Positions 1-61,924 of a stretch of 61,924 nucleotides of DNA are shown here, one piece after another. The stretch lies in NCBI GenBank assembly GCA_030145625.1, contig JAQYVF010000020.1:1-61924 (forward strand). Direction: 5' to 3'. This stretch comes from Desulfocapsa sp. Its GTDB lineage: Bacteria > Desulfobacterota > Desulfobulbia > Desulfobulbales > Desulfocapsaceae. Position numbers and translations under genes: made by a program. Positions within the stretch are counted from its first letter, which is position 1; every line of letters begins with the position of its first letter. The notes below the pieces were generated by a model. The model ran no database searches. It saw only the letters and a list, made by a program, of their open reading frames with translations, and was not told the origin of the DNA.

Positions 1-672
1 CAAGGAGGTTTGCTCACTTTTATACGCCTTATGGGCAACGAGGAGACAGAATCAGAAACAGTTTATTCCTATGAAACAGGTTACCGTGCCAGGCTCAATG
101 CGAATATCTTTTTTGACTTGAGCATGTATTATAATAAATATGAAAACCTCATAAATGGAGTGCCAATGGGTGCTCCTTTTCCTGAATATTCACCCACAGC
201 ATCCCGTCTCATTTTACCCATCCAACTAGATAATGGAATGGACGGAGAAACGTACGGGACTGAAATCAGTTGCCGATGGAGTGTAACGAACTGGTGGCGA
301 CTGACAGGTGGCTTTACCTGGTTTCAGTTTAACGCACTGAACGTGGGAAACTCCCAGGAAGCAAGAGTTGGGTTTGAGGAAGATCAAAATGCCAACCTCC
401 TTTTCTCACTCGTTTCCTACATTGACTTGCCCGGTAACTTTGAACTCAACACCACCCTGTATGCAGTAGACTCTCTCGATGAACTTGATATAGACTCCTA
501 CCTCCGCTTAGACCTCAATGTTGCCTGGCACCCAACGGAACATATGACCATTTCAGCAGGCGGACATAACCTCTTTAATGACTCACACCAAGAGTTTGGT
601 GACACCATGGATGGAATCCTTGCCAGCAGAATTCCACAGACCTTTTACACTAAACTTATCCTTACTTTTTAG
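1..672 (+). CDS. TonB-dependent receptor, C-terminal beta-barrel part (5' truncated by window edge)
   Basis: The reading frame is open from the first base, so the true start lies upstream of the window; the TTG at 10 is only an internal codon. The roughly 223 visible residues look like the last strands of a 22-strand outer-membrane barrel: alternating polar and aromatic residues, the conserved late-barrel phrase GGHNLFND, and a final residue Phe (TKLILTF), the usual C-terminal insertion signal. Plug and TonB box are not visible, so the substrate (siderophore, cobalamin or other) cannot be named. The YfiR-like gene begins 13 bp after the stop and a hybrid kinase follows, so the receptor is probably part of a sensory operon. 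Confidence 0.85.
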   Translation, partial: QGGLLTFIRLMGNEETESETVYSYETGYRARLNANIFFDLSMYYNKYENLINGVPMGAPFPEYSPTASRLILPIQLDNGMDGETYGTEISCRWSVTNWWRLTGGFTWFQFNALNVGNSQEARVGFEEDQNANLLFSLVSYIDLPGNFELNTTLYAVDSLDELDIDSYLRLDLNVAWHPTEHMTISAGGHNLFNDSHQEFGDTMDGILASRIPQTFYTKLILTF

Positions 673-685
673 GCAGCCGGGCAGA

Positions 686-1228
686 ATGCTTCACAAGCTA
701 TTTTTTCCTCTACTTTTTTTTACCCTTCTGCAGACAAACCCCATTCCTGCGTATGGTGAACTGCAGTCTGCCCGCGCCATAGAAATCCAAGCAGCTTTCC
801 TTGTAAAATTCTGTTCATACGTCAAATGGCCCAAGGAGGCCTTCCCTGACTCTGATACTCCAATCACCATCGGGATTCTTGGCCGGGATCCTTTCGGTTC
901 CACGGTGGATAAAATTGCCCGCTCCTTTAAAGTAAACGGCCGAGACATCGAAATCAGACGCGTTACAGCCCCTCAGGCTATTCCCAATAATCATATCCTC
1001 TTTATTCCTGCCTCTGAGATGGAAAAAATGGATTCAATCACGACTGCACTCTCCAATCGCTCCGTTCTTCTTGTGGGGAATTCTGCAGGGTTTCTTGATC
1101 AATCGGGAATAATCAATTTTGTTATGATCGATAAAAAAATACGCTTTAACATCAGCAGAACGAATTGCCAGAAGGCGGGGCTGGAGATCAGTTCAAAACT
1201 CTTCTCAGTTGCCCATAAAATCAAATAG
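686..1228 (+). CDS. YfiR-family (DUF4154) periplasmic protein
   Basis: A 180-residue exported protein. I chose the ATG at 686 because it gives a hydrophobic signal peptide directly ([15 protein letters not shown], cleavage near AYG); the open frame runs further upstream, but that would overlap the receptor gene. The mature part has the YfiR/DUF4154 pattern: an early AAFLVKF helix followed by the aromatic KWP segment, a central ITIGILG strand, and a late VGNSAGF plus [15 protein letters not shown] region. In Pseudomonas, YfiR is a periplasmic inhibitor of the diguanylate cyclase YfiN. Here no GGDEF protein is adjacent; the next gene is a hybrid kinase whose start lies 20 bp downstream, which is likely its signalling partner (inference). 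Confidence 0.82.
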
Positions 1229-1247
1229 TCACAGGCCTCTAAAGCAG

Positions 1248-3569
1248 ATGACCTTTCTACACTTTCGCAACTTGTCCATTAATATCAAGTTAACCGTTAT
1301 CATAATCTCCAGCTGTCTTCTTGTTTCTTTGATGGCCTCAGGATTTTTTATCGGTTCGGAGATCATTTCTTTCCGCCGAACTGTCGTTGAGGATCTTACC
1401 GGACTGGCAAAAGTTATTGGTATTAACTGCACCGCTCCCCTTGAATTCATGGATTCCGAAACCGCTAACGAAATACTGTCCTCCCTCAGCGCAAGGCCGC
1501 ATATACTCCAAGCCGAACTCTTTACCGCAGACGGCACGATATTTTCCCGATATCAGAAACCTTCACTCTCTCTTGAAGATGCTCAAGAACTTCATAACCA
1601 CCTCATAGAGACCAACCTGCAATTGCAGGGCGAAGCTCATCACTTTCACAAAAATCATATTGCCCTTTCCGTTGTTATTGGAGAATCTGAGAAAACAATC
1701 GGCACCCTTGTCCTGCAAGCAGATCAGGATGAATTTCATGCCATACTCACCCGCCTTATCTATGTTGTAAGTGGTATTTTCACAGCCACTCTACTTCTTG
1801 CCTCACTCCTCTCATCCTTACTGAACAGAGTGGTTTCCCTGCCCATACTTGAACTTACAGAAACGATGGAACGTGTTCGTAGAGAAAAAAACTACTCAAT
1901 ACGCGCAATAAAACACTCCGGAGATGAGTTGGGAGTACTGGTCGAAGGGATTAACTCCACACTTGACGATATTGAAAAGCGTGACGAACAGTTGCTGGTG
2001 GCCAAAAAGTCGGCCGAAGATGCAAACATGGCCAAGTCCCAATTTCTTGCCCAGATGAGTCATGAAATTCGTACCCCAATGAACGGCATACTTGGAATAG
2101 CTTCATTGCTCTTAAATACGTCGTTGGACAACAAGCAATTCCAATTTGCTCACACAATACGCAGATCCGGTGAATCACTTCTTAATCTTATTAACGACAT
2201 TCTAGATTTTTCCAAGATAGAGGCCGGTAAACTTGAGTTGGAACTGATTCAATTTGATCTTCGAGAAATTGCCGAGGAGACTGTCGACCTGCTCTCCAAA
2301 CGTGCCTATGAAAAAGATATCAATCTTGCCTGCGTTATTAACTCCGCAGTACCAGCTCATTTTGAGGGAGATCCCGGACGACTGCGCCAAATACTCCTGA
2401 ACCTGCTTGGTAACGCTATAAAATTTACCAGTCATGGAGAGGTGGCACTCAATATCTCCCTGAAAAAAATGGACAAAGAGAATGCATACCTTCATTTTGA
2501 AGTCAGTGACACAGGTATAGGCATTAACCAGGGAAAACAGAAAGAGATATTTAGCGCTTTTTCCCAGGCGGATGAATCCACAACCCGTCAATTCGGCGGG
2601 ACCGGCCTTGGCCTGGCAATCTGTCATCAACTCGTGAACCTGATGGGTGGTGAAATAGGCGTAAAAAGTGTGGAGGGAGAAGGGGCAACATTTTGGTTTA
2701 CCACGGTATTCACCATCAGCAGCTTTAACCAATCCATTTCAGCCAGACACCGACAACCAGCAGTGCCACTAAAATTTGATGCACTTATCCTTGTGGCCGA
2801 AGACAATACAACTAACCAGATTGTAGCTCGGGGTGTACTGGAGCATTTGGGGTGCACAATAGATCTTGCTGATAACGGCAAAATAGCAGTCAGCATAGCA
2901 GCGAAAAAGAAGTATGACCTCATTTTCATGGACTGCCAGATGCCGGTTATGGACGGTTATGAGGCTACTAAAAATATCAGGGAAAGTGAACAACAGGCAG
3001 GAAGCGGACAAACCCCTATTATTGCTCTCACCGCGCACGCCATGAAGGGTGACCGGGAACGTTGTCTGGCAGTCGGTATGAATGATTTCATTACCAAACC
3101 TTTTAATGAACAGCAGTTGGCTAACATCCTGTCAAAGTGGCTCCCGGACACCGATATAAACAAATGGACGAAACCACCGACAAAGACAGCAAAAGTCCAA
3201 GAAAAAAAATCAACACAAATTCATTTAGACGAAAGTGTGCTCAATAGTTTTCGCAAAATACAGAAACCTGGAAAACCTGATATCAGAATAGGACTGGTCA
3301 ATGTTTACCTGCAAAGCGGGCCGAAAATGTTGCATGAACTCCATCAAGCCGCTGAAAATAAGGATACCAAAAAACTTTGGCAAACCGCACACACCTTAAA
3401 ATCGAGCAGCGCCAGTCTAGGTGCGCTTCGCCTTTCCTCTCTCTGTCATGAATTGGAAATATTAGGCAGGGAAGCACGGGTGGACGCCCCCTTGAAAAGG
3501 GTTTTAGAAATTGAATCGGAATTCAAAACAGTTACTAACGAATTAGAGAAAATGTTAACCAGGGATTAA
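1248..3569 (+). CDS. Hybrid sensor histidine kinase (HAMP-HisKA-HATPase-REC-HPt)
   Basis: A 773-residue inner-membrane phosphorelay kinase. I prefer the ATG at 1248; a TTG at 1209 would overlap the previous gene. Order: TM1 about 14-36, a periplasmic sensor of about 130 residues resembling the CHASE8-type region of YfiN-like proteins, TM2 about 170-195, HAMP to about 250, HisKA with phospho-accepting His272 in [11 protein letters not shown], HATPase with the G-box GGTGLGLAI, a receiver with Asp562 ([11 protein letters not shown]), and a C-terminal HPt with His715 in [13 protein letters not shown]. This BarA/ArcB-like layout carries the whole internal relay; a final HPt implies a separate response regulator, not adjacent here. 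Its likely input is the YfiR-like protein upstream (inference). Confidence 0.93.
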
Positions 3570-3734
3570 TATCCAAAAGCCCATCTTCATTTCAAGTCCA
3601 AGAGCAAGTTCCTGTTTCTAACCGTTTAAAAGTCAGTTATGAACAGTACAACAACTTTATGTGCAAAAAGCAGGCTTAAAAAAATCAAAACGCGGCAATG
3701 AAACCAAAAAAGTTCAGAGGTAGAATTTTTCAGT

Positions 3735-4220
3735 ATGGATATATCAGTGAGTGAGGCAGCAAAAGGTGCAGAACTGAAAATTTATTTTGCCGGAGCCATC
3801 CGTGGCGGACGAGACGATGCTGAACTCTATGCCACTCTCATCCAAAGGCTGAAAAAATACGGCAGAATTTTGACCGAACATGTGGGAAACGATACTCTTC
3901 TGCAGGAAGAACAATTTCTAAGTGAAGAAGAAATCTTTATACGAGACATGCAATGGATGTCTGAAGCAGACCTGGTAATTGCCGAAGTCACCACTCCTTC
4001 CCTGGGAGTTGGTTATGAGTTGGCTGTTGCCGAAAAACTAAAAATCCCCACCGTCTGTCTTTTTAGAAAGAAAAAGGGGAATACGCTCTCAGCCATGATT
4101 AAAGGAAACCCTTTCTTCGACGTGAGAAACTACAAAAACAGAGATGAGGCGGAAAAAATCATTGTCCGCCTCATGCATGACTTTCAGGAAACCCTTTCTT
4201 CCTCCCAGCCCCTGCCCTAG
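3735..4220 (+). CDS. DNPH1/Rcl-type 2'-deoxynucleoside 5'-phosphate N-hydrolase
   Basis: A 161-residue cytoplasmic enzyme of the nucleoside 2-deoxyribosyltransferase superfamily. It has the family's FAGAIRGGR nucleotide-binding start (residues 18-26) and the signature EVTTPSLGVGYEL (84-96). Asp71, Ser89 and Glu95 align, with a constant offset of two, with the catalytic Asp69, Ser87 and Glu93 of mammalian Rcl. The family hydrolyses the N-glycosidic bond of deoxynucleoside monophosphates, releasing base and deoxyribose 5-phosphate, and so sanitises nucleotide pools. The gene stands alone, 165 bp after the kinase. Start: ATG 3735, preceded at some distance by AGAGGT. A plain deoxyribosyltransferase is the alternative. 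Confidence 0.85.
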   Translation: MDISVSEAAKGAELKIYFAGAIRGGRDDAELYATLIQRLKKYGRILTEHVGNDTLLQEEQFLSEEEIFIRDMQWMSEADLVIAEVTTPSLGVGYELAVAEKLKIPTVCLFRKKKGNTLSAMIKGNPFFDVRNYKNRDEAEKIIVRLMHDFQETLSSSQPLP

Positions 4221-4292
4221 CCGGATTTTCTCATAAGAATACAGTCTCTATTTCTCAATTATTCTCTAAATCCAAAAAGTTCCTAGAATTTT

Positions 4293-4309
4293 TCTTCCGA
4301 TCCGGAAGA
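4293..4309. terminator. Small hairpin between convergent genes
   Basis: A 7-bp perfect stem (TCTTCCG / CGGAAGA) with loop ATC sits between the ends of the Rcl-type gene (+) and the cytochrome gene (-). Neither side has a clean T-run, so it is at best a weak bidirectional terminator. Confidence 0.3.
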
Positions 4310-4321
4310 GTTCTTTCAACG

Positions 4322-4723
4322 TCAGGCACTGTCATTGATATCCATTGAATCAGAAGCCCAACGGTAGAGATAGTCGTTTACCATGAGCAATTGATCATCG
4401 GAAAGTCTTGCCCATGTTCCATCTCGGGCACACTTTGCCCGCATCTTGGCAAAGACCATATTCCATCCCCGTGAAGTCTTGGATTCCTCCCAAAGAAAGG
4501 TTGCCCCGACGGTATTGTCACGTGTGTGACAGCTTTTACAGACCTGTTTAAAAGCTTTACCTCCCTTCCCCCATGGCCTGCTCTCCCATTCAAGGGGGCC
4601 ATCATTTAATATCCTGCATGTCCCTGTTTTAGTATCAAGCCGTTTTGCGGGGGTAGCATAAACAGACAGTGCTGCGGCTGCCAGAATAAAAAAAGAAATC
4701 ACCCCGATGTACACACGTTTCAT
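4322..4723 (-). CDS. Monohaem c-type cytochrome, exported
   Basis: A 133-residue protein with a signal peptide (residues 1-23, cleavage near VYA) and one haem-binding motif, C62-KSC-H66. Several Met residues (89, 94, 114) could be the distal axial ligand; the second half (RGWNMVFAKM, LSDDQLLMVNDYLYRW) resembles the helical end of small class I cytochromes. It should be a periplasmic electron carrier. The Shine-Dalgarno sequence is near-perfect (AGGAGGT just upstream of the ATG), suggesting high expression. It is transcribed divergently from the TetR gene, and a 25-bp perfect inverted repeat lies between them. The electron partner is unknown. Confidence 0.88.
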   Translation of the reverse strand: MKRVYIGVISFFILAAAALSVYATPAKRLDTKTGTCRILNDGPLEWESRPWGKGGKAFKQVCKSCHTRDNTVGATFLWEESKTSRGWNMVFAKMRAKCARDGTWARLSDDQLLMVNDYLYRWASDSMDINDSA

Positions 4724-4835
4724 AGTTACCTCCTGTTCTGGTTCTGAACTTGAGAGAGTTTAGCGAAAGAGTTCAGCAAGATCTTCAGACCTTGTTGAGT
4801 GGATAAATAAAAAGAAGTGGTTACTGGAAAATTAG

Positions 4836-4895
4836 CTTTCTGAACCATATTGGCGGACAGCTGTTCAGATCTGTCCGCCAATATGGTTCAGAAAG
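4836..4895. repeat. 25-bp perfect inverted repeat with 10-bp spacer
   Basis: Left arm 4836-4860 and right arm 4871-4895 are exact reverse complements over 25 bp; the spacer 4861-4870 is CTGTTCAGAT. The core of each arm is GAACCATATTGGCGGACAG. It lies in the 298-bp divergent region between the cytochrome and tetR genes, where a rho-independent terminator is not expected, and no T-run follows. Possibilities are a large operator, a cruciform or RNA hairpin in a leader, or the remnant of a small palindromic mobile element. Confidence 0.85.
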
Positions 4896-5021
4896 GGAGT
4901 AGCGTTCCACCAAATAACAATGTACCATACGTTACATTATCATACACACAACCCCGGTCAAGGTTTTTGTACCGACCAGTATAGAAACAAATCAGTAACC
5001 ACAAAGAACAGTTTAAAAGAC

Positions 5022-5633
5022 ATGGCAAGAAACAAGCAGTTTAACGATAACGAGATACTGGATATTGCGCTCCATCTCTTCTGTAAAAAAGGTTATGGAG
5101 CCACTTCAATCCAAAATCTTGAAAAGGCAACAGGGTTGAAACGAACCAGCCTGTACAATGCCTTTGGCAACAAACGAACTCTTTTCATGAAAGTGCTTTC
5201 CACTTATAGCAACAATGTTCAGGAGATGCTGACCTGCACCATTAACGAGGCTACAGACTGCAGAGCCATGACCAAAGACTGGCTCAACAAGGTCATAGAT
5301 TTTCAGTTCAACAAGACAACTCCTAAAGGTTGCCTGGTCATCTTTTCCGTTCTGGAAAATGAACAGCATGACCAGGAGGTGAAGAAACTAGCATCAGCCC
5401 TCTTCTGGAAGGAAAAAGAACTCCTTGAACAAGATTTCTACCGAGGCATAAAAACAGGAGAACTGCCGCCGGATTTTGCCTGCGAGCGGATGGCCGGAGT
5501 CATCACGGCCACGGCTTCAGGACTCGTAATCCTGGCCTTGGCTGGTTTTCCAAAAGCCATGCTTCAAGATCAGGTGGATATGGTCCTGGCCATGATAGAT
5601 TCACAATTCAGGCCAATCCCCTGTCAAAATTGA
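5022..5633 (+). CDS. TetR/AcrR-family transcriptional regulator
   Basis: A 203-residue repressor-type protein. The N-terminal helix-turn-helix is typical: residues about 10-55 contain ILDIALHLFCKKGYGATSIQ then LKRTSLYNAFGNKRTLF. I start it at ATG 5022 (MARNKQF), where homology begins; the frame extends to 4920, but the added residues are His- and Thr-rich and do not look like a domain. The ligand-binding half (TKDWLNKVIDFQF, GCLVIFSVLEN) does not reveal the inducer. It is divergent from the cytochrome gene with the large inverted repeat between, so autoregulation and control of the cytochrome are plausible (inference). Its last 26 bp overlap the end of the convergent U32 gene. Confidence 0.9.
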   Translation: MARNKQFNDNEILDIALHLFCKKGYGATSIQNLEKATGLKRTSLYNAFGNKRTLFMKVLSTYSNNVQEMLTCTINEATDCRAMTKDWLNKVIDFQFNKTTPKGCLVIFSVLENEQHDQEVKKLASALFWKEKELLEQDFYRGIKTGELPPDFACERMAGVITATASGLVILALAGFPKAMLQDQVDMVLAMIDSQFRPIPCQN

Positions 5634-7992
5634 AACTGCTCGTCCCCGGCAGAACAAGATCCTTGTGAAAGGCCTGGAGAATTTGCTGCCCATGTGGTGT
5701 GGAAATTCCGGTTCCCGTAAGATCGACAACAAAGGAACAACATCCCATCTTACGCAGCACATGAACCTTTCCAAGCAGCGAGAATTGCTCATGGGCACGC
5801 GTTACAGTCAGGCCATGATGCCTCTGGAGATGAAGAGAAGTTCCCGAATCACTCTTCAAAGAAATGTCCTGCTCTTGAGAAAATGGAGGAATACGCGAGG
5901 TAAACAAATCAATGGGGCTGTAAACAGTAATCGCCAAGTTGAGGAGTTCCCCTCCCTTCAACAATCCGGCCATGTTCTCTCTATCATCCTCCAGAGAAAG
6001 ACAACACTCCCGGATCCCAAGACCTTGCAGGGTTTTCATCGTTTCACTATTCAAGGTATAGAGCCAGGGTCCAGCCCACATCTGAATCCCCTCCGACTGA
6101 GAAAAGAGATCCCGATGCCCCAGATTATTCAACCGGAAGCGAACAAATCCAAAGCGTAAGGCTTCGTCTACCATTTGCTGCAGACCATTCCATTCGCCAT
6201 CAAAAATGACTGAAGGCAGGTCCCAGGTCAATCGCCGAAGCTCTCCTTCATTCCATTGCAGACTTATCTTACTCTCTTCAAGGAACTGTCGGTTGAGGGG
6301 AACAATAACCTGTAGCCTCCTATTACCTGCCAGATTTTTCAAATCCGCGATACGATCTGTAACCAGATAGAGACTCTCTGGGGAAGACTTCCTGTTGCTC
6401 TGATCGACAGTCTGGAGCTGTTTCCTGACATCCTGCACTCGTTCCTCTGTCTCCCTCTTTTGCTCTATACCGATAAGCTCCAGGAGATGTTTGTAAAAGT
6501 CACGCCGAATTTCTTTAAGACGACTGGGCTTAATCACTACCGGAGGAAGATCTTCAGCTCGCAGCTTTTTCAACGACAAGCTTTGATTACCTGTCCGACG
6601 AAATACTCCTGATAGCGTCTCTGTCGTTAACGGTGACCGATCGGCGACAAGCATTTCCACAGGATAGTCTCTGTTCATCGATACCCCATCAGCAAAAGCC
6701 GTAATCAGGAGTTTATCTTTACGACACTGAATAAGAAGCTCAACAGCGGTCTTGATTGGAGGAGCCGAGGCCAGACGTTTACGACAGGCCTCCTCACTCA
6801 TGGTAAAAGATTTTCCTGTGGCAAGTTTAAATACCATATCTCCCGGCCGGACCTTTCCCTTGAAGGGCAAAGGAATTAAAACAGCACTTCCTTTACCGGC
6901 ACGTTTTACCGATTTTTTGCCAAGATACAATTTCCTGATTGTAAACCCCTGCCCTGCTCGATCATTTCCCGGTTGAATGCGAAGCCGATCCCCAACATGG
7001 ATCACGTCACCGGTTCTCAATAAAACACTTCTCCCCTGCAGCCGCTCCACCTTCCCAAGAATCCGACCAATACCACCTTTTCGTTCTGACAAGACGATAT
7101 CAGATCCCCCCTTACCGGAAAGGAAACCATGTGTACTTTTTCGGCCCATTGCATTTCCCAACACATGTTTCGCTTCAATTACAGCATCTTTTGCGCCCCC
7201 ATGTAAGGCATCAATAACCATACGATAGGCAGAAACCACAGTGGCCACATATTCTGCACTTTTCATGCGCCCTTCAATCTTCAGACTCATCACACCAGCT
7301 TCTGCTAATTGTGAAATGTGCTCAATGGCAGAAAAGTCACTGGTTGAAAAATAAAACCCTGGCTGATCCCGATTATGGTAGCGTCGTCGACAAGGCTGGA
7401 TACATCGTCCTCGATTGCCGCTTCTGCCATCAAGATAAGAAGAGAAAAGACAATGACCTGAAATTGAGTAACAGAGAGCTCCATGGATGAAATGTTCTAA
7501 TTCGAGTGTGGTCTGTCTGCTGATGTTTTCAATTTCCTGAACACTCAGTTCTCGTGCCAGCACCGCCCGGGTAAATCCCATCCGCTCAAGCATTCGCACT
7601 CCGGCGATATTGTGAATAACCATCTGAGTAGATGCATGGAGTGGAACCTCAGGAAAATAGGTGTGGGCCAGATGATACAGACCAAGATCCTGAATAATGA
7701 GACCATCCACCCGAAAATTGGAAAGAGCGGTGAGGAGATCGACCAGTGCCGGCAACTCCATTTCCTTTATCAAGGTGTTGAGGGCCACATAGATTTTTTT
7801 GTCTCTGGAGTGACTATATGCGGTCAGACGTTCAAGTTCTGCTAGGGTGAAATTTTTGGCCTTGGCCCTTGCAGAAAAGGTTTTTAATCCGCAATAAACT
7901 GCATCTGCACCACTTTCCAGAGCTGCAAAAAATGATTCCAAAGAACCAGCAGGAGCCAGGAGTTCCGGTTGTTTTCGTTTTGATAACGTCAT
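5608..7992 (-). CDS. U32 family peptidase / RlhA-like protein (DUF3656)
   Basis: A 794-residue cytoplasmic protein. The N-terminal half is a U32 TIM-barrel domain starting ELLAPAGSLESFFAALESGADAVYCG, with the U32 signature around EHFIHGALCYSISGHC followed by GRCIQPC; these four cysteines fit the iron-sulfur site of E. coli RlhA. A DUF3656-type region follows. RlhA hydroxylates C2501 of 23S rRNA using prephenate; the other U32 proteins act in tRNA modification, ubiquinone hydroxylation or proteolysis. The length matches the long U32/DUF3656 group. Start ATG 7992 (MTLSKRKQPELL), where homology begins; an ATG further upstream adds an unconvincing leader. Function as an RNA hydroxylase is inference. 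Confidence 0.85.
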   Translation of the reverse strand: MTLSKRKQPELLAPAGSLESFFAALESGADAVYCGLKTFSARAKAKNFTLAELERLTAYSHSRDKKIYVALNTLIKEMELPALVDLLTALSNFRVDGLIIQDLGLYHLAHTYFPEVPLHASTQMVIHNIAGVRMLERMGFTRAVLARELSVQEIENISRQTTLELEHFIHGALCYSISGHCLFSSYLDGRSGNRGRCIQPCRRRYHNRDQPGFYFSTSDFSAIEHISQLAEAGVMSLKIEGRMKSAEYVATVVSAYRMVIDALHGGAKDAVIEAKHVLGNAMGRKSTHGFLSGKGGSDIVLSERKGGIGRILGKVERLQGRSVLLRTGDVIHVGDRLRIQPGNDRAGQGFTIRKLYLGKKSVKRAGKGSAVLIPLPFKGKVRPGDMVFKLATGKSFTMSEEACRKRLASAPPIKTAVELLIQCRKDKLLITAFADGVSMNRDYPVEMLVADRSPLTTETLSGVFRRTGNQSLSLKKLRAEDLPPVVIKPSRLKEIRRDFYKHLLELIGIEQKRETEERVQDVRKQLQTVDQSNRKSSPESLYLVTDRIADLKNLAGNRRLQVIVPLNRQFLEESKISLQWNEGELRRLTWDLPSVIFDGEWNGLQQMVDEALRFGFVRFRLNNLGHRDLFSQSEGIQMWAGPWLYTLNSETMKTLQGLGIRECCLSLEDDRENMAGLLKGGELLNLAITVYSPIDLFTSRIPPFSQEQDISLKSDSGTSLHLQRHHGLTVTRAHEQFSLLGKVHVLRKMGCCSFVVDLTGTGISTPHGQQILQAFHKDLVLPGTSSFNFDRGLA

Positions 7993-8217
7993 GTTCTCAC
8001 AAAGGAATGGAGTGTTAACTTTTAAACAAAATGAATCCCAGAGACCGTACAACGTGTTGCCAAGGAATAAAAACAAGATTCACAGTACAGAACACAATTA
8101 TTCTGATCCGGCAATGTCTCTTCATCACTCACCCAAGCCCCTCCATATTATTGGGATGTTGTTTCATTTCTCTTTTATTTTCAAAGGATAAGGACTCGAA
8201 CTGGCAATAACCAGGTA

Positions 8218-8247
8218 TTGACACCCTCCACTTACAGAAGCTATACA
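8218..8247 (+). promoter_or_regulatory. Sigma-70 type promoter of the response-regulator pair
   Basis: TTGACA (8218-8223), an 18-bp spacer, then TATACA (8242-8247). Transcription would begin near 8254, right at the base of the hairpin 8253-8273 and about 45 bp before the REC-PAS-LuxR gene. Confidence 0.6.
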
Positions 8248-8252
8248 ACAAG

Positions 8253-8273
8253 AAAAGAGAATTTTTCTCTTTT
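8253..8273 (+). promoter_or_regulatory. 5'-leader hairpin with T-rich tail
   Basis: A perfect 9-bp stem AAAAGAGAA / TTCTCTTTT with loop TTT, followed by TCC and TTTTG. It lies between the promoter at 8218-8247 and the gene start at 8299. It could be a transcript-stabilising 5' stem, an attenuator, or a terminator insulating upstream transcription. Confidence 0.45.
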
Positions 8274-8298
8274 CCTTTTGCTCTAGACGATACGGCCA

Positions 8299-9324
8299 AT
8301 GACTAAACCCAAAATCCTCATTATTGACGACGAACGTCTTATCCGTAATTTTATAGCCGAGGCATTGGAAGAAGAGGAATATGATCTTCATTTTGCGTCT
8401 AATGGACAAGATGGACTTGTTCAGGCCATTACACTAGAACCAGACCTTATTTTCCTCGATATCCGCATGCCTATCCTTGATGGTGTTTCTTTTCTCAGGG
8501 AATTTCGTCAGCAAACGTCCCTCACCTGTCCCATCATTGCCATGACAGGGTACAAGGACGATATGGTACTCAACGAATGCTACCAACTTGATGTCTTCGT
8601 CCTGATAAGAAAGCCACTTTACCTAAATGAAATCAAAGCATTATCCAGACGCTACACCCGGCATCCACAGCCCAAGAAGCCAAAAAACATTGACATCCAG
8701 ACCGTAGCGTCACTTGGCAGACAAATAGCGTCCTTCGGTCTGGACTCCCCAGCCATTCAATACTTCATCGAAGCCATCCCCTTTCCTGGGTTTGTGACAG
8801 ATCAAAGCAGCACTTTCATCCACGCTAACAGTGCATTTGAAACCTTAACCGGACTTGATCGCAATCAAATACTTGGAAGAACCTCCCAAGAACTGCAACT
8901 CGGCCACCTGACAGGTAAAGAAGAAATATTGGAAGAAGAACTTTTTAGAACAGACGGTACGTTCGAAAATAAAGATTTTATCAGTAATACCAAAGAAATT
9001 TTCCAGGATGTTGTTATCTATCGCTCAGCCATCACCGGAAAAAGTTCCAGAGAACACCCTGTTGCCATCCTTGGTCTCATTATAGACATGAACGATCTGG
9101 GAATCTCCTCCTTTAAAAAACAACTGGCGATTAAATATCCACTCCTTTCCCCACGAGAATGTGAAATAGCCGATCTGGTCAGACAGGCAATGAGCAGTAA
9201 AGAGATCGCTCAACGACTTCATATCTCTCTGAGCACCGTTGAATATCATCGAAACAATCTCCGTGACAAACTGGGAATCAAAGGGGATAACGTCAACCTT
9301 AGCACGACCCTACTCACGATCTGA
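8299..9324 (+). CDS. Response regulator REC-PAS-HTH (LuxR/NarL output)
   Basis: A 341-residue DNA-binding response regulator. Receiver residues 5-125 with phospho-accepting Asp54 (FLDIRMP), early acidic pair IIDDE, and switch residues MTG and KP. A PAS domain follows at about 145-250 (PFPGFVTDQSSTFIHANSAFETLTG), then a LuxR-type helix-turn-helix at about 275-335 (LSPRECEIADLVRQAMSSKEIAQRLHIS in outline). A PAS between receiver and HTH adds a second, possibly ligand- or redox-dependent, input. No cognate kinase is adjacent; the next gene, 31 bp downstream, is a stand-alone receiver. The final residues differ from classical NarL ends, but the HTH is intact. Confidence 0.92.
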   Translation: MTKPKILIIDDERLIRNFIAEALEEEEYDLHFASNGQDGLVQAITLEPDLIFLDIRMPILDGVSFLREFRQQTSLTCPIIAMTGYKDDMVLNECYQLDVFVLIRKPLYLNEIKALSRRYTRHPQPKKPKNIDIQTVASLGRQIASFGLDSPAIQYFIEAIPFPGFVTDQSSTFIHANSAFETLTGLDRNQILGRTSQELQLGHLTGKEEILEEELFRTDGTFENKDFISNTKEIFQDVVIYRSAITGKSSREHPVAILGLIIDMNDLGISSFKKQLAIKYPLLSPRECEIADLVRQAMSSKEIAQRLHISLSTVEYHRNNLRDKLGIKGDNVNLSTTLLTI

Positions 9325-9355
9325 AAAGGAGCGCCAAAGGGCGATATCCAGAGCA

Positions 9356-9847
9356 ATGAAGAACAAAATGATCCCCGCATCACTGAGTGCCGCCAATCTC
9401 ATCGGAAAAGGTGAATCCATCCTTATCGTTGACGACGAGAGATTGCAGCGTGATCTTCTCTCTAAATTACTCAATACCCTTGGCTATACAGCCACTGCCG
9501 TAGCAAGCGGGGAGGAAGCAGTCATTTTCCTGCAAAAACAGCAGGTGAACCTGGTCATGCTGGATATGTGCATGACTCCGGGTATGAACGGACGACAAAC
9601 CTTCGAATCGATTTTGAAACTCCATCCCGACCAGAAAGTCATCATTGTCAGCGGCTACTCAGATTCTGAAGAGATTCGCAAAACTCTGACAATGGGCGCC
9701 AAAGACTTTGTCCGCAAGCCCTACACTCTCAAAGAGCTTGGACAGGCAATCAAAAAAGGATTAATACCTTCCCCCCCCTCAACCCAACCTTTTGCGCAGA
9801 CGTTCAGCACTAAACGGATCCCTGTAGGAAAGAATAGAAATCGGTGA
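9356..9847 (+). CDS. Single-domain response regulator (stand-alone receiver)
   Basis: A 163-residue protein that is essentially one receiver domain (about 17-135): acidic pocket LIVDDE, phospho-accepting Asp70 in VMLDMCM, switch Ser in IIVSGYS, and Lys in VRKPY. I start it at ATG 9356; an upstream frame would overlap the previous gene. The last 30 residues are basic and proline-rich with no domain. Co-transcribed with the REC-PAS-LuxR gene (31 bp gap), it may act as a phosphate shuttle or sink, or through protein contact. Its 3' end overlaps the convergent uspA-like gene by 69 bp, so the two transcripts are mutually antisense there. Confidence 0.9.
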   Translation: MKNKMIPASLSAANLIGKGESILIVDDERLQRDLLSKLLNTLGYTATAVASGEEAVIFLQKQQVNLVMLDMCMTPGMNGRQTFESILKLHPDQKVIIVSGYSDSEEIRKTLTMGAKDFVRKPYTLKELGQAIKKGLIPSPPSTQPFAQTFSTKRIPVGKNRNR

Positions 9848-10261
9848 TCGGCGAAACAAGGTGTTGGCCACACTCCCGGTAAAGGTGTGAAGAAGATCCG
9901 ACTTGCCCCGAATTCCCATAATAATCAAATCCACGTCTTCATTAATTGCATACTGAAGTAGTTCATCAACCGGATCTCCTTCAAGAAGTTTATTTGATAT
10001 TTTGTTATTGGGATAATCTGTCACTTTGAGGAGTCTGGCAAATTTTTCCTCTTTATCCTGACGAATGGCTTCCAAAAGTTGTTCTTCATTCACATGAAAG
10101 CCATAAGAGGCAATATTGCGTATGGCCTTAACATCTTTTTCCTCAATAACATGGACAAGAATGAGATCAGCATCTGTTTTTTTTGCCTGTTTCACTGCAA
10201 ATTTGAACAGGTTATTTTTATAATCAGAAAGGGCCAAAGGGACCATTATTTTATTGGACAT
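9779..10261 (-). CDS. Universal stress protein (UspA family)
   Basis: A 160-residue cytoplasmic protein. It opens with the Usp start IMVPLALSDYKNN and ends with the ATP-binding signature G-x2-G-x9-G-S (GIRGKSDLLHTFTGS), so it is probably an ATP-binding type Usp. Start ATG 10261 is preceded by GAGGAG at proper distance; an upstream in-frame ATG would place the ribosome-binding site inside the gene. A basic C-terminus (ERLRKRLG) overlaps the convergent receiver gene by 69 bp. The role is general stress or energy-state signalling. Confidence 0.92.
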   Translation of the reverse strand: MSNKIMVPLALSDYKNNLFKFAVKQAKKTDADLILVHVIEEKDVKAIRNIASYGFHVNEEQLLEAIRQDKEEKFARLLKVTDYPNNKISNKLLEGDPVDELLQYAINEDVDLIIMGIRGKSDLLHTFTGSVANTLFRRSPISILSYRDPFSAERLRKRLG

Positions 10262-10492
10262 GAAAAACTCCTCAAATAGCAAAAATCAGCTTTAAAAGTG
10301 GTAAGTTGTGCCTCTCTCAAAATGAGCTGTTTCACAGTCTCACGGTTCGCTTACCTGGTCTAACTTCCCCCCCACAAAAAATTCATCGCAAAGATCTGTA
10401 TAATATTCCATGGATTAAATTTAGTGGTTCACGAAAAATCAGGGTGAAATCGCCAGATATGGACCGACACAAATTCTTCACAAAAAACAAAT

Positions 10493-10509
10493 CGTTGTTC
10501 CTGACAACG
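10493..10509 (-). terminator. Probable terminator after the DUF401 gene
   Basis: Stem CGTTGT / ACAACG with a 5-nt loop. Read on the minus strand, the hairpin is followed by ATTTGTTTTTTG, a T-rich tail. It sits about 75 bp past the stop of the DUF401 gene. The 320-bp stretch 10262-10581 otherwise holds only the leader of the uspA-like gene. Confidence 0.45.
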
Positions 10510-10581
10510 GTTTTTCATAACTATACCCCTTTTCCCTTTCGGGAAGCAAAAGGTATCTTTCGAGGCAGAAAGAACGCCATA

Positions 10582-11532
10582 TTATCCTGCCGGCAGAGTC
10601 GATAATATCCAAAACAGGAGACAGCCGAATAAAGCAAGACATACACAGGGAAGTACCAACCTCCGCCAGGTTCTTACCGTTTCTGCTCCAAAAAACTGGC
10701 AAGTCAGGACAAAACAGATGTGCAGGGGAGAGATCATCACGCCGGTGAACCCAAAAAAGGAGGCCAGCACCAGGTAAGGTATGGTCTGGTCGCGCATACC
10801 AAGGGTGGAAAGAAGTGCAAGCAACAGAGGAAAAGTAGCCCCAACAAAGGCCACGTTGATTCCAGCCACCATACCAACCAGGAAAGGGAGAAAGGCAGCT
10901 GCTGCAAAAAGGGCTATTCCATCACCGGAAGCTGTAGCCATGGCATCCACAACACCTGCTGCCTGCATGATATCTTTAAAGATAAAAATGGCGGCAATGA
11001 CCAAGAGCATGTTCCACAAATTCTTCTTCCAAAGTACCCTCCACACAAACTTCAAACCGAGATGATTTTGTACCATAACGGAAAGTACTGCGAGAAAAAG
11101 AGCAGCAAGGACACCCCACTCAAAAGAAAGACCGGGGATGAGGATTGGCAACAGGCTTTCCAGTCCGACTGCCCCGACAATGGCAATGAACAGAGGCATC
11201 CCTTCTTTTACCACCAGAACCAGATCACCATGGTGTGGTGATACAGCCTTTTTTCCATTGAGCATTGCAACTTGCAGGGGACGCAAAAAGAAGAACCAGC
11301 CAAGAAAAAACATCATCAGGACACCGGGCCAGGTACAGGAGATAAAAGAGAGCAAAGGGACATCAGCCAAAGCCACGGTAAGAATAATTCCTGGATAAAG
11401 CGGCCAGGCAAGTTCCCAGACATGTCTGAACCAATAGTTGATCAGAGCCCGTTCTTTACACGTCAATCCCATGTCCTCAGACACTGCTTTTACCATAGGC
11501 GCGGAGAAAACCGCTCCACCCGGCATCGGCAA
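10582..11532 (-). CDS. DUF401 membrane permease, C-terminal fragment (after frameshift)
   Basis: The 316-residue larger part of an integral membrane protein of the DUF401/AF0261 family, a group distantly like ion or anion transporters. It begins at ATG 11532 with LPMPGGAVFSAPM as context, a conserved internal motif rather than a natural N-terminus, then many hydrophobic helices (GIILTVALADVPLL, LLVIAAIFIF, LLLALLSTLGM) and a GxxG-rich core. The missing N-terminal helices are encoded in another frame just upstream (11541-11876). Restoring one T at the T7 tract 11551-11557 joins the two into one protein of about 425 residues. See the frameshift-site entry. Confidence 0.8.
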   Translation of the reverse strand: MPMPGGAVFSAPMVKAVSEDMGLTCKERALINYWFRHVWELAWPLYPGIILTVALADVPLLSFISCTWPGVLMMFFLGWFFFLRPLQVAMLNGKKAVSPHHGDLVLVVKEGMPLFIAIVGAVGLESLLPILIPGLSFEWGVLAALFLAVLSVMVQNHLGLKFVWRVLWKKNLWNMLLVIAAIFIFKDIMQAAGVVDAMATASGDGIALFAAAAFLPFLVGMVAGINVAFVGATFPLLLALLSTLGMRDQTIPYLVLASFFGFTGVMISPLHICFVLTCQFFGAETVRTWRRLVLPCVCLALFGCLLFWILSTLPAG

Positions 11533-11540
11533 AAGTCCAA

Positions 11541-11876
11541 TCAGGGCAGGAAAAAAATCAAGCGGAGACGTGGTCTATGCAGGTAACCCGACAAAGCCTT
11601 CATCAGCCGCTTTGACTGGCCAGATTGTTCAAGGTCATCGGAAAGAATCAGAATAAAAGCGATTATGGCCAGCAGAAAAAGAAATTTCTCCTGGGTAAGA
11701 GCCAACAGGCCTGTCTTAGCGAAAATTAACGGCGACAAGCCAAAAAGAACCCCCATGGCCAAGGCACCGGCCAGGATGGACAATGCCAGACCTATTTTAA
11801 AACGAATTCCGATCAGCATCAGGAAAAAGGAACCAAGTACCTTTAAAAATGGCAACGCTGCTGTCAGCCAGTCCAT
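11541..11876 (-). CDS. DUF401 membrane permease, N-terminal fragment (before frameshift)
   Basis: A 111-residue frame encoding three hydrophobic segments (LKVLGSFFLMLIGIRF, LALSILAGALAMGVLFG, FLFLLAIIAFILILS), the usual start of DUF401 proteins. It stops abruptly after LRLIFFLP. Reading in the -1 frame from the same point continues PALIGLLPMPGG, which flows directly into the next fragment. Natural start ATG 11876. The pair is one gene, either broken by a homopolymer deletion, read through by programmed slippage, or split by a sequencing error. Confidence 0.8.
   Translation of the reverse strand: MDWLTAALPFLKVLGSFFLMLIGIRFKIGLALSILAGALAMGVLFGLSPLIFAKTGLLALTQEKFLFLLAIIAFILILSDDLEQSGQSKRLMKALSGYLHRPRLRLIFFLP
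11550..11556 (-). other. Frameshift point in DUF401 gene (slippery T-TTT-TTC)
   Basis: On the minus strand the zero-frame codons are ATT TTT TTC CTG, giving the heptamer T TTT TTC, which has the X XXY YYZ form used for -1 ribosomal slippage. A slip of -1 here gives an uninterrupted DUF401 protein. A single-base loss from the T run would look the same. Confidence 0.75.
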
Positions 11877-11927
11877 TGGACTCCTTGCTATATCGAATTA
11901 AAGAGATACATCTTTGACTCAGTGCAA

Positions 11928-11970
11928 CAACGGCAAAAGGCTTTCTTTACAAGAAGGTCTTTTGCCGTTG
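11928..11970 (-). terminator. Strong hairpin after the ykgJ-like gene
   Basis: Arms CAACGGCAAAAG (11928-11939) and CTTTTGCCGTTG (11959-11970) are perfectly complementary, and the intervening bases continue the stem almost without mismatch. It lies 24 bp past the stop of the YkgJ-type gene and before the DUF401 gene. There is no clean T-run on the minus strand, so the terminator call is moderate. Confidence 0.5.
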
Positions 11971-11993
11971 CTGTCTTTTACGAAAAGAAATTC

Positions 11994-12716
11994 TTACCTG
12001 TTGTTTAAAATATCCTCGATACTCTTCTCCCCAACCTTATAAGCAAAGATTTTTTGAAGCAAGGGATCAACTGTTTCCATCTCTTCTTCCAGTAACAAAA
12101 AACCGGGAAGAGGTAAGGCCTTCACCAAATGGGTGCGTCCCTGATCAGGCAATGAGGCCGGTAGGAATTCGTTATATTTTCTATTTTCCGGAAGATCGCT
12201 AAGAGCAAGGAGGACATCGAGCATATTCCCCCAGTATTCACCTTGCCCAAGATGTTCGATAATCTGCATAACTGCTGTGGATGCAGAAAGGTGACTCTCA
12301 GGAATCACCGCCGGCATTCCTGGGATACAAGTCTCTTCTGAAACAAAACAGCGGCAGGAGAAAGGTCGAACTGAATAAATACTGCAGTTGTCATTTTCCA
12401 AAAAAGGACAAGTACTGGCATTGCCATAGGATCCGGACTCCACATCTTCCCCCTGAAGACAGGCAGCGGCAAAGCCGTTGGTAGTCATTTCCGGACGCTG
12501 AGTATTTCCTTTTTTCTGCAGTTTTTCTGCAAACCACTCCATGGTATCATTCTCACGGATATGACGATGGATCAGATCCCCTTCAACAGCAGCCATTGTC
12601 ACATTTTGAGTACAACAGACGGTGCAGCCCTTTTTACAGATAGTTTTCTCCTGTTGAGCCCATGTCTCGAACTCCTCATAGATTCCCAACAGAATTTTTT
12701 CTTTTAATGAGACCAT
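11994..12716 (-). CDS. YkgJ-family cysteine-cluster protein
   Basis: A 240-residue cytoplasmic protein with the YkgJ/CxxxC-type pattern: C27-x3-C31-x2-C34-C35 near the N-terminus, then CPFLENDNCSIYSVRPFSCR in the middle. The eight or so cysteines are thought to bind zinc or an Fe-S cluster; the family's biochemical role is not established. The gene begins with ATG 12716 and is divergent from the SYLF gene. A strong hairpin (11928-11970) follows its stop. Confidence 0.85.
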   Translation of the reverse strand: MVSLKEKILLGIYEEFETWAQQEKTICKKGCTVCCTQNVTMAAVEGDLIHRHIRENDTMEWFAEKLQKKGNTQRPEMTTNGFAAACLQGEDVESGSYGNASTCPFLENDNCSIYSVRPFSCRCFVSEETCIPGMPAVIPESHLSASTAVMQIIEHLGQGEYWGNMLDVLLALSDLPENRKYNEFLPASLPDQGRTHLVKALPLPGFLLLEEEMETVDPLLQKIFAYKVGEKSIEDILNNR

Positions 12717-12771
12717 ACCGATTCTTCCTTTTTTTTGATAAAATTACAATTATTAATCCCATGCATATTAG

Positions 12772-12799
12772 TTGACTTTTCCACTCTCTTCCTTATAAT
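12772..12799 (+). promoter_or_regulatory. Sigma-70 type promoter for the SYLF gene
   Basis: TTGACT (12772-12777), a 16-bp spacer, TATAAT (12794-12799). Predicted start of transcription near 12806 leaves an 80-nt leader before the SYLF-domain gene, which also has a good AAAAGGAG ribosome-binding site. Confidence 0.55.
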
Positions 12800-12886
12800 C
12801 AAATTACGTACTGGTTCAAATGGTTATGTTATGGTTAAATCACACCAGCGTACTATAGCAGTTCACCTCAAAAAAAGGAGAATATT

Positions 12887-13567
12887 ATGACACTCTCAAA
12901 GATGTGCTTGCTCTCTCTTTTCTTTCTGACAATCAGCAGTTTCACTACTGTTTCAGCTTCCGACAAGGATTATTCTGACCCCCAGGCTCTAGTTGATCAA
13001 AGCAGTGTCGTCTTGCAAACATTCAAAGACGATCCGAACATGACATGGTTTCGTGATAATGTTCAGCGCGCCAAAGCAATTTTTATCGTACCCCAGATGC
13101 TGAGAGCTGGCTTTGTTATCGGCGGCTCAGGTGGTTCGGGAGCTCTGCTCTCCAGAGATATTAAAACCGGGGACTGGAGCTATCCAGCCTTTTACACCAT
13201 GGGATCAGTCTCATTTGGCCTGCAGGCTGGCGGTGAGACCTCGGAAATTATTCTCATGATCATGACTGAAAAGGGTATGGACTCCATGCTTACCTCATCC
13301 TTTAAACTTGGAGCAGATGCCTCGGTAGCCGCCGGACCAGTAGGAACCGGAGTCAAGGCAGCAACTACAGACATCCTTGCCTTTGCCAGGTCCAAAGGAG
13401 TCTTTGCCGGTGTATCCATCGAAGGGGCTGTGATCAGCCCCCGTAACAAGTGGAACGCATCATATTATGGACAACCCGCTACTCCTGCCGACATTACTAT
13501 CAGGCATATGGTAACCAATCCTCATGCCGACAAACTGCGCTCCCTTGTAAACAAGAAGGATAAATAA
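12887..13567 (+). CDS. Exported SYLF-domain (DUF500/Ysc84) lipid-binding protein
   Basis: A 226-residue protein with a signal peptide (1-24, cleavage near VSA). The rest is the SYLF fold: AKAIFIVPQMLRAGFVIGG, then GALLSRD and the glycine-rich GVKAATTDILAFARSKGVFAGVSIEGAVI. SYLF domains bind phosphoinositides in eukaryotes and lipids generally; bacterial members are exported and of unclear function. The gene has its own promoter, and a terminator (13705-13734) separates it from the efflux operon. Confidence 0.9.
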   Translation: MTLSKMCLLSLFFLTISSFTTVSASDKDYSDPQALVDQSSVVLQTFKDDPNMTWFRDNVQRAKAIFIVPQMLRAGFVIGGSGGSGALLSRDIKTGDWSYPAFYTMGSVSFGLQAGGETSEIILMIMTEKGMDSMLTSSFKLGADASVAAGPVGTGVKAATTDILAFARSKGVFAGVSIEGAVISPRNKWNASYYGQPATPADITIRHMVTNPHADKLRSLVNKKDK

Positions 13568-13704
13568 ACAACTTTCAAAGAAACCTATTAATTCTACTAA
13601 TCTTACTACTTTTCTCTAATAGGCTTTGATGAATGTGTCTTCAGACTATGTCTTCCTTAGCATTGCTGAATGACACATGTTCCCCCCTATAAAAATAACC
13701 TTAA

Positions 13705-13734
13705 AAAAACGACCTGGTATTCCAGGTCGTTTTT
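13705..13734 (+). terminator. Rho-independent terminator
   Basis: Perfect 13-bp stem AAAAACGACCTGG / CCAGGTCGTTTTT around loop TATT, followed by CTTTTT. It ends the SYLF transcript. Because it lies upstream of 13776, it also argues against the earlier ATG at 13677 as start of the adaptor gene. Confidence 0.85.
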
Positions 13735-13775
13735 CTTTTTCCTCTACTCCTCTTTTTGCAGAAGGAACTGATTCA

Positions 13776-14960
13776 ATGATTGGTAAATCGCACCTCCTGC
13801 CCCTCTGTCTTGGGGTCTGTCTCGCTCTGTCCGCCTGCTCACCTGATAAAAAAGATTCACAAGAAGCTCCGCAGGCACCACCGCCACTACCTGTGGAAAC
13901 CATTACTGTGCAAAAGGAACAAGTTCCCATCTGGCTGGAATACACAGGGAAAACAGAAGCGACTAAACGCATAGAAGTCCGCGCACGCGTATCAGGAACC
14001 CTGGAAGAAGTCCTCTTTGACGATGGAGATTTTGTCCTCAAAGGACAGAAACTCTTTGTCATTGAGAAAACATCCTACCAGGCATCTCTTGATCAGGCGC
14101 AGGCTGTACTGGAACTGGATAATGCTTCATTGAAACTTGCGATTTCCGATGTAGAACGCTACAAACCTCTGGTGGAAAAAGATTTGGCACCTAGGGCAAC
14201 ACTCGACCAGTATGTTGCCAAAGCCAATGAACTACGGGCCCAGATCAAGTCGGACCAAGCTGCAATCAGAGAGGCAAAGCTCACTCTCAGTTACACCGAT
14301 ATCCATGCGCCGGAATCAGGACGCATAGGTCGCAAACAGGTTGATGTTGGTAATATCGTAGGCTATTCGGAAAAAACCTTGCTCACCACCATCATCTTTG
14401 ATGATCCCATGTATGCCTATTTTAATCCAAGTGAAGAAGATTTCCAGATCATGCGTCAGCATAAATCAAAGCAGATCATGGATGCCAAAGTCCGTGTTCC
14501 TGACAATCGTGGCCACCTGGTAAAACGTGAGCCATATCGTGGCCAGGTTGATTTCGGAGACAACCGTGTGGACCGAATGACCGGCACAATCACCATGCGT
14601 GCCATTGTTCCCAACCAGGACCACGACATCCTCGAAGGAACCTTTGTCTATGTAGATGTCTTTGTCTCCGACAAATCTAAATTTATGATGGTCCCCCCCA
14701 GTGTAGTCATGGAAGATCAGCAGGGCAGCTTTCTTTATATTGTTGATCCGGATGGCAAGGCCAAACGAGTCAATGTAACACGCGGTTTTGAAAGTAGATT
14801 TTACCTGCAGATTAAGGATGGACTGCAAGAAGGTTCTCAGGTCATCATTTCAGGACTACAAAAGATTAGTCAGGGTCGTGATGTTACAGGCAAGGATGTT
14901 ACTGCCGAAAAGGGCGTCATGGCAGTCATGAAGCAACAAAAGATGGCCCCTACGGAGTAA
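13776..14960 (+). CDS. RND efflux periplasmic adaptor lipoprotein (AcrA/MexA type)
   Basis: A 394-residue membrane-fusion protein. ATG 13776 has GAAGGA nine bases upstream and gives a lipoprotein signal with lipobox LSAC (Cys21); the upstream ATG 13677 would translate through a terminator. Domains: beta-barrel start (PVETITVQKEQVP), lipoyl half (ARVSGTLEEVLFDDGDFVLKGQ), alpha-hairpin about 100-165, second lipoyl half (YTDIHAPESGRIGRKQVDVG), and membrane-proximal domain (SVVMEDQQGSFLYIVD). It bridges the inner-membrane pump and the TolC-like channel encoded next; the pump gene starts 2 bp after its stop. Confidence 0.95.
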   Translation: MIGKSHLLPLCLGVCLALSACSPDKKDSQEAPQAPPPLPVETITVQKEQVPIWLEYTGKTEATKRIEVRARVSGTLEEVLFDDGDFVLKGQKLFVIEKTSYQASLDQAQAVLELDNASLKLAISDVERYKPLVEKDLAPRATLDQYVAKANELRAQIKSDQAAIREAKLTLSYTDIHAPESGRIGRKQVDVGNIVGYSEKTLLTTIIFDDPMYAYFNPSEEDFQIMRQHKSKQIMDAKVRVPDNRGHLVKREPYRGQVDFGDNRVDRMTGTITMRAIVPNQDHDILEGTFVYVDVFVSDKSKFMMVPPSVVMEDQQGSFLYIVDPDGKAKRVNVTRGFESRFYLQIKDGLQEGSQVIISGLQKISQGRDVTGKDVTAEKGVMAVMKQQKMAPTE

Positions 14961-14962
14961 GT

Positions 14963-17900
14963 ATGTTATCAATATTCTTCATTAAACGTCCCATATTTGC
15001 CATGGTCATCGCCCTGATGACGGTAATTGCCGGTGCAGTCTGTATCACGAGTCTGCCCGTCCAGGAATATCCTGATGTCACTCCCCCCACAGTCGTTGTT
15101 TCTGCTACCTATGTCGGAGCCAATGCCTATACGGTTGAAGAGACCGTAACCCGCCCCCTCGAAGACCAGATCAATGGGGTCAAGGGCATGATCTACATGG
15201 ACTCTTCCTCCACCAGTTCCGGTACATCCACGATCAATGTCTATTTTGAACCTGGTTATGATCTGGATATCGCGACTGTGGATGTGCAAAATAAGGTCTC
15301 CATGGCTACCCCTCAACTCCCATCCGAGGTGAAGCAACAGGGCGTTATCGTCGACAAACAATCCCCTTCCATCGTATGTTTTGTTGGTGTTACCGGTGAT
15401 GAACGTTATGACGACAAGTTTCTCAGCAACTTTGTTAATATCAATATTCTGGACGAACTTCGCCGTATTCCCGGTGTCGGCAAAGCTACAAACATGGGAG
15501 AAAAAAAATATTCTATCCGTGTCTGGCTTGATCCTGACCGAGTGAAATCTCTGGGACTCAGTCCTACTGATATTATCAACTCTATTCAATCCCAGAACAG
15601 ACAAGCCGCTATCGGTCGTATCGGCGCCGCCCCCACCTTTAAAAATCAACAGATCGAATTTGTCCTCACCACTGATGGCCGCCTCAGTCAAGTCAAGGAA
15701 TTTGAGAACATCGTTATTAAATTCAAAGATGACGGCACGCTGGTCTACCTCAAAGACGTGGCAACGGTTGAGTTAGGCTCGGAAAAATATGACTGGAATG
15801 CCCTTATCAACAAGAAAGAGGCCGCGCTCGTTGCCATCTATCAACTACCCGGTTCCAACTCTCTTGCGATCAGACAGGCCGTAGTTAAAAAAATGGATGA
15901 ACTCCAGGACCGTTTTCCGGAAGGAGTTGAATACCGCATCCCCTACGACACAACTCTCTATGTTGAAGTAGCCATCGACAACGTTGTAGAAACACTTTTT
16001 ATAGCCGTGGCACTGGTTGTTCTGACCATCCTTATCTTTCTCGGATCCATCCGGCCCACTATCATAGCCGTCATTGCCGTGCCTGTATCGCTGATAGGAA
16101 CCTTTGCCATACTGAAAGCTGCAGATTTTTCCATAAACTTTCTCACCCTTTTTGGCTTGATTCTCGCCATTGGTATCGTTGTCGATGACGTTATCCTGGT
16201 GGTGGAGAATGTGGAGCGACTGCTCAACGAGGATCCGGACTTAAGCGTTCCTCAAGTCGTCAAAAAAGCGATGATCCAGCTCATTGGCCCAATCGTAGCG
16301 ACAACTCTGGTCCTGGTAGCCGTCTTTGTTCCAGTCTCCTTCATGCCTGGGCTGACCGGCTCTATCTACCGCCAGTTTTCCCTGACCATTAGTTTTTCAG
16401 TCCTTATCTCCTCGGTGAATGCGCTGACCCTGTCACCGGCACTTGCCGCCATCCTCATCAAACGCACCAAGGAAGGCAGTCAAAAATTTATCTTCTTCCG
16501 TTGGTTTGACATCTTTTTTGGATGGGTCACAAACATCTACACCAGTATTGTCGACATCCTGATCAAGGCCCGCTACCTGGTCATGCTTGTCTTTTTCGGT
16601 CTGCTCTGGGTTACCTACTATCTCTTCACCATAACTCCCACAGGCTTTGTTCCTGAAGAGGATAAAGGTGCATTGATGGTCATGTATAACCTCCAGCCCG
16701 GTTCTTCTATCGAAAAAACATCAGAAATACGCAAACAATTTGAAGAGATTCTCCTCGCCATTCCCGGAATCAAAGATGTGGTCATCATTGACGGCTACAA
16801 CATACTTTCCTCAACTCTGGACTCCAGTTCCGGTGCGGGTTTTATCTCTCTCACTCCTTGGGATGAACGTAAAACACCTGAAATGCAAGTGGATGGCATT
16901 ATCCGGGCCATCAACACAAAAGGCCAGGCCATCACTGACGCCAACGTTGCCGCCTTTAATATTCCAGGAATACCAGGCCTTGGAACAGTCGGCGGTTTTG
17001 ATTTTAGAATGCAGGATTTTCTTTCCGGTGATCTCAACACCTTTGTTAATTACACAGGACAACTCCTGGCCGAGGCCAATAAAGACCCTCGTATCAGCAG
17101 TGCATACACCACCTATTCCCCCAACTATCCGATGCTCGCAATCGATATAGATCGTAAAAAAGCAGCCGCATTAGGGGTGGAAATGTCTGAACTCTATTCC
17201 ACCATGCAGGCCTATTTCGGTTCCTACTATGTCAACGACTTTAACAAATACGGCAAGGTCTATCGAGTCTATGTCCAGGCCGACAAAAACTTTAGAAGCG
17301 AAGTCAAAGACATCGATAAGCTCTTTGTGAAGAACTACCAGGGAAATATGGTTCCACTTTCCACTCTGCTCAAGGTTTCCTTTGAAACCGGACCGCAGAA
17401 TCTTCAGCATTACAACATGTACCGCTCCATCACTATCAACGGTGGAGCTGCTCCCGGATACAGCTCAGGTCAGGCAATGGCAGCCATGCAGGAAATATCA
17501 CAACAAGTCCTGCCGCCAAGCAAAACTTACGGCTATGATTGGTCTGGTATGTCCTACCAGGAAAGACTTGCCGGTAATATGACCATCTATGTCTTCACCT
17601 TTGCTATTGTCGCTGTCTACCTCTTTCTCTGCGCCCAGTTTGAAAGTTGGGTTCTCCCCATCATGATCCTCATCACAGTTCCTCTGGTCATGCTCGGTGC
17701 CTTGATCGCTCAGCAGATCACGGGAATCGACAACAACCTCTTTGCTCAGGTAGGATTGATCCTTCTCATCGGCATGTCCACCAAAAATGCGATTCTCATC
17801 ATCGAGTTCTGCAAGGAGCAGCGAGAAGAAGGATTTTCTATTATTGAATCGGCTCAAAATGCTGCCCGCCTTCGATTTCGGCCCATCATGATGACCATCA

Positions 17901-18112
17901 TCTCCTTTCTTCTTGGCGTTATGCCACTGGCTTTTGCCACAGGTGCCGGGGCTATGACCATGCGCTCAATTGGAGTTGTTATCATGGGCGGTATGATAGC
18001 TGCAACTTTTGTCTCCACTCTTCTGGTCCCCGTTGTCTATGTCCTTTTAGAGACGGTTCGAGAAAAGTTTGTCAGTGTCGAAGAAGAAGTTCGTAATCGG
18101 CAGCTGGTTTAA
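14963..18112 (+). CDS. RND multidrug efflux transporter (HAE1 family, AcrB-like)
   Basis: A 1049-residue inner-membrane proton/drug antiporter, the usual AcrB length. It begins MLSIFFIKRPIFAMVIALM. The TM4 proton-relay pair is present (GIVVDDVILVVENVERL), the porter-domain start VQEYPDVTPPTVVVSATYVGA is typical, and the second half repeats the fold (LIGMSTKNAILIIEF in TM10). As a HAE1 member it should export hydrophobic or amphiphilic compounds from the periplasm; the specific substrate is not readable. It forms a 13776-19494 operon with adaptor and outer-membrane channel. No local repressor gene is adjacent. Confidence 0.97.
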   Translation: MLSIFFIKRPIFAMVIALMTVIAGAVCITSLPVQEYPDVTPPTVVVSATYVGANAYTVEETVTRPLEDQINGVKGMIYMDSSSTSSGTSTINVYFEPGYDLDIATVDVQNKVSMATPQLPSEVKQQGVIVDKQSPSIVCFVGVTGDERYDDKFLSNFVNINILDELRRIPGVGKATNMGEKKYSIRVWLDPDRVKSLGLSPTDIINSIQSQNRQAAIGRIGAAPTFKNQQIEFVLTTDGRLSQVKEFENIVIKFKDDGTLVYLKDVATVELGSEKYDWNALINKKEAALVAIYQLPGSNSLAIRQAVVKKMDELQDRFPEGVEYRIPYDTTLYVEVAIDNVVETLFIAVALVVLTILIFLGSIRPTIIAVIAVPVSLIGTFAILKAADFSINFLTLFGLILAIGIVVDDVILVVENVERLLNEDPDLSVPQVVKKAMIQLIGPIVATTLVLVAVFVPVSFMPGLTGSIYRQFSLTISFSVLISSVNALTLSPALAAILIKRTKEGSQKFIFFRWFDIFFGWVTNIYTSIVDILIKARYLVMLVFFGLLWVTYYLFTITPTGFVPEEDKGALMVMYNLQPGSSIEKTSEIRKQFEEILLAIPGIKDVVIIDGYNILSSTLDSSSGAGFISLTPWDERKTPEMQVDGIIRAINTKGQAITDANVAAFNIPGIPGLGTVGGFDFRMQDFLSGDLNTFVNYTGQLLAEANKDPRISSAYTTYSPNYPMLAIDIDRKKAAALGVEMSELYSTMQAYFGSYYVNDFNKYGKVYRVYVQADKNFRSEVKDIDKLFVKNYQGNMVPLSTLLKVSFETGPQNLQHYNMYRSITINGGAAPGYSSGQAMAAMQEISQQVLPPSKTYGYDWSGMSYQERLAGNMTIYVFTFAIVAVYLFLCAQFESWVLPIMILITVPLVMLGALIAQQITGIDNNLFAQVGLILLIGMSTKNAILIIEFCKEQREEGFSIIESAQNAARLRFRPIMMTIISFLLGVMPLAFATGAGAMTMRSIGVVIMGGMIAATFVSTLLVPVVYVLLETVREKFVSVEEEVRNRQLV

Positions 18113-18144
18113 GATTATTAATACAAATCTCCACGGGTAATCGT

Positions 18145-19494
18145 ATGCGCCTTACACTCAAATCACAGTTATTCGCCATTTTCCTCTGTTTCATGGGCCT
18201 GCCTGAAAACAGCTACAGTACCGAACCAACACCTGCCCCGGAACTCGGCCTTGAAGACTTCATTGAAATCGCCCTTCGTAATAACCCGACAGTGACCATT
18301 GCCCGTAACGAAGTATCGGCTTCGGAAGGAAGAAAAACCCAGGCAGTCAGTGGATATCTGCCCAAGCTCAGTGCAACAGGTAACGCCGGACGCATCCATA
18401 TCGCTGATCTGATCCCCGTTGACGAAGGAGGAATCGTATCCGGAAACCTATCCGCCAACCAGCTTATCTTTGATTTTGGCAATACCACCGGAGCGATTTC
18501 TGCCAGCGGCTATAATATTGAAGCGGCACAGGCACAATTGAATACCGTCGGCTCAGATCTTGTCTACCAGGTCAAAGCCGCCTATTACACTGTGCTGGAG
18601 AAACATTATCTGATTATTGTGGCCAATGAACAGGTCAAGAGTTACCAGATGCACTATGAACGTGCCAAAGAGTACTTTAAGGCTGGAGTAAAATCCAAAA
18701 TTGACGTCACCAATGCTCAGGTTGAACTGACGAATTCCAGATTGCAATTGCTACAGAGCCGCTTTGCCCTGAAATCTGCCAGGGTCGCACTGGAAAAAAT
18801 TATCGGTACAAGGCCTGCTGATGGAACCTATCGCATTCGCCGGCAGGATCATGACTTCAATGAATTTATTAATTTCCTCGCTCCCATGCCGGCCTCACAA
18901 GAAGAACTGTTACAAACCGCCACTCTCCAACGCCCCGACCTGCAGCAGGCAAAAAAACAAATCAGTTCTGCCGAATCACTACTCAAATCTACCCAGGGAA
19001 GCTACTGGCCAACCCTTGGCGCAACTGCCTCCTATGACACCCATGATACTGACATTTCTACATTTCAAGACCAGTGGCAGGTTGGTTTAGCTCTGGACTG
19101 GGAATTCTTTTCCGGTTTCCGTACCCAGGGAGAAGTAGTTGAGGCAAAATCCAATTTGCGGAGCTCCAGGGCTCAGATGCGTGACATCGAACTCACTGTC
19201 ACCCAGGAAGTAACCGACAATTTCCTCCTTGCCGATGAACAACGGGAATCTATTTTTCTTGCCGATGAAATTCTCACCCTCGCTGAGGAGAATTTTGATC
19301 TGGCAGATCAACGCTACAAAACCGGCCTTGGAGACATGATAGAATTCAATGATGCCCAGCTCAGAGTTTCAGAAGCCAGGAGTAACCTGGTAACTACTTT
19401 TTATGGATACAACACTGCTCTGGCCAGCCTTGAAAACGCCATAGGTAAGTATCCGGATATGAGTGAGCCCACTGACAAAGAGATACAAGAATGA
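18145..19494 (+). CDS. TolC-family outer-membrane efflux channel
   Basis: A 449-residue exported protein: signal peptide with cleavage near NSYS, then two OEP repeats (GLEDFIEIALRNNPTVTIARNEV and EELLQTATLQRPDLQQAKKQ). Long helical heptad stretches and YKTGLGDMIEFNDAQLRVSEAR near the end are typical of TolC proteins. No lipobox is visible, so it is TolC-like rather than OprM-like. It is the third gene of the RND operon, 32 bp after the pump. Confidence 0.95.
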   Translation: MRLTLKSQLFAIFLCFMGLPENSYSTEPTPAPELGLEDFIEIALRNNPTVTIARNEVSASEGRKTQAVSGYLPKLSATGNAGRIHIADLIPVDEGGIVSGNLSANQLIFDFGNTTGAISASGYNIEAAQAQLNTVGSDLVYQVKAAYYTVLEKHYLIIVANEQVKSYQMHYERAKEYFKAGVKSKIDVTNAQVELTNSRLQLLQSRFALKSARVALEKIIGTRPADGTYRIRRQDHDFNEFINFLAPMPASQEELLQTATLQRPDLQQAKKQISSAESLLKSTQGSYWPTLGATASYDTHDTDISTFQDQWQVGLALDWEFFSGFRTQGEVVEAKSNLRSSRAQMRDIELTVTQEVTDNFLLADEQRESIFLADEILTLAEENFDLADQRYKTGLGDMIEFNDAQLRVSEARSNLVTTFYGYNTALASLENAIGKYPDMSEPTDKEIQE

Positions 19495-19656
19495 ACCGAA
19501 GAAGTATCTCCAATCGAAACAGACACTCCTGTAGCGCCAAACTTTTTTCAACACCCCCTGCCATAGTTGAAATCAGCTCAACACGACAATGTCCCACAGC
19601 TAAAAAGAGATTTAAACATATGTCCATTTGTAGTCCCTGACCTCTTTTAAATTCAT

Positions 19657-20751
19657 ATGCTTACTCCACTCCCCGCTACCGCATCTCCTTTGACAACAGA
19701 AAAGGAAATCATACTGATTGTAGAAGACTCCTCAGTCAATCGTAAGCTCTTATCCAATCTACTGACCCGACACGGTTATCAGGTGTGGAGCACGGAGAAT
19801 GGGCAAGCCGCCCTGGAGACTCTGAAACAAGGCTTACCTGACCTGATAGCCTTGGACATCATGATGCCTGTCATGGATGGATACGAGCTCTGCAGGTTAC
19901 TTAAGAAAGATAAACGAACCAGAGATATTCCTGTCATATTCATCAGCTCACTGAATGAAACGGAAAATAAATTGACCGGATTTAGAGCTGGCGGGGTTGA
20001 TTATATAACCAAACCTTTTCATCACGAAGAGGTGCTTGCCCGTTTTTCCACCCACCTGAAACTGAGTCGACTGCAGCACCAACTGGCAGAACAAAACAGA
20101 CAACTGAAGCAAGAGCAGCAAAAAACCGAATCACTCCTTCTCAATGTGCTTCCTGTACAAGTCGCAAGAGAACTCATCGCAACAGGAAACTACCAGCCAC
20201 GCACCTTTGATCAGGTCACTGTCTGTTTTACCGATATTATTGCATTCACTTCCACCGCCTCCTCTCTCACACCCGAATTCATTATAGGTGAGCTCAATGA
20301 CATCTTTACCGGATTTGACCAGATAGCTGAAGAGAATGACTGTGAAAGAATAAAGACAATGGGTGATGCCTACCTTTTTACCTGTGGCGTCCCCGAGGAA
20401 AATAAGGCGCATGCATTCAATGTTGTCAAAACCGCAAAAGCAATAATTAATTTTTTAGAACAACGCAACAAGTCATCAAAACAACAATGGCAGATCAGAG
20501 TTGGCATGCACAGTGGGCAAGTCGTCAGCGGAATAGTTGGTTCAAAAAAATATCTTTTTGATATCTTTGGTGATACAGTCAATATCGCAGCTCGCATGGA
20601 AGAACTTTCATTACCAATGCAGATCAATATTTCAGAGGCAACCCATATATTGCTGAAAGACCGTTTCACCTTTACCAGAAGAAGTGGTATTGAGGTGAAA
20701 GGTAAGGGAAAATTATCCATGTATCTTGTTGAAGATACAATTGTTTCCTGA
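19657..20751 (+). CDS. Response regulator with class III adenylate cyclase output
   Basis: A 364-residue protein: receiver at about 20-140 (VEDSSVNRKLL, phospho-accepting Asp67 in LDIMMPVMDG, Lys in ITKPF), a helical coiled-coil linker at about 145-170 rich in Gln/Glu, and a class III cyclase domain at about 180-330. Metal-binding Asp residues are in CFTDI and MGDAY; the base-selecting Lys (RIKTMG) and Asp (LFDIFG), and the catalytic NIAAR, match adenylate rather than guanylate cyclases. Phosphorylation should therefore set cAMP production. No kinase is adjacent. The ATG at 19657 has no clear ribosome-binding site, so the start is less certain than the identity. Confidence 0.92.
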   Translation: MLTPLPATASPLTTEKEIILIVEDSSVNRKLLSNLLTRHGYQVWSTENGQAALETLKQGLPDLIALDIMMPVMDGYELCRLLKKDKRTRDIPVIFISSLNETENKLTGFRAGGVDYITKPFHHEEVLARFSTHLKLSRLQHQLAEQNRQLKQEQQKTESLLLNVLPVQVARELIATGNYQPRTFDQVTVCFTDIIAFTSTASSLTPEFIIGELNDIFTGFDQIAEENDCERIKTMGDAYLFTCGVPEENKAHAFNVVKTAKAIINFLEQRNKSSKQQWQIRVGMHSGQVVSGIVGSKKYLFDIFGDTVNIAARMEELSLPMQINISEATHILLKDRFTFTRRSGIEVKGKGKLSMYLVEDTIVS

Positions 20752-20998
20752 TTTTTCCACCAGTCACTTCATCTACTATCATTTTCCCCACTCTCTCTTC
20801 GACTTTCACACACAACTTATACCTGTGTGAAAAAAGGACTCCAGGTCCAGTAAAGTATCCACCCTCCTTTTACATAGTTCTTGACAAATCCTTTGTTTTT
20901 TGAGGAAGATACAATATTACAATGACTATTAAGTGAAAACACGGCGTTTTCGCCAAGCAGAGATAGTCGATTATTCTCTTTTCAAAAGGAGTAGCAAA

Positions 20999-21112
20999 AT
21001 GGCAAAAAAGAAAGATAAGAAAAAAAAGGATGACAAGAAAAAAGACAAGAAGAAAAGTAGCTGCAAAAAATCTGCCTGCAAAAAAAAGGACGACAAGAAA
21101 AAGAAAAAATAG
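20999..21112 (+). CDS. 37-residue lysine-rich cysteine-containing small protein
   Basis: A very short gene preceded by an excellent ribosome-binding site (AAAAGGAG, then GTAGCAAA and ATG). The product is about two-thirds Lys, with Asp, one Ser-Ser-Cys and one Ser-Ala-Cys: it starts MAKKKDKKKKDD, continues KKKSSCKKSACKKKDD, and ends with five Lys. Lysine is encoded by both AAA and AAG, and GAT/GAC alternate, so it is not a simple triplet repeat. A TTGACA at 20881 may be part of its promoter, but -10 spacing is poor. No family is recognised; a nucleic-acid, polyphosphate or metal-binding role is speculative. Confidence 0.6.
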   Translation: MAKKKDKKKKDDKKKDKKKSSCKKSACKKKDDKKKKK

Positions 21113-21136
21113 TGCTAAGGGTACCTTGAAAAATTA

Positions 21137-21242
21137 GAATTTTCGTTCAAAATCGAGGCATGAGAAAAATTTTACCGCAGGCATATGTTAGATATTCCGA
21201 GGATAAAATTTTTCTCATAACGAAGAGTTTGGGCAAAAAGGC
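21137..21242. repeat. Palindromic element with 15-bp perfect core arms
   Basis: ATGAGAAAAATTTTA (21160-21174) is exactly complementary to 21204-21218. Weaker pairing extends outwards to about 21140 (TTTTCGTTCAAAAT side) and 21240 (GTTTGGGCAAAAA side). The compact 100-bp form suggests a dispersed palindromic repeat or a structured RNA. The rest of the 540-bp stretch 21113-21651 holds a terminator-like hairpin but no gene. Confidence 0.6.
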
Positions 21243-21357
21243 AATTATGCAAGTTGACCTTAACCAATAAGATCCGACACAGCAGTCTCACTCTTATTGC
21301 CAAACTGCTTTTTCCTTCTGGATCGCTACTCTACCAGGTGATCACTTGGCTAGAATA

Positions 21358-21397
21358 AAAAACAGGGGGTCAAGATTTCTCTTCACTCCCTGTTTTT
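21358..21397 (+). terminator. Terminator-like hairpin
   Basis: AAAAACAGGG (21358-21367) pairs with CCCTGTTTTT (21388-21397) over 10 bp with a 20-nt loop; the T-run is part of the stem. It would end transcripts coming from the small lysine-rich gene. Confidence 0.5.
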
Positions 21398-21651
21398 ACT
21401 GAAATCACCTGCCCAATAATCTCATATCAAAGAACTCGCTTATCGTTCAAAAGTGCAGACACACTTCTCTCAGTCAAGTTTGACATTAGCCCCCTTCTAA
21501 TCATATAATTAGTAATTAAATATAGATATCATCAAGGTAACTATTCAGGCGAATATTACCAGTCATGCTTGTTGCAGTACAGGGGCTATATTTCTCTTTT
21601 TTCATTCCAGCTACTTATCAATTAATCTCATTAACTTCTGAGAGTATACAC

Positions 21652-22131
21652 ATGTGGTCAACAACAATCCTTCGCTGCTCTATTCTTTTCCTTCTCATGC
21701 CTGCTTGTGTTTTCAGCCTTTCTTCCTGCACCAGATCAATAGCAACAGATGATGACGCCGTTTCCGGGAAAGAAATGTTATTGACCAATATGGGAAATGG
21801 AATATGCCTTCAACGTTCATCAGGTCTGATGTGGCAGATCGAAGAAAGTCAGAAATTTTCCAACTGGAACGATGCCATCAACTATGTAACCACCTTAACA
21901 CTCGGTGGATTCAATGATTGGCGGCTACCAACTCGTGATGAGTGCCTCAGCTTAGCGGAATTACTTGAGATGAAAACAGGAGATTGCCCCATCAAGATCA
22001 AGAGAGGTCACTGGGTCAGCAACAATAACAAACATGAGTCCGGGTATTGGGAAGATTATCCACTCTGCGGTGGGTCGGAGTTTCGTTGGATAAAAGATAA
22101 GAAGAGTACTGTGCGGGCAGTACGTCGTTAG
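21652..22131 (+). CDS. DUF1566 (Lcl C-terminal type) lipoprotein
   Basis: A 159-residue protein. From ATG 21652 there is a lipoprotein signal ending in lipobox LSSC; an in-frame upstream ATG at 21565 would bury it. The mature part is a DUF1566 domain: SSGLMWQIEESQKFSNWNDAINY followed by the hallmark GFNDWRLPTRDECLSL. The domain has a C-type-lectin-like fold and is known from the collagen-like Lcl adhesin of Legionella. It probably sits in the envelope. Its frame ends with VRAVRR, the usual close of this domain, so it is full length. Confidence 0.8.
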   Translation: MWSTTILRCSILFLLMPACVFSLSSCTRSIATDDDAVSGKEMLLTNMGNGICLQRSSGLMWQIEESQKFSNWNDAINYVTTLTLGGFNDWRLPTRDECLSLAELLEMKTGDCPIKIKRGHWVSNNNKHESGYWEDYPLCGGSEFRWIKDKKSTVRAVRR

Positions 22132-22272
22132 CTGAGAATTTCTTAAAAAACACCTTGGTTCCTCCCGTTTATATAACATCCTATTTTTTTAAAATTGAAT
22201 TCTCTGCTGCTTTCTTAATTGCCGGATTCCAGCAGGACCTCAAAACACTTGCCTATTAAAAGGATCAAAAAC

Positions 22273-22509
22273 ATGGGAACAATAAAATGTACCGAGTGCA
22301 ACACCCCGGTAAACACAAAATCCCAAGTATGCCCCCAGTGTGGAGCAAGTCTGAAAAGTCAGGTCAATCGCTTGGGATGCATCGGGAAAGTATGTCTCAT
22401 TTTATTACTTCTTGGGCTGGCAGGAAACTTATTAAATTTTTGTACTGGTACTGGAAGTAATTTACCTGTGCCCAGCCCCAAACAATCAAATGAGTATAGG
22501 GCTGAATAA
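22273..22509 (+). CDS. Small zinc-ribbon membrane protein
   Basis: A 78-residue protein from ATG 22273, with AAAAGGAT as ribosome-binding site. Residues 5-25 are a zinc ribbon (CTECNTPVNTKSQVCPQCG), followed by one hydrophobic segment of about 16 residues (VCLILLLLGLAGNLLNF) and a short polar tail. This zinc-ribbon plus TM layout is common in small bacterial proteins of unknown role. An in-frame upstream start at 22219 is less likely, as its codons precede the ribosome-binding site. The next 162 bp to the mla-type operon show no gene. Confidence 0.75.
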   Translation: MGTIKCTECNTPVNTKSQVCPQCGASLKSQVNRLGCIGKVCLILLLLGLAGNLLNFCTGTGSNLPVPSPKQSNEYRAE

Positions 22510-22671
22510 TTTCGATTACGTTATCAACTCTTTTTACCTACTTCGTTATTGCAAATTTTCAACCACTGCGTCATACATAAGATACGATACAGAATCAAAA
22601 AACTTGCGCCCTTCGTGCATGAAATCTTCAGCTATCTTGCTGTCTGTCCAACTTTGAATTGATCATTACCC

Positions 22672-23796
22672 ATGGCTACAGAATGTACACTGCTAACCAA
22701 TAGAGACAATGATCGTCTCTGCCTTACCTTTCTGGGTTCCTGGACTATTCACACCCCATTGTGTTCTACTCCTGACATTCGTCCCCTTTGCTCTCCTGAT
22801 GTCAAAACCCTTTGCTTCAACACGGATAATCTCAAGCAATGGGACAGCAGGTTACTTATTGAACTTTCACGAATAATCGATTTAGCGATCTCTCAATCCA
22901 TCGCAGTGGATGATCAAGGTCTCCCTCCAGGTGTTCGCAATCTCCTCAAGCTCACCAGACAAACCAGGGACCAGCAATCCACTGCAAAAAAGACTCCTCG
23001 CTTTGCACTCCTTACAGATATCGGCAATCAAACCCTTCGTTTTTTTAAGCAATCTCATGAAATGCTGGCCTTCACCGGTGAAATCCTCCTGGCCTACAGT
23101 CGACTTTTTCTTGGCCGTGCCCGCTTTCTCAAAAAAGATCTTTTCTATTTCCTTTATGACTGTGGTCCACAATCTCTGCCCATCGTCACTCTGATCTCTT
23201 TTCTTGTTGGAGTTATTCTGGCCTTTGTCGGTGCTGTTCAACTAAAAATGTTCGGTGCTGATATCTATATTGCCGATCTGGTTGGGTTGGGTATGACCCG
23301 GGAGATGGGAGCCATGATGGCCGCCATCATCCTTGCTGGCCGGACCGGTGCTGCCTTTGCGGCTCAACTCGGCACCATGCAGGTCAATGAAGAGATTGAT
23401 GCGTTAAGAACCATGGGAATCAATCCAATGGATTTTCTTGTCATCCCCAGAATGACATCCCTTGTATTGATGATGCCGCTGCTTGCTCTTTGGGCTGATT
23501 TTATAGGTATTTTAGGTGGTTTCTTTATCGGTTGCCTGACACTTGATATTAGCGCCACGCTCTATTACGAACAGACTGTCAAGGCCATCACTCTCAATCA
23601 TTTTTCAGTGGGACTCATTAAGGCCGTAGTTTTTGGATATCTGGTAGCCTTCTGCGGTTGCCTCAAAGGAATGCAATGCGGACGCAGTGCATCTTCTGTT
23701 GGCAATGCAACCACCTCTGCCGTAGTAACTGCCATCGTCTTTATTGTCATCGCAGATGCGTCATTCACTTTCCTCTTTAACATCATTGGGGTATAA
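22672..23796 (+). CDS. MlaE-family ABC transporter permease with N-terminal STAS-like domain
   Basis: A 374-residue protein. Residues about 8-100 resemble the STAS domain of MlaB (SWTI..., ending in a DDQGLPPGVRNLLKL-type region), fused to an MlaE permease (about 115-374) with several membrane helices and the signature NEEIDALRTMGINP. Together with the following ATPase and MCE protein it forms an inner-membrane phospholipid transport complex of the Mla/Ttg2 type. The fusion explains the absence of a separate mlaB. The ATPase gene starts 10 bp after its stop. The ATG at 22672 lacks a strong ribosome-binding site. Confidence 0.92.
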   Translation: MATECTLLTNRDNDRLCLTFLGSWTIHTPLCSTPDIRPLCSPDVKTLCFNTDNLKQWDSRLLIELSRIIDLAISQSIAVDDQGLPPGVRNLLKLTRQTRDQQSTAKKTPRFALLTDIGNQTLRFFKQSHEMLAFTGEILLAYSRLFLGRARFLKKDLFYFLYDCGPQSLPIVTLISFLVGVILAFVGAVQLKMFGADIYIADLVGLGMTREMGAMMAAIILAGRTGAAFAAQLGTMQVNEEIDALRTMGINPMDFLVIPRMTSLVLMMPLLALWADFIGILGGFFIGCLTLDISATLYYEQTVKAITLNHFSVGLIKAVVFGYLVAFCGCLKGMQCGRSASSVGNATTSAVVTAIVFIVIADASFTFLFNIIGV

Positions 23797-23806
23797 CAAA
23801 AGTATT

Positions 23807-24583
23807 ATGACTTCCGCCCTGCCCCTCATTGATGTTCAGGATCTGACAATGGCCTACGGCGATTTTATCCTGCAGCAGGAATTGACGTTTTCCATCGCCA
23901 AAGGAAGCATTTTTGCTATCATGGGAGAATCCGGATGCGGCAAATCCACCCTGCTCAAATATATGATAGGTCTCAAACGCCCCACAGTGGGTGCTATCCA
24001 TTACTCCGGTACGAATTTCTGGAAAAGCTCCTCCCAAGACCAGATACACCTTCTGCAAAAGACCGGCATCCTCTATCAATCCGGGGCATTATGGAGTTCT
24101 ATGACCATCGCTGAGAATGTTGCCCTTCCCTTACAGCAATTCACCGACCTCTCCACCAAAATTATCAGTGAGTTGGTAGACCTGAAACTTGCCCTTGTCG
24201 GACTTGAAGGTTTTGCAGACTACTTTCCCGCAGAGATCAGCGGTGGCATGAGAAAGCGTGCAGGACTGGCCCGTGCCATGGCACTGGACCCAGACATTCT
24301 TTTTTTTGACGAACCTTCAGCCGGTCTAGATCCCATCAGTTCCAAATCACTCGATGACTTGATCCTTGAACTTCGTGACAGTCTCGGGGCCACCATTATC
24401 ATGGTTACCCATGAATTGCCCTCAATCTTTGCCCTGGCCGACGATTCCGTCTTTCTAGACCCCGAGACACGAACCATGCTGACCACCGGCAACCCAAAAA
24501 CCCTGGCTAAAGAAAGCGACATCAGCAAGGTCAGACAGTTTCTCAGTCGCAATACGCAATCACCAAAAGGACTTCCTCAGTAA
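23807..24583 (+). CDS. MlaF-family ABC transporter ATP-binding protein
   Basis: A 258-residue ABC ATPase. Walker A is GESGCGKST (about 40-48), the signature is ISGGMRKRAGLARA, Walker B is ILFFDEPSAGLDP, and the switch His lies in MVTHELPS. The GGMRKR form of the signature is typical of MlaF/Ttg2A. Start ATG 23807; the longer frame would overlap the permease. It energises lipid movement through the permease and MCE ring. Confidence 0.95.
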   Translation: MTSALPLIDVQDLTMAYGDFILQQELTFSIAKGSIFAIMGESGCGKSTLLKYMIGLKRPTVGAIHYSGTNFWKSSSQDQIHLLQKTGILYQSGALWSSMTIAENVALPLQQFTDLSTKIISELVDLKLALVGLEGFADYFPAEISGGMRKRAGLARAMALDPDILFFDEPSAGLDPISSKSLDDLILELRDSLGATIIMVTHELPSIFALADDSVFLDPETRTMLTTGNPKTLAKESDISKVRQFLSRNTQSPKGLPQ

Positions 24584-24585
24584 TC

Positions 24586-25623
24586 ATGGCGAGCAAAACA
24601 TTACAACCAGCACTGATAGGGATCTTTGTAGTCCTTTCCTTTATTCTGTTTGCTGTGGCAGTCATCATCTTTGGCGGCAATCAATTTTTCACAAAAAAAA
24701 ATACGGTGATCGCCTACTTTGACGGCTCACTGCAGGGTCTAAGCGTAGGAGCACCTGTTACCTACCGTGGTGTAACCATTGGCCAGGTAAAAGCTGTAAA
24801 AATCCATATAAAAGCCAATGCCGACGAGCGGCATCAGATCATTATTCCAGTTCTGATTTCACTCATCCCTGGAAAACATATCATCATGGACAACATTGAT
24901 ACCCATGAAGAGAACGAAGCGAATCAATTCCTGGAAGCCATGTGTAAGAAGGGACTCAGAGCCAAACTCAAACTCCAGAGCCTGGTCACCGGCAAGCTCT
25001 ATATCGATCTTGCTATTTATGAGAATACCACTCCTGTATATCAGGATCAGGACGGAATCTACTTTGAAATTCCCACCCTCCCTTCAGAGATGCACCAAAT
25101 TTCCAGGGTTCTGGAAACTGTAAACTTTGGAGAACTGTATGACAAGGCAATCAGTACATTCAGCTCCCTTGAAAACCTAGCCGCAAACCTGGACCAAGCA
25201 CTGGATAGTAAACGAACGCAACACCTGCTGGACGAAGTTTCCACTGCCACGACAAGCCTCAACTCCATCCTCTCCAAAATCGATGGCAAGATATCTCCTC
25301 TTATGCAGAAAATGGATAGCAGCTTCGAACATATCAATGAACTTGCCATCCATGCTGACCAGGCAGTCATCTCTTTTGACTCGAAGATGATGCCTTTCAT
25401 GGATGATATGACGACAACCCTCTCTCAACTTGACACAACCCTGAAACAGGCAGAAAAAGCGATACAACCCAGCTCCCCCCTTTATTTCAGACTCACAGAG
25501 GCCATGCGTCAGCTTGAAGAGACGGCCAGCGCCATCGAGAACCTGAGTACATTCCTCCATCGTAATCCCGAGGCCCTGATCTATGGTTTACAAAAAACAG
25601 GAACCGACGTTCATGACCAATAG
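24586..25623 (+). CDS. MlaD-type MCE-domain protein
   Basis: A 345-residue protein with one N-terminal membrane helix (LIGIFVVLSFILFAVAVIIFGG) and an MCE domain at about 38-125 (YFDGSLQGLSVGAPVTYRGVTIGQV). A long helical C-terminal part (about 170-330), rich in SLENLAANLDQALDS-type heptads, likely forms a periplasmic tunnel or needle as in PqiB/YebT-like proteins. It starts 2 bp after the ATPase. MCE rings bind lipids and pass them between inner and outer membranes. Confidence 0.93.
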   Translation: MASKTLQPALIGIFVVLSFILFAVAVIIFGGNQFFTKKNTVIAYFDGSLQGLSVGAPVTYRGVTIGQVKAVKIHIKANADERHQIIIPVLISLIPGKHIIMDNIDTHEENEANQFLEAMCKKGLRAKLKLQSLVTGKLYIDLAIYENTTPVYQDQDGIYFEIPTLPSEMHQISRVLETVNFGELYDKAISTFSSLENLAANLDQALDSKRTQHLLDEVSTATTSLNSILSKIDGKISPLMQKMDSSFEHINELAIHADQAVISFDSKMMPFMDDMTTTLSQLDTTLKQAEKAIQPSSPLYFRLTEAMRQLEETASAIENLSTFLHRNPEALIYGLQKTGTDVHDQ

Positions 25624-26233
25624 TAGACTGTACAGGATATTTTTTCCTGCTCTCCTGGTTCTCATCTTTTTGACAAACGGCTGTATGAAGCAGGGCCTCC
25701 CCCTCTACTACCACACCCTCAGCAGCCCGGAACAGTCATCTCTTTCTTCCGCTCAAAATGATCTGCCAGCCATCCTGGTGGGTCCTGTTCACGTCGCCTC
25801 CTTCCTTAACCAACAACAACTCGTCAAACAACAAACAAGCAATTCCGTTTCTCTCGTGGAACAGCACCGCTGGGCAGGGAATCTTACAGAAATGTTGAGC
25901 AATACACTCATCACGCAACTGAGTCAGCAACTGAGCAGTGAACACATATACAGTTTTCCAAGCACTTATTCAGAAAACGAACTCCGTCTGGAACTTGATT
26001 TTCTGCACTTTGAAGAAGATCAGAACAGAAAGGCGAATATTGAAGCCCGATGGAGAATTTTGTCGGATGATGATCAAACCATCCTCCATACTGCGACTTC
26101 ACGCTATAGAATAGTACCTGAGACAAAAGATTATGATGGCTTGGTTCAGGCACTCAGTCAAGGCCTTACCCGCCTCAGCCTGGATATTTCCGCCAAGATT
26201 CTTCTACTCACCTCTTCAACGGATAGAAACTGA
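25613..26233 (+). CDS. PqiC-like ABC transport auxiliary lipoprotein
   Basis: A 206-residue lipoprotein. ATG 25613 gives a signal with lipobox LTNGC (Cys24), then LPLYYHTLSSPEQ, the YyxL start of the ABC_trans_aux/PqiC family, and later QHRWAGNLTEMLSNTL, the W-rich segment of that family. It would be the outer-membrane partner of the MCE protein. It overlaps the end of the MCE gene by 11 bp, indicating translational coupling. Confidence 0.88.
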   Translation: MTNSRLYRIFFPALLVLIFLTNGCMKQGLPLYYHTLSSPEQSSLSSAQNDLPAILVGPVHVASFLNQQQLVKQQTSNSVSLVEQHRWAGNLTEMLSNTLITQLSQQLSSEHIYSFPSTYSENELRLELDFLHFEEDQNRKANIEARWRILSDDDQTILHTATSRYRIVPETKDYDGLVQALSQGLTRLSLDISAKILLLTSSTDRN

Positions 26234-26235
26234 CC

Positions 26236-26736
26236 ATGACAACAAAAACTTTTGCCCGTTTTTCATTTCTTTTTATTACCTTTTCTCTGTTTATCCTCTA
26301 TCCTCAAGGAAGCAAAGCCCTTACCGTTGAACGCTGGCTTGACCAGACGGTGTATGTCCCCGTCTATTCTCACATTTATGCGGACTCACGATTCAAAGAC
26401 AAGCCCTTTCAACTCACAGCCATCATCAGTATCCGAAATACGGACCTGAACACCCCATTCATCCTGGAAAAGGTCGACTATTATGATTCCCATGGAAAAT
26501 TACTCCAACATTACCTGAAAAAACCTGTAACAATTGCCCCGCTCGCCTCTACCCGCTATATAGTCCCTGAATCTGACACCCTTGGTGGCTCAGGAGCAAA
26601 ATTTATTGTCAGCTGGAGCAGCAAAAACAGTGTCACTGAACCTATTATTGAAGGAATTATGATCGGAACAAAAATGCAACAGGGGATCTCTTTTGTGACG
26701 AACTCACAAATCCTTTCCGGAACCAAAGCAGATTAG
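26236..26736 (+). CDS. DUF3124-domain exported protein
   Basis: A 166-residue protein: signal peptide to about ALT (29), then the DUF3124 pattern QTVYVPVYSHIYADSR, TAIISIRNTDLNTPFILEKVDYYDS and GGSGAKFIVSW. DUF3124 proteins are periplasmic and of unknown function. It begins 2 bp after the PqiC-like gene, so it is the last gene of the lipid-transport operon and may act in that process (inference). Confidence 0.85.
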   Translation: MTTKTFARFSFLFITFSLFILYPQGSKALTVERWLDQTVYVPVYSHIYADSRFKDKPFQLTAIISIRNTDLNTPFILEKVDYYDSHGKLLQHYLKKPVTIAPLASTRYIVPESDTLGGSGAKFIVSWSSKNSVTEPIIEGIMIGTKMQQGISFVTNSQILSGTKAD

Positions 26737-26821
26737 ACATCCGCTCCCCTGGAAATTTCCCTCTTCCCTTTCTAAAGGCTACTTCTAATTTTTCAAGGTA
26801 CCCTAAAACCAATCTTTTCTT

Positions 26822-28186
26822 ATGAAACACGAAAATTCGCAAAGCAGTAGTGCAAAACTCTTCGGCAGTTCTTTTGAAAAATCCTTTAAACAGGCCATGA
26901 CACCGTTTGAGGAGTTTGTCCATGCCGAGGCTTCCTCAGGTTTGCTCCTCATGGCCTGCACAATCGCCGCCCTGGTTATAGCCAATACGGGTTTGTACAC
27001 TGCCTATGATGCCATCCTGCATACCAAAATAACCATTGGCGGTGGGGATTTTGTAATCTCTCTCAGCCTGCATCACTGGATCAATGACGGCCTGATGGCC
27101 CTTTTCTTTTTTACTGTCGGACTGGAAATCAAACGGGAGATCCTCGTCGGTGAGCTTGCCGACCGCCGGCAGGCCATTCTTCCCATAGCTGGTGCACTGG
27201 GAGGTATGATCATACCAGCCCTGATCTACGTCGCTATCAATGGCAACAGCGACGCCATTGACGGCTGGGGAATCCCTATGGCCACGGATATCGCCTTTGC
27301 CATGGGAGTACTGGCTCTGCTTGGAAAACGTGTTCCAAGGCCGCTGATTGGTTTTCTTCTGGCACTGGCCATCGTCGATGATTTAGGTGCAGTCCTCGTC
27401 ATTGCCGCCTTTTATACCGACCAGATCAACACCTCAGCACTCCTCTTTGCCGGCGGGGCCCTGATAATGCTGATCCTTTCAAATATGGCTGGAATCCGCC
27501 GCCCTCTCCCCTATGTCGTCTTTGGCATACTGCTCTGGCTGGGAATGCTCAAATCCGGTGTTCATGCCACCCTTGCCGGGGTAATCACCGCACTCACCAT
27601 ACCTGCCAACTCCTACTGTGAAGCCCTGCCCTTTGTTCAGCGGATGCGCGAGCTCAATACGCAGTTTGAAGACCTCAATGAACAGCGTAAACATATTATG
27701 GAAAATGGCAGCCAACAAAAAATCCTGCAATCCATGGAAAATTTTGTCCATAAAATGGAAAGCCCCCTGCAACGCATGGAACACAATCTGCACACCTGGG
27801 TCTCATTTCTGATTATTCCCATTTTTGCTCTCGCCAATGCAGGAATTCCCATCGACCTATCTACATTAGGCGTTACCATGATGCATCCGGTGACTCTTGG
27901 TGTTATCCTGGGACTTATCGTTGGAAAACTCATCGGCATATCCTTCTTTTCCTGGCTGGTGGTCAAGATAGGATGGAGTCGCCTGCCCCAGGGGGTAACC
28001 ATGGGTCAGATTACAAGTGTCGCCCTCCTTGCCGGAATCGGTTTCACCATGTCCATTTTTATTGCAGGACTGGCCTTTGACAATCCACACTACCTACTCA
28101 ACGCCAAGATTGGTATCCTCGCTGCATCACTTGCTGCCGGGATTATCGGATATATTGCTTTACTGCTGAGTACCCAAAAATCGTAA
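26822..28186 (+). CDS. nhaA: Na+/H+ antiporter NhaA
   Basis: A 454-residue inner-membrane antiporter. The Na+/H+ site is intact: Asp186-Asp187 in ALAIVDDLGAV and the Asp of PMATDIAFAMGVLALLG; the start HAEASSGLLLMACTIAALVIAN is typical. It is longer than the 388-residue E. coli protein because of an N-terminal extension and a charged helical insert at about 270-320 (TQFEDLNEQRKHIMENG region) in the loop before TM9. It exchanges Na+ for H+ for pH and salt homeostasis, which fits a marine or saline habitat (inference). Confidence 0.96.
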   Translation: MKHENSQSSSAKLFGSSFEKSFKQAMTPFEEFVHAEASSGLLLMACTIAALVIANTGLYTAYDAILHTKITIGGGDFVISLSLHHWINDGLMALFFFTVGLEIKREILVGELADRRQAILPIAGALGGMIIPALIYVAINGNSDAIDGWGIPMATDIAFAMGVLALLGKRVPRPLIGFLLALAIVDDLGAVLVIAAFYTDQINTSALLFAGGALIMLILSNMAGIRRPLPYVVFGILLWLGMLKSGVHATLAGVITALTIPANSYCEALPFVQRMRELNTQFEDLNEQRKHIMENGSQQKILQSMENFVHKMESPLQRMEHNLHTWVSFLIIPIFALANAGIPIDLSTLGVTMMHPVTLGVILGLIVGKLIGISFFSWLVVKIGWSRLPQGVTMGQITSVALLAGIGFTMSIFIAGLAFDNPHYLLNAKIGILAASLAAGIIGYIALLLSTQKS

Positions 28187-28205
28187 CAGAGAGCCACTTC
28201 TTCTC

Positions 28206-29822
28206 ATGTCACTTACAGCAACACTCTTCGACCTTATTAAGGGCTGCCCCAGAAATATCAAGAGACGCCTTCTGCGCGATATTCTACTCATCCTCTTTGT
28301 GACTTCCGGAGCCATTCTGGCCATTGTCATGGTCCAGGGAATCAAAACCCAGAACGACATTTCCACGGCCCTTATTAATGACTCCAATCGTCTGGTAAAA
28401 AAACGTTTCAAGTCCTTTACCGCGCCACTCGACAACACCATGAAACTCCTCGCCAAGTGGGGTGAATCCAACCTGCTCAAACTCGACGACCCCGAGCTTC
28501 TTGCCCGACAATTCCAGGCTCTCATGGAGATTCAACCAGCTATCAGCTCAATAGCTCTTGCCGACACTGAGACAAACGAAGTGAGCCTTTCTCATCACAA
28601 AAACCAGTGGTTTTTATATGAGCATCGTAAAGGACTGGCAATTACCTCAAACCTGATTAACGGAAAGCTTGTCAACAAAGAAGAAAACCCAAATGACAGC
28701 TACAATCCGGCACAATCCCTCTGGTTTCGTGGAGCAATGACCATTTCCCCTGCCGGAAGCCTCTTTTTGACCGACCCCCATATCCTTCAAGGGTCAGAAG
28801 AGATCGGGATCACTGCAAGCCTTAGCTGGTCGAAACGTGACACCTCGAACAACTCTTTTATATCTTCCTTCTCCTTTACGATAAAAGAGCTCATGCTCTT
28901 CATGGAAGATCTTGAGATTACCGAAAATGGCCACATACTGCTGCTGCAAAAGAACGGAACCCTCCTGAGCAACATTAGAAATAACAGTCAGCAGACGTCA
29001 ACTGCCGTCTCCTTGCAAAAAGGAAAAAACCTGTCAGAACAACTTCTTCGCACCGTGACCAAAAAACTTCAGGAAGGCTCCGGCGACCCCAACAAAATTA
29101 TTTCCATAAAGAACAACAACAGTACATGGTGGCTTGGATTCACCCCACTCCATGAGCTGACTCAGGATGTATGGGTTGCTATTGTCATTCCGGAAAGCGA
29201 CATCTTTTCCAATCTGCGTAATCAATGGCTCCGTTTTGGTATGTTGGCCGGGTCCATTCTCCTGGCGGGTATCCTCATGACTATCTTTCTGGTTCGGAGA
29301 TACAGCCACCAGCTCAAAGACCTTCCCCAACAGCATATTGACAGCTATGGCTACGAAAACGAGATAGCAGCACTCATCCGAGCAGGTGAATCATCCACCC
29401 TGGAATTCAAATCAACCATGCGCGCCAACCTCAAAACAGGAAAACATGGGAAAGAGATCGAGCTTGCCTGGCTCAAGACTGTGACAGCATTCATGAACAG
29501 TGATGGTGGAATCCTCCTTATCGGAATAGAAGATGACGGAAATATTTTAGGTATTGATGCAGATGATTTTGCCAATGAAGATAAATGCCGACTTCATTTC
29601 AAAAACCTGATCAACTCGCATATCGGAGCCGAATCTTCCCGCTTTATTCATCTCAAGATTGTGACCATTCACGATAAAACCATACTCATCATCGAATGTG
29701 AACGGGTGCGTCGGCCGGTCTTCCTCTCGGTCGGCAAAAATGAAGATTTTTTCATCCGTTCAGGACCGTCAAGCATGAAACTCTCCATGAGCCAAATGAT
29801 AAAATATCTATCAGAACGCTGA
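28206..29822 (+). CDS. Membrane sensor protein with Schlafen-type AlbA_2 domain
   Basis: A 538-residue protein. TM1 about 25-45, an extracytoplasmic part of about 290 residues with a Cache-like look (IQPAISSIALADTETNEVSLSH, LWFRGAMTISPAGSLFLTDP, GHILLLQKNGTLLSN), TM2 about 337-358, then a cytoplasmic AlbA_2 domain at about 390-525 (ESSTLEFKST, FMNSDGGILLIGIEDDGNILGID). AlbA_2/Schlafen domains bind or cleave nucleic acids and are normally soluble. No kinase, GGDEF or ATPase is present, so the AlbA_2 domain is the only output. The gene starts 19 bp after nhaA. Confidence 0.85.
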   Translation: MSLTATLFDLIKGCPRNIKRRLLRDILLILFVTSGAILAIVMVQGIKTQNDISTALINDSNRLVKKRFKSFTAPLDNTMKLLAKWGESNLLKLDDPELLARQFQALMEIQPAISSIALADTETNEVSLSHHKNQWFLYEHRKGLAITSNLINGKLVNKEENPNDSYNPAQSLWFRGAMTISPAGSLFLTDPHILQGSEEIGITASLSWSKRDTSNNSFISSFSFTIKELMLFMEDLEITENGHILLLQKNGTLLSNIRNNSQQTSTAVSLQKGKNLSEQLLRTVTKKLQEGSGDPNKIISIKNNNSTWWLGFTPLHELTQDVWVAIVIPESDIFSNLRNQWLRFGMLAGSILLAGILMTIFLVRRYSHQLKDLPQQHIDSYGYENEIAALIRAGESSTLEFKSTMRANLKTGKHGKEIELAWLKTVTAFMNSDGGILLIGIEDDGNILGIDADDFANEDKCRLHFKNLINSHIGAESSRFIHLKIVTIHDKTILIIECERVRRPVFLSVGKNEDFFIRSGPSSMKLSMSQMIKYLSER

Positions 29823-29874
29823 TTCTACGTTCTCTCTCCACAAAACTGTTTTCACAATACCCTCAGGAATCTCC

Positions 29875-30684
29875 ATGTCCAGACCGAATTTTCAACATAT
29901 AACCTCTCGCTGCTTTATCAATGCCCCCTGGTATGACCTCAAAGAGAGGTATCTCGATCTTTTTCTTACGCATGGTATTCAGCCGGAGATTGGCCTGGAA
30001 GGTCTCTGTCTCTACGAGGAACCCAGAGACGAATTCATTAAAATAGCTAAAATCCTGCAAGATAACGGTCTCGACTGCACCCTGCATGCGCCATTCTTTG
30101 ACCTTGCTCCAGGTGCCCTTGATCCTGAAATATTAGAAGCCAGCCGCAGTAAGTTGCGCAAAGCCTTCAGCCTGATCGAAGTCTTTCGCCCAAAATCAAT
30201 TGTTTGTCATCTGAATTATGAACAAAATAAACAGGGTTACAAAGAAAAAGAGTGGCGGATTGCAGCTATCGAGACATGGAAAGAACTCACACAGATCGCT
30301 GCTGCCTCAGAGACCATTCTCATGTTGGAAAACACCTACGAAAACAGTCCCGTGGCCCACGAAACCATCCTTTCCACATTGAATTCTTCCCATGCCCGCT
30401 TCTGCCTCGATGCAGGCCACCTCATGAGCTTTGCCAAGACAGGCTGGCAGGAATGGCTACCCAGACTCTCTCCCTGGTTGGGTCAGCTCCACCTCCATGA
30501 CAACAACGGCAACGAAGATCAGCATCTCGGCTTAGGATTAGGTTCCTTTGATTTTAAAGGCCTGTTTGACTTCCTGGCAACAAACGACCTCCATCCCCTA
30601 GTCACCCTGGAACCCCACAGTGAAGAAGATATGTGGCAGGCCCTGGAATATCTAGACCGAACAGCCTTACTGGAGCAACTCTGA
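29875..30684 (+). CDS. TIM-barrel sugar phosphate isomerase/epimerase-like protein
   Basis: A 269-residue protein of the AP-endonuclease-2/xylose isomerase-like family. Candidate metal ligands appear in the usual order: Glu in LMLENTYE, Asp and His in CLDAGH, His in LHLHDNNG and Glu in TLEPHS. The early phrase LDCTLHAPFFDL also fits. Substrates of this family range from inosose to hydroxypyruvate and DNA abasic sites, and cannot be set here. It follows the AlbA_2 sensor by 52 bp. The next 400 bp (30685-31093) show no convincing gene. Confidence 0.85.
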   Translation: MSRPNFQHITSRCFINAPWYDLKERYLDLFLTHGIQPEIGLEGLCLYEEPRDEFIKIAKILQDNGLDCTLHAPFFDLAPGALDPEILEASRSKLRKAFSLIEVFRPKSIVCHLNYEQNKQGYKEKEWRIAAIETWKELTQIAAASETILMLENTYENSPVAHETILSTLNSSHARFCLDAGHLMSFAKTGWQEWLPRLSPWLGQLHLHDNNGNEDQHLGLGLGSFDFKGLFDFLATNDLHPLVTLEPHSEEDMWQALEYLDRTALLEQL

Positions 30685-31093
30685 ACAAAACAGAAAAAGA
30701 GCTGGCAGTTTTACCTGACTGGCTTTTTGATGATAGATGAGATGATAAGAAATCGCTTTGCCAAACAAGCGATCAGGAAGATGAAAAATACTCAAAAGAC
30801 TATTTCCACCTCAAAATTGTCTGGGAAAATGTCTTTGCTTCTCGATGAAAAATTGAGAACCTAGACACAAACCGCTTTTGACAAACATAACAGCAAACCA
30901 AAATAAATTCCTCTCAAGAACCTTATATCATACCATTCTCACTGCATTCCCTCCCGCAAATCACAAGGACGAGCCAACCCGTTCTGCTTCACCAAGGTGT
31001 CAATCATAGGTGACACTTGGTTCTTCATACCCGGGCCAGCTATCGTCAAAATGCTCGCATTGGATCTTCCTGTGATTTGTGTTTGCCCATAGT

Positions 31094-31573
31094 TTATCCT
31101 TTTGAGTCAATGAACCAGAATATGATGAGGACGAGGGGCATGAGGATGTCCCAGTAAAAGACGAATCCGGCATTTCCACGTTCTTTGTTCCGGTTCTTGA
31201 TTTGCTCGAGGATGTGCCCCACAGCACACCCCCACATGAAAATGGTAAATACGATGATTGTGGCGAGCCAGAATCCATTGTCAAACCAGCCGCAGCATAC
31301 TCCCAGTGTACCGATACCAAGGTTGGCCAGTCCCACTTCTTGCTGAAACGGATTGCCTTTTGGCCAGCCGATATATTCGGCGATGATGTCCGCTTTGAAA
31401 AGGTGTCCGAAGGCAAATCCGAGTGCTTGCGCTCCGACGCCGTAGATGAGCAGATTGGTAAGGATGATGTGTGTCCAGTGGCCGGTGCCCTGCTGAATGA
31501 GTCCGGTGATGGAAAAGGTGACTACAAGTAACAACGGAATATAAATACCGTAGTCCGTAAATAGTTTTCTCAT
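31094..31573 (-). CDS. DUF6790-type integral membrane protein
   Basis: A 159-residue protein with about four membrane helices (YIPLLLVVTFSITGLI, ILTNLLIYGVGAQAL, FWLATIIVFTIFMWG, ILMPLVLIIFWFI) and the conserved central phrase EYIGWPKGNPFQQEVGLANLGIG of the DUF6790 family. Function unknown. Start ATG 31573 chosen because the upstream extension is not hydrophobic or conserved-looking. It follows the serine hydrolase gene on the same strand by 74 bp. Confidence 0.75.
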   Translation of the reverse strand: MRKLFTDYGIYIPLLLVVTFSITGLIQQGTGHWTHIILTNLLIYGVGAQALGFAFGHLFKADIIAEYIGWPKGNPFQQEVGLANLGIGTLGVCCGWFDNGFWLATIIVFTIFMWGCAVGHILEQIKNRNKERGNAGFVFYWDILMPLVLIIFWFIDSKG

Positions 31574-31647
31574 ATCAGGCCTTATATAAACATGTTTGCT
31601 GATTTTGAATAGCGTAAGGCATGGCGCATGGTTTTGCGAGGGGGCCA

Positions 31648-33642
31648 TTAATCAGTAAGTGTCACGACAAAGTCATCCCCTGCCGCGCCGACAAAAGAGA
31701 TATAGCTTCCCTTAGCAACAACGATTGGCAGTACACTGATATCCAGGCTGTCGAAAACAAGTTTCTTATCTTGAGCAAACACCATGACTCTGCCATCGGA
31801 TGGAATTGAACAGGAGAAAACAGCTTGCTTATCAGTTTTTCGCCATTCGTTCAAACCCTCAGCCCCGATGCTAATCGTATCTCCAGTACTTGGCAGAGAA
31901 ATGACATTGGCTGCTTCTGAATAGATAAAATTACCGGTTTGAAGCCATCGCTGACCATCGACTTCCTCCAATCGTAACGTCAACAGGTCCCTGGCGTATT
32001 TCATACACATACCCGCAGAACTCTCACTATCGAGCTTCAATAGCATCATATTGCCGGCATCAAAAAAAATATATCCTGGTAACTCTGGTATCCGTCCGGT
32101 TTCTGCAATGTTCACAATAAAATCATAATTTGTGACATTACGAAAAACCCACAGTTTCTTGTCGAATAAAGATCCTGTCCATGGAGAATTCACCTTTGCT
32201 ATACTTTCGGCAATGACCATATAGGAAGCGGAGTTCTCGCCCACTGCAAGCAGAAGGTAATTTGCCCCCCCATACGGTTTTAACCAATATTTATTGCCGC
32301 TTTCTGAATGATAATAGCCATCATCTCTATACTGCGAAGAATCGGCAGCAACAAATTGTTCTCCATCCCAGGAGCTTGTCTCCAGGGTATTGGAATCTCG
32401 ATCAAAGCTTATTTTCATAATGGCATTAGAGGTAGCATAGATCCCGGCAAGCTCAACCATTGAGGCTGGAATAACAGCAGGTTCAGGAGGAAGCAAAAGC
32501 GTATGTTTATCAGCCACTCTTTTCTTTCCTTCCAGCACTGCCTGCATAATCTTTTCCGTCACCGAAGTTGCATCGATATCCGGTCCGGCAAAAAGCACAG
32601 CAACCGTCAACCTTTCCTCCGGTACAACCAGAATGAAAGATGAAAACTCTATGGTACCGCCACTTTTCCCCAAAGCCGTAATGCCCTGTTCAGCAAATTC
32701 CCTCTTCTGCACGAAATCCCAGCCTAATCCAAAATTTAATAATGTTCTTTCGCCAACAGCGGTTTCAGGTCCATACTGAGCTTTGGTAAATTCGACAATT
32801 GAAGCCGCTGATAACACCTTATTGCTATACAAAATAGTTGTAAAATTGCACAGATCTTCAGCGGTAGAAGAGATACCACCGGTAGCAAATGCGCTGACAT
32901 ACTCAAGAGGCATAAGAGATCCTGTTTGCTTGTACACCTGTGTAATATTCTTATTTCCATCCTTAAAAGAGCAACTACTGTGAACCATTTGTAATGGTTC
33001 AAATATTACTTGTTGCAGGTAGTCGGCATATGACATACCACTCACCTGTTCAATAACAGCTTCTGCAACAGTCAAACCATCGTTGCAGTAGACACTCAAC
33101 ATGCCTGGCTCATGTTTGAGCCTATTGTCTGTGAGATACGCCAGGGTTTCGCCAATATAATTTGGATTTCCACGAGAACCAAACGCGTTCCTCAAGTTTG
33201 TTCCCGGCAGACCTGATGTATGATTCAGCAACATCCGTACGGTGATATCCTGATATCTTTTGTCTACCATACGAAATTTTTCCAGATACCTCGTCACAGG
33301 TGCATCCAGTTCAACTTTTCCCTGATCAACCAGGCTCAACATGGCAACGGCGGTAAAGATCTTGCTGACAGAACCTATATTAAACTGGGTCTCTCTATCG
33401 ACCGGCAGAGACTTTTCACGATTGCGCATGCCAAACTGTTCTGAATAGACAATTTTCCCATCATCCATGATCGCAACTGCGGCAGACGAGCCATTGTTGG
33501 TAGATAATTCTTTCCAGATATCGATACGGGCATCTTCGATGGCCGAGGTATAAACAGAACCTTCTGTGGGGACACCACTCTGTGCAATGAATGCATTTCC
33601 ACATAGAAGAAATATAACCCAGACAATGAATAGCTGTTTCAT
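31648..33642 (-). CDS. Exported serine hydrolase (class C beta-lactamase family)
   Basis: A 664-residue protein with a signal peptide (1-20). The beta-lactamase/transpeptidase-like domain (about 35-375) has nucleophile Ser91 in S-V-S-K94, Tyr185-Cys-Asn187, and the KSGG triad motif (GKSGGTIEF). The other part (about 390-664) is beta-rich and typical of long family members. Such proteins are more often esterases or D-aminopeptidases than antibiotic-inactivating enzymes. ATG 33642 has a good ribosome-binding site (AAAGGAT). Confidence 0.88.
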   Translation of the reverse strand: MKQLFIVWVIFLLCGNAFIAQSGVPTEGSVYTSAIEDARIDIWKELSTNNGSSAAVAIMDDGKIVYSEQFGMRNREKSLPVDRETQFNIGSVSKIFTAVAMLSLVDQGKVELDAPVTRYLEKFRMVDKRYQDITVRMLLNHTSGLPGTNLRNAFGSRGNPNYIGETLAYLTDNRLKHEPGMLSVYCNDGLTVAEAVIEQVSGMSYADYLQQVIFEPLQMVHSSCSFKDGNKNITQVYKQTGSLMPLEYVSAFATGGISSTAEDLCNFTTILYSNKVLSAASIVEFTKAQYGPETAVGERTLLNFGLGWDFVQKREFAEQGITALGKSGGTIEFSSFILVVPEERLTVAVLFAGPDIDATSVTEKIMQAVLEGKKRVADKHTLLLPPEPAVIPASMVELAGIYATSNAIMKISFDRDSNTLETSSWDGEQFVAADSSQYRDDGYYHSESGNKYWLKPYGGANYLLLAVGENSASYMVIAESIAKVNSPWTGSLFDKKLWVFRNVTNYDFIVNIAETGRIPELPGYIFFDAGNMMLLKLDSESSAGMCMKYARDLLTLRLEEVDGQRWLQTGNFIYSEAANVISLPSTGDTISIGAEGLNEWRKTDKQAVFSCSIPSDGRVMVFAQDKKLVFDSLDISVLPIVVAKGSYISFVGAAGDDFVVTLTD

Positions 33643-33705
33643 GGTAAATCCTTTTATTACTCACAAGTTATGAGAAGTCAATTGTCTCTTCTCGCCCCTG
33701 TTTGA

Positions 33706-34974
33706 CTATCGTAGTTCTGCCAACTGAGAGTAGATCGCTCTACCTCCCAAGCGATTGGCAACCAGACTGGCACTGAGACAGGTGACCATCAGAGGAAGAA
33801 TAAGTTCATAACTTCTGGTCATTTCAACAATAAGAACGATACCGGTAATGGGTGCCTGCACAGTTGCGGCAAAGAGGGCTCCCATTCCTCCAATTGCAAA
33901 AACCCCAGCATGTTCAACAAGGCCTGGAAAAATCATAAACACAATCTGTCCATACCAGAGTCCAAAGAACGTCCCAAGAGCTAGCATGGGGGCAAAAATA
34001 CCGCCAGGTGTGCCAATGGAGTACGAACACAGAGAGAAGAAAAAGCGCAGGACAAAAATGAGCAGCATGGCCCTGGTAGAGAAATGGTGGTTGAGGGCAA
34101 GTTCCAGACCATTATGACCACTGCCGGTCACAACAGGAAAGAAGTATCCGGCAAGACAAATACCGACGGCAACGAGAGCCGCAAACAGGTACGGCCTCAC
34201 TCCTTTCTGCTTTTTACTAAAAGAGACACCGGAAATCAGAAGCCGGTTAAACAAGGTACCGATCACCCCGAAACAGACACCAAGAAGCACGAAAAGAGGT
34301 AAGGATGCGAGAGAAGGACACTGAAAAGAGGCATTGATAATATCTGATTGCTGGCCGTTAAGAAACTGCACCACAACCACTGAAAGCGTACTTGCCAGAG
34401 TGACTGCCATCAACGAATGAAAATTGTATCTGAACTGATCACGCATCTCTTCAGTGACAAAAATAAGGCCGGCAAGGGGGGCATTAAAGGCCGCGGCAAG
34501 TCCGGCAGCTGCACCGGCGGCCACCAGGACATGATGCTGAAACCGGTCCTGATGACCTTCTCCGCCCACCATTGTGCCCAGCGCGCTGCCCATGTGAATT
34601 GTCGGGCCTTCTCGCCCCAAGACCATACCGGAACCAATGGCCAGAAGGCCTCCCAGGAATTTGACCGGCAATATGCGTCTCCAGCGTATAGTCTTGTGTT
34701 CTTTCAGTGTAATTTCAACCTGCTGAATACCCGATCCCGAGGCCTCAGGAACGATCTTTTTGACCAGAAAAAGCGAGAAAACGACTGCTGCAACAGTCAA
34801 AACGCAAAGAAACAATAAAATGAGAATTGAGCCGTCAATTGAATGAAACAACATCTGCCGCCACGCATCAGCACTATCAAGGACAGTATGAAATAGGGCA
34901 GCAACCAGACCAGTGAGTATCCCAACCAGCCCGCTCTTAACAAGCAACATATTTCCAGTATGCTTTTGATTCAT
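33706..34974 (-). CDS. ClC-type chloride channel/transporter (ClcA-like)
   Basis: A 422-residue membrane protein with the ClC signatures GSGIQQVE, GREGPTIHMGSALG (with the gating Glu) and GTPGGIFAPMLALG, so it is probably a Cl-/H+ antiporter. No C-terminal CBS domains are present. The start is unclear: I use ATG 34974, the first ATG; a TTG at 35025 would add 17 residues, and another ATG at 34950 would still leave the first helix. The upstream 550 bp (34975-35527) contain no clear gene. Confidence 0.9.
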   Translation of the reverse strand: MNQKHTGNMLLVKSGLVGILTGLVAALFHTVLDSADAWRQMLFHSIDGSILILLFLCVLTVAAVVFSLFLVKKIVPEASGSGIQQVEITLKEHKTIRWRRILPVKFLGGLLAIGSGMVLGREGPTIHMGSALGTMVGGEGHQDRFQHHVLVAAGAAAGLAAAFNAPLAGLIFVTEEMRDQFRYNFHSLMAVTLASTLSVVVVQFLNGQQSDIINASFQCPSLASLPLFVLLGVCFGVIGTLFNRLLISGVSFSKKQKGVRPYLFAALVAVGICLAGYFFPVVTGSGHNGLELALNHHFSTRAMLLIFVLRFFFSLCSYSIGTPGGIFAPMLALGTFFGLWYGQIVFMIFPGLVEHAGVFAIGGMGALFAATVQAPITGIVLIVEMTRSYELILPLMVTCLSASLVANRLGGRAIYSQLAELR

Positions 34975-35254
34975 CAGCAGAAAATATCCATAAACGAGTT
35001 CCCTAATTTTAATTGTATTGTCCAAATAAAGTCGTTTCCTGTCGAAACTGCCTCCAGGCCGATCTTACAAAAACGATAGCACGTGTGTATGAGAAAATGG
35101 AAGTTTTTCTCCATACAACTCTTATCGGATACAGGAAATACATACCAAATTCAATGATACTTTTCCCCATGGAGAGATCTTCTATTATCGAAACTACAAG
35201 GTACGAGACAATTCCTTGTCAGGATATCAATCTATCCACCAGACACGGAAAATA

Positions 35255-35285
35255 GATATTTCCTATTTGCACTATAGGAAATATC
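35255..35285. repeat. 12-bp perfect inverted repeat
   Basis: GATATTTCCTAT (35255-35266) and ATAGGAAATATC (35274-35285) with 7-bp spacer TTGCACT. It is in the gene-free divergent region between the ClC gene and the rhodanese/double-cubane cluster, so it could be an operator or a hairpin. No adjacent T-run. Confidence 0.6.
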
Positions 35286-35527
35286 AAGCTAATCATTCCT
35301 CACTTTCATTTTTTCAAAACACTCAGGAGTCTCACGGTCTCAGAGAATCGTAGCGAAAAATTGAGAAATCTAATCCAGAGCTTCATGGATTTGAGGCAAA
35401 TAGTTTGGCTGTTTAACGAAAAAGCATAGATATATTGGCCTATTTGTCAAACCTATAACAGGGTTATCTCTAAATCCAATAAATTCACAGACACGCTCAT
35501 CCCGTCAATTAATAAAGGAGAACTCCA

Positions 35528-35947
35528 ATGAAAAGACTTACCATTATTGCCCTATCCCTTCTCTGCCTGTTCAATATGGCAGCCATTTTCGAGAAGTTTA
35601 ATTATCTGGAGCCGGATCAGTTTAAGCAGTGGCTTGAGACGAACAAACCCATGGTCATTGTCGACATCCAGGACAAGGCCTCCTTTGCTGCCCACCATTT
35701 CTCCGGTTCCATAGAAACAAATGCCTTTCCGGTCAAGACTGATGCCGAGAAAAAACAAATTGATACAGCCGTGGCAGCCTATAAAACAAGTGGTCATGAC
35801 GTGGTTGTTATCTGCCCCCGTGGTGGTGGCGGAGCCAAAAGATGCTACTCCTATCTCAAAAGCCAGGGCGTGCCCGAAAACAAACTCACCATCTTAAAAG
35901 GTGGTGCGGATAACTGGCCCTACCGCGACATGCTGATCAGCAACTGA
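35528..35947 (+). CDS. Exported rhodanese-like sulfurtransferase
   Basis: A 139-residue protein with an N-terminal hydrophobic segment (LTIIALSLLCLFNMAAI) that exports or anchors it. The single rhodanese domain has the start LEPDQFKQWL, MVIVDIQDK, and the active-site loop CPRGGGGAKR with Cys96. The loop is longer and more Gly-rich than in standard rhodaneses. It would carry a persulfide on Cys96 in the periplasm. The ATG has a very good ribosome-binding site (AAAGGAGAA). It opens a six-gene same-direction block, 138 bp before the double-cubane gene. Confidence 0.88.
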   Translation: MKRLTIIALSLLCLFNMAAIFEKFNYLEPDQFKQWLETNKPMVIVDIQDKASFAAHHFSGSIETNAFPVKTDAEKKQIDTAVAAYKTSGHDVVVICPRGGGGAKRCYSYLKSQGVPENKLTILKGGADNWPYRDMLISN

Positions 35948-36085
35948 ATGATTGAGCCATTAGAACTGTAGGCTGAGTGCTGAAGGCTAAAAACTGTATT
36001 ACCGGAAATTTAAAAAATATAACAAGGCGATCCGGCAGATCATAAAGAAAAATTATCAGGGCGGTTGCTGATAAGGAACTGAAAG

Positions 36086-37375
36086 ATGACTCATTTTGAA
36101 ATAAAGGCCTATCCTGAGATGTGGAAAGACCTTGATATGGACGTGGAGAGATTTGACAAGATGCGCCTGATGCTGGGCGAGATCTATGAAAAAACGTACC
36201 TGTCCCAGAAAAACCGGCCTGCCGGCATGGCCTACTTTGACAACATGGTAGCGGAAATCCATGGCGGCCGTATCAAGGAACTGCTGGCAGCCAAGGAAGA
36301 AGGCAGACCGGTCATCGGCACCTTTTGCGTCTATATTCCGGAAGAGATCGTCCTGGCAGCAGGCGGTGTCTGTGTCGGTCTCTGCGGAGGCTCTCAGGGT
36401 TCCGTACCCGATGCCGAAAAGATCCTGCCCCGCAATATCTGTCCCATGGTGAAATCCGCTTTCGGCTTCAAGGCTGGCCGTATCTGCCCCTATTTTCAAG
36501 TAGTTGATTTCGTCTACGGGGAGACCACCTGCGACGCCAAGAAAAAGACCTGGGAGATTCTCGATGACATGGTGCCCACCCATGTCATGGAAATTCCACA
36601 GATGAAAAATCAGACAGATCAGGATATGTGGCTGGCTGAGGTAAAGGCATTCAAGACCAAGGTGGAGTCAATTTCCGGAAAAGAGGTGACCCTTGCAGAG
36701 ATGAGACAGGCCACCAGGACAATGAACAACAAGCGCAAGGCCCTGCAACGACTCAACAGACTGCGCCATACCAACCCGACGCCCATCTCTGGCAAAGATG
36801 TGTTGCTCATCGAACAGATCGCCTTCTACGACGAACCGGTTCGCTTTGCAAAAGAGGTAAACGAGTTGTGCGATGAACTGGAAAAACGTATCAGTGACAA
36901 TGTTGCCATCCCTGGCAAAAACGCGGCCCGGATAATGGTCGCCGGTGTGCCCATGGCCCTGCCCAACTGGAAACTGCATAATCTGGTGGAAGGGGCAGGA
37001 GCAGTCATCGTCAATGAGGAGAGTTGTATCGGCACCCGTTATTACAAGGACCTGATGGATGAAGATGCTGAGGACATGGAGACCATCCTGCAAAACCTCA
37101 CCAGTCGCTACATGCAGATCGACTGTTCCTGCTTCACCCCGAATAATGAGCGGATCGACCAGGTTCTCAAAGAGTACAAAGAATCCGGTGCCCAGGGCAT
37201 CATCCACTACTCCCTTCAATTCTGCCACACCTATAATATTGAAGAAATCCGTATTCGTCAGGCATGTGAAAAGGAAGGGATCCCCTACATGTTCATAGAA
37301 TCCGACTACTCACCCGAGGATGTCGGGCAGCTGCAGACAAGGGTCGAAGCCTTTCTTGAGCAGATAGGTGAATAG
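36086..37375 (+). CDS. Double-cubane-cluster protein (2-hydroxyacyl-CoA dehydratase-like, YjiM/DCCP type)
   Basis: A 429-residue cytoplasmic protein of the 2-hydroxyacyl-CoA dehydratase D-component superfamily. A single subunit with its own activase gene matches the DCCP/YjiM subgroup, which binds an [Fe8S9] double-cubane cluster. The cysteines are in place: C81 (GTFCVYIPEE), C96, C100, C119 (RNICPM), C134 (GRICPYF), C149, then C313 (ESCIGTRYY), C346, C348 and C379. DCCP reduces small molecules such as acetylene and azide in vitro; its natural substrate is unknown. A true hydroxyacyl-CoA dehydratase normally needs two different subunits, and none is next to it. Ribosome-binding site AAGGAA. 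Confidence 0.87.
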   Translation: MTHFEIKAYPEMWKDLDMDVERFDKMRLMLGEIYEKTYLSQKNRPAGMAYFDNMVAEIHGGRIKELLAAKEEGRPVIGTFCVYIPEEIVLAAGGVCVGLCGGSQGSVPDAEKILPRNICPMVKSAFGFKAGRICPYFQVVDFVYGETTCDAKKKTWEILDDMVPTHVMEIPQMKNQTDQDMWLAEVKAFKTKVESISGKEVTLAEMRQATRTMNNKRKALQRLNRLRHTNPTPISGKDVLLIEQIAFYDEPVRFAKEVNELCDELEKRISDNVAIPGKNAARIMVAGVPMALPNWKLHNLVEGAGAVIVNEESCIGTRYYKDLMDEDAEDMETILQNLTSRYMQIDCSCFTPNNERIDQVLKEYKESGAQGIIHYSLQFCHTYNIEEIRIRQACEKEGIPYMFIESDYSPEDVGQLQTRVEAFLEQIGE

Positions 37376-37399
37376 ATCTGCTATGCAAAAGGGCACACT

Positions 37400-38158
37400 A
37401 TGTATGTAGGCGTAGATCTGGGGTCACGGACCATCAAAATAGCAGCCTGGCAGGATGGCAGGATGGTTGGTCACAACCTGCAGGAAAGCGGTTTTGAACC
37501 CCATGAGCAGGCCAGGGAGATGATAACGGCCTATAATCCCAAGCAAGTCGTTGCCACCGGCTATGGCCGTCACCTGGCCCGCGAACATTTTGCCGACGGG
37601 GTTATCACCGAAATCAAGGCACATGGCATGGGTATCCATGCCATGCTGCCTCAGGCAACGACTGTTGTGGATATCGGAGGACAGGACTCCAAGGTCATAA
37701 CTCTCAATGGCAATGGACAGGTTACCAACTTCCAAATGAATGATAAATGTGCGGCCGGCACAGGGAGATTTCTGGAAATCATGGCCACATCACTGGCCTA
37801 TCCCCTTGGTGATTTCGGCCCGGCTGCCCTTGCCTCGGAGCAGGAAATTCAAATCAATTCCATGTGTACGGTCTTTGCCGAGTCCGAGGTTATTTCAATG
37901 AAAAACAGAGGAATACCAAGGCAGCACATCGCCCGGGCAGTACACTCCTCTGTGGCCGATCGTATCATTGCCATGCTTGGCCGTGTCGGCTTTGCTGAAT
38001 TTATCGCCTTTTCAGGAGGCGTGGCAAACAATCCCTGCATCGTGCAAATGGTCCGGACGAGACTTGAAAATGTACAGGTGGTAGTCCCGGAAAACCCAAG
38101 TATCATAGGTGCCCTTGGTGCAGCTCTTGAGGCTGCAAGAAAGGATGGTCAGGCGTGA
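37400..38158 (+). CDS. Acyl-CoA dehydratase activase family ATPase (DCCP reductase)
   Basis: A 252-residue ASKHA-fold ATPase of the BadF/BadG/BcrA/BcrD family. It begins MYVGVDLGSRTIKI, has the phosphate loop DIGGQDSK, and carries Cys117 (NDKCAAGTGRFLE) and Cys156 (NSMCTVFAESEV), which in the family hold one [4Fe-4S] cluster at the homodimer interface. ATP hydrolysis drives a low-potential electron to the partner, here the double-cubane protein 24 bp upstream. The next gene overlaps its stop by 4 bp (GTGA). Confidence 0.93.
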   Translation: MYVGVDLGSRTIKIAAWQDGRMVGHNLQESGFEPHEQAREMITAYNPKQVVATGYGRHLAREHFADGVITEIKAHGMGIHAMLPQATTVVDIGGQDSKVITLNGNGQVTNFQMNDKCAAGTGRFLEIMATSLAYPLGDFGPAALASEQEIQINSMCTVFAESEVISMKNRGIPRQHIARAVHSSVADRIIAMLGRVGFAEFIAFSGGVANNPCIVQMVRTRLENVQVVVPENPSIIGALGAALEAARKDGQA

Positions 38159-38640
38159 CCGCAAACGGACAACAAAAGAGCAATGCACCAGCCCCTGTTG
38201 CCTTTACCTGGATGGCAAGGATTTCCCGCTGGCTCATAAGTGCGCCTTTTCTTTATGCCGGTATCACCAAACTTACTGACCCGCAAAGCTTTGCAGATAT
38301 CATCGCCGGATTCGGCCTGCTTCCTGAGCCTCTGATAATAGTCACAGCCCTGCTGTTGCCTCTCCTGGAAATCGGTATCGCAGTCGGACTTCTCTGCAAT
38401 GTCCGCATATGCCTCCCAGCGGCTGCCTCCCTCATGATTCTCTTTATCGCTGTGCTCAGCTACGGAATCTGGTTGGGCCTGGATATAGACTGCGCTTGTT
38501 TTGGCCCGGAAGATCCCGAACAGGCCTACCATGGCCTTTGGAGTGCCCTGTTCAGGGATTTGGCCTTTCTTATCCCAATCCTCTATTTATTCTGGTTTCA
38601 ATATCTTACGAATCGTAAAAAAACGATTCTATCTTTTTAA
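38155..38640 (+). CDS. MauE/DoxX-family membrane protein
   Basis: A 161-residue membrane protein with four hydrophobic segments, starting with the DoxX/MauE phrase SAPFLYAGITKLTDPQSFADIIAGFGLLP, and with the MauE-type pair Cys113-Ala-Cys115 in DIDCACFGPED. MauE acts in disulfide formation for methylamine dehydrogenase; DoxX/DoxD relatives link thiosulfate or thiols to the quinone pool. The GTG start at 38155 overlaps the stop of the activase gene, implying coupled translation. Placement suggests electron exchange between membrane quinone and periplasmic sulfur (inference). Confidence 0.85.
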   Translation: MTANGQQKSNAPAPVAFTWMARISRWLISAPFLYAGITKLTDPQSFADIIAGFGLLPEPLIIVTALLLPLLEIGIAVGLLCNVRICLPAAASLMILFIAVLSYGIWLGLDIDCACFGPEDPEQAYHGLWSALFRDLAFLIPILYLFWFQYLTNRKKTILSF

Positions 38641-38662
38641 TCTTTCTTGAAAGGAGTCAAAA

Positions 38663-39202
38663 ATGCGACTGAAAAAAAGCATACTCACAGCACCTGTATT
38701 CCTCACCCTGCTTCTGGGATTCAGCTTATCCGCCATGGCCTTCGGCGCCAATAAATTTGAACAAGAAGTGGAGAAGGAGACTGGCGCGGTCAAACTTGTA
38801 CGGGAAGTGATCAGAGGTGAATATGGCGTAATAACTACGGAGGAGTTGAAAAAGCTGATTGACTCCGGCCAAGAAATACTCGTTGTCGACACGATGCCCT
38901 ATAAAGACAGCTACAAAAAAAGTCATATCCCCGGCGCACAGCAGTTTCTTTTCCCGATTCCAGAAATGACAACATGGGACAGCAAAGAGACCGACGGCAA
39001 AAGCCAGGAAGATTTTGTCGCTCTCCTCGGTCCCGACAAGAGTAAAACCATTGTTATCTATTGCGGCTTTGTAAAATGCACCAGGAGTCACAACGGCGCC
39101 ATGTGGGCCAGAAAATTTGGCTACACAAACGTTCTTCGTCATCCCGGGGGAATTTTTGCCTGGAAAGGAGCCGGATACGAGGCTGAAGCAGTCAACCAAT
39201 GA
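38663..39202 (+). CDS. Exported rhodanese-like sulfurtransferase (second)
   Basis: A 179-residue periplasmic protein: signal peptide with AMA cleavage at 26, then a rhodanese domain (ITTEELKKLIDSGQEILVVDT, SHIPGAQQFLFP) with active-site Cys134 in VIYCGFVKCTRSHNGA. A second Cys (Cys139) is in the loop, so a disulfide between the two is possible. This loop differs clearly from that of the first rhodanese in the block, so the two are not simple duplicates. Good ribosome-binding site GAAAGGAG, 22 bp after the MauE gene. Confidence 0.9.
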   Translation: MRLKKSILTAPVFLTLLLGFSLSAMAFGANKFEQEVEKETGAVKLVREVIRGEYGVITTEELKKLIDSGQEILVVDTMPYKDSYKKSHIPGAQQFLFPIPEMTTWDSKETDGKSQEDFVALLGPDKSKTIVIYCGFVKCTRSHNGAMWARKFGYTNVLRHPGGIFAWKGAGYEAEAVNQ

Positions 39203-39264
39203 ACAGAACATTAAAAAAACAAGGATAGGTCTAAGTTAACAAAGCAACAAATGGAGAAAAGCAT

Positions 39265-40278
39265 ATGAGAAAGATACTGAACTTATCGATAATGGTTGTC
39301 TTTTTCCTCATTCCTGTCTGGACCTGGGCAGGCAATGAGAGCAGCGGAACAATCACCATGGAATTTGATCTGTCGGCTCATAGTGTCAATGAACAGGCGC
39401 AGCTCTGGATTCCCTACCCCCTCTCAGACCGGGACCAACTCATCAGCAAGGTAAGTATCACCGGTGATTATGCCGAATCGGCCGTTTACAGCGATCAGGT
39501 GTACTCCACTCCAATGCTGTATGCCCGCTGGGATAAAGGGGCCGCAAGTCGTAAGCTGACCCTGTCTTTTCACGTTGTCCGTCAGGAAGTCGTGCGCCGG
39601 GATTTCCCTGCCAAAGAGACAGCCTGGAACCCTGCTGATTACGCCATGTACCTCAAACCAACGAGTCTTGGCCCGATCGACGGTCAGGTCAAAGTGCTGG
39701 CAGACCAAATCACCCAAGGAAAAACAGGTGTACTGGAAAAAGCCAAGGCAATTTATGACTGGACATGTGAAAATATGTACCGTGATCCCAATACTCGTGG
39801 CTGTGGTCCCGGTGATGTCTGTTCACTGCTTGCCACACCCGGAGGGAAATGTACCGATATCCATTCTGTTTTTGTCTCCCTCTGCCGAGCTGCCGGTATT
39901 CCAGCACGGGAAGTTTTCGGTATTCGCCAGGGAAAAAAGACAGAACAGGACATCTCCACATGGCAGCACTGCTGGGCAGAATTCTACCTGCCCGGATATG
40001 ACTGGATACCTGTTGACCCAGCGGATGTGCGGAAAATGATGCTCAAAGAAAAACTAGAGCTTGTTGATGCCAAGACCCAATACTATCGAGATTATTTCTG
40101 GGGTAGTTGGGATCAGTACAGAGTGAAATTGGCCATGGGACGTGACCTTCAGCTCAACCCTCCGCAACATGGAGACCCGCTGAACACATTTGGTTATCCC
40201 TATGCCCAGGTAGGCAACACAACACTCGACTGGCTTGATCCAAAGAGTTTTAAATATAGGTTCACGTTTCGTCAATGA
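39265..40278 (+). CDS. Exported transglutaminase-like protein
   Basis: A 337-residue protein with a signal peptide (cleavage near TWA, 22). A transglutaminase-like core follows with triad Cys196 (GGKCTDIHSVFV), His235 (WQHCWAEFYLPG) and Asp251 (PVDPAD). Extra cysteines around 168, 180 and 186 may form disulfides. Bacterial members of this kind are often cysteine peptidases or have a scaffold role. It is the last gene of the rhodanese/double-cubane block (62 bp after the second rhodanese) and is followed by a convergent hairpin. Its role there is unknown. Confidence 0.88.
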   Translation: MRKILNLSIMVVFFLIPVWTWAGNESSGTITMEFDLSAHSVNEQAQLWIPYPLSDRDQLISKVSITGDYAESAVYSDQVYSTPMLYARWDKGAASRKLTLSFHVVRQEVVRRDFPAKETAWNPADYAMYLKPTSLGPIDGQVKVLADQITQGKTGVLEKAKAIYDWTCENMYRDPNTRGCGPGDVCSLLATPGGKCTDIHSVFVSLCRAAGIPAREVFGIRQGKKTEQDISTWQHCWAEFYLPGYDWIPVDPADVRKMMLKEKLELVDAKTQYYRDYFWGSWDQYRVKLAMGRDLQLNPPQHGDPLNTFGYPYAQVGNTTLDWLDPKSFKYRFTFRQ

Positions 40279-40325
40279 GGAATCACTACACCCTACCAGA
40301 TAAATTTTCATACCGGTAACGGCTG

Positions 40326-40370
40326 AAGGCTATGGAGGAGCACAGAAGCAGGGGGCGTCTCCATAGCCTT
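40326..40370. terminator. Convergent hairpin after the double-cubane block
   Basis: AAGGCTATGGAG (40326-40337) is perfectly complementary to CTCCATAGCCTT (40359-40370). It lies between the ends of the transglutaminase-like (+) and LysR (-) genes; no T-run, so a bidirectional transcription barrier is inferred from position. Confidence 0.55.
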
Positions 40371-40481
40371 ACGGTAACAGGAATAAGTGAAGGACAAAAC
40401 TTGATTGCCTGATCTTTTCACTTACAATTAGATGATTAATAGTTAAACTTGGCAGACATCCACAAAAGGTAAGAAATTTAT

Positions 40482-41459
40482 TTACTTATTCTGTTTTTTA
40501 CTAATAAACTTGTTAACCAGATCCTGAAATTTTTCAGGCGAAGAGATACAGGACCGTCCCTCCTGGCATTGACTTAATAAAAAACAAAAGTCGAGAAATT
40601 CATTCATCAAACGAGTTTTGGCCTTATTTTTGTGCTGAATAACATAGAGTTGACGTTTCATGTCAACACCCTCAAGACGGATTCTTTGCAGCCCCCCGCG
40701 CTTAACTGCCCGGCAAACGGTCAAACTAGAGAGACAACCGACGCCGGCACCAGCCTCAACGGCCTTTTTAATGGCTTCTGTATGCCCCAGTTCCATTACA
40801 ACATTAAGGTCTGTGACATATTTACCAAGTTTACTTTTAAATATCTGAGCGGTTCTTGATCCAGCCTCGCGCATTACCCATTGATATTTCTTTATATCGG
40901 TTGCAACGTTACATACACTTTCTGATTTTTTATTCTTTGTTGAACCGCTGACCAGAACAAGCTCGTCCTGAAACCAGGGCTTGGCAGTGACCTGTTCGTT
41001 ATAGACCTCCCCCTCAACAAAGCCAAGATCAGCTTCCCGGTCAACGATAAGTTTCTCGGCTGTTTCAGTATCACATACCCGCATGTTAAAATATACATTG
41101 GGATTAATACTCTTAAATGCAGTTAGCAGATACGGTAAAACATAGTTACCAATGGTGGAACTGGCGACCAGTTCCAGAGAGCCGCCAAACTGACCCTCTT
41201 TTTCATTCATCAACATATCCAAATTGTCTAGCTTATCGAGAATTTCCCGACTGATAGGGAGGAAATATCGTCCCCTGTCGTTGAGTTCAAGAGACCTGCC
41301 GGACCGATCGAATAACGCCCCCCCTAATTGATTCTCCATTTCATTCAAAGCTAGACTGACTGCGGATTGGGTAATAGAGAGACCTTGAGCTGCTCTTGTT
41401 ACCTGACCACTTTCTACAACCGCATTAAAAATCTTAAGTTGACGTATTGTTACTGACAT
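40482..41459 (-). CDS. LysR-family transcriptional regulator
   Basis: A 325-residue regulator. The N-terminal winged helix-turn-helix is typical (IRQLKIFNAVVESGQVTRAAQ, ITQSAVSLALNEMENQLGGALFDRSGR), and a two-lobed effector domain follows (LELVASSTIGNYVLPYLL, DLGFVEG). The overall pattern is like CbbR/YeiE-type regulators. The last 30 residues are an extension with several Cys and Lys. It is convergent to the double-cubane block, so it is not in that operon but could regulate it. The 680 bp upstream (41460-42136) are AT-rich and show no clear gene. Confidence 0.93.
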   Translation of the reverse strand: MSVTIRQLKIFNAVVESGQVTRAAQGLSITQSAVSLALNEMENQLGGALFDRSGRSLELNDRGRYFLPISREILDKLDNLDMLMNEKEGQFGGSLELVASSTIGNYVLPYLLTAFKSINPNVYFNMRVCDTETAEKLIVDREADLGFVEGEVYNEQVTAKPWFQDELVLVSGSTKNKKSESVCNVATDIKKYQWVMREAGSRTAQIFKSKLGKYVTDLNVVMELGHTEAIKKAVEAGAGVGCLSSLTVCRAVKRGGLQRIRLEGVDMKRQLYVIQHKNKAKTRLMNEFLDFCFLLSQCQEGRSCISSPEKFQDLVNKFISKKQNK

Positions 41460-42136
41460 GGAGTTCTCTTCCAGAAGTTAGTATTTATTTTTTTGATGCT
41501 AATCATTTCTATTATAAATTTTACTATTTAGAAAGAATAAATTAAGAATTAATTTTGTATCTCCTGAGAAAGTTTGTTTTTTATCTGTAAATCCACACAG
41601 GCAGATTAGCTGGCAGTTTTTCGAGACAACAGATAAGCTTCAGAGTTATGAGACTTTTATAAAACTTTTCCAACTATAGTATAGAACTCAGACACGATTT
41701 TGATCAGTTCATTACATAATTGGTAAGGCTCACACAATCAGGCAAATGAGCATGTGAGTCCCCACAGCATACGACCAAGAAATACTTTTTCGTTAGACAC
41801 GTTTTTTCTCCACCCCCTGGTCTAACCACTACAACTACCTATTTTGACAGAAGATAACTTGTTTAAAAACATATCCGGAGTTGCCACTGAATTCCATATG
41901 TAACCAGAAATACACTAAAGTGATTAAAAAATTCGGCTTTTTGTTAAAAATCAGATAAAGTGGCTTTAATAGTTCAGAGACGTGCTAAAGATCTTACAGC
42001 AGATGACCCACAAGATATGTTCTTGGATGCCCCCTAACATTCCAGGATTCATCTCTTCAGCATACTGCAACGTATCACAAGAAAAGCCAATTTTTCAAGA
42101 CAGCCTTTTATTCGAGGCAGACATCAGGAGGAAATC

Positions 42137-42427
42137 GTGTCTACAAAAAATCAATTGGAATGTTGGGAAATTATCCAGTGCAACAGAAAAGAGCAGTGCC
42201 TGTTCGCTGGAGATAAAAAAACGGAATGCTGGGAGCGGGTTAAAGAAGACGATGCCTGTTCATTTCATATCTGCATTGATTGCCTGGTCTATGTGGCAAA
42301 ACAGCAAAACTCACTTCTCAGTGAGGAGGAATTTTCTTCTATCCTAACGCACAGAAAAGGAAAAAAAACCAGAAGATACGAATGCAATCAGTCACCCACA
42401 CTTCTCGAATGCTTATACCCAGACTAA
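42137..42427 (+). CDS. Two-CW domain small protein
   Basis: A 96-residue protein starting with GTG 42137, fixed by the strong CAGGAGGAAATC ribosome-binding site. It shows the two-CW pattern: CWEIIQCNRKEQCLFAG, then CWERVKEDDACSFHICIDC. Such cysteine-rich small proteins are frequent in Desulfobacterota and Geobacter relatives and are of unknown function; metal or Fe-S binding is likely. A short basic tail (HRKGKKTRRY) ends it. Confidence 0.8.
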   Translation: MSTKNQLECWEIIQCNRKEQCLFAGDKKTECWERVKEDDACSFHICIDCLVYVAKQQNSLLSEEEFSSILTHRKGKKTRRYECNQSPTLLECLYPD

Positions 42428-42594
42428 ATATAGGCTTTCTCCCTTCCCAACATTGTTACTAGAAATTCCCTACTCCCATGAGGTTGTGACAAAGACCGGT
42501 CTTGCTTCCCAGACCTTTTCTTCATGTTACCTTTTGCCCTTTGTCTATTGTATAAGCTGATATCTTTTCCCCATTTGAAAGACCGACAAAAGTA

Positions 42595-43305
42595 TTATTC
42601 CATTTCAACAGAAGCTTCTTCATCCAAAAAAAGTTTTCCGGTTTTTTCTGGACTCAATCCAAATAGTCGCGAAATTTCTCCCCAACTCATTCCCTGCTGT
42701 TTGTACATGGCCAGAATTCCAACCGCATTTTTTCTCATTTTACCATATCGTTCCAAATTGAAGAGTAAAGAGACTTCTCGGCCGTTGGCACCTTTTTTAC
42801 GCAACTCATCAATATCCTTTTTCGAAACCCCAAAATATTCACTTACCAGTTGATCAGTAACATGTTCTCCCACTAAATCTTTACTCCCACCTCCAGCAAC
42901 AATATCAGCAAGATCAACAAGAGTGTTGTCACAACCTCCTTGTCTCAGAACAGTCTGCGACTGAAAAATTTGCTGCCAAGTTCCTCCATTATCCAAAATA
43001 CCAAGCAAAACAACCAATTGAACCTGACAGGCACGTGCAACATACAAGGCAATGAGAAGATCATTGGGATCAACCCCATCTTTCATTTTCATCATCACAA
43101 TCTGACTCTTTGAAATATGAAAGCTAGCAGCAACAAATGAATTAAAATTAGTTGTCAGCAGATACTCGTCAGCCGCGAATTTTTTCTGTGGATTAAATGC
43201 CCGTTCCTGAAAACAGTGGCAACTGGAGACAGATTCCCGGTCTTCTTCGGCGGAAGCGGTAATTGCGGAAAATAATATACAAAAAAAACAGAATATTCTA
43301 ATCAT
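42595..43305 (-). CDS. Exported protein of unknown function
   Basis: A 236-residue protein I do not recognise. It has a clear signal peptide (MIRIFCFFCILFSAITASA, cleavage near 19). The mature part is mostly helical: a hydrophobic helix (LLIALYVARACQVQLVVLLGILD), a middle with DLADIVAGGGSKD, and a C-terminal part with MYKQQGMSWGEISRLFGLSPEK, a phrase seen in exported proteins described by the words 'helix, GMSWGEI, LFGL'. Cysteines (29, 31, 91, 125 region) could form disulfides. Neither neighbour is in the same transcript. Start ATG 43305. Confidence 0.7.
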   Translation of the reverse strand: MIRIFCFFCILFSAITASAEEDRESVSSCHCFQERAFNPQKKFAADEYLLTTNFNSFVAASFHISKSQIVMMKMKDGVDPNDLLIALYVARACQVQLVVLLGILDNGGTWQQIFQSQTVLRQGGCDNTLVDLADIVAGGGSKDLVGEHVTDQLVSEYFGVSKKDIDELRKKGANGREVSLLFNLERYGKMRKNAVGILAMYKQQGMSWGEISRLFGLSPEKTGKLFLDEEASVEME

Positions 43306-43472
43306 TCAACTCTCTGAAAGGTTAAGGGGGCACAAAAGAACTATCACTATCTGCATTTTCCCCTTGCTCTTAGTGACTTTCACATCATAAATCAACAGAT
43401 TTATCAATCCATCTTTTAATCAGGAAATCAATTCGAAAAAATAGCGGGTCAATATCGCCTGATGTCATCAAC

Positions 43473-43501
43473 TTGTTTTTGAGGTTTGCATTTGATATAA
43501 C
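43473..43501 (+). promoter_or_regulatory. Possible sigma-70 promoter for the SDR gene
   Basis: TTGTTT (43473-43478), 17-bp spacer, TATAAC (43496-43501). About 70 bp upstream of the SDR start. Confidence 0.4.
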
Positions 43502-43577
43502 AAAGAAAAAAGATATTTCGACCATCCAGGCCAACAAACACTAATTGCGACAGGAAGCACACTGTTCCCGGAACCTT

Positions 43578-44762
43578 ATGATGCAAAAACAAAAAAAAAT
43601 CCGCGGCATCATTGCAGGCGGGTCAGGCATGATTGGTGGCGCACTGGTTCACTACTTCAACAAGTGCTGCCCCAACAACATTGAAATCCTTTCGCCGAAC
43701 TCAAAAAAAATGAGTCTGGCGGTCCCGGAAGATATTGAACGCTATACCAATAAATGGAAACCGGATTTCATCATCAACGCAGCCATTGCCGCCATCGACA
43801 GTGACCCTCAACTGGCTTACACCATTAATTACATAGGTTCCATAAACCTGGCAAAAGCAGCACTTAAACTGCAAATCCCCTACATCTTCATCAGTTCAGC
43901 TGCCACCCTGCCGTCAGGAAACCTCCTCACTGAAGAGCAGACACTCGACCTTGACGCAAACCTCTCTAATTATGCAAAATCCAAACTCATGAGTGAGCTG
44001 ACGCTCAGACATATGGCTGAACAGGATGGTCTCGATTTCACTACTATCCGACTGGCCATTGTGTATGGGAAACACGACCACAAGACACAGGGATTCCACA
44101 GATTACTTTATTCAGTGGCCGATCAGGCAATGCCCATATTCTTAACGGCAAAAGGAATACAACACTCCTACTCCAACGCCGGGAAGGTCCCTCTTTTTGT
44201 TCACCACACCCTCCAGAATCGGGCTGAATTTTCCGGTCAGGTCTATAATTTTGTAGACCCGAAACCAGTTGAACTTGTTCATCTCATTCAAACTATTAAA
44301 AGCTTCCTCGGAGTCAGCAAACCCAGAAACATCTTCGTCCCCTTACGCATTGCCAACTTTGGTGCAAACTGCCTGAAAAGTCTTTTGAAGACACTCTTGA
44401 AAATTGGAATTGACGCAAAAATGCCGCCAGAACTCATGTTTCTGGATCAATTTTACGAAAGTCAGACCCTGGATGCAGGAAAGTTGCAGAGATCCTCCTT
44501 TAGCGATCCTTGTCCCGAGCAAACGATATTCGCTGAACTACCTGAAATGATAGAATATTACATTTCAAGATGGGAACAACGGAACATGCTTTCCGGTTTC
44601 AACGACGAGTTCTTCGTACCACGTGAGGATGTGCAGCAGTTCATTAAAAAACCGCACCACCTTCTGCAAAAGATACATGATGGGGATTTCAGGCCATTTC
44701 TCAATTTTTCCGAATTGCCAAAAAAACAAAACAAATCAAAAGAGCCCCCCTCCACTGTTTAA
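43578..44762 (+). CDS. NAD(P)-dependent epimerase/dehydratase (extended SDR, RmlD-like)
   Basis: A 394-residue protein. The nucleotide-binding start is IIAGGSGMIGGALVHYF, followed by DFIINAAIAAIDSDPQLAYTIN (RmlD-like), ISSAATLPSG and the catalytic Tyr-x3-Lys in NYAKSKLMSE. The 130-residue C-terminal extension past the SDR core is unusual and could bind a carrier or membrane. I use ATG 43578; a TTG at 43545 would add 11 poorly conserved residues. The substrate is probably a nucleotide sugar (inference). Confidence 0.83.
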   Translation: MMQKQKKIRGIIAGGSGMIGGALVHYFNKCCPNNIEILSPNSKKMSLAVPEDIERYTNKWKPDFIINAAIAAIDSDPQLAYTINYIGSINLAKAALKLQIPYIFISSAATLPSGNLLTEEQTLDLDANLSNYAKSKLMSELTLRHMAEQDGLDFTTIRLAIVYGKHDHKTQGFHRLLYSVADQAMPIFLTAKGIQHSYSNAGKVPLFVHHTLQNRAEFSGQVYNFVDPKPVELVHLIQTIKSFLGVSKPRNIFVPLRIANFGANCLKSLLKTLLKIGIDAKMPPELMFLDQFYESQTLDAGKLQRSSFSDPCPEQTIFAELPEMIEYYISRWEQRNMLSGFNDEFFVPREDVQQFIKKPHHLLQKIHDGDFRPFLNFSELPKKQNKSKEPPSTV

Positions 44763-44864
44763 AAATCTTCTAACCAAGCCCATGTCACTCAACATTAGCT
44801 ATCCATGCCTAGATTCGCAAACCTTTCTCCTGTTTTTCACTTGCCTTCCCACAAAAAATTTCTT

Positions 44865-44893
44865 TTGATTTTCTGCTAATCTTCCGATATGAC
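44865..44893 (+). promoter_or_regulatory. Possible promoter of the MotB/MotA-like pair
   Basis: TTGATT (44865-44870), 17-bp spacer, TATGAC (44888-44893). About 50 bp before the first gene. Confidence 0.3.
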
Positions 44894-44941
44894 AATAGAG
44901 ATCAACCACTAACAATAGAATAAAAGGTATTCCCTTTCAGA

Positions 44942-46123
44942 ATGAACCAACAACCTGAACCATCCGATCACTCTGTTCCCCAGCCCCCGAAAAGATCAAT
45001 TTCTCCGGATCGTTCAGCTGCCGACCTGGTCGTTGGAAAAAGGTTTATCGCCCCTACTTCCGGAAACATCTACTATGAGAACAGCTTTGTCATAGAAGAT
45101 TCCTTTTACCGTTCACGTCAGCCCAAAACCACGCACTGGTCAATCGCCTGGTCCGACCTGATGATGACCATGTTTATCCTCTTTCTGTCCCTGTTTGTCT
45201 ACCAGGCGGCCCATGAGGATTTTCTCGTCAGTCACACACCGGAGGTCATCGGAGGAAGTACCACTGAGGCCCTCGACATTGAAAAAGACCGTGACCTCAT
45301 CACTCCCATCGTCCCCCTGAAGCACAAGGCCCCCCTCATCACCGCCGGAACCATCAAGAAAGTAGAAACGGTAAAAATTGCCCCCATTGACGTCGATATT
45401 GTTTTTCAGGAAAATGGTGACCTTGTACGCCAATTAACAGAACCGCCAACACAACAGGAAACGGCTGCAACTGAAACGGAAGCAACTCCCGAGGTCACCA
45501 TCAAAGAAACCATCAAGGAAGAATTTGCCCCGACTCAAAATTTCCCAATTCTTTCTTCCACAGCGGATATTATCGAACCTGCCCCACTGCTCCCTGACAA
45601 AGTGGAAGCTCCGCCTGTTGAAGAAAAGCCGGATCGATTCAGCGGGATTTATGACAAGAGCCAACTGACACTCACCACAAACAAGCTTAATGACTTTGCC
45701 TCAGTCGACCTGGTTCCGGATACCACCATGCGCATCATTCTCACCGGCGACCTGCTCTTTTCCACAGGTCAGGCAGATCTTTCGGTGGATGCCCGGGAAT
45801 CACTCAGGAAAATCGCGGCCATCATCAAAAACACCCCGTATATGATCAACGTCATAGGCCATACCGACAACCTGCCCATGCATTCCACATTATTTGCCAC
45901 CAACTGGGAACTTTCTGTGGTCAGGGCTAGCCGGGTGACCCGTTTCCTTATCGAAGAGATGGGGATGCGGCCTGAGCAATTTATCGTCAGCGGGTATGGG
46001 GCAAATCGTCCCCGCCAGCCCAACACTAACGTTATCAACCGGGCAGCAAACAGACGAGTTGAAATTATCATCTCCAAACGCATGCCACCTGCAGTCAAGG
46101 CCACATCAGAAAATCTCCTTTAA
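44942..46123 (+). CDS. MotB/OmpA-like stator protein with long cytoplasmic N-terminus
   Basis: A 393-residue protein. Residues 1-65 are polar and probably cytoplasmic; one TM helix (about 69-88) carries Asp72 in WSDLMMTMFILFLSLF, matching the proton-binding Asp of MotB. A disordered Thr/Pro/Glu-rich stalk of about 170 residues leads to an OmpA peptidoglycan-binding domain at about 265-385 (NVIGHTDNLPMHSTLFATNWELSVVRA, VSGYGANRPRQPN, NRRVEIII). It pairs with the MotA-like protein 13 bp downstream. No flagellar gene is nearby, and gene order B-A is reversed relative to motAB. Confidence 0.87.
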   Translation: MNQQPEPSDHSVPQPPKRSISPDRSAADLVVGKRFIAPTSGNIYYENSFVIEDSFYRSRQPKTTHWSIAWSDLMMTMFILFLSLFVYQAAHEDFLVSHTPEVIGGSTTEALDIEKDRDLITPIVPLKHKAPLITAGTIKKVETVKIAPIDVDIVFQENGDLVRQLTEPPTQQETAATETEATPEVTIKETIKEEFAPTQNFPILSSTADIIEPAPLLPDKVEAPPVEEKPDRFSGIYDKSQLTLTTNKLNDFASVDLVPDTTMRIILTGDLLFSTGQADLSVDARESLRKIAAIIKNTPYMINVIGHTDNLPMHSTLFATNWELSVVRASRVTRFLIEEMGMRPEQFIVSGYGANRPRQPNTNVINRAANRRVEIIISKRMPPAVKATSENLL

Positions 46124-46136
46124 CTCCGGCATTACT

Positions 46137-46940
46137 ATGAAAAATAAAAACATTATCGGTTTGCTTGCCTGTACCTTTCTCTTCTGCTTTGGCTTTACCA
46201 TAAACGGTAATCTCAGCCTCTACTTCAACATTTCAGGCCTGCTCATCGTCTTTGGAGGCACCTTTGGCGCAACGCTGCTCAGTTTCAAAACCGAACAACT
46301 GGCCATTGTCTTCAAAGTCCTGCGTACCGCTTACCGCAGCAAGACCAAGAAAGAGACTGAAATTATCCAAATCCTGATTGACCTCTCTATCAAATCAAGA
46401 ATCCAGGGAATTCTCTCCCTGCAGGATGAAGAAAATGAGACATCTATCCTTTTTCTCAGAAGAGCCCTTGGCTGTCTGGTCGATGGCTATCAGGCTGATC
46501 AAATCAGAGACATCCTCAACACTGAAATGTACTTTTTTAAAATGAGAAGAGAAGATTCTGAACGGGTACTTCGTACTATTGCCGACTTTTTCCCAGCCTT
46601 CGGCATCACAGGCAGTGTGGTTGGTCTCATTTCCATGCTTGGCGGTATAGGTGATACATCCATTATTCTCAAAGCAGTGCCCATTGCCCTCACCTCAACA
46701 TTATACGGCATAGTGTTTTCTAATTTCTTTTTTCTCCCCTTTGCAGCTTTTCTCAGAGAAAGAACAAACCAGGAATTACTGCTGCAAAAAATCATTTTGG
46801 AAGGAGTGATCGCCATTGACTCCGAACTCAACTCCGTCATCCTCAAGACAAAACTGGAATCTTTCCTAACCCCCTCAGAACGCCTGGAAACTTTGGTTTC
46901 CTATAATAAGATCAAGGAACGGTTCAACATTACTGTCTGA
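46137..46940 (+). CDS. MotA/PomA-like stator channel protein
   Basis: A 267-residue membrane protein. It starts (ATG 46137, MKNKNIIGLLACTFLF) with two helices, then a large cytoplasmic loop (AYRSKTKKETEIIQILIDLS, RRALGCLVDGYQADQIRDIL), and two C-terminal helices. The Pro residues important for the MotA torque cycle are in place (FFPAFGITGSVVGLISMLGG and NFFFLPFAAFLRERTNQ). With the preceding protein it should form a 5:2 ion-driven rotary unit. What it drives is unknown. Confidence 0.87.
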   Translation: MKNKNIIGLLACTFLFCFGFTINGNLSLYFNISGLLIVFGGTFGATLLSFKTEQLAIVFKVLRTAYRSKTKKETEIIQILIDLSIKSRIQGILSLQDEENETSILFLRRALGCLVDGYQADQIRDILNTEMYFFKMRREDSERVLRTIADFFPAFGITGSVVGLISMLGGIGDTSIILKAVPIALTSTLYGIVFSNFFFLPFAAFLRERTNQELLLQKIILEGVIAIDSELNSVILKTKLESFLTPSERLETLVSYNKIKERFNITV

Positions 46941-47145
46941 TTTCGTTTCTTAGCCCACATTTCTCGCCAAGATCATTACGATAAACTGGAAAGTGGGGTA
47001 ACCCTAAGGAACAGCGACAAAAACACTCGCACACATAGAGTCTGTATGTCGAGAATATTATCCCCCCGTAACGAGAAAAATGCTGTATTCACAGGCTTTG
47101 CCGGTAGCTTTTTATCAGCAATACGAGTTACTCATTATCTTCCTC

Positions 47146-47181
47146 AAAGTCGGATTCTTTTCCCAAAAAGAATCCGGCTTT
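47146..47181. terminator. 16-bp stem hairpin
   Basis: AAAGTCGGATTCTTTT (47146-47161) pairs with AAAAGAATCCGGCTTT (47166-47181), one G-T wobble, loop CCCA. It lies about 200 bp past the MotA-like gene. The stretch 46941-47445 holds no other evident feature except a small CTGCT/AGCAG hairpin near its end. Confidence 0.5.
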
Positions 47182-47445
47182 CAAAGTGCAATGAAAGAAC
47201 GATTGTGGTATGTTCGCGAAGTATAATACAACGTAACAGTTTACATATGGCGCTGACGATTCCACTAACCATTTGATACTGTAACAATTAACTAAATTTA
47301 CAGAGCAATCCGTCAAATGGCCGTGGTCTTTATGGTATCAGGAGTACGGATCTAAGGCCTGCTTAAAAGAGCAGACCCAAAGGGATGCTTGAGAACTCTT
47401 ACACAAGAACTCTCCGCAATTCCCCTTTGGTACAGGAGAAAAACT

Positions 47446-48378
47446 TTGAATAGAAAAATAGCTATCCCACTTATTTTCATTGCCCTTCTTATCCTTTCAG
47501 GTTGTGCTGCGTCATCCATCAGTACAGCTGAAAAGAAAGGAGCAAGACCTCTCAATGCAGAAGAAATCTTTAACCTTGTCAGCGACAATACCCTGCACAT
47601 GGTTGCCTCTGACTTTGATGCCCAGGTCTTTTGCAGTCAGGATGGTTCACTGTCTGCAAAATCCCTTGTCAGCTCTGTCCTCGATAACGGAAGTTGGGAT
47701 ATCAAAAGTGATAACAAGCTCTGTATGAAATTTACTGTCTGGTATTATGGAGATGTAAACTGCTTTTCCGTCTATCAGGATGGAGAAACGAATCGATATT
47801 TGTTCTTTACCAACAATGGCGCTTTGGCTTTTACCGTCACCGCCGCCACCGGTAACTCTCAAAATCTAAAGCTCAAAGCACAAAAAGGAAAAGATACGAC
47901 TTTTCTTCGTTCAAGTCTTAAACAGAATCAAGGCACAAAGCCTTACCGCACTGCGCCTGTTGCCTCATCAGCACCTGCTTCACCTCCAGACCCGGTTACT
48001 GCCAGCGGCCCTGGAGCTTCCCGTGAAGAAATCCGCCACACAGTAATGAGCATAGCCAAAGATTGTCCCGGCTGTAACCTCGAAGAAGCGGACCTTCGCA
48101 AAGCAGATTTGGTTGCTGCAAACCTAAAAGGTGCCAATCTAAGCGGAGCCGATCTCAGTCGCGCCAACCTGAGAAGAGCAAACCTTGAAGGTGCAGACCT
48201 TTCAGGCGCCACTCTCCTCAGCGCGAACATGCCTGGAGCAAACCTGAAGGATGCAGACCTTACCGGGGCAGACTTCACTGGATCAAACCTGATTCATGCC
48301 GACTTCACCGATGCCGCCATGGACAATATCATTCTGGAAAACACTCTCATGGAGGGTGTAAAGGGGTTGAAACAATAA
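47446..48378 (+). CDS. Pentapeptide-repeat lipoprotein
   Basis: A 310-residue lipoprotein. I start it at the TTG at 47446, because AGGAG lies 7 bases upstream and it directly gives a lipoprotein signal with lipobox LSGC (Cys20); an earlier TTG at 47389 adds 19 polar residues and lacks such a site. Residues about 40-150 form an unrecognised domain with two Cys (SDNTLHMVASDFDAQVFCS, KFTVWYYGDVNCFSVY); a Pro/Ala/Ser linker follows, then about 18 pentapeptide A(D/N)LxX repeats at about 205-300 (ADLRKADLVAANLKGANLS), a right-handed beta helix. Function unknown. Confidence 0.83.
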   Translation: MNRKIAIPLIFIALLILSGCAASSISTAEKKGARPLNAEEIFNLVSDNTLHMVASDFDAQVFCSQDGSLSAKSLVSSVLDNGSWDIKSDNKLCMKFTVWYYGDVNCFSVYQDGETNRYLFFTNNGALAFTVTAATGNSQNLKLKAQKGKDTTFLRSSLKQNQGTKPYRTAPVASSAPASPPDPVTASGPGASREEIRHTVMSIAKDCPGCNLEEADLRKADLVAANLKGANLSGADLSRANLRRANLEGADLSGATLLSANMPGANLKDADLTGADFTGSNLIHADFTDAAMDNIILENTLMEGVKGLKQ

Positions 48379-48379
48379 T

Positions 48380-51300
48380 ATGAGTGCCGGCTTTACCCAC
48401 CTTCACGTTCACACCCAGTACTCCCTGCTGGATGGGGCCATCCGTCTCCCGGATCTCCTGGCCAAATGCAAAGAATACGGGATGGACTCCGTGGCCATGA
48501 CAGACCATGGAGCCATGTATGGGGCCCTGGAGTTTTATCTCAAGGCTAAGGCCAAAGGAATCAAACCCATTGTCGGCTGCGAATTTTACATCGCACCCGG
48601 TAACCGCGCAGAAAAAGATCCAACAGCTCCCACCAAGGCCTATCATATCGTTCTGCTAGCCATGAATTACACAGGCTATAGAAACCTGATGAAACTGGCA
48701 GGCATAGCCCAGTTTGAAGGTTTTTACTCAAGACCCCGGATTGACTTGGAAGTGCTGGCCGAAAACAATGAGGGATTGATCGCACTTACCGCCTGCCTGC
48801 ATGGAGAAATTCCCTGGCTCATAACCCACACCGGTATTGATGCAGCACGAAAAAAGGCGCAGCAATTTCTCGACATTTTCGGCGATCGACTTTACTTTGA
48901 ACTCCAGGAAAACTCCATCCCCGAACAGCAAAAAGTCAATGCCGGACTCAAGAAGCTGGCAGCTGAAATGGGCGTTAAAATCGTGGCCACCAACGACTGC
49001 CATTATTTAAATCAGCAAGACTCCCATGCCCATGAAGTCCTGCTCTGCATCCAAACCGGCAAAACCATCAACGACCCCAAACGCTTTCGCTTTTCTTCCA
49101 ATGATTTCTACTTTAAATCGCCTGAAGAGATGAAAAAGAGCTTTGCTCACTCTCCGGAAGCTGTTGCAAACACCATGGAGGTAGCTGAGCGATGCAACCT
49201 GGAGATAAACCTCGACGACTATCACTTTCCTGAATTCACCGTACCCGAGGGTGAAACCCTGGAGTCCATGTTTATTAAAGACTGCTGGGATGGACTCAGA
49301 GACCGATTTGCTGCCATGCGCAAGGCTGGCACTTTCAGCAAGGAAATAGAAGAGCAGTACAAAAAGCGATTAGAATTTGAAATCGAAATCATCAACTCCA
49401 TGGGATTTCCAGGCTACTTTCTCATTGTTGCAGATTTTATCAACTGGGCCAAAGATCAAGAGATCCCTGTAGGACCTGGCCGTGGCTCCGGTGCCGGCAG
49501 CCTGGCAGCCTATGCTATGCGCATCACCAATATCGACCCCATCCCCTATGGTCTCATATTTGAGCGTTTCCTAAACCCGGAACGAGTGAGCATGCCTGAC
49601 TTTGATGTGGATTTTTGTCAGGACCGACGTGGGGAAGTTATCGAATACGTGCGCCAAAAGTACGGCGGCGCTGCCCATGTTGCCCAGATCATCACCTACG
49701 GCTCCATGAAGGCCAGGGGCGTAATCCGCGATGTGGGCAGGGCACTTGATATTCCTTTTAGCGAAGTGGATAAGATTGCCAAGCTCATCCCCGAGCAACT
49801 GAAGATGACCATCGACAAGGCCTTTGTCGAGGAACCACGTCTCCAGGATGCAGCCGACAGAGACCCGCGTATCGCCGAGCTGCTGAAAGTGGCCCAGACT
49901 CTCGAAGGATTGGCCAGACATACTTCCACCCATGCCGCCGGAGTAGTGGTCTCCCCAAAACCCATGGTGGAGTACCTGCCCACCTGTAAGGGAAAAGAAG
50001 GAGAGACGCTCACCCAGTACGACATGAAGCATACCGAGAAAACCGGCCTCATTAAATTTGATTTTCTCGGTCTCAAAACACTCACCGTTATCGACTATGC
50101 CCTCAAACATATCAAGGCTGACATCGGCACGGATCTTGACATTGATGCCCTGCCCATGGACGATGTCAAAACCTTTCAGCTTCTCTGTTCCGGTGACGCA
50201 TTAGGCGTTTTCCAGCTGGAGAGCTCCGGTATGCGTGAGCTCCTGGTAAAAATGGCGCCGGAACAGTTCAGTGATCTCATTGCCCTGGTGGCCCTCTATC
50301 GTCCCGGTCCACTGGATTCCGGTATGGTTGATGATTTTGTCGAGACCAAACACGGCAGGGCAACAGCCAACTACCCCCTGCCCCAGATCAAGCCTGTCCT
50401 GGAAGAGACTTACGGAGTCATTGTTTACCAGGAACAGGTAATGAAGATTGCCAATATCCTCGCCAGCTACACCTTAGGTGATGCCGATATCCTGCGCCGG
50501 GCTATGGGTAAAAAGATCGTCGAGGTCATGGACGATGAAAAAGTCAAATTTATGGCCGGGGCCAGGAAGAATCAAATTGATGAGAAAAAGGCCGAAGTTG
50601 TTTTTGACCTGATGGCCAAATTTGCCGGCTATGGTTTTAACAAATCCCATTCGGCAGCCTACGCTCTTATCTCCTATCAGACCGCCTACCTCAAAGCCCA
50701 CTATCCGTCCCAGTTCATGGCAGCGCTGCTCTCCTGCGACATGAACAACACCGATAAGATAGTACTCTATATAAATGAGTGCAGAGAACATGATATCGAG
50801 GTCCTCCCTCCTGATATCAACGAATCCATCATCAACTTCAGTGTTCGTAACGACCGCATTCGTTTTGGCCTTGCAGCTGTCAAGAATGTGGGCAAAGCAG
50901 CTCTGGAATCAATCATCCACGAACGGGAAGAAAACGGCAAATACAGCTCCCTGGAAGACTTTTGTAACCGTGTGGATTCAAGAAAAGTCAACTCTCGCGT
51001 CATTGAAAGTCTGATTAAATCTGGTTCCTTTGACTCTCTGGGCTGCAGACGATCTCAGCTTATGGCCACCCTTGAACAGGCCATGGATAAGGCCAAGGCC
51101 GTACAGCGTGATAAACAGAGCGGACAGATGTCTCTCTTTGCCCTTTCCCCAACAACGGATACTGTTGATAAAAGTGCAATCATTCTTCCCGACATTCCGG
51201 AATGGGAAGAACGTGACAAACTGGCCAAAGAGAAAGAGACCGTAGGGTTCTATCTCACCGGCCATCCGCTGGATCTGGCCATCCATGAAATAAAAACCGT

Positions 51301-51898
51301 GGCAGACACAGATATCGCCGGTCTTGCCGAATATGGAGAAGACCAACCGGTACGGGTAGGCGGCCTGATCCGCAGTTGTAAACAGTTGAAGAGTAAAAAA
51401 GGCGATCCCATGGCCTTCATCACCGTGGAGGACCTCCTCAACTCCGTCGAGGTCATTGTCTTCCCCGACACCTTTTCCAGATGCTATCAGATTCTCTCTT
51501 CTTCAGAACCGATTATCGTCCAAGGCACAGTGCAAAACGATGAACGGGGTGCAAAGATCATTGCCGAATCCCTTGAACTGCTCCCTGCTGCCAGAGAAAA
51601 CCATACTGAATCAATTCGAATTCAGTTGAAGAGTGACAAAATAAGCAGGAAACGGTTGGAATCATTGAAACGGATCCTGTACCAGTATCACGGCAACTGC
51701 CCCCTCTTTCTGACCATGCATTTTGCCGGTCAGGGAGAAGTAGATATAGAGATCATGAAAGACCTCACGATACGACCTTGTCGGGAATTTACAGAAGAGA
51801 CAGAAAAAATACTGGGATACAAGGCCCTTTCCTACAAAAAGAAAACGCTTACAAGCGGCGGGCGACGAAAGCGATGGGGACAGCCCGGAGCACAGTGA
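48380..51898 (+). CDS. dnaE: DNA polymerase III subunit alpha
   Basis: A 1172-residue replicative polymerase, near the E. coli length of 1160. N-terminal PHP domain (FTHLHVHTQYSLLDGA, DHGAMYG), then the polymerase core with the catalytic Asp residues in MPDFDVDFCQDRRGEVIEYV, GPGRGSGAGSLAAYA, AGVVVSP, thumb and fingers with YQEQVMKIA and FNKSHSAAYALISYQTAYLKAHYP, then a helix-hairpin-helix and an OB fold (PVRVGGLIRSCKQLKSKKGDPMAF), ending in a beta-binding region. It starts 1 bp after the pentapeptide gene stop. Confidence 0.98.
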   Translation: MSAGFTHLHVHTQYSLLDGAIRLPDLLAKCKEYGMDSVAMTDHGAMYGALEFYLKAKAKGIKPIVGCEFYIAPGNRAEKDPTAPTKAYHIVLLAMNYTGYRNLMKLAGIAQFEGFYSRPRIDLEVLAENNEGLIALTACLHGEIPWLITHTGIDAARKKAQQFLDIFGDRLYFELQENSIPEQQKVNAGLKKLAAEMGVKIVATNDCHYLNQQDSHAHEVLLCIQTGKTINDPKRFRFSSNDFYFKSPEEMKKSFAHSPEAVANTMEVAERCNLEINLDDYHFPEFTVPEGETLESMFIKDCWDGLRDRFAAMRKAGTFSKEIEEQYKKRLEFEIEIINSMGFPGYFLIVADFINWAKDQEIPVGPGRGSGAGSLAAYAMRITNIDPIPYGLIFERFLNPERVSMPDFDVDFCQDRRGEVIEYVRQKYGGAAHVAQIITYGSMKARGVIRDVGRALDIPFSEVDKIAKLIPEQLKMTIDKAFVEEPRLQDAADRDPRIAELLKVAQTLEGLARHTSTHAAGVVVSPKPMVEYLPTCKGKEGETLTQYDMKHTEKTGLIKFDFLGLKTLTVIDYALKHIKADIGTDLDIDALPMDDVKTFQLLCSGDALGVFQLESSGMRELLVKMAPEQFSDLIALVALYRPGPLDSGMVDDFVETKHGRATANYPLPQIKPVLEETYGVIVYQEQVMKIANILASYTLGDADILRRAMGKKIVEVMDDEKVKFMAGARKNQIDEKKAEVVFDLMAKFAGYGFNKSHSAAYALISYQTAYLKAHYPSQFMAALLSCDMNNTDKIVLYINECREHDIEVLPPDINESIINFSVRNDRIRFGLAAVKNVGKAALESIIHEREENGKYSSLEDFCNRVDSRKVNSRVIESLIKSGSFDSLGCRRSQLMATLEQAMDKAKAVQRDKQSGQMSLFALSPTTDTVDKSAIILPDIPEWEERDKLAKEKETVGFYLTGHPLDLAIHEIKTVADTDIAGLAEYGEDQPVRVGGLIRSCKQLKSKKGDPMAFITVEDLLNSVEVIVFPDTFSRCYQILSSSEPIIVQGTVQNDERGAKIIAESLELLPAARENHTESIRIQLKSDKISRKRLESLKRILYQYHGNCPLFLTMHFAGQGEVDIEIMKDLTIRPCREFTEETEKILGYKALSYKKKTLTSGGRRKRWGQPGAQ

Positions 51899-51903
51899 GG
51901 ACT

Positions 51904-53388
51904 ATGACGACAAAACAATCCGATAACATACTACCGTTGCACACAAAAGATACCTCCACAGCAAGTCTGCGGATAAAGAACAGAGACGTCTTTCGTATTC
52001 TCTTTATCAGCATGATCCTCTTTGGCCTTCTCATGGGCCTCGCCTTCCCCCCCCTGGTAAAATTACATTTTAACGACACCAGGCCCACATCCCTCAGCTT
52101 CACCCTGATGTGTATTTCTGCCGGAATCACTGTGGGAATTGCAAACTATATCCTTTTTTCCATATTTATCTCCAAGGAACTCCGCTATCTGGTGGAAGGC
52201 ATGAACCGGGTCAACGAGTACATCAGTGCTGCCCTGTTCAGCAAACATATCCATACTGGAACGTTCGAGATAGAAGTTAAATCAAGTGACATGATCGGCC
52301 AGGTAACCATGGCCTTCAATACCATGGGCAGAACTGTGGAGCAACGGTTGCTCAATGAAACACGTTTCAGAAACCTGATCTCCGATCTCTCCGCCAATGT
52401 TGCCCTGGACAAGACCGCTGAAATAATCCTTAAATACTTTATTGAGGCCACCTGTATGACTTCCGGCCTCTTGTATGGAAAAATAGAAAATGAGATGACC
52501 CTGCTCTCAAGCAAGGGTTTTGATACGGATGATAAACTCCCCCGCAAGCTGGAAAGCTGGCAGGGACCGATCAATGATGCCATTAAATCCGGTGAACCAT
52601 ATACCCTCGACACCGAAGCCAACCACATAAACTGGATAAGCACCACCACTCCATACGGCAGCATCAGACCCAAACTCATTCGAATAATCCCTTTGATTGC
52701 CGAAAAGAGCACCGTGGGCCTGATTATTGCCGCCTGTGGCCACAGCCGGGAACCGGAAAGCATTGAGCTGGAAACACTGAAAACCTACTCTTCCTATATG
52801 GCACCCTACCTCCAAAATTCCCTCCTCCACAACAAAATACAGGAAATGGCCTCTTACGACTTCTTGACCCATGTCCTGAACCGTCGTTTTGGTCTGATAC
52901 GGCTGCACGAGGAATTTTCCACTGCACTACGCCACCGCAGTGATCTCAGCGTTGTCATGATAGATATCGATAAATTCAAAAACATCAATGACACTCACGG
53001 TCACGATGCAGGAGATCAGGTACTGAAGACCGTGACCTCCACTCTCTCCCTGCATCTCCGCAACGAGGAAATCATCTGCCGTTATGGTGGAGAAGAATTT
53101 CTTGTCATCCTACCCATGACCAACCTCAACAAGGCCGGGCTGGTAGCAGAACGTTTAAGGGATTTAGTGGAACAACAGACCTTCTATTACAAAGACAAGG
53201 TCATTCTGGTCACCATCAGTCTCGGGGTCAGCAGCCTCTCATCTCTGGTAACCCAAAATGAAAACGACTTGATCAATACTGCGGACACAGCCTTGTATCA
53301 CACAAAAAAGATGGGCCGCAATCAAGTCTCCATCTTCCGCAACAACGAGGCCGTTCTTCTCCCGAGAAACAAGCCCACCCGTGTCTGA
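51904..53388 (+). CDS. Diguanylate cyclase with HAMP and GAF-like domains
   Basis: A 494-residue membrane protein. Two TM helices (about 32-52 and 66-90), a HAMP-like region (ELRYLVEGMNRVNEYISAAL to about 150), a GAF-like region at about 160-320 (LDKTAEIILKYFIEATCMTSGLLYG), and a GGDEF domain at about 330-480 with motif GGEEF, so c-di-GMP synthesis is expected. The inhibitory I-site is not canonical: five residues before the motif the sequence is RNEE, not RxxD. It begins 5 bp after dnaE, likely in the same transcript; a functional link is not evident. Confidence 0.92.
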   Translation: MTTKQSDNILPLHTKDTSTASLRIKNRDVFRILFISMILFGLLMGLAFPPLVKLHFNDTRPTSLSFTLMCISAGITVGIANYILFSIFISKELRYLVEGMNRVNEYISAALFSKHIHTGTFEIEVKSSDMIGQVTMAFNTMGRTVEQRLLNETRFRNLISDLSANVALDKTAEIILKYFIEATCMTSGLLYGKIENEMTLLSSKGFDTDDKLPRKLESWQGPINDAIKSGEPYTLDTEANHINWISTTTPYGSIRPKLIRIIPLIAEKSTVGLIIAACGHSREPESIELETLKTYSSYMAPYLQNSLLHNKIQEMASYDFLTHVLNRRFGLIRLHEEFSTALRHRSDLSVVMIDIDKFKNINDTHGHDAGDQVLKTVTSTLSLHLRNEEIICRYGGEEFLVILPMTNLNKAGLVAERLRDLVEQQTFYYKDKVILVTISLGVSSLSSLVTQNENDLINTADTALYHTKKMGRNQVSIFRNNEAVLLPRNKPTRV

Positions 53389-53573
53389 CCGAACATACTG
53401 AAATTCCAATTCAAAGCAAGTGGGTTGGCCAGCTCGGATTGTAAGAAAAAAAGCAGGTATTAGTCATCCAAGAGCTAAATATACAAGTAGTTGGCTCTAT
53501 AAACAGGAACAGCTTCAGCAGCGAACAAACACAGCCCCCAGTTACAATAGATAGGCGGACCGAACCAGGCCCT

Positions 53574-53600
53574 GTTCGCGGATAAATCCGCTCCTACAGG
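53574..53600. repeat. REP-like palindrome (copy 1)
   Basis: A 27-base unit whose exact reverse complement occurs at 61207-61233. The core GCGGATAAATCCGC is a stem-loop; flanking it is the conserved GGAGC head (as complement GCTCC). The rest of the 325-bp stretch 53389-53712 shows no gene. Confidence 0.75.
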
Positions 53601-53712
53601 AAAGACAAAGCCCTTTTACTCTCTTCCCGCCGACCACACTGCATCCCTGTCGAGACACCAACAACATGGACAACATGGGATTCACCTGAAAAACGATTGC
53701 AATCTCTTTTTC

Positions 53713-54237
53713 TCAAAAACAGAGCCCGCAGTCGGGACAGGTGCTGGAATCTGTTGAAAAGGCAAAGCCACAGGCAGGACAGGTGGTCTCTTCTGCTCCC
53801 CGGTCATAGACTGCATGGATGTTACTCAAATCATGGGAGTCCAGCGCCGTGGTTCTTTTGAACTCATTGGCCAGGACAGCCATGGCCTCTTGCCCATCCT
53901 CCACCCTGATCTGCAGAAGAACTTCCCCCCCGCCACAACAACCCTTCCCGCATGTCCCTTTTTCTCCGGCAATCAAGGAAGGAATTTTCTTTGCTGCAAG
54001 GATAGTCTGCAAATGTTTCATCTCCCCCAGAGGGCCTTTCCTGATATCAGCCAATTCATCATCACTTGACAGCTCCATGGACCGTGAAGCAAGCACATTG
54101 GTCCTCTCCTCTTCCACGGCCAGTTTTTCACTACCTGTGATAAGAGGTACCTCACAAGAAGCACAAGTTGTCATCTCCTCTCTGTACTCCTCATCACAAC
54201 GTGGGCAATATTTCAAATCCGGATCAGTAAAACGCAT
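53713..54237 (-). CDS. Double zinc-ribbon protein of unknown function
   Basis: A 174-residue cytoplasmic protein. The N-terminus has one zinc ribbon (CPRCDEEYREEMTTCASC) and the C-terminus another (CPACGFAF, then CPDCGLCF). Between them is a DUF2007-like region (EMKHLQTILAAKKIPSLIAGEK) followed by a Cys-rich CGKGCC turn and LLQIRVEDGQEAMAVLANEF. Nothing indicates a substrate. ATG 54237 is the only in-frame start near the first ribbon. The 237 bp after its start show no other gene. Confidence 0.72.
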   Translation of the reverse strand: MRFTDPDLKYCPRCDEEYREEMTTCASCEVPLITGSEKLAVEEERTNVLASRSMELSSDDELADIRKGPLGEMKHLQTILAAKKIPSLIAGEKGTCGKGCCGGGEVLLQIRVEDGQEAMAVLANEFKRTTALDSHDLSNIHAVYDRGAEETTCPACGFAFSTDSSTCPDCGLCF

Positions 54238-54474
54238 ACTATTTCTCGATTCTATGCAGATTGGGTTTCATTCCTCAAGTCCAATCCACTGTTAATTGTT
54301 ACAAAAAGCATTTATCCAATTGTGAAATTCCAGCAAAACAAAAAACTTCATATGCGAGGTGTTGTTCTACCCGATTATGGGTACAAATTTTCAATCATTG
54401 CACCATACGTTCAGCAAACCGCAATGACTGCAAACTAAGTAACACCGAAGCAGATAAAGAGTTTTACAGCGCCA

Positions 54475-55890
54475 TTATAATATAAAGCGGCTGAGATCTC
54501 TATCCTCAACTACATCCTGAAGCTGCTTCTTCACATAACCCCTAGTCACAACAAAACTGTCACCCTCACGGTCACAGGCATCAAAGGAGAGTTCATCGAG
54601 GACACGTTCCAAAACAGTGTGCAACCGCCTTGCTCCTATCTCCTCGGTCTTTTCATTCACCTCGACAGCAATGGCAGCAAGTTCTTCGATGGCCTCCGGC
54701 TCAAAAGAGAGCTCTACACCCTCTGTTGCCATCAAAGCGGTGTATTGTTTGACCAAAGCACTTTCCGGCTCTGTCAGGATACGGACAAACTCTTCTTTTC
54801 CCAGTGAGTTAAGCTCAACACGTATGGGAAATCGACCCTGAAGTTCAGGAATCAGGTCAGACGGTTTACACATATGAAAGGCACCACTGGCTATAAAGAG
54901 GATATGATCGGTCTTTACCATCCCATGTTTCGTGGTAACTGTGGAACCTTCAACAATGGGCAGGAGATCACGCTGCACACCTTCCCGTGAGACTTCAGGG
55001 CCATGACCACCGGAACTGCGGGAGGCCACCTTATCAATTTCATCAAGGAAAATAATGCCTGACTCTTCAGTGCGCAGCAAAGCCTCTTTAATCACTTTGT
55101 CCATATCAACCAGACGTTCCATTTCCTCCTTGGTCAATGCTTCCACGGCATCCGGAATCTTTATTTTCCGTTTCTTTTTCTTCTTGGGGAAAATCTTGCT
55201 GAAGGCATCCTGAATATTGGACTGCATGTCCTCCATACCCGAAGTGGTCATAATTTCCACCATGGGTGTAGAGCGGGATTCGTCCAAGTCGAGTTCGATC
55301 TCACGGTCATCGAGTTTCCCCTGACGCAGCATATCGCGAAATTTCTCCCGAGTGGCATCTTCTTCCTGCGACTTTTCCGAGGGACTAGGCGGCAAGGAGC
55401 TTATATCCCCCAGAAGCAACGCTTGCGAAGCAGTTTCTCCTTCATAAGGCGTGGAAGGTTTGTTCCTTGGCGGCAAAAGGATATCCAGAATACGCTCCTC
55501 GGCACTTGCGGCAGCAAGCCCTTCCAGTCGTTCCTTCTCCTCTGCTTTCACCATGCTGACAGCGATCTCGACAAGGTCACGGATCATGGATTCCACATCC
55601 CGACCTACGTACCCTACTTCTGTAAACTTAGAGGCCTCGACCTTGAAAAAAGGTGACTGGGCAAGAGTTGCCAGCCGTCTGGCAATTTCGGTCTTGCCCA
55701 CCCCGGTGGGGCCAATCATGATAATATTTTTAGGCGCTATTTCCTCACGCAGAGGGGAAGGGACCTGACGTCTTCGCCAGCGATTCCTCAGGGCAATGGA
55801 CACTGAACGTTTGGCAGCAGTTTGACCGACGATATTTTTATCAAGCTCTGCAACAATTTCTTTAGGGGTAAGGGATTGTATAACACTCAT
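54475..55890 (-). CDS. hslU: HslU, ATPase subunit of HslUV protease
   Basis: A 471-residue AAA+ unfoldase. It begins [34 protein letters not shown]; Walker A is [15 protein letters not shown], pore loop GYVGRDVES, Walker [12 protein letters not shown], sensor 2 region [19 protein letters not shown], and the C-terminus ends in LSRFIL, which inserts into HslV. ATG 55890 overlaps the stop of hslV (ATGA), so translation is coupled. The I domain region (about 130-250) is of normal length. Confidence 0.97.
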
Positions 55891-56417
55891 ATCTTTTCTA
55901 TCACTATGGCATGGTTGGTAAAAACACAGATATCGGCAGCAATACCCATGGAAGCACGACAAATACTTTCAACATCAAGATCACTGTGTTCCACTAGCGC
56001 CAAGGCTGCAGCCTGCGCATAAGGCCCTCCGGAACCAATGGCGAGCACACCGTTGTCCGCCTCGATCACATCACCCGTTCCGGTGAGCAACAATGAGTAA
56101 TCCTTATCCACAGCAACCAGCATGGCCTCGAGCCTGCGCAGCATCTTATCCGTTCGCCACTCTTTGGCAAGCTCCACGGCAGCCCGCATGAGATTGCCTT
56201 TAAACTGCTCCAGTTTCTGCTCCAGCAGATCAAAGAGGGTAAAGGCATCGGCAGTAGCACCGGCAAAACCGGTAATTACCTGGCCATGGTAAAGACGCCT
56301 CACCTTCCGCGCCTGATGTTTCATCACCGTATTTCCTAAAGAGACCTGCCCGTCACCGGCAACGGCCACTTCGCCTTTATGGCGAACAGCAAGTATTGTT
56401 GTTGAACGTACTTTCAT
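55887..56417 (-). CDS. hslV: HslV, proteasome-like peptidase subunit
   Basis: A 176-residue threonine peptidase. The start [33 protein letters not shown] shows the active-site Thr after a short propeptide (VRS-TT), with the family phrase [13 protein letters not shown] and the late [14 protein letters not shown]. It forms a double hexamer capped by HslU to degrade unfolded or tagged proteins. In xerC-hslV-hslU order, as in many bacteria (codV-clpQ-clpY). 325 bp separate it from xerC; that gap holds hairpins. Confidence 0.97.
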
Positions 56418-56580
56418 ATCATCCTGTTATTTTATAAGTTACTAATTTTTTACCTTAAAAACCTTTACAAGTTCTCCACATCTAAGCGGATTCAAGCGTG
56501 CAGCATAAGCCAGTCATTTACAACAAACCACAGTTTCAATGCCAACTCATTTTAAGATCGGACTTTGCAATAAACGACGA

Positions 56581-56603
56581 GGAGCAGGCCACAAGCCTGC
56601 TCC
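56581..56603. repeat. REP-like palindrome (copy 2, AGGC stem)
   Basis: GGAGCAGGC / GCCTGCTCC, a perfect 9-bp stem with loop CACAA. It shares the GGAGC head with the REP-like copies at 53574 and 61207 but has a different stem. Position: between hslV and xerC. Confidence 0.55.
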
Positions 56604-56626
56604 AGCGAAAAACCAACTCAACAAAC

Positions 56627-56758
56627 GGCAAAGAAGTCGTAAGAGTTTTCCAGTGCCTCAGATTCGTTCGTTTTGGACAGTGCACTATAGCCCACCTATG
56701 TGCAATGTCCAAAACGAGCGTAGCTGTGGTGCTGGGAAGCTTTTACGACTTCTTGGCC
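56627..56758. repeat. 132-bp near-palindrome overlapping the end of xerC
   Basis: Left arm 56627-56685 and right arm 56700-56758 are complementary at 48 of 59 positions, with several mismatches being G-T; loop 14 bases. The right arm covers the last codons of xerC (AAG AAG TCG TAA), and the left arm is an inverted copy of the same bases. In RNA this would be one long hairpin right after the xerC stop. Confidence 0.75.
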
Positions 56759-57660
56759 ATGGGATGGGCCTTATCATACACCTCTGTCAGGTGGTCAAGG
56801 GTCAAATGCGTATAACGCTGTGTCGTTGACAGACTTGCATGTCCCAGGAGCTCCTGAACTGAGCGCATATCAGCACCCATTTCCAAGAGATGCGTGGCAA
56901 AAGAGTGGCGCAGGGCATGGGGAGTTACGGTTTGTGGAATAGCTGCCCGTTCACCGTAGTTTTTTACCATTCTCTCTACACTGCGACTAGTCAAACGTCC
57001 TCCCTGTCCATTCAAAAACAGGGCATCTCTTTCTGTCTCACGCCCCCTGCGGGCACGAGCCAGAGTGAGCTGTTCCCTTAGAGGAAGCCAGGCACGCACA
57101 GCCTCAAGAGCAGGCCTTCCCACCGGCACCAGTCGCTCCTTGTTTCCTTTGCCAGTCACCCTAAGCATTTCCGTTTCAAAATCAAGGTTCGATATGTCCC
57201 GTGATACCAGTTCAGCAACACGCATACCAGTGGAATACAAAAGCTCCAGAATAGCTAGGTCACGGAGCATAAAACGATCTTTTTTTTCAGGTGTTTCCAG
57301 CAGCCGAAAGACCTCATCAACGGTGAGAAAAACAGGAATATATTTACCAATCTTGGGTCCGGCAATACCGACAATAGGATCAGTGTCTATAAGCTCTTCT
57401 CTGAGTAGAAATTTAAAAAAGGTTCGCAGTGCAGAAAGTTTACGCCCCACAGTGGCAGCACTGTTGTGACCATAGAGGGCAACAACAAAACGACGAATAT
57501 GGAGACCCTCAATAGCGTTCACATCGAGATCCTCGCTGAGCCCCGCTATAAATTCCTGCAGATCATGCCCATATCCATCCACCGTATGAGACGAATATCC
57601 TTTTTCCACTTCCAGCCATCGTAAAAACAATTTGAAAGCCTTATCCATGGGAGTCGTCAT
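56743..57660 (-). CDS. xerC: Tyrosine recombinase XerC
   Basis: A 305-residue site-specific recombinase. Catalytic residues are all present: Arg in STGMRVAELV, Lys in GKGNKERLVP, His-x2-Arg in PHALRHSFATHL, His in LGHASLSTTQ and Tyr in RYTHL. SAM-like N-terminal domain at about 1-100 (LFLRWLEVEKGYSSHTVDGY). I start at ATG 57660; the upstream frame has no clear ribosome-binding site. Together with XerD it resolves chromosome dimers at dif. The frame ends in KKS within a long palindrome. Confidence 0.93.
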   Translation of the reverse strand: MTTPMDKAFKLFLRWLEVEKGYSSHTVDGYGHDLQEFIAGLSEDLDVNAIEGLHIRRFVVALYGHNSAATVGRKLSALRTFFKFLLREELIDTDPIVGIAGPKIGKYIPVFLTVDEVFRLLETPEKKDRFMLRDLAILELLYSTGMRVAELVSRDISNLDFETEMLRVTGKGNKERLVPVGRPALEAVRAWLPLREQLTLARARRGRETERDALFLNGQGGRLTSRSVERMVKNYGERAAIPQTVTPHALRHSFATHLLEMGADMRSVQELLGHASLSTTQRYTHLTLDHLTEVYDKAHPMAKKS

Positions 57661-58001
57661 TTTCACGTCTAATAGTATATTTCCCCAATCATTGAACTTG
57701 AGTAACAGAGATTTATAAAGCACTCTACGGTAACTGTTCAGTTCCCTATTTTCTTCTCGACTTCTCTCCAATCTCTGAATATAAAGAGTGTCCAGGTTGG
57801 AACATCGTCCATAAAACAGATGATTTCAACATACTGGATATGCTTTTTTTTAACAGTCATTTACAAAAACAGGAATATTTTTCCTTATCACAGCAAAATA
57901 GGATTTTAACCAAGAATCAAGATGATGTTATATAAACGAACCAATTAACGTTTTGTTACGACATCATCTCAAAACTTGAGTTTTTCCCGAGTCGATCACT
58001 T

Positions 58002-58250
58002 ATGGCAAAGCGAACATTTGAAAACGCACTGACCAGACTGGAACAGATAACTGCAGAGCTGGAAGACGGCGACCTCAGCCTGGAAAAGAGCCTCAAAAAG
58101 TTTGATGAGGGAATAGGCCTGGTTGAGTACTGCAACGACACCCTGACTGATGCAAAGGCAAAGGTAGAGCTGCTCCTGGAAAAAAAAGGTGAAATAACTG
58201 CAACCCCCTTTGACGAGTTAGAAGATGGAGATCAAGAGCTATCTAAATAA
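58002..58250 (+). CDS. xseB: Exodeoxyribonuclease VII small subunit
   Basis: An 82-residue protein with the usual start [36 protein letters not shown] and two helices. It binds XseA to make ExoVII, which degrades single-stranded DNA. It overlaps ispA by 26 bp, the common xseB-ispA-dxs order. The 341-bp divergent stretch to xerC contains no gene. Confidence 0.95.
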
Positions 58251-59121
58251 ACAAAAGGGATTGGTTGAAGACTCCTTTAACAGCTATATCCCGGCTGCAG
58301 AGGGCGTATTCCAGGACCATATCAAGGCGTTGCGCTATTCACTCTTTGCCGGAGGAAAACGTATACGTCCCATTCTCTGTCTGGCTGCCGCAAGTGCAGT
58401 TGGCGGCGAGACTGCAACAGAAGAGGACCTCCTTCCCATTGCCTGTGCTCTGGAATGCATTCACACCTATTCACTGATCCATGATGACCTTCCGGCCATG
58501 GATAACGACGAACTGCGCCGGGGAAAACCCACCAACCATATGCTCTATGGCGAGGCAGGTGCAATTCTGGCCGGCGACGGACTCCTGACCTGGGCCTTTG
58601 ACCTGCTCAGTGATACAACATACGGCAAGCTCGATCCCGAAAAAAGGCTGCGCATTATTCATGTTGTTGCCAGAGCCACAGGCTCACAAGGAATGGTTGG
58701 TGGTCAAGCCCTGGATATCGCCCACGAAAACACTACCTTTCCCTTTGCAACCCTGCAGACCATCCATCGCAGCAAGACCGGGGCTCTGATTACCGCCTCG
58801 GTACTCGCAGGTGGTATTGGAGCAGGGGCCAATGCACAGCAGCTCGATTCCTTAAAGAGCTACGGTGATCAGATCGGCCTTGCTTTCCAGATCGTGGACG
58901 ATCTTCTCAATGCCACGGCCACCACGGAACAACTTGGAAAAGCGGCTGGAAGCGATGTCGAACTTGGCAAAGCTACGTATCCTGCTTACTTTGGTATAGA
59001 AGAGACAAGGGCTCGAGCCCAGGCGACAGTAGAAAAGGCCAAGACTGCCCTGGCCGAATTTGACAACAAGGCTGAACCATTGCGCCTGCTTGCAGATTAT
59101 ATCTACACCCGCTCACATTAA
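58225..59121 (+). CDS. ispA: (2E,6E)-farnesyl diphosphate synthase (polyprenyl synthase family)
   Basis: A 298-residue enzyme. First Asp-rich motif [12 protein letters not shown] (Asp87, Asp88, Asp93), second QIVDDLLN, and [11 protein letters not shown] for pyrophosphate binding. It condenses IPP with DMAPP/GPP to FPP. The ATG at 58225 lies within xseB. Chain length is inferred from family, not certain: geranylgeranyl is possible. Confidence 0.93.
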
Positions 59122-59134
59122 CTAGAAACTGGGA

Positions 59135-59164
59135 TTGACACAACAACAGATAACCCATTAAGAT
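59135..59164 (+). promoter_or_regulatory. Possible internal promoter for dxs
   Basis: TTGACA (59135-59140), 18-bp spacer, TAAGAT (59159-59164). It lies after the ispA stop and about 115 bp before dxs. Confidence 0.42.
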
Positions 59165-59277
59165 AGCATAATAAAAAAAACAACAGGCACCCAAATAAGC
59201 TAGTGGAGGCCGATTCCGATTTACGACACTGGTAACCTTTTACACCAAGAGTCCAAGCTCCATTCAGGACAGACGCT

Positions 59278-61194
59278 ATGCCGACAACTAACAATACTAA
59301 GCGTACAGGCCCAAGGCTCAGAGACATTCAATCTCCAAAGGACCTGCGCACTCTCTCCATTGATGAATTAAATGTAATTGCCGGAGATCTACGCCAGACC
59401 ATCATCAATACCGTGTCCGAAACCGGAGGCCACCTTGCCCCAAGCCTTGGAGTTGTTGAATTGACCCTGGCTCTCCATTATGTTTTCAACACTCCCGACG
59501 ACAAGTTGGTCTGGGATGTGGGCCACCAGACCTATGCCCACAAACTTCTCACCGGCAGGCAGGAACAGTTCCACACCTTACGCCAGTACAAAGGATTGAG
59601 TGGCTTTCCCAAGTTCAAAGAAAGCGAATATGATGCCTTTGAGACCGGACACTCCTCCACCTCCATCTCCGCAGCTTTGGGGATGACCCTGGCCAAAAAC
59701 CTCAAGGGGGATACCAACCGGGTAGTCGCCATTATCGGCGATGGCTCCATGACCGCAGGCCTTGCATTTGAAGCACTGAACCAGGCAGGACACCTGGATA
59801 AAGACCTCATTGTTATCCTCAATGACAACGAGATGTCAATTTCTGAAAACGTCGGCGCCATGTCAAGTTTTCTCTCCCGGCAACTCACCAGCAAGACCGT
59901 CCGCCACCTGCGCAGACACATATCCTCCGGCCTCAAGGAGCTGCACGGTGTTGGAGATCGCTTTTTAAACGTCCTGAAAAAGAGCGAGGAGAACATCAAG
60001 AGTTTTTTTACTCCCGGTATGCTCTTCGAGGCCCTGAAATTTTATTACCTGGGCCCCATTCCAGGACATGAACTGGGTGACCTCATCCCCACCCTGGAAA
60101 ACATTCGAGACAATGTGGATGGTCCGGTTCTGGTTCATGTCATCACCAAGAAGGGAAAAGGCTATGGTCCTGCTGAAAAGAATCCGGGAAACTATCACGG
60201 TCTTGGTCCCTTTAATGTAGCGACCGGTACTCCAAAACCATCTTCCGGATCAATCAGTTACACCGAGGTCTTTGGAAAAACCATCTGCCAGATAGCACGC
60301 GACAACCAAAACGTAGTAGCCATCTCTGCAGCCATGCCAGCAGGTACCGGCCTTACCGCCTTTTCAAAAGAATTCCCTGAACGTTTCTTTGATGTTGGCA
60401 TTGCCGAACAACACGCTGTCACCTTTGCCGCAGGCCTGGCCGCCGAAGGGATACGCCCGGTGGTCGCCATCTACTCCTCATTTTTTCAGCGAGCCCTGGA
60501 TCAGATTATTCATGATGTCTGCCTGCCCAACCTGCCGGTAACCCTGGCCATTGACCGGGCCGGTGTGGTTGGCGATGACGGCCCCACTCACCATGGAGTC
60601 TTTGACATTTCTTTCCTCCGTTTCGTCCCTAATCTCACCTACATGGCACCAAAAGACGAAAACGAACTGCAGCATATGCTCCACACCTCAGTCTCCCTGC
60701 CAGGACCGACAGCAATCAGATATCCACGCGGATCCGGAGAAGATGTAGCCATGGACCAGGATTTCCAACTCCTGGAACCGGGCAAGGGAGAATTACTGCG
60801 AGAGGGCAAAGATATCCTCCTCCTGCCTGTGGGCAACAGGGTCTACCCTGCACTCAGAGCAGCAGAAGGCCTGGAAAAGATCGGAATCGAGGCAGCCGTT
60901 ATCAATCCCCGCTTCATCAATCCCCTGGACAAAGAACTCATCTGTCACTGGGCTGAGCAAACAGGGAGAGTACTGACAGTTGAAGACAATGCCCACCATG
61001 GTGGATTCGGCAGTATGATCCTGGAACTCCTTTCCGAAAACCGTCTGTACACTATCAAAACAGCCTTACTGGCGCACCCGGATCAATTCATTGAGCATGG
61101 GCCACAAAAAACGCTCTGGAAAAACTCACACCTGGATTCTCCCTCTATTATCAATGCAGCCATGGAGTTGATGAAAGAGGAGGAAAAAGAGTAA
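59278..61194 (+). CDS. dxs: 1-deoxy-D-xylulose-5-phosphate synthase
   Basis: A 638-residue TPP-dependent enzyme, the first step of the MEP isoprenoid pathway (pyruvate plus glyceraldehyde 3-phosphate). TPP motif GDGSMTAGLAFEALNQAG with NDNEMSISENVGAMS, catalytic Glu in DVGIAEQHAVTFAAGLA, DRAGVVGDDGPTHHG, and the C-terminal transketolase-like ending. Length is normal. It follows ispA by 156 bp. Confidence 0.97.
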   Translation: MPTTNNTKRTGPRLRDIQSPKDLRTLSIDELNVIAGDLRQTIINTVSETGGHLAPSLGVVELTLALHYVFNTPDDKLVWDVGHQTYAHKLLTGRQEQFHTLRQYKGLSGFPKFKESEYDAFETGHSSTSISAALGMTLAKNLKGDTNRVVAIIGDGSMTAGLAFEALNQAGHLDKDLIVILNDNEMSISENVGAMSSFLSRQLTSKTVRHLRRHISSGLKELHGVGDRFLNVLKKSEENIKSFFTPGMLFEALKFYYLGPIPGHELGDLIPTLENIRDNVDGPVLVHVITKKGKGYGPAEKNPGNYHGLGPFNVATGTPKPSSGSISYTEVFGKTICQIARDNQNVVAISAAMPAGTGLTAFSKEFPERFFDVGIAEQHAVTFAAGLAAEGIRPVVAIYSSFFQRALDQIIHDVCLPNLPVTLAIDRAGVVGDDGPTHHGVFDISFLRFVPNLTYMAPKDENELQHMLHTSVSLPGPTAIRYPRGSGEDVAMDQDFQLLEPGKGELLREGKDILLLPVGNRVYPALRAAEGLEKIGIEAAVINPRFINPLDKELICHWAEQTGRVLTVEDNAHHGGFGSMILELLSENRLYTIKTALLAHPDQFIEHGPQKTLWKNSHLDSPSIINAAMELMKEEEKE

Positions 61195-61206
61195 AAGAAG
61201 TCCCCC

Positions 61207-61233
61207 CCTGTAGGAGCGGATTTATCCGCGAAC
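61207..61233. repeat. REP-like palindrome (copy 3)
   Basis: Exact reverse complement of 53574-53600 over 27 bases, stem GCGGAT / ATCCGC. It is 12 bp after the dxs stop. Confidence 0.75.
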
Positions 61234-61280
61234 GGTGGTGGCGCGGGTTGACTTCCTCTTTGCTGAGTGTCGGGGTTGGC

Positions 61281-61302
61281 TCGCGACTGAAGTCGCTCCT
61301 AC
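61281..61302. repeat. REP-like palindrome (copy 4, GACT stem)
   Basis: TCGCGACTGAAGTCGCTCCT with stem GCGACT / AGTCGC; outside the stem the same CGCTCCTAC tail (complement GTAGGAGCG) as the other copies. Confidence 0.65.
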
Positions 61303-61321
61303 CTATCTGCACCGTTCTGCT

Positions 61322-61344
61322 GGTTCAATCTTGTAGATTGAACC
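61322..61344. terminator. Hairpin between convergent genes
   Basis: GGTTCAAT / ATTGAACC, 8 bp, loop CTTGTAG. It separates dxs (+) from the minus-strand gene ending at 61369. No T-run. Confidence 0.4.
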
Positions 61345-61368
61345 TTATGAATTATACCGATTCAGAAC

Positions 61369-61924
61369 TTACAGGTTCCAGCCATGAAACTGTAAAAAAC
61401 CCGCAAAATCATTCATATCCGAAATCTGCCTATTCCAGGGTTTAAGACTGGTATAAAAAGGATTAGCGTTATCTGCCGTAGTGCCATACTCCTTATCCAT
61501 CCCCACATACAGATCAAGACTGACAAGGCTGAGCAGGAGACTCTCCCACGGCTTGATCGCCCCTTTGACGTGCCCTTTCAGGGGCCACTGATCATAATAT
61601 GCACTGGTTGTCGCACCAGTTGCAAGCGGCAGGGCCTTCAGGGATGACAATGTGTGTACATCTGCAACAAGCTCTTCCGAAGAACAGGAAAAGCCTGCAT
61701 GGATCACCTGGACATCCGTGACCCTATGCGTTGCTGGACCGACACTGACAAGCAGGCCATCAGCGGGCATGGTCATCTCCAGGTGTGCAGGCAGAATCTC
61801 ACCATAAATAGACTGCTCCTTCTCCGGCCAACCGGGTGGATAGGCCTCGGCAACAAGATAACTGGTTGGAATAATAGCCACATAGCAGCCACAGGTATTT
61901 ACAGTGCTCACAAGGATCGGCCTG
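61369..61924 (-). CDS. Unrecognised protein, C-terminal part (5' truncated by window edge)
   Basis: The frame is open to the window end, so the true start is outside; the GTG at 61911 is probably internal (preceding codons read RPIL). About 184 residues are visible. I recognise no family. Features: two close Cys (NTCGCYVAI), AYPPGWPEKEQ, several short beta-like segments (EMTMPADGLLVSVGPATHRVTDVQVIHAGFS), a Pro-Trp motif IKPWESLLLSLVSLDLYVGM, and a Phe/Trp-rich end (FAGFLQFHGWNL). No signal peptide can be judged. Confidence 0.6.
   Translation of the reverse strand, partial: RPILVSTVNTCGCYVAIIPTSYLVAEAYPPGWPEKEQSIYGEILPAHLEMTMPADGLLVSVGPATHRVTDVQVIHAGFSCSSEELVADVHTLSSLKALPLATGATTSAYYDQWPLKGHVKGAIKPWESLLLSLVSLDLYVGMDKEYGTTADNANPFYTSLKPWNRQISDMNDFAGFLQFHGWNL

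Follow-up and report, generated by a model that had tools for sequence, protein, structure and literature searches.

A double-cubane cluster protein gene block in Desulfocapsa sp. and the linkage of related loci to selenium genes

The analysed stretch of DNA (hereafter the window) comprises 61,924 nucleotides of Desulfocapsa sp. contig JAQYVF010000020.1 and was found to carry six open reading frames on the plus strand between positions 35528 and 40278 (Table 1). The original prediction had placed the block here, and both its coordinates and the gene identities it proposed were borne out, the latter by Pfam and NCBIfam. Successive genes are separated by 138, 24, -4, 22 and 62 bases, the negative value reflecting the predicted GTGA overlap of the activase and mauE genes, which was confirmed (mauE GTG start at 38155, activase TGA stop at 38156-38158). 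The linkage of the genes in the block exceeds chance. A weak terminator-like hairpin of 7 pairs is located at the end of mauE (38610-38629), which decides nothing on whether the block forms one transcript, as the region holds 10 such sites compared with 6.3 +/- 2.6 in shuffled sequence.

Table 1. Genes of the block and the adjacent convergent regulator, with positions in the window
Feature	Coordinates	Strand	Basis of assignment
Rhodanese A	35528..35947	+	PF00581 38.9 bits; N-terminal hydrophobic segment
Double-cubane cluster protein (DCCP), catalytic subunit	36086..37375	+	NF040772 484.9 bits (cut-off 350), PF06050
Activase / DCCP reductase	37400..38158	+	TIGR00241 217.1 bits (cut-off 125.4), PF01869
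MauE/DoxX membrane protein	38155..38640	+	PF07291 84.8 bits; Cys113, Cys115
Rhodanese B	38663..39202	+	PF00581 63.7 bits; N-terminal hydrophobic segment
Transglutaminase-like protein	39265..40278	+	PF01841 102.3 bits; N-terminal hydrophobic segment
LysR regulator, convergent with block	40482..41459	-	NF040786 219.7 bits (cut-off 250)

DCCPs are nitrogenase-like in plan, combining an ATP-driven donor with an unusual eight-iron cluster, and the family comprises several diverged subgroups. Judged by its sequence, the window enzyme is a genuine DCCP with a predicted ATP-driven activase partner. It aligns with PDB 7YYL/6ENO over nearly its full length (residues 11-427, E about 1e-151), and its cysteines 81, 100, 119, 134, 149, 314, 347 and 380, kept in at least 208 of 215 sequences, align with those of the solved DCCP 7YYL and are candidate cluster ligands. 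The activase carries Cys117 and Cys156 in DKCAAGTGRF and NSMC motifs and has relatives in the PDB (4EHT, 9GAI, 1HUX and chain E of 7YYL). The activase gene adjoins that of the DCCP, and an [8Fe-9S] cluster with ATP-dependent reduction would be expected of the pair. The 2-hydroxyacyl-CoA dehydratases and class I benzoyl-CoA reductases have an HGD-D family protein and an ATP-driven activase in common with the window pair. However, assignment to these enzymes was rejected, as the equivalog scores are far below the cut-offs (108.2 against 700, 94.2 against 453.8 and 85.2 against 421.15) and the block holds a single HGD-D gene rather than genes for two unlike subunits.

The structures 6ENO and 7YYL are those of the DCCP and DCCP reductase of Carboxydothermus hydrogenoformans (PMC7306483). 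The solved pair and the window pair belong to the same NCBIfam equivalog and share the conserved cysteines and an ATPase partner. Unlike the solved pair, the window DCCP lies in a block with two rhodaneses, MauE and a transglutaminase, while the DCCP of some relatives is placed with selenocysteine genes. A 2025 paper describes the biological function of DCCP as unknown, and the solved pair is given there without an assigned role (PMC11971306).

The hydrophobic segments of the two rhodaneses and the transglutaminase-like protein come from a simple hydropathy scan, and export of these proteins is predicted on that basis. Rhodanese A has Cys96 and Cys106 in its active-site loop, and the transglutaminase-like protein carries Cys196, His235 and the Asp of a VDPAD motif. 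Apart from the MauE domain, no mau structural genes were found among the Pfam matches of the 10 proteins scanned. Rhodanese B and its UxxxxU homologue match the N-terminal rhodanese domain of TsoB, a rhodanese/DsbD fusion (NF045694), the E-value for rhodanese B being 2.7e-23 over this domain with a score far under the cut-off. The TsoB motif has been listed as UxxxxU (PMC13188914). Rhodanese B, unlike TsoB, is a stand-alone domain whose Cys134-GFVK-Cys139 motif is the Cys form of UxxxxU when aligned with the UxxxxU rhodaneses beside DCCP; in-frame UGA codons in a rhodanese beside DCCP in two related genomes (loci L134 and L142) match the positions of this Cys-x4-Cys exactly. Rhodanese B as a full TsoB selenoprotein was rejected (81.9 against 805 bits, with Cys in place of Sec). 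HesB matches that finish in TGA were likewise not accepted as selenoproteins: this codon closes the alignment and could simply be an ordinary stop.

The original prediction had named restriction of the linkage to this one genome as its refutation. This is disproved by the recurrence of the partners near DCCP in 71 named loci that were retrieved through similarity to DCCP, mostly from Desulfobulbales-type and Geobacter-type bacteria, where rhodanese A was found in 23, rhodanese B in 16, the transglutaminase in 14 and MauE in eight, and a conserved module around DCCP is upheld. The complete set of partners is present in one of the 71 loci (L033), and a further locus (L066) holds all of them except rhodanese A. 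Comparison of coordinates led to the rejection of rhodanese B and the transglutaminase as exclusive partners of DCCP: of the 48 genomes carrying rhodanese B, 10 have it at a distance of about 3 kb or less from DCCP and 38 have it elsewhere, and the transglutaminase is as close as this in 15 of 61 genomes. Other neighbours include HdrA, MvhD and formate-dehydrogenase-like genes and, adjoining DCCP in several clade members, a fused methionine sulfoxide reductase. Genes were called by codon usage in place of longest-ORF calling, which picked antisense ORFs; the adopted approach misses some genes (MauE of L034) and shortens others (LysR of L033).

DCCP is recurrently linked to selenocysteine and selenium genes in relatives. 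In a sample of the phylum, 31 of 137 loci (20 of 56 families) have SelD, SelA, SelB or tRNA-Sec no further than about 9 kb from DCCP, a number that rises to 50 loci (29 families) with YedF added; 87 of the 137 neighbourhoods have none of the counted genes, 20 of the loci being shorter than 10 kb. SelD was seen near DCCP 18 times compared with about 0.7 expected, or about 26-fold, under a Poisson expectation that takes 3.3 Mb as the average genome size and uses copy numbers chosen by us. A random-window control gave a selenium gene in one of 18 windows, and this sole match was a SelB located inside the DCCP neighbourhood of the same genome (G328). The counts were obtained with single-sequence phmmer queries and bit thresholds set by us, and may therefore miss diverged genes; they cover selenium genes only. 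The linkage is spread across diverged subgroups of the DCCP family, and within the window's own clade SelD, SelA, SelB or tRNA-Sec is near DCCP in seven of 71 loci (eight with YedF).

The gene orders at several of these loci illustrate the linkage, with DCCP and its activase embedded in selenocysteine operons in some relatives. Two loci (L067, L070) read HdrA-MvhD-SelD-YedF-DUF1847-DsbC-like-HesB-DCCP-activase-c13-rhodanese A-tRNA-Sec-SelB, and three (L094, L099, L102) read SelD-YedF-transglutaminase-DCCP-activase. Locus L066 combines selenium genes with most of the window's own partners, in the order SelD-YedF-HesB-rhodanese-DCCP-activase-MauE-rhodanese B-c13-c3-transglutaminase.

Co-occurrence with the selenocysteine trait was assessed at the level of the phylum, since SelD is present in 178 of 192 genomes of the class and its presence or absence there is uninformative. 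DCCP was found in 139 of the 394 genomes sampled and SelD in 355, from which it follows that DCCP is not required for selenocysteine synthesis. DCCP is absent from all 19 genomes that lack both SelD and SelB, whereas 139 of the other 375 have it (Fisher two-sided p 0.0003, in a test which treats genomes from one phylum as independent of kinship). SelD alone gives a modest signal, being present in 133 of 139 DCCP-positive and 222 of 255 DCCP-negative genomes (Fisher p 0.007), where elimination served to identify the 33 DCCP-negative genomes that lack SelD. The six DCCP-positive genomes with no SelD match were rejected as counter-examples, as all have SelB and tRNA-Sec matches. SelB is over the cut-off in five of the six and tRNA-Sec over gathering in five, one genome (G284) having tRNA-Sec with SelB below the cut-off and another (G288) the reverse. 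All 139 DCCP genomes bear a selenocysteine marker. In a set of 14 control genomes, DCCP, SelD and SelB each exceed their cut-offs in one and the same pair, E. coli and M. jannaschii.

Thirteen LysR regulators encoded near DCCP were scanned, and 10 of them pass the cut-off of the selenium-type model NF040786. The three others belong to the window and its two closest relatives (227.3 bits in L034, and 178.5 bits in L033 with its shortened gene call), and the notion that every LysR near DCCP is of the selenium type was therefore rejected. Against the YeiE model NF040889 the window LysR scored 255.8 bits with a cut-off of 480. No selenium genes were found in the window by the protein queries used, nor tRNA-Sec by tRNA search, and the reading of the block itself as a selenium operon was rejected on these grounds. 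The host does have the selenocysteine trait, with SelD (containing an in-frame TGA), a SelA fragment (490.7 bits) and tRNA-Sec (73.4 bits) on contigs other than that of the window.

The comparison of relatives suggests that the DCCP reductase family functions in selenium rather than general sulfur metabolism, although the linkage does not name the substrate. It is close to an even chance, in our estimate, that the block represents a version of the DCCP system that handles selenium and provides SelD with selenide. ATP hydrolysis by the activase would drive electrons into DCCP, which would use them on a form of selenium that is hard to reduce, either a selenodisulfide or Se(0) in elemental or protein-bound form. 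The product would be selenide, on which SelD acts. Outside the membrane, zero-valent chalcogen may be collected and passed on by the exported rhodaneses and by MauE with its Cys-x-Cys pair, the transglutaminase-like protein being a probable accessory. Here we infer what the substrate is, in which direction flow takes place, what the periplasmic parts do and that this block has the role of the family. The Se(0)/HSe- couple lies near -0.7 V at pH 7 by our arithmetic, and an ATP-boosted donor would suit its reduction for this reason; if the proposal is true, the expense of ATP is explained, as conversion of Se(0) to selenide needs a far lower potential than that of sulfur. To our knowledge, the supply of free selenide for SelD in anaerobes is poorly defined, and the DCCP-selenium linkage joins this question to that of DCCP function.

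The original prediction had suggested that the block reduces sulfane sulfur or another sulfur compound. Sulfur stays a candidate, because rhodanese, TusA/DsrE-like and HesB-type proteins can handle either element, but the wider context of SelD, SelA, SelB, tRNA-Sec, YedF and selenium-type LysR points to selenium. DCCP would, on the sulfur account, reduce sulfane sulfur or another sulfur compound delivered by the exported rhodaneses, and the selenium genes would lie nearby through shared trafficking proteins. The two sulfurtransferase-family genes of the block, the ability of rhodanese, YedF (TusA+DsrE) and HesB-type proteins to carry sulfur, the largely Desulfobulbales-type and Geobacter-type relatives and the window's own lack of detected selenium genes are all consistent with this. 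We nevertheless consider it unlikely, given the recurrence of true selenium genes near DCCP, the absence of DCCP from the 19 genomes without SelD and SelB, and the ease with which S(0)/HS- is reduced without ATP. Still less probable is a reading in which DCCP acts on several substrates, as an all-purpose low-potential reductase or in detoxification, and lies near selenium genes because both are anaerobic traits. The neighbourhoods without counted selenium genes, the diverged subgroups and the reported in vitro substrates acetylene, hydrazine and azide (PMC11971306) would fit such an enzyme, whereas the enrichment of SelD, the selenium linkage across those subgroups and the selenium-type LysR at most scanned sites argue against it.

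A provisional link between DCCP and selenium is already in print: many methyl-selenide corrinoid clusters (type 1 MGC) are stated to contain DCCP, 'provisionally linked to selenium metabolism', and some hold SelABCD genes (PMC10418091). A figure legend in the same source names DCCP and its reductase in these clusters, which favours an indirect role in selenium metabolism, namely reductive cleavage of organic selenium such as methyl selenides, reactivation of oxidized selenoproteins or supply of electrons to a selenium enzyme, rather than formation of selenide from inorganic selenium. The fused methionine sulfoxide reductase and the HdrA, MvhD and formate-dehydrogenase-like neighbours point the same way. 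However, type 1 MGC clusters centre on corrinoid methyltransferases, and none was present among the neighbour representatives scanned here, which form a part of all neighbours; we regard an indirect role as rather unlikely.

The selenide-forming proposal may extend to the family as a whole, with DCCP-activase pairs, E. coli YjiM-YjiL included, acting as ATP-dependent selenium reductases that feed SelD and, in Desulfobulbales-type bacteria, are coupled through rhodaneses and MauE to external selenium or sulfur; this broader form is possible but doubtful. The Se(0)-level species would in that case be beyond ordinary cellular reductants, and some of the rhodaneses would be selenoproteins. YjiM passes NF040772 at 531.4 bits, placing it in the same family as the window DCCP, and YjiL passes the activase model at 363.7 bits. 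Unlike the window block, yjiM-yjiL has no annotated rhodanese, MauE or transglutaminase neighbour, and selA and selB are elsewhere in the chromosome; the pair is followed by ytiA, which encodes a PF11823 putative Se/S-carrier.

The six plus-strand genes originally predicted in the window, encoding rhodanese A, a double-cubane cluster protein (DCCP), its ATP-driven reductase (activase), MauE, rhodanese B and a transglutaminase-like protein, were all recovered in place by ORF and family searches. Residues 11-427 of the window DCCP align with the solved sequences 7YYL and 6ENO, and no fewer than 208 of 215 collected DCCP sequences conserve Cys 81, 100, 119, 134, 149, 314, 347 and 380. The activase retains the DKCAAGTGRF and NSMC cysteines, and Cys, His and Asp motifs are present in the transglutaminase. 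Identity of the DCCP as a 2-hydroxyacyl-CoA dehydratase or benzoyl-CoA reductase was rejected, the protein scoring below both families' own cut-offs. A second, diverged DCCP with its own activase was found in the same genome, with 30.7% identity to the window copy over 388 residues; selenium-gene queries gave no match on its 15.8 kb contig. Elsewhere in the window, a Schlafen-type gene adjoins a Na+/H+ antiporter gene.

Locations of the features discussed (L-numbers, fetched DCCP loci)
Feature	Location	Details
Six-gene block	window 35528-40278	plus strand
DCCP	window 36086-37375	NCBIfam equivalog, 484.9 bits (cut-off 350)
Schlafen AlbA_2 domain protein	window 28206-29822	PF04326, 79.3 bits
Second DCCP	C101:6713-7861	loci L002, L237
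DUF1847 gene	L067:6112-6690	PF08901
E. coli K-12 yjiM, yjiL, then ytiA	L104:7669-9851	YtiA, PF11823 (Pfam "putative Se/S carrier")
c3-type gene	L051:10929-11429	167 residues
Paired-cysteine protein	L058:7656-7919	~88 residues
Fused methionine sulfoxide reductase A/B	L088:6670-7737	

This family of eight-iron reductases with an ATP-driven donor is genomically tied to selenium use. DCCP exceeded the cut-off in 139 of the 394 genomes of a phylum sample, and stretches were fetched for 137 of these, G198 (position not listed) and the genome of the window being left out. SelD, SelA, SelB or tRNA-Sec lies near DCCP in 31/137 loci (20/56 families), rising to 50/137 (29/56) when YedF is added. Against chance expectations over 2.05 Mb, which rest on assumed genome size and copy numbers and stay under one for every gene, the observed counts were 18 vs. 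0.68 for SelD, 11 vs. 0.62 for SelB, 8 vs. 0.62 for tRNA-Sec and 29 vs. 0.93 for YedF. Twenty random windows on DCCP-carrying contigs served as controls, of which L245 and L247 were dropped for overlapping DCCP; among the remaining 18, a core selenium gene appeared once (SelB in L251), and its coordinates identify it as the SelB already counted in DCCP neighborhood L128 of genome G328. A Se/S-carrier-like gene of the DUF3343 type was found near DCCP in 16/137 phylum loci, in none of the 18 controls and in none of the 71 loci fetched by similarity to the window DCCP (the clade). The linkage extends to both large subgroups of DCCP and to a number of small ones; some small clusters and singletons lack it. 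In a class sample, SelD lies within 6 kb of a DCCP-type match in at least 13 of the 95 genomes that have such a match, among the matches listed.

Co-occurrence with the selenocysteine trait points the same way. SelD was detected in 355/394 genomes of the phylum sample, and DCCP is carried by six of the 39 without it. All six have SelB and tRNA-Sec matches, five over cut-off for SelB and five over gathering for tRNA-Sec, each genome passing at least one of the two. The 33 genomes lacking both DCCP and SelD comprise 14 with SelB over cut-off and 19 without. DCCP thus occurs in 0/19 genomes without SelD and SelB vs. 139/375 others (Fisher two-sided p 0.0003, kinship ignored). In a set of 14 controls, E. 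coli and M. jannaschii are the only genomes to pass the cut-off for DCCP, and likewise for SelD and for SelB. E. coli YjiM scores 531.4 bits against the DCCP model, and the position of ytiA beside yjiL and yjiM would make an easy laboratory test possible.

Several loci join the two gene sets directly. L067 and L070 have the order HdrA-MvhD-SelD-YedF-DUF1847-DsbC-like-HesB-DCCP-activase-c13-rhodanese A-tRNA-Sec-SelB, c13 being a conserved neighbor family. DUF1847, lying between YedF and the DsbC-like gene in this Sec operon, may be another unrecognized selenium-associated family. L066 unites selenium genes with every window partner except rhodanese A (SelD-YedF-HesB-rhodanese-DCCP-activase-MauE-rhodanese B-c13-c3-transglutaminase); L094, L099 and L102 read SelD-YedF-transglutaminase-DCCP-activase, and a single stretch of L195 carries DCCP, YedF, tRNA-Sec, MauE and rhodanese B. 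L134 and L142 come from two genomes belonging to the same family; in both, the rhodanese gene directly 3′ of DCCP-activase(-YedF) contains a pair of in-frame TGA codons, which coincide with Cys134 and Cys139 of window rhodanese B. The next genes in L142 are MauE and a Cys-type rhodanese B. The L182 rhodanese, ~8 kb away from DCCP, has one in-frame TGA. When its TGA codons are translated as Cys, the L142 protein reaches 201 bits over the rhodanese domain of TsoB, a rhodanese/DsbD fusion selenoprotein (NF045694) whose cut-off of 805 applies to the full fusion; the TsoB motif is tabulated as UxxxxU (PMC13188914). Judged from sequence, these UGA codons are probably read as selenocysteine, so that the block's likely periplasmic partners have probable selenoprotein cousins in DCCP loci.

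The clade loci, fetched by DCCP query from genome contigs, belong to MAGs and isolates that are mainly of Desulfobulbales type or Geobacter type; Nitrospiraceae and Caldimicrobium are represented by a single MAG each. Under preset bit thresholds, neighbors were activase (68/71), c3 (25/71), HesB-type (24/71), rhodanese A (23/71), rhodanese B and MvhD/FlpD (16/71 each), HdrA (15/71), transglutaminase (14/71), c13 (13/71) and MauE (8/71). The full window set recurs once (L033, which contains L004 letter for letter). The predicted linkage of DCCP with rhodanese, MauE and transglutaminase therefore extends beyond this genome, mostly as partial sets, and is conserved but modular. Of the 192 genomes of the class sample, 48 carry rhodanese B and 61 the transglutaminase; by coordinate comparison, the gene lies no more than ~3 kb from DCCP in 10 of the 48 and 15 of the 61, respectively.

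The original prediction had cast DCCP in reduction of a sulfur compound or sulfane sulfur. The rhodanese association recurs, and the sulfur interpretation is only partly supported; for the family, a selenium role is better supported. Sulfur is far easier to reduce than Se(0). The calculated Se(0)/HSe- potential at pH 7 is -0.72 V at a selenide concentration of 1 M and -0.54 V at 1 uM, and we propose on thermodynamic grounds that so low a potential would account for the need for ATP. DCCP would then reduce a selenium species to selenide for SelD, HdrA-MvhD, present in several loci, being a plausible low-potential electron source, while the rhodaneses and MauE may handle zero-valent chalcogen outside the cytoplasm. 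For this particular block the selenium role is plausible. Selenium queries and ARAGORN found no selenium gene and no tRNA in the window. Confidence is slightly lowered by two observations. In the window's clade, SelD, SelA, SelB or tRNA-Sec lies near DCCP in a minority of loci (7/71; 8/71 with YedF). Thirteen LysR regulators near DCCPs were scanned (nine of the 13 listed in phylum loci, one clade member, and those of the window, L034 and L033); the first ten pass the selenium-metabolism LysR model (268.5 to 325.1 bits, cut-off 250), and those of the window lineage fall below it (219.7, 227.3 and 178.5 bits, respectively, the last a shortened call). In Calderihabitans, a LysR-like gene belongs to the same transcription unit as DCCP and its reductase (PMC7306483).

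Hints of this link exist in print. In a table of a 2015 comparative-genomics paper, the STRING partners given for selenium genes include a dehydratase subunit and an activase, a pair not discussed in passages of that paper (PMC5322559). A 2023 preprint describes the link of the "dicubane cluster protein" with selenium metabolism as provisional, and one of its figure legends, on methyl-selenide clusters, mentions both DCCP and the DCCP reductase (PMC10418091). A passage of a 2025 benzoyl-CoA reductase paper states the biological function of DCCP as unknown (PMC11971306). Searches of the open-access literature, outside the original DCCP papers and PMC9879109, yielded no systematic DCCP-selenium test, no proposal of DCCP as selenide maker and no mention of its rhodanese, MauE or transglutaminase partners. 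The advance here thus lies in how strong the association is, in the set of partners and in a chemistry that can be tested, the first hint being already on record.

Three further neighbors were noted. The conserved c3-type gene, ~2.5 kb downstream of DCCP after the activase, has weak ParE/YafQ-like matches only. The small paired-cysteine protein, likewise conserved and near DCCP in 13/71 clade loci, gave no family match over cut-off and also occurs in the tRNA-Sec/SelB operons of L067 and L070. A fused methionine sulfoxide reductase A/B gene lies immediately upstream of DCCP in L088, L037, L044 and L091.
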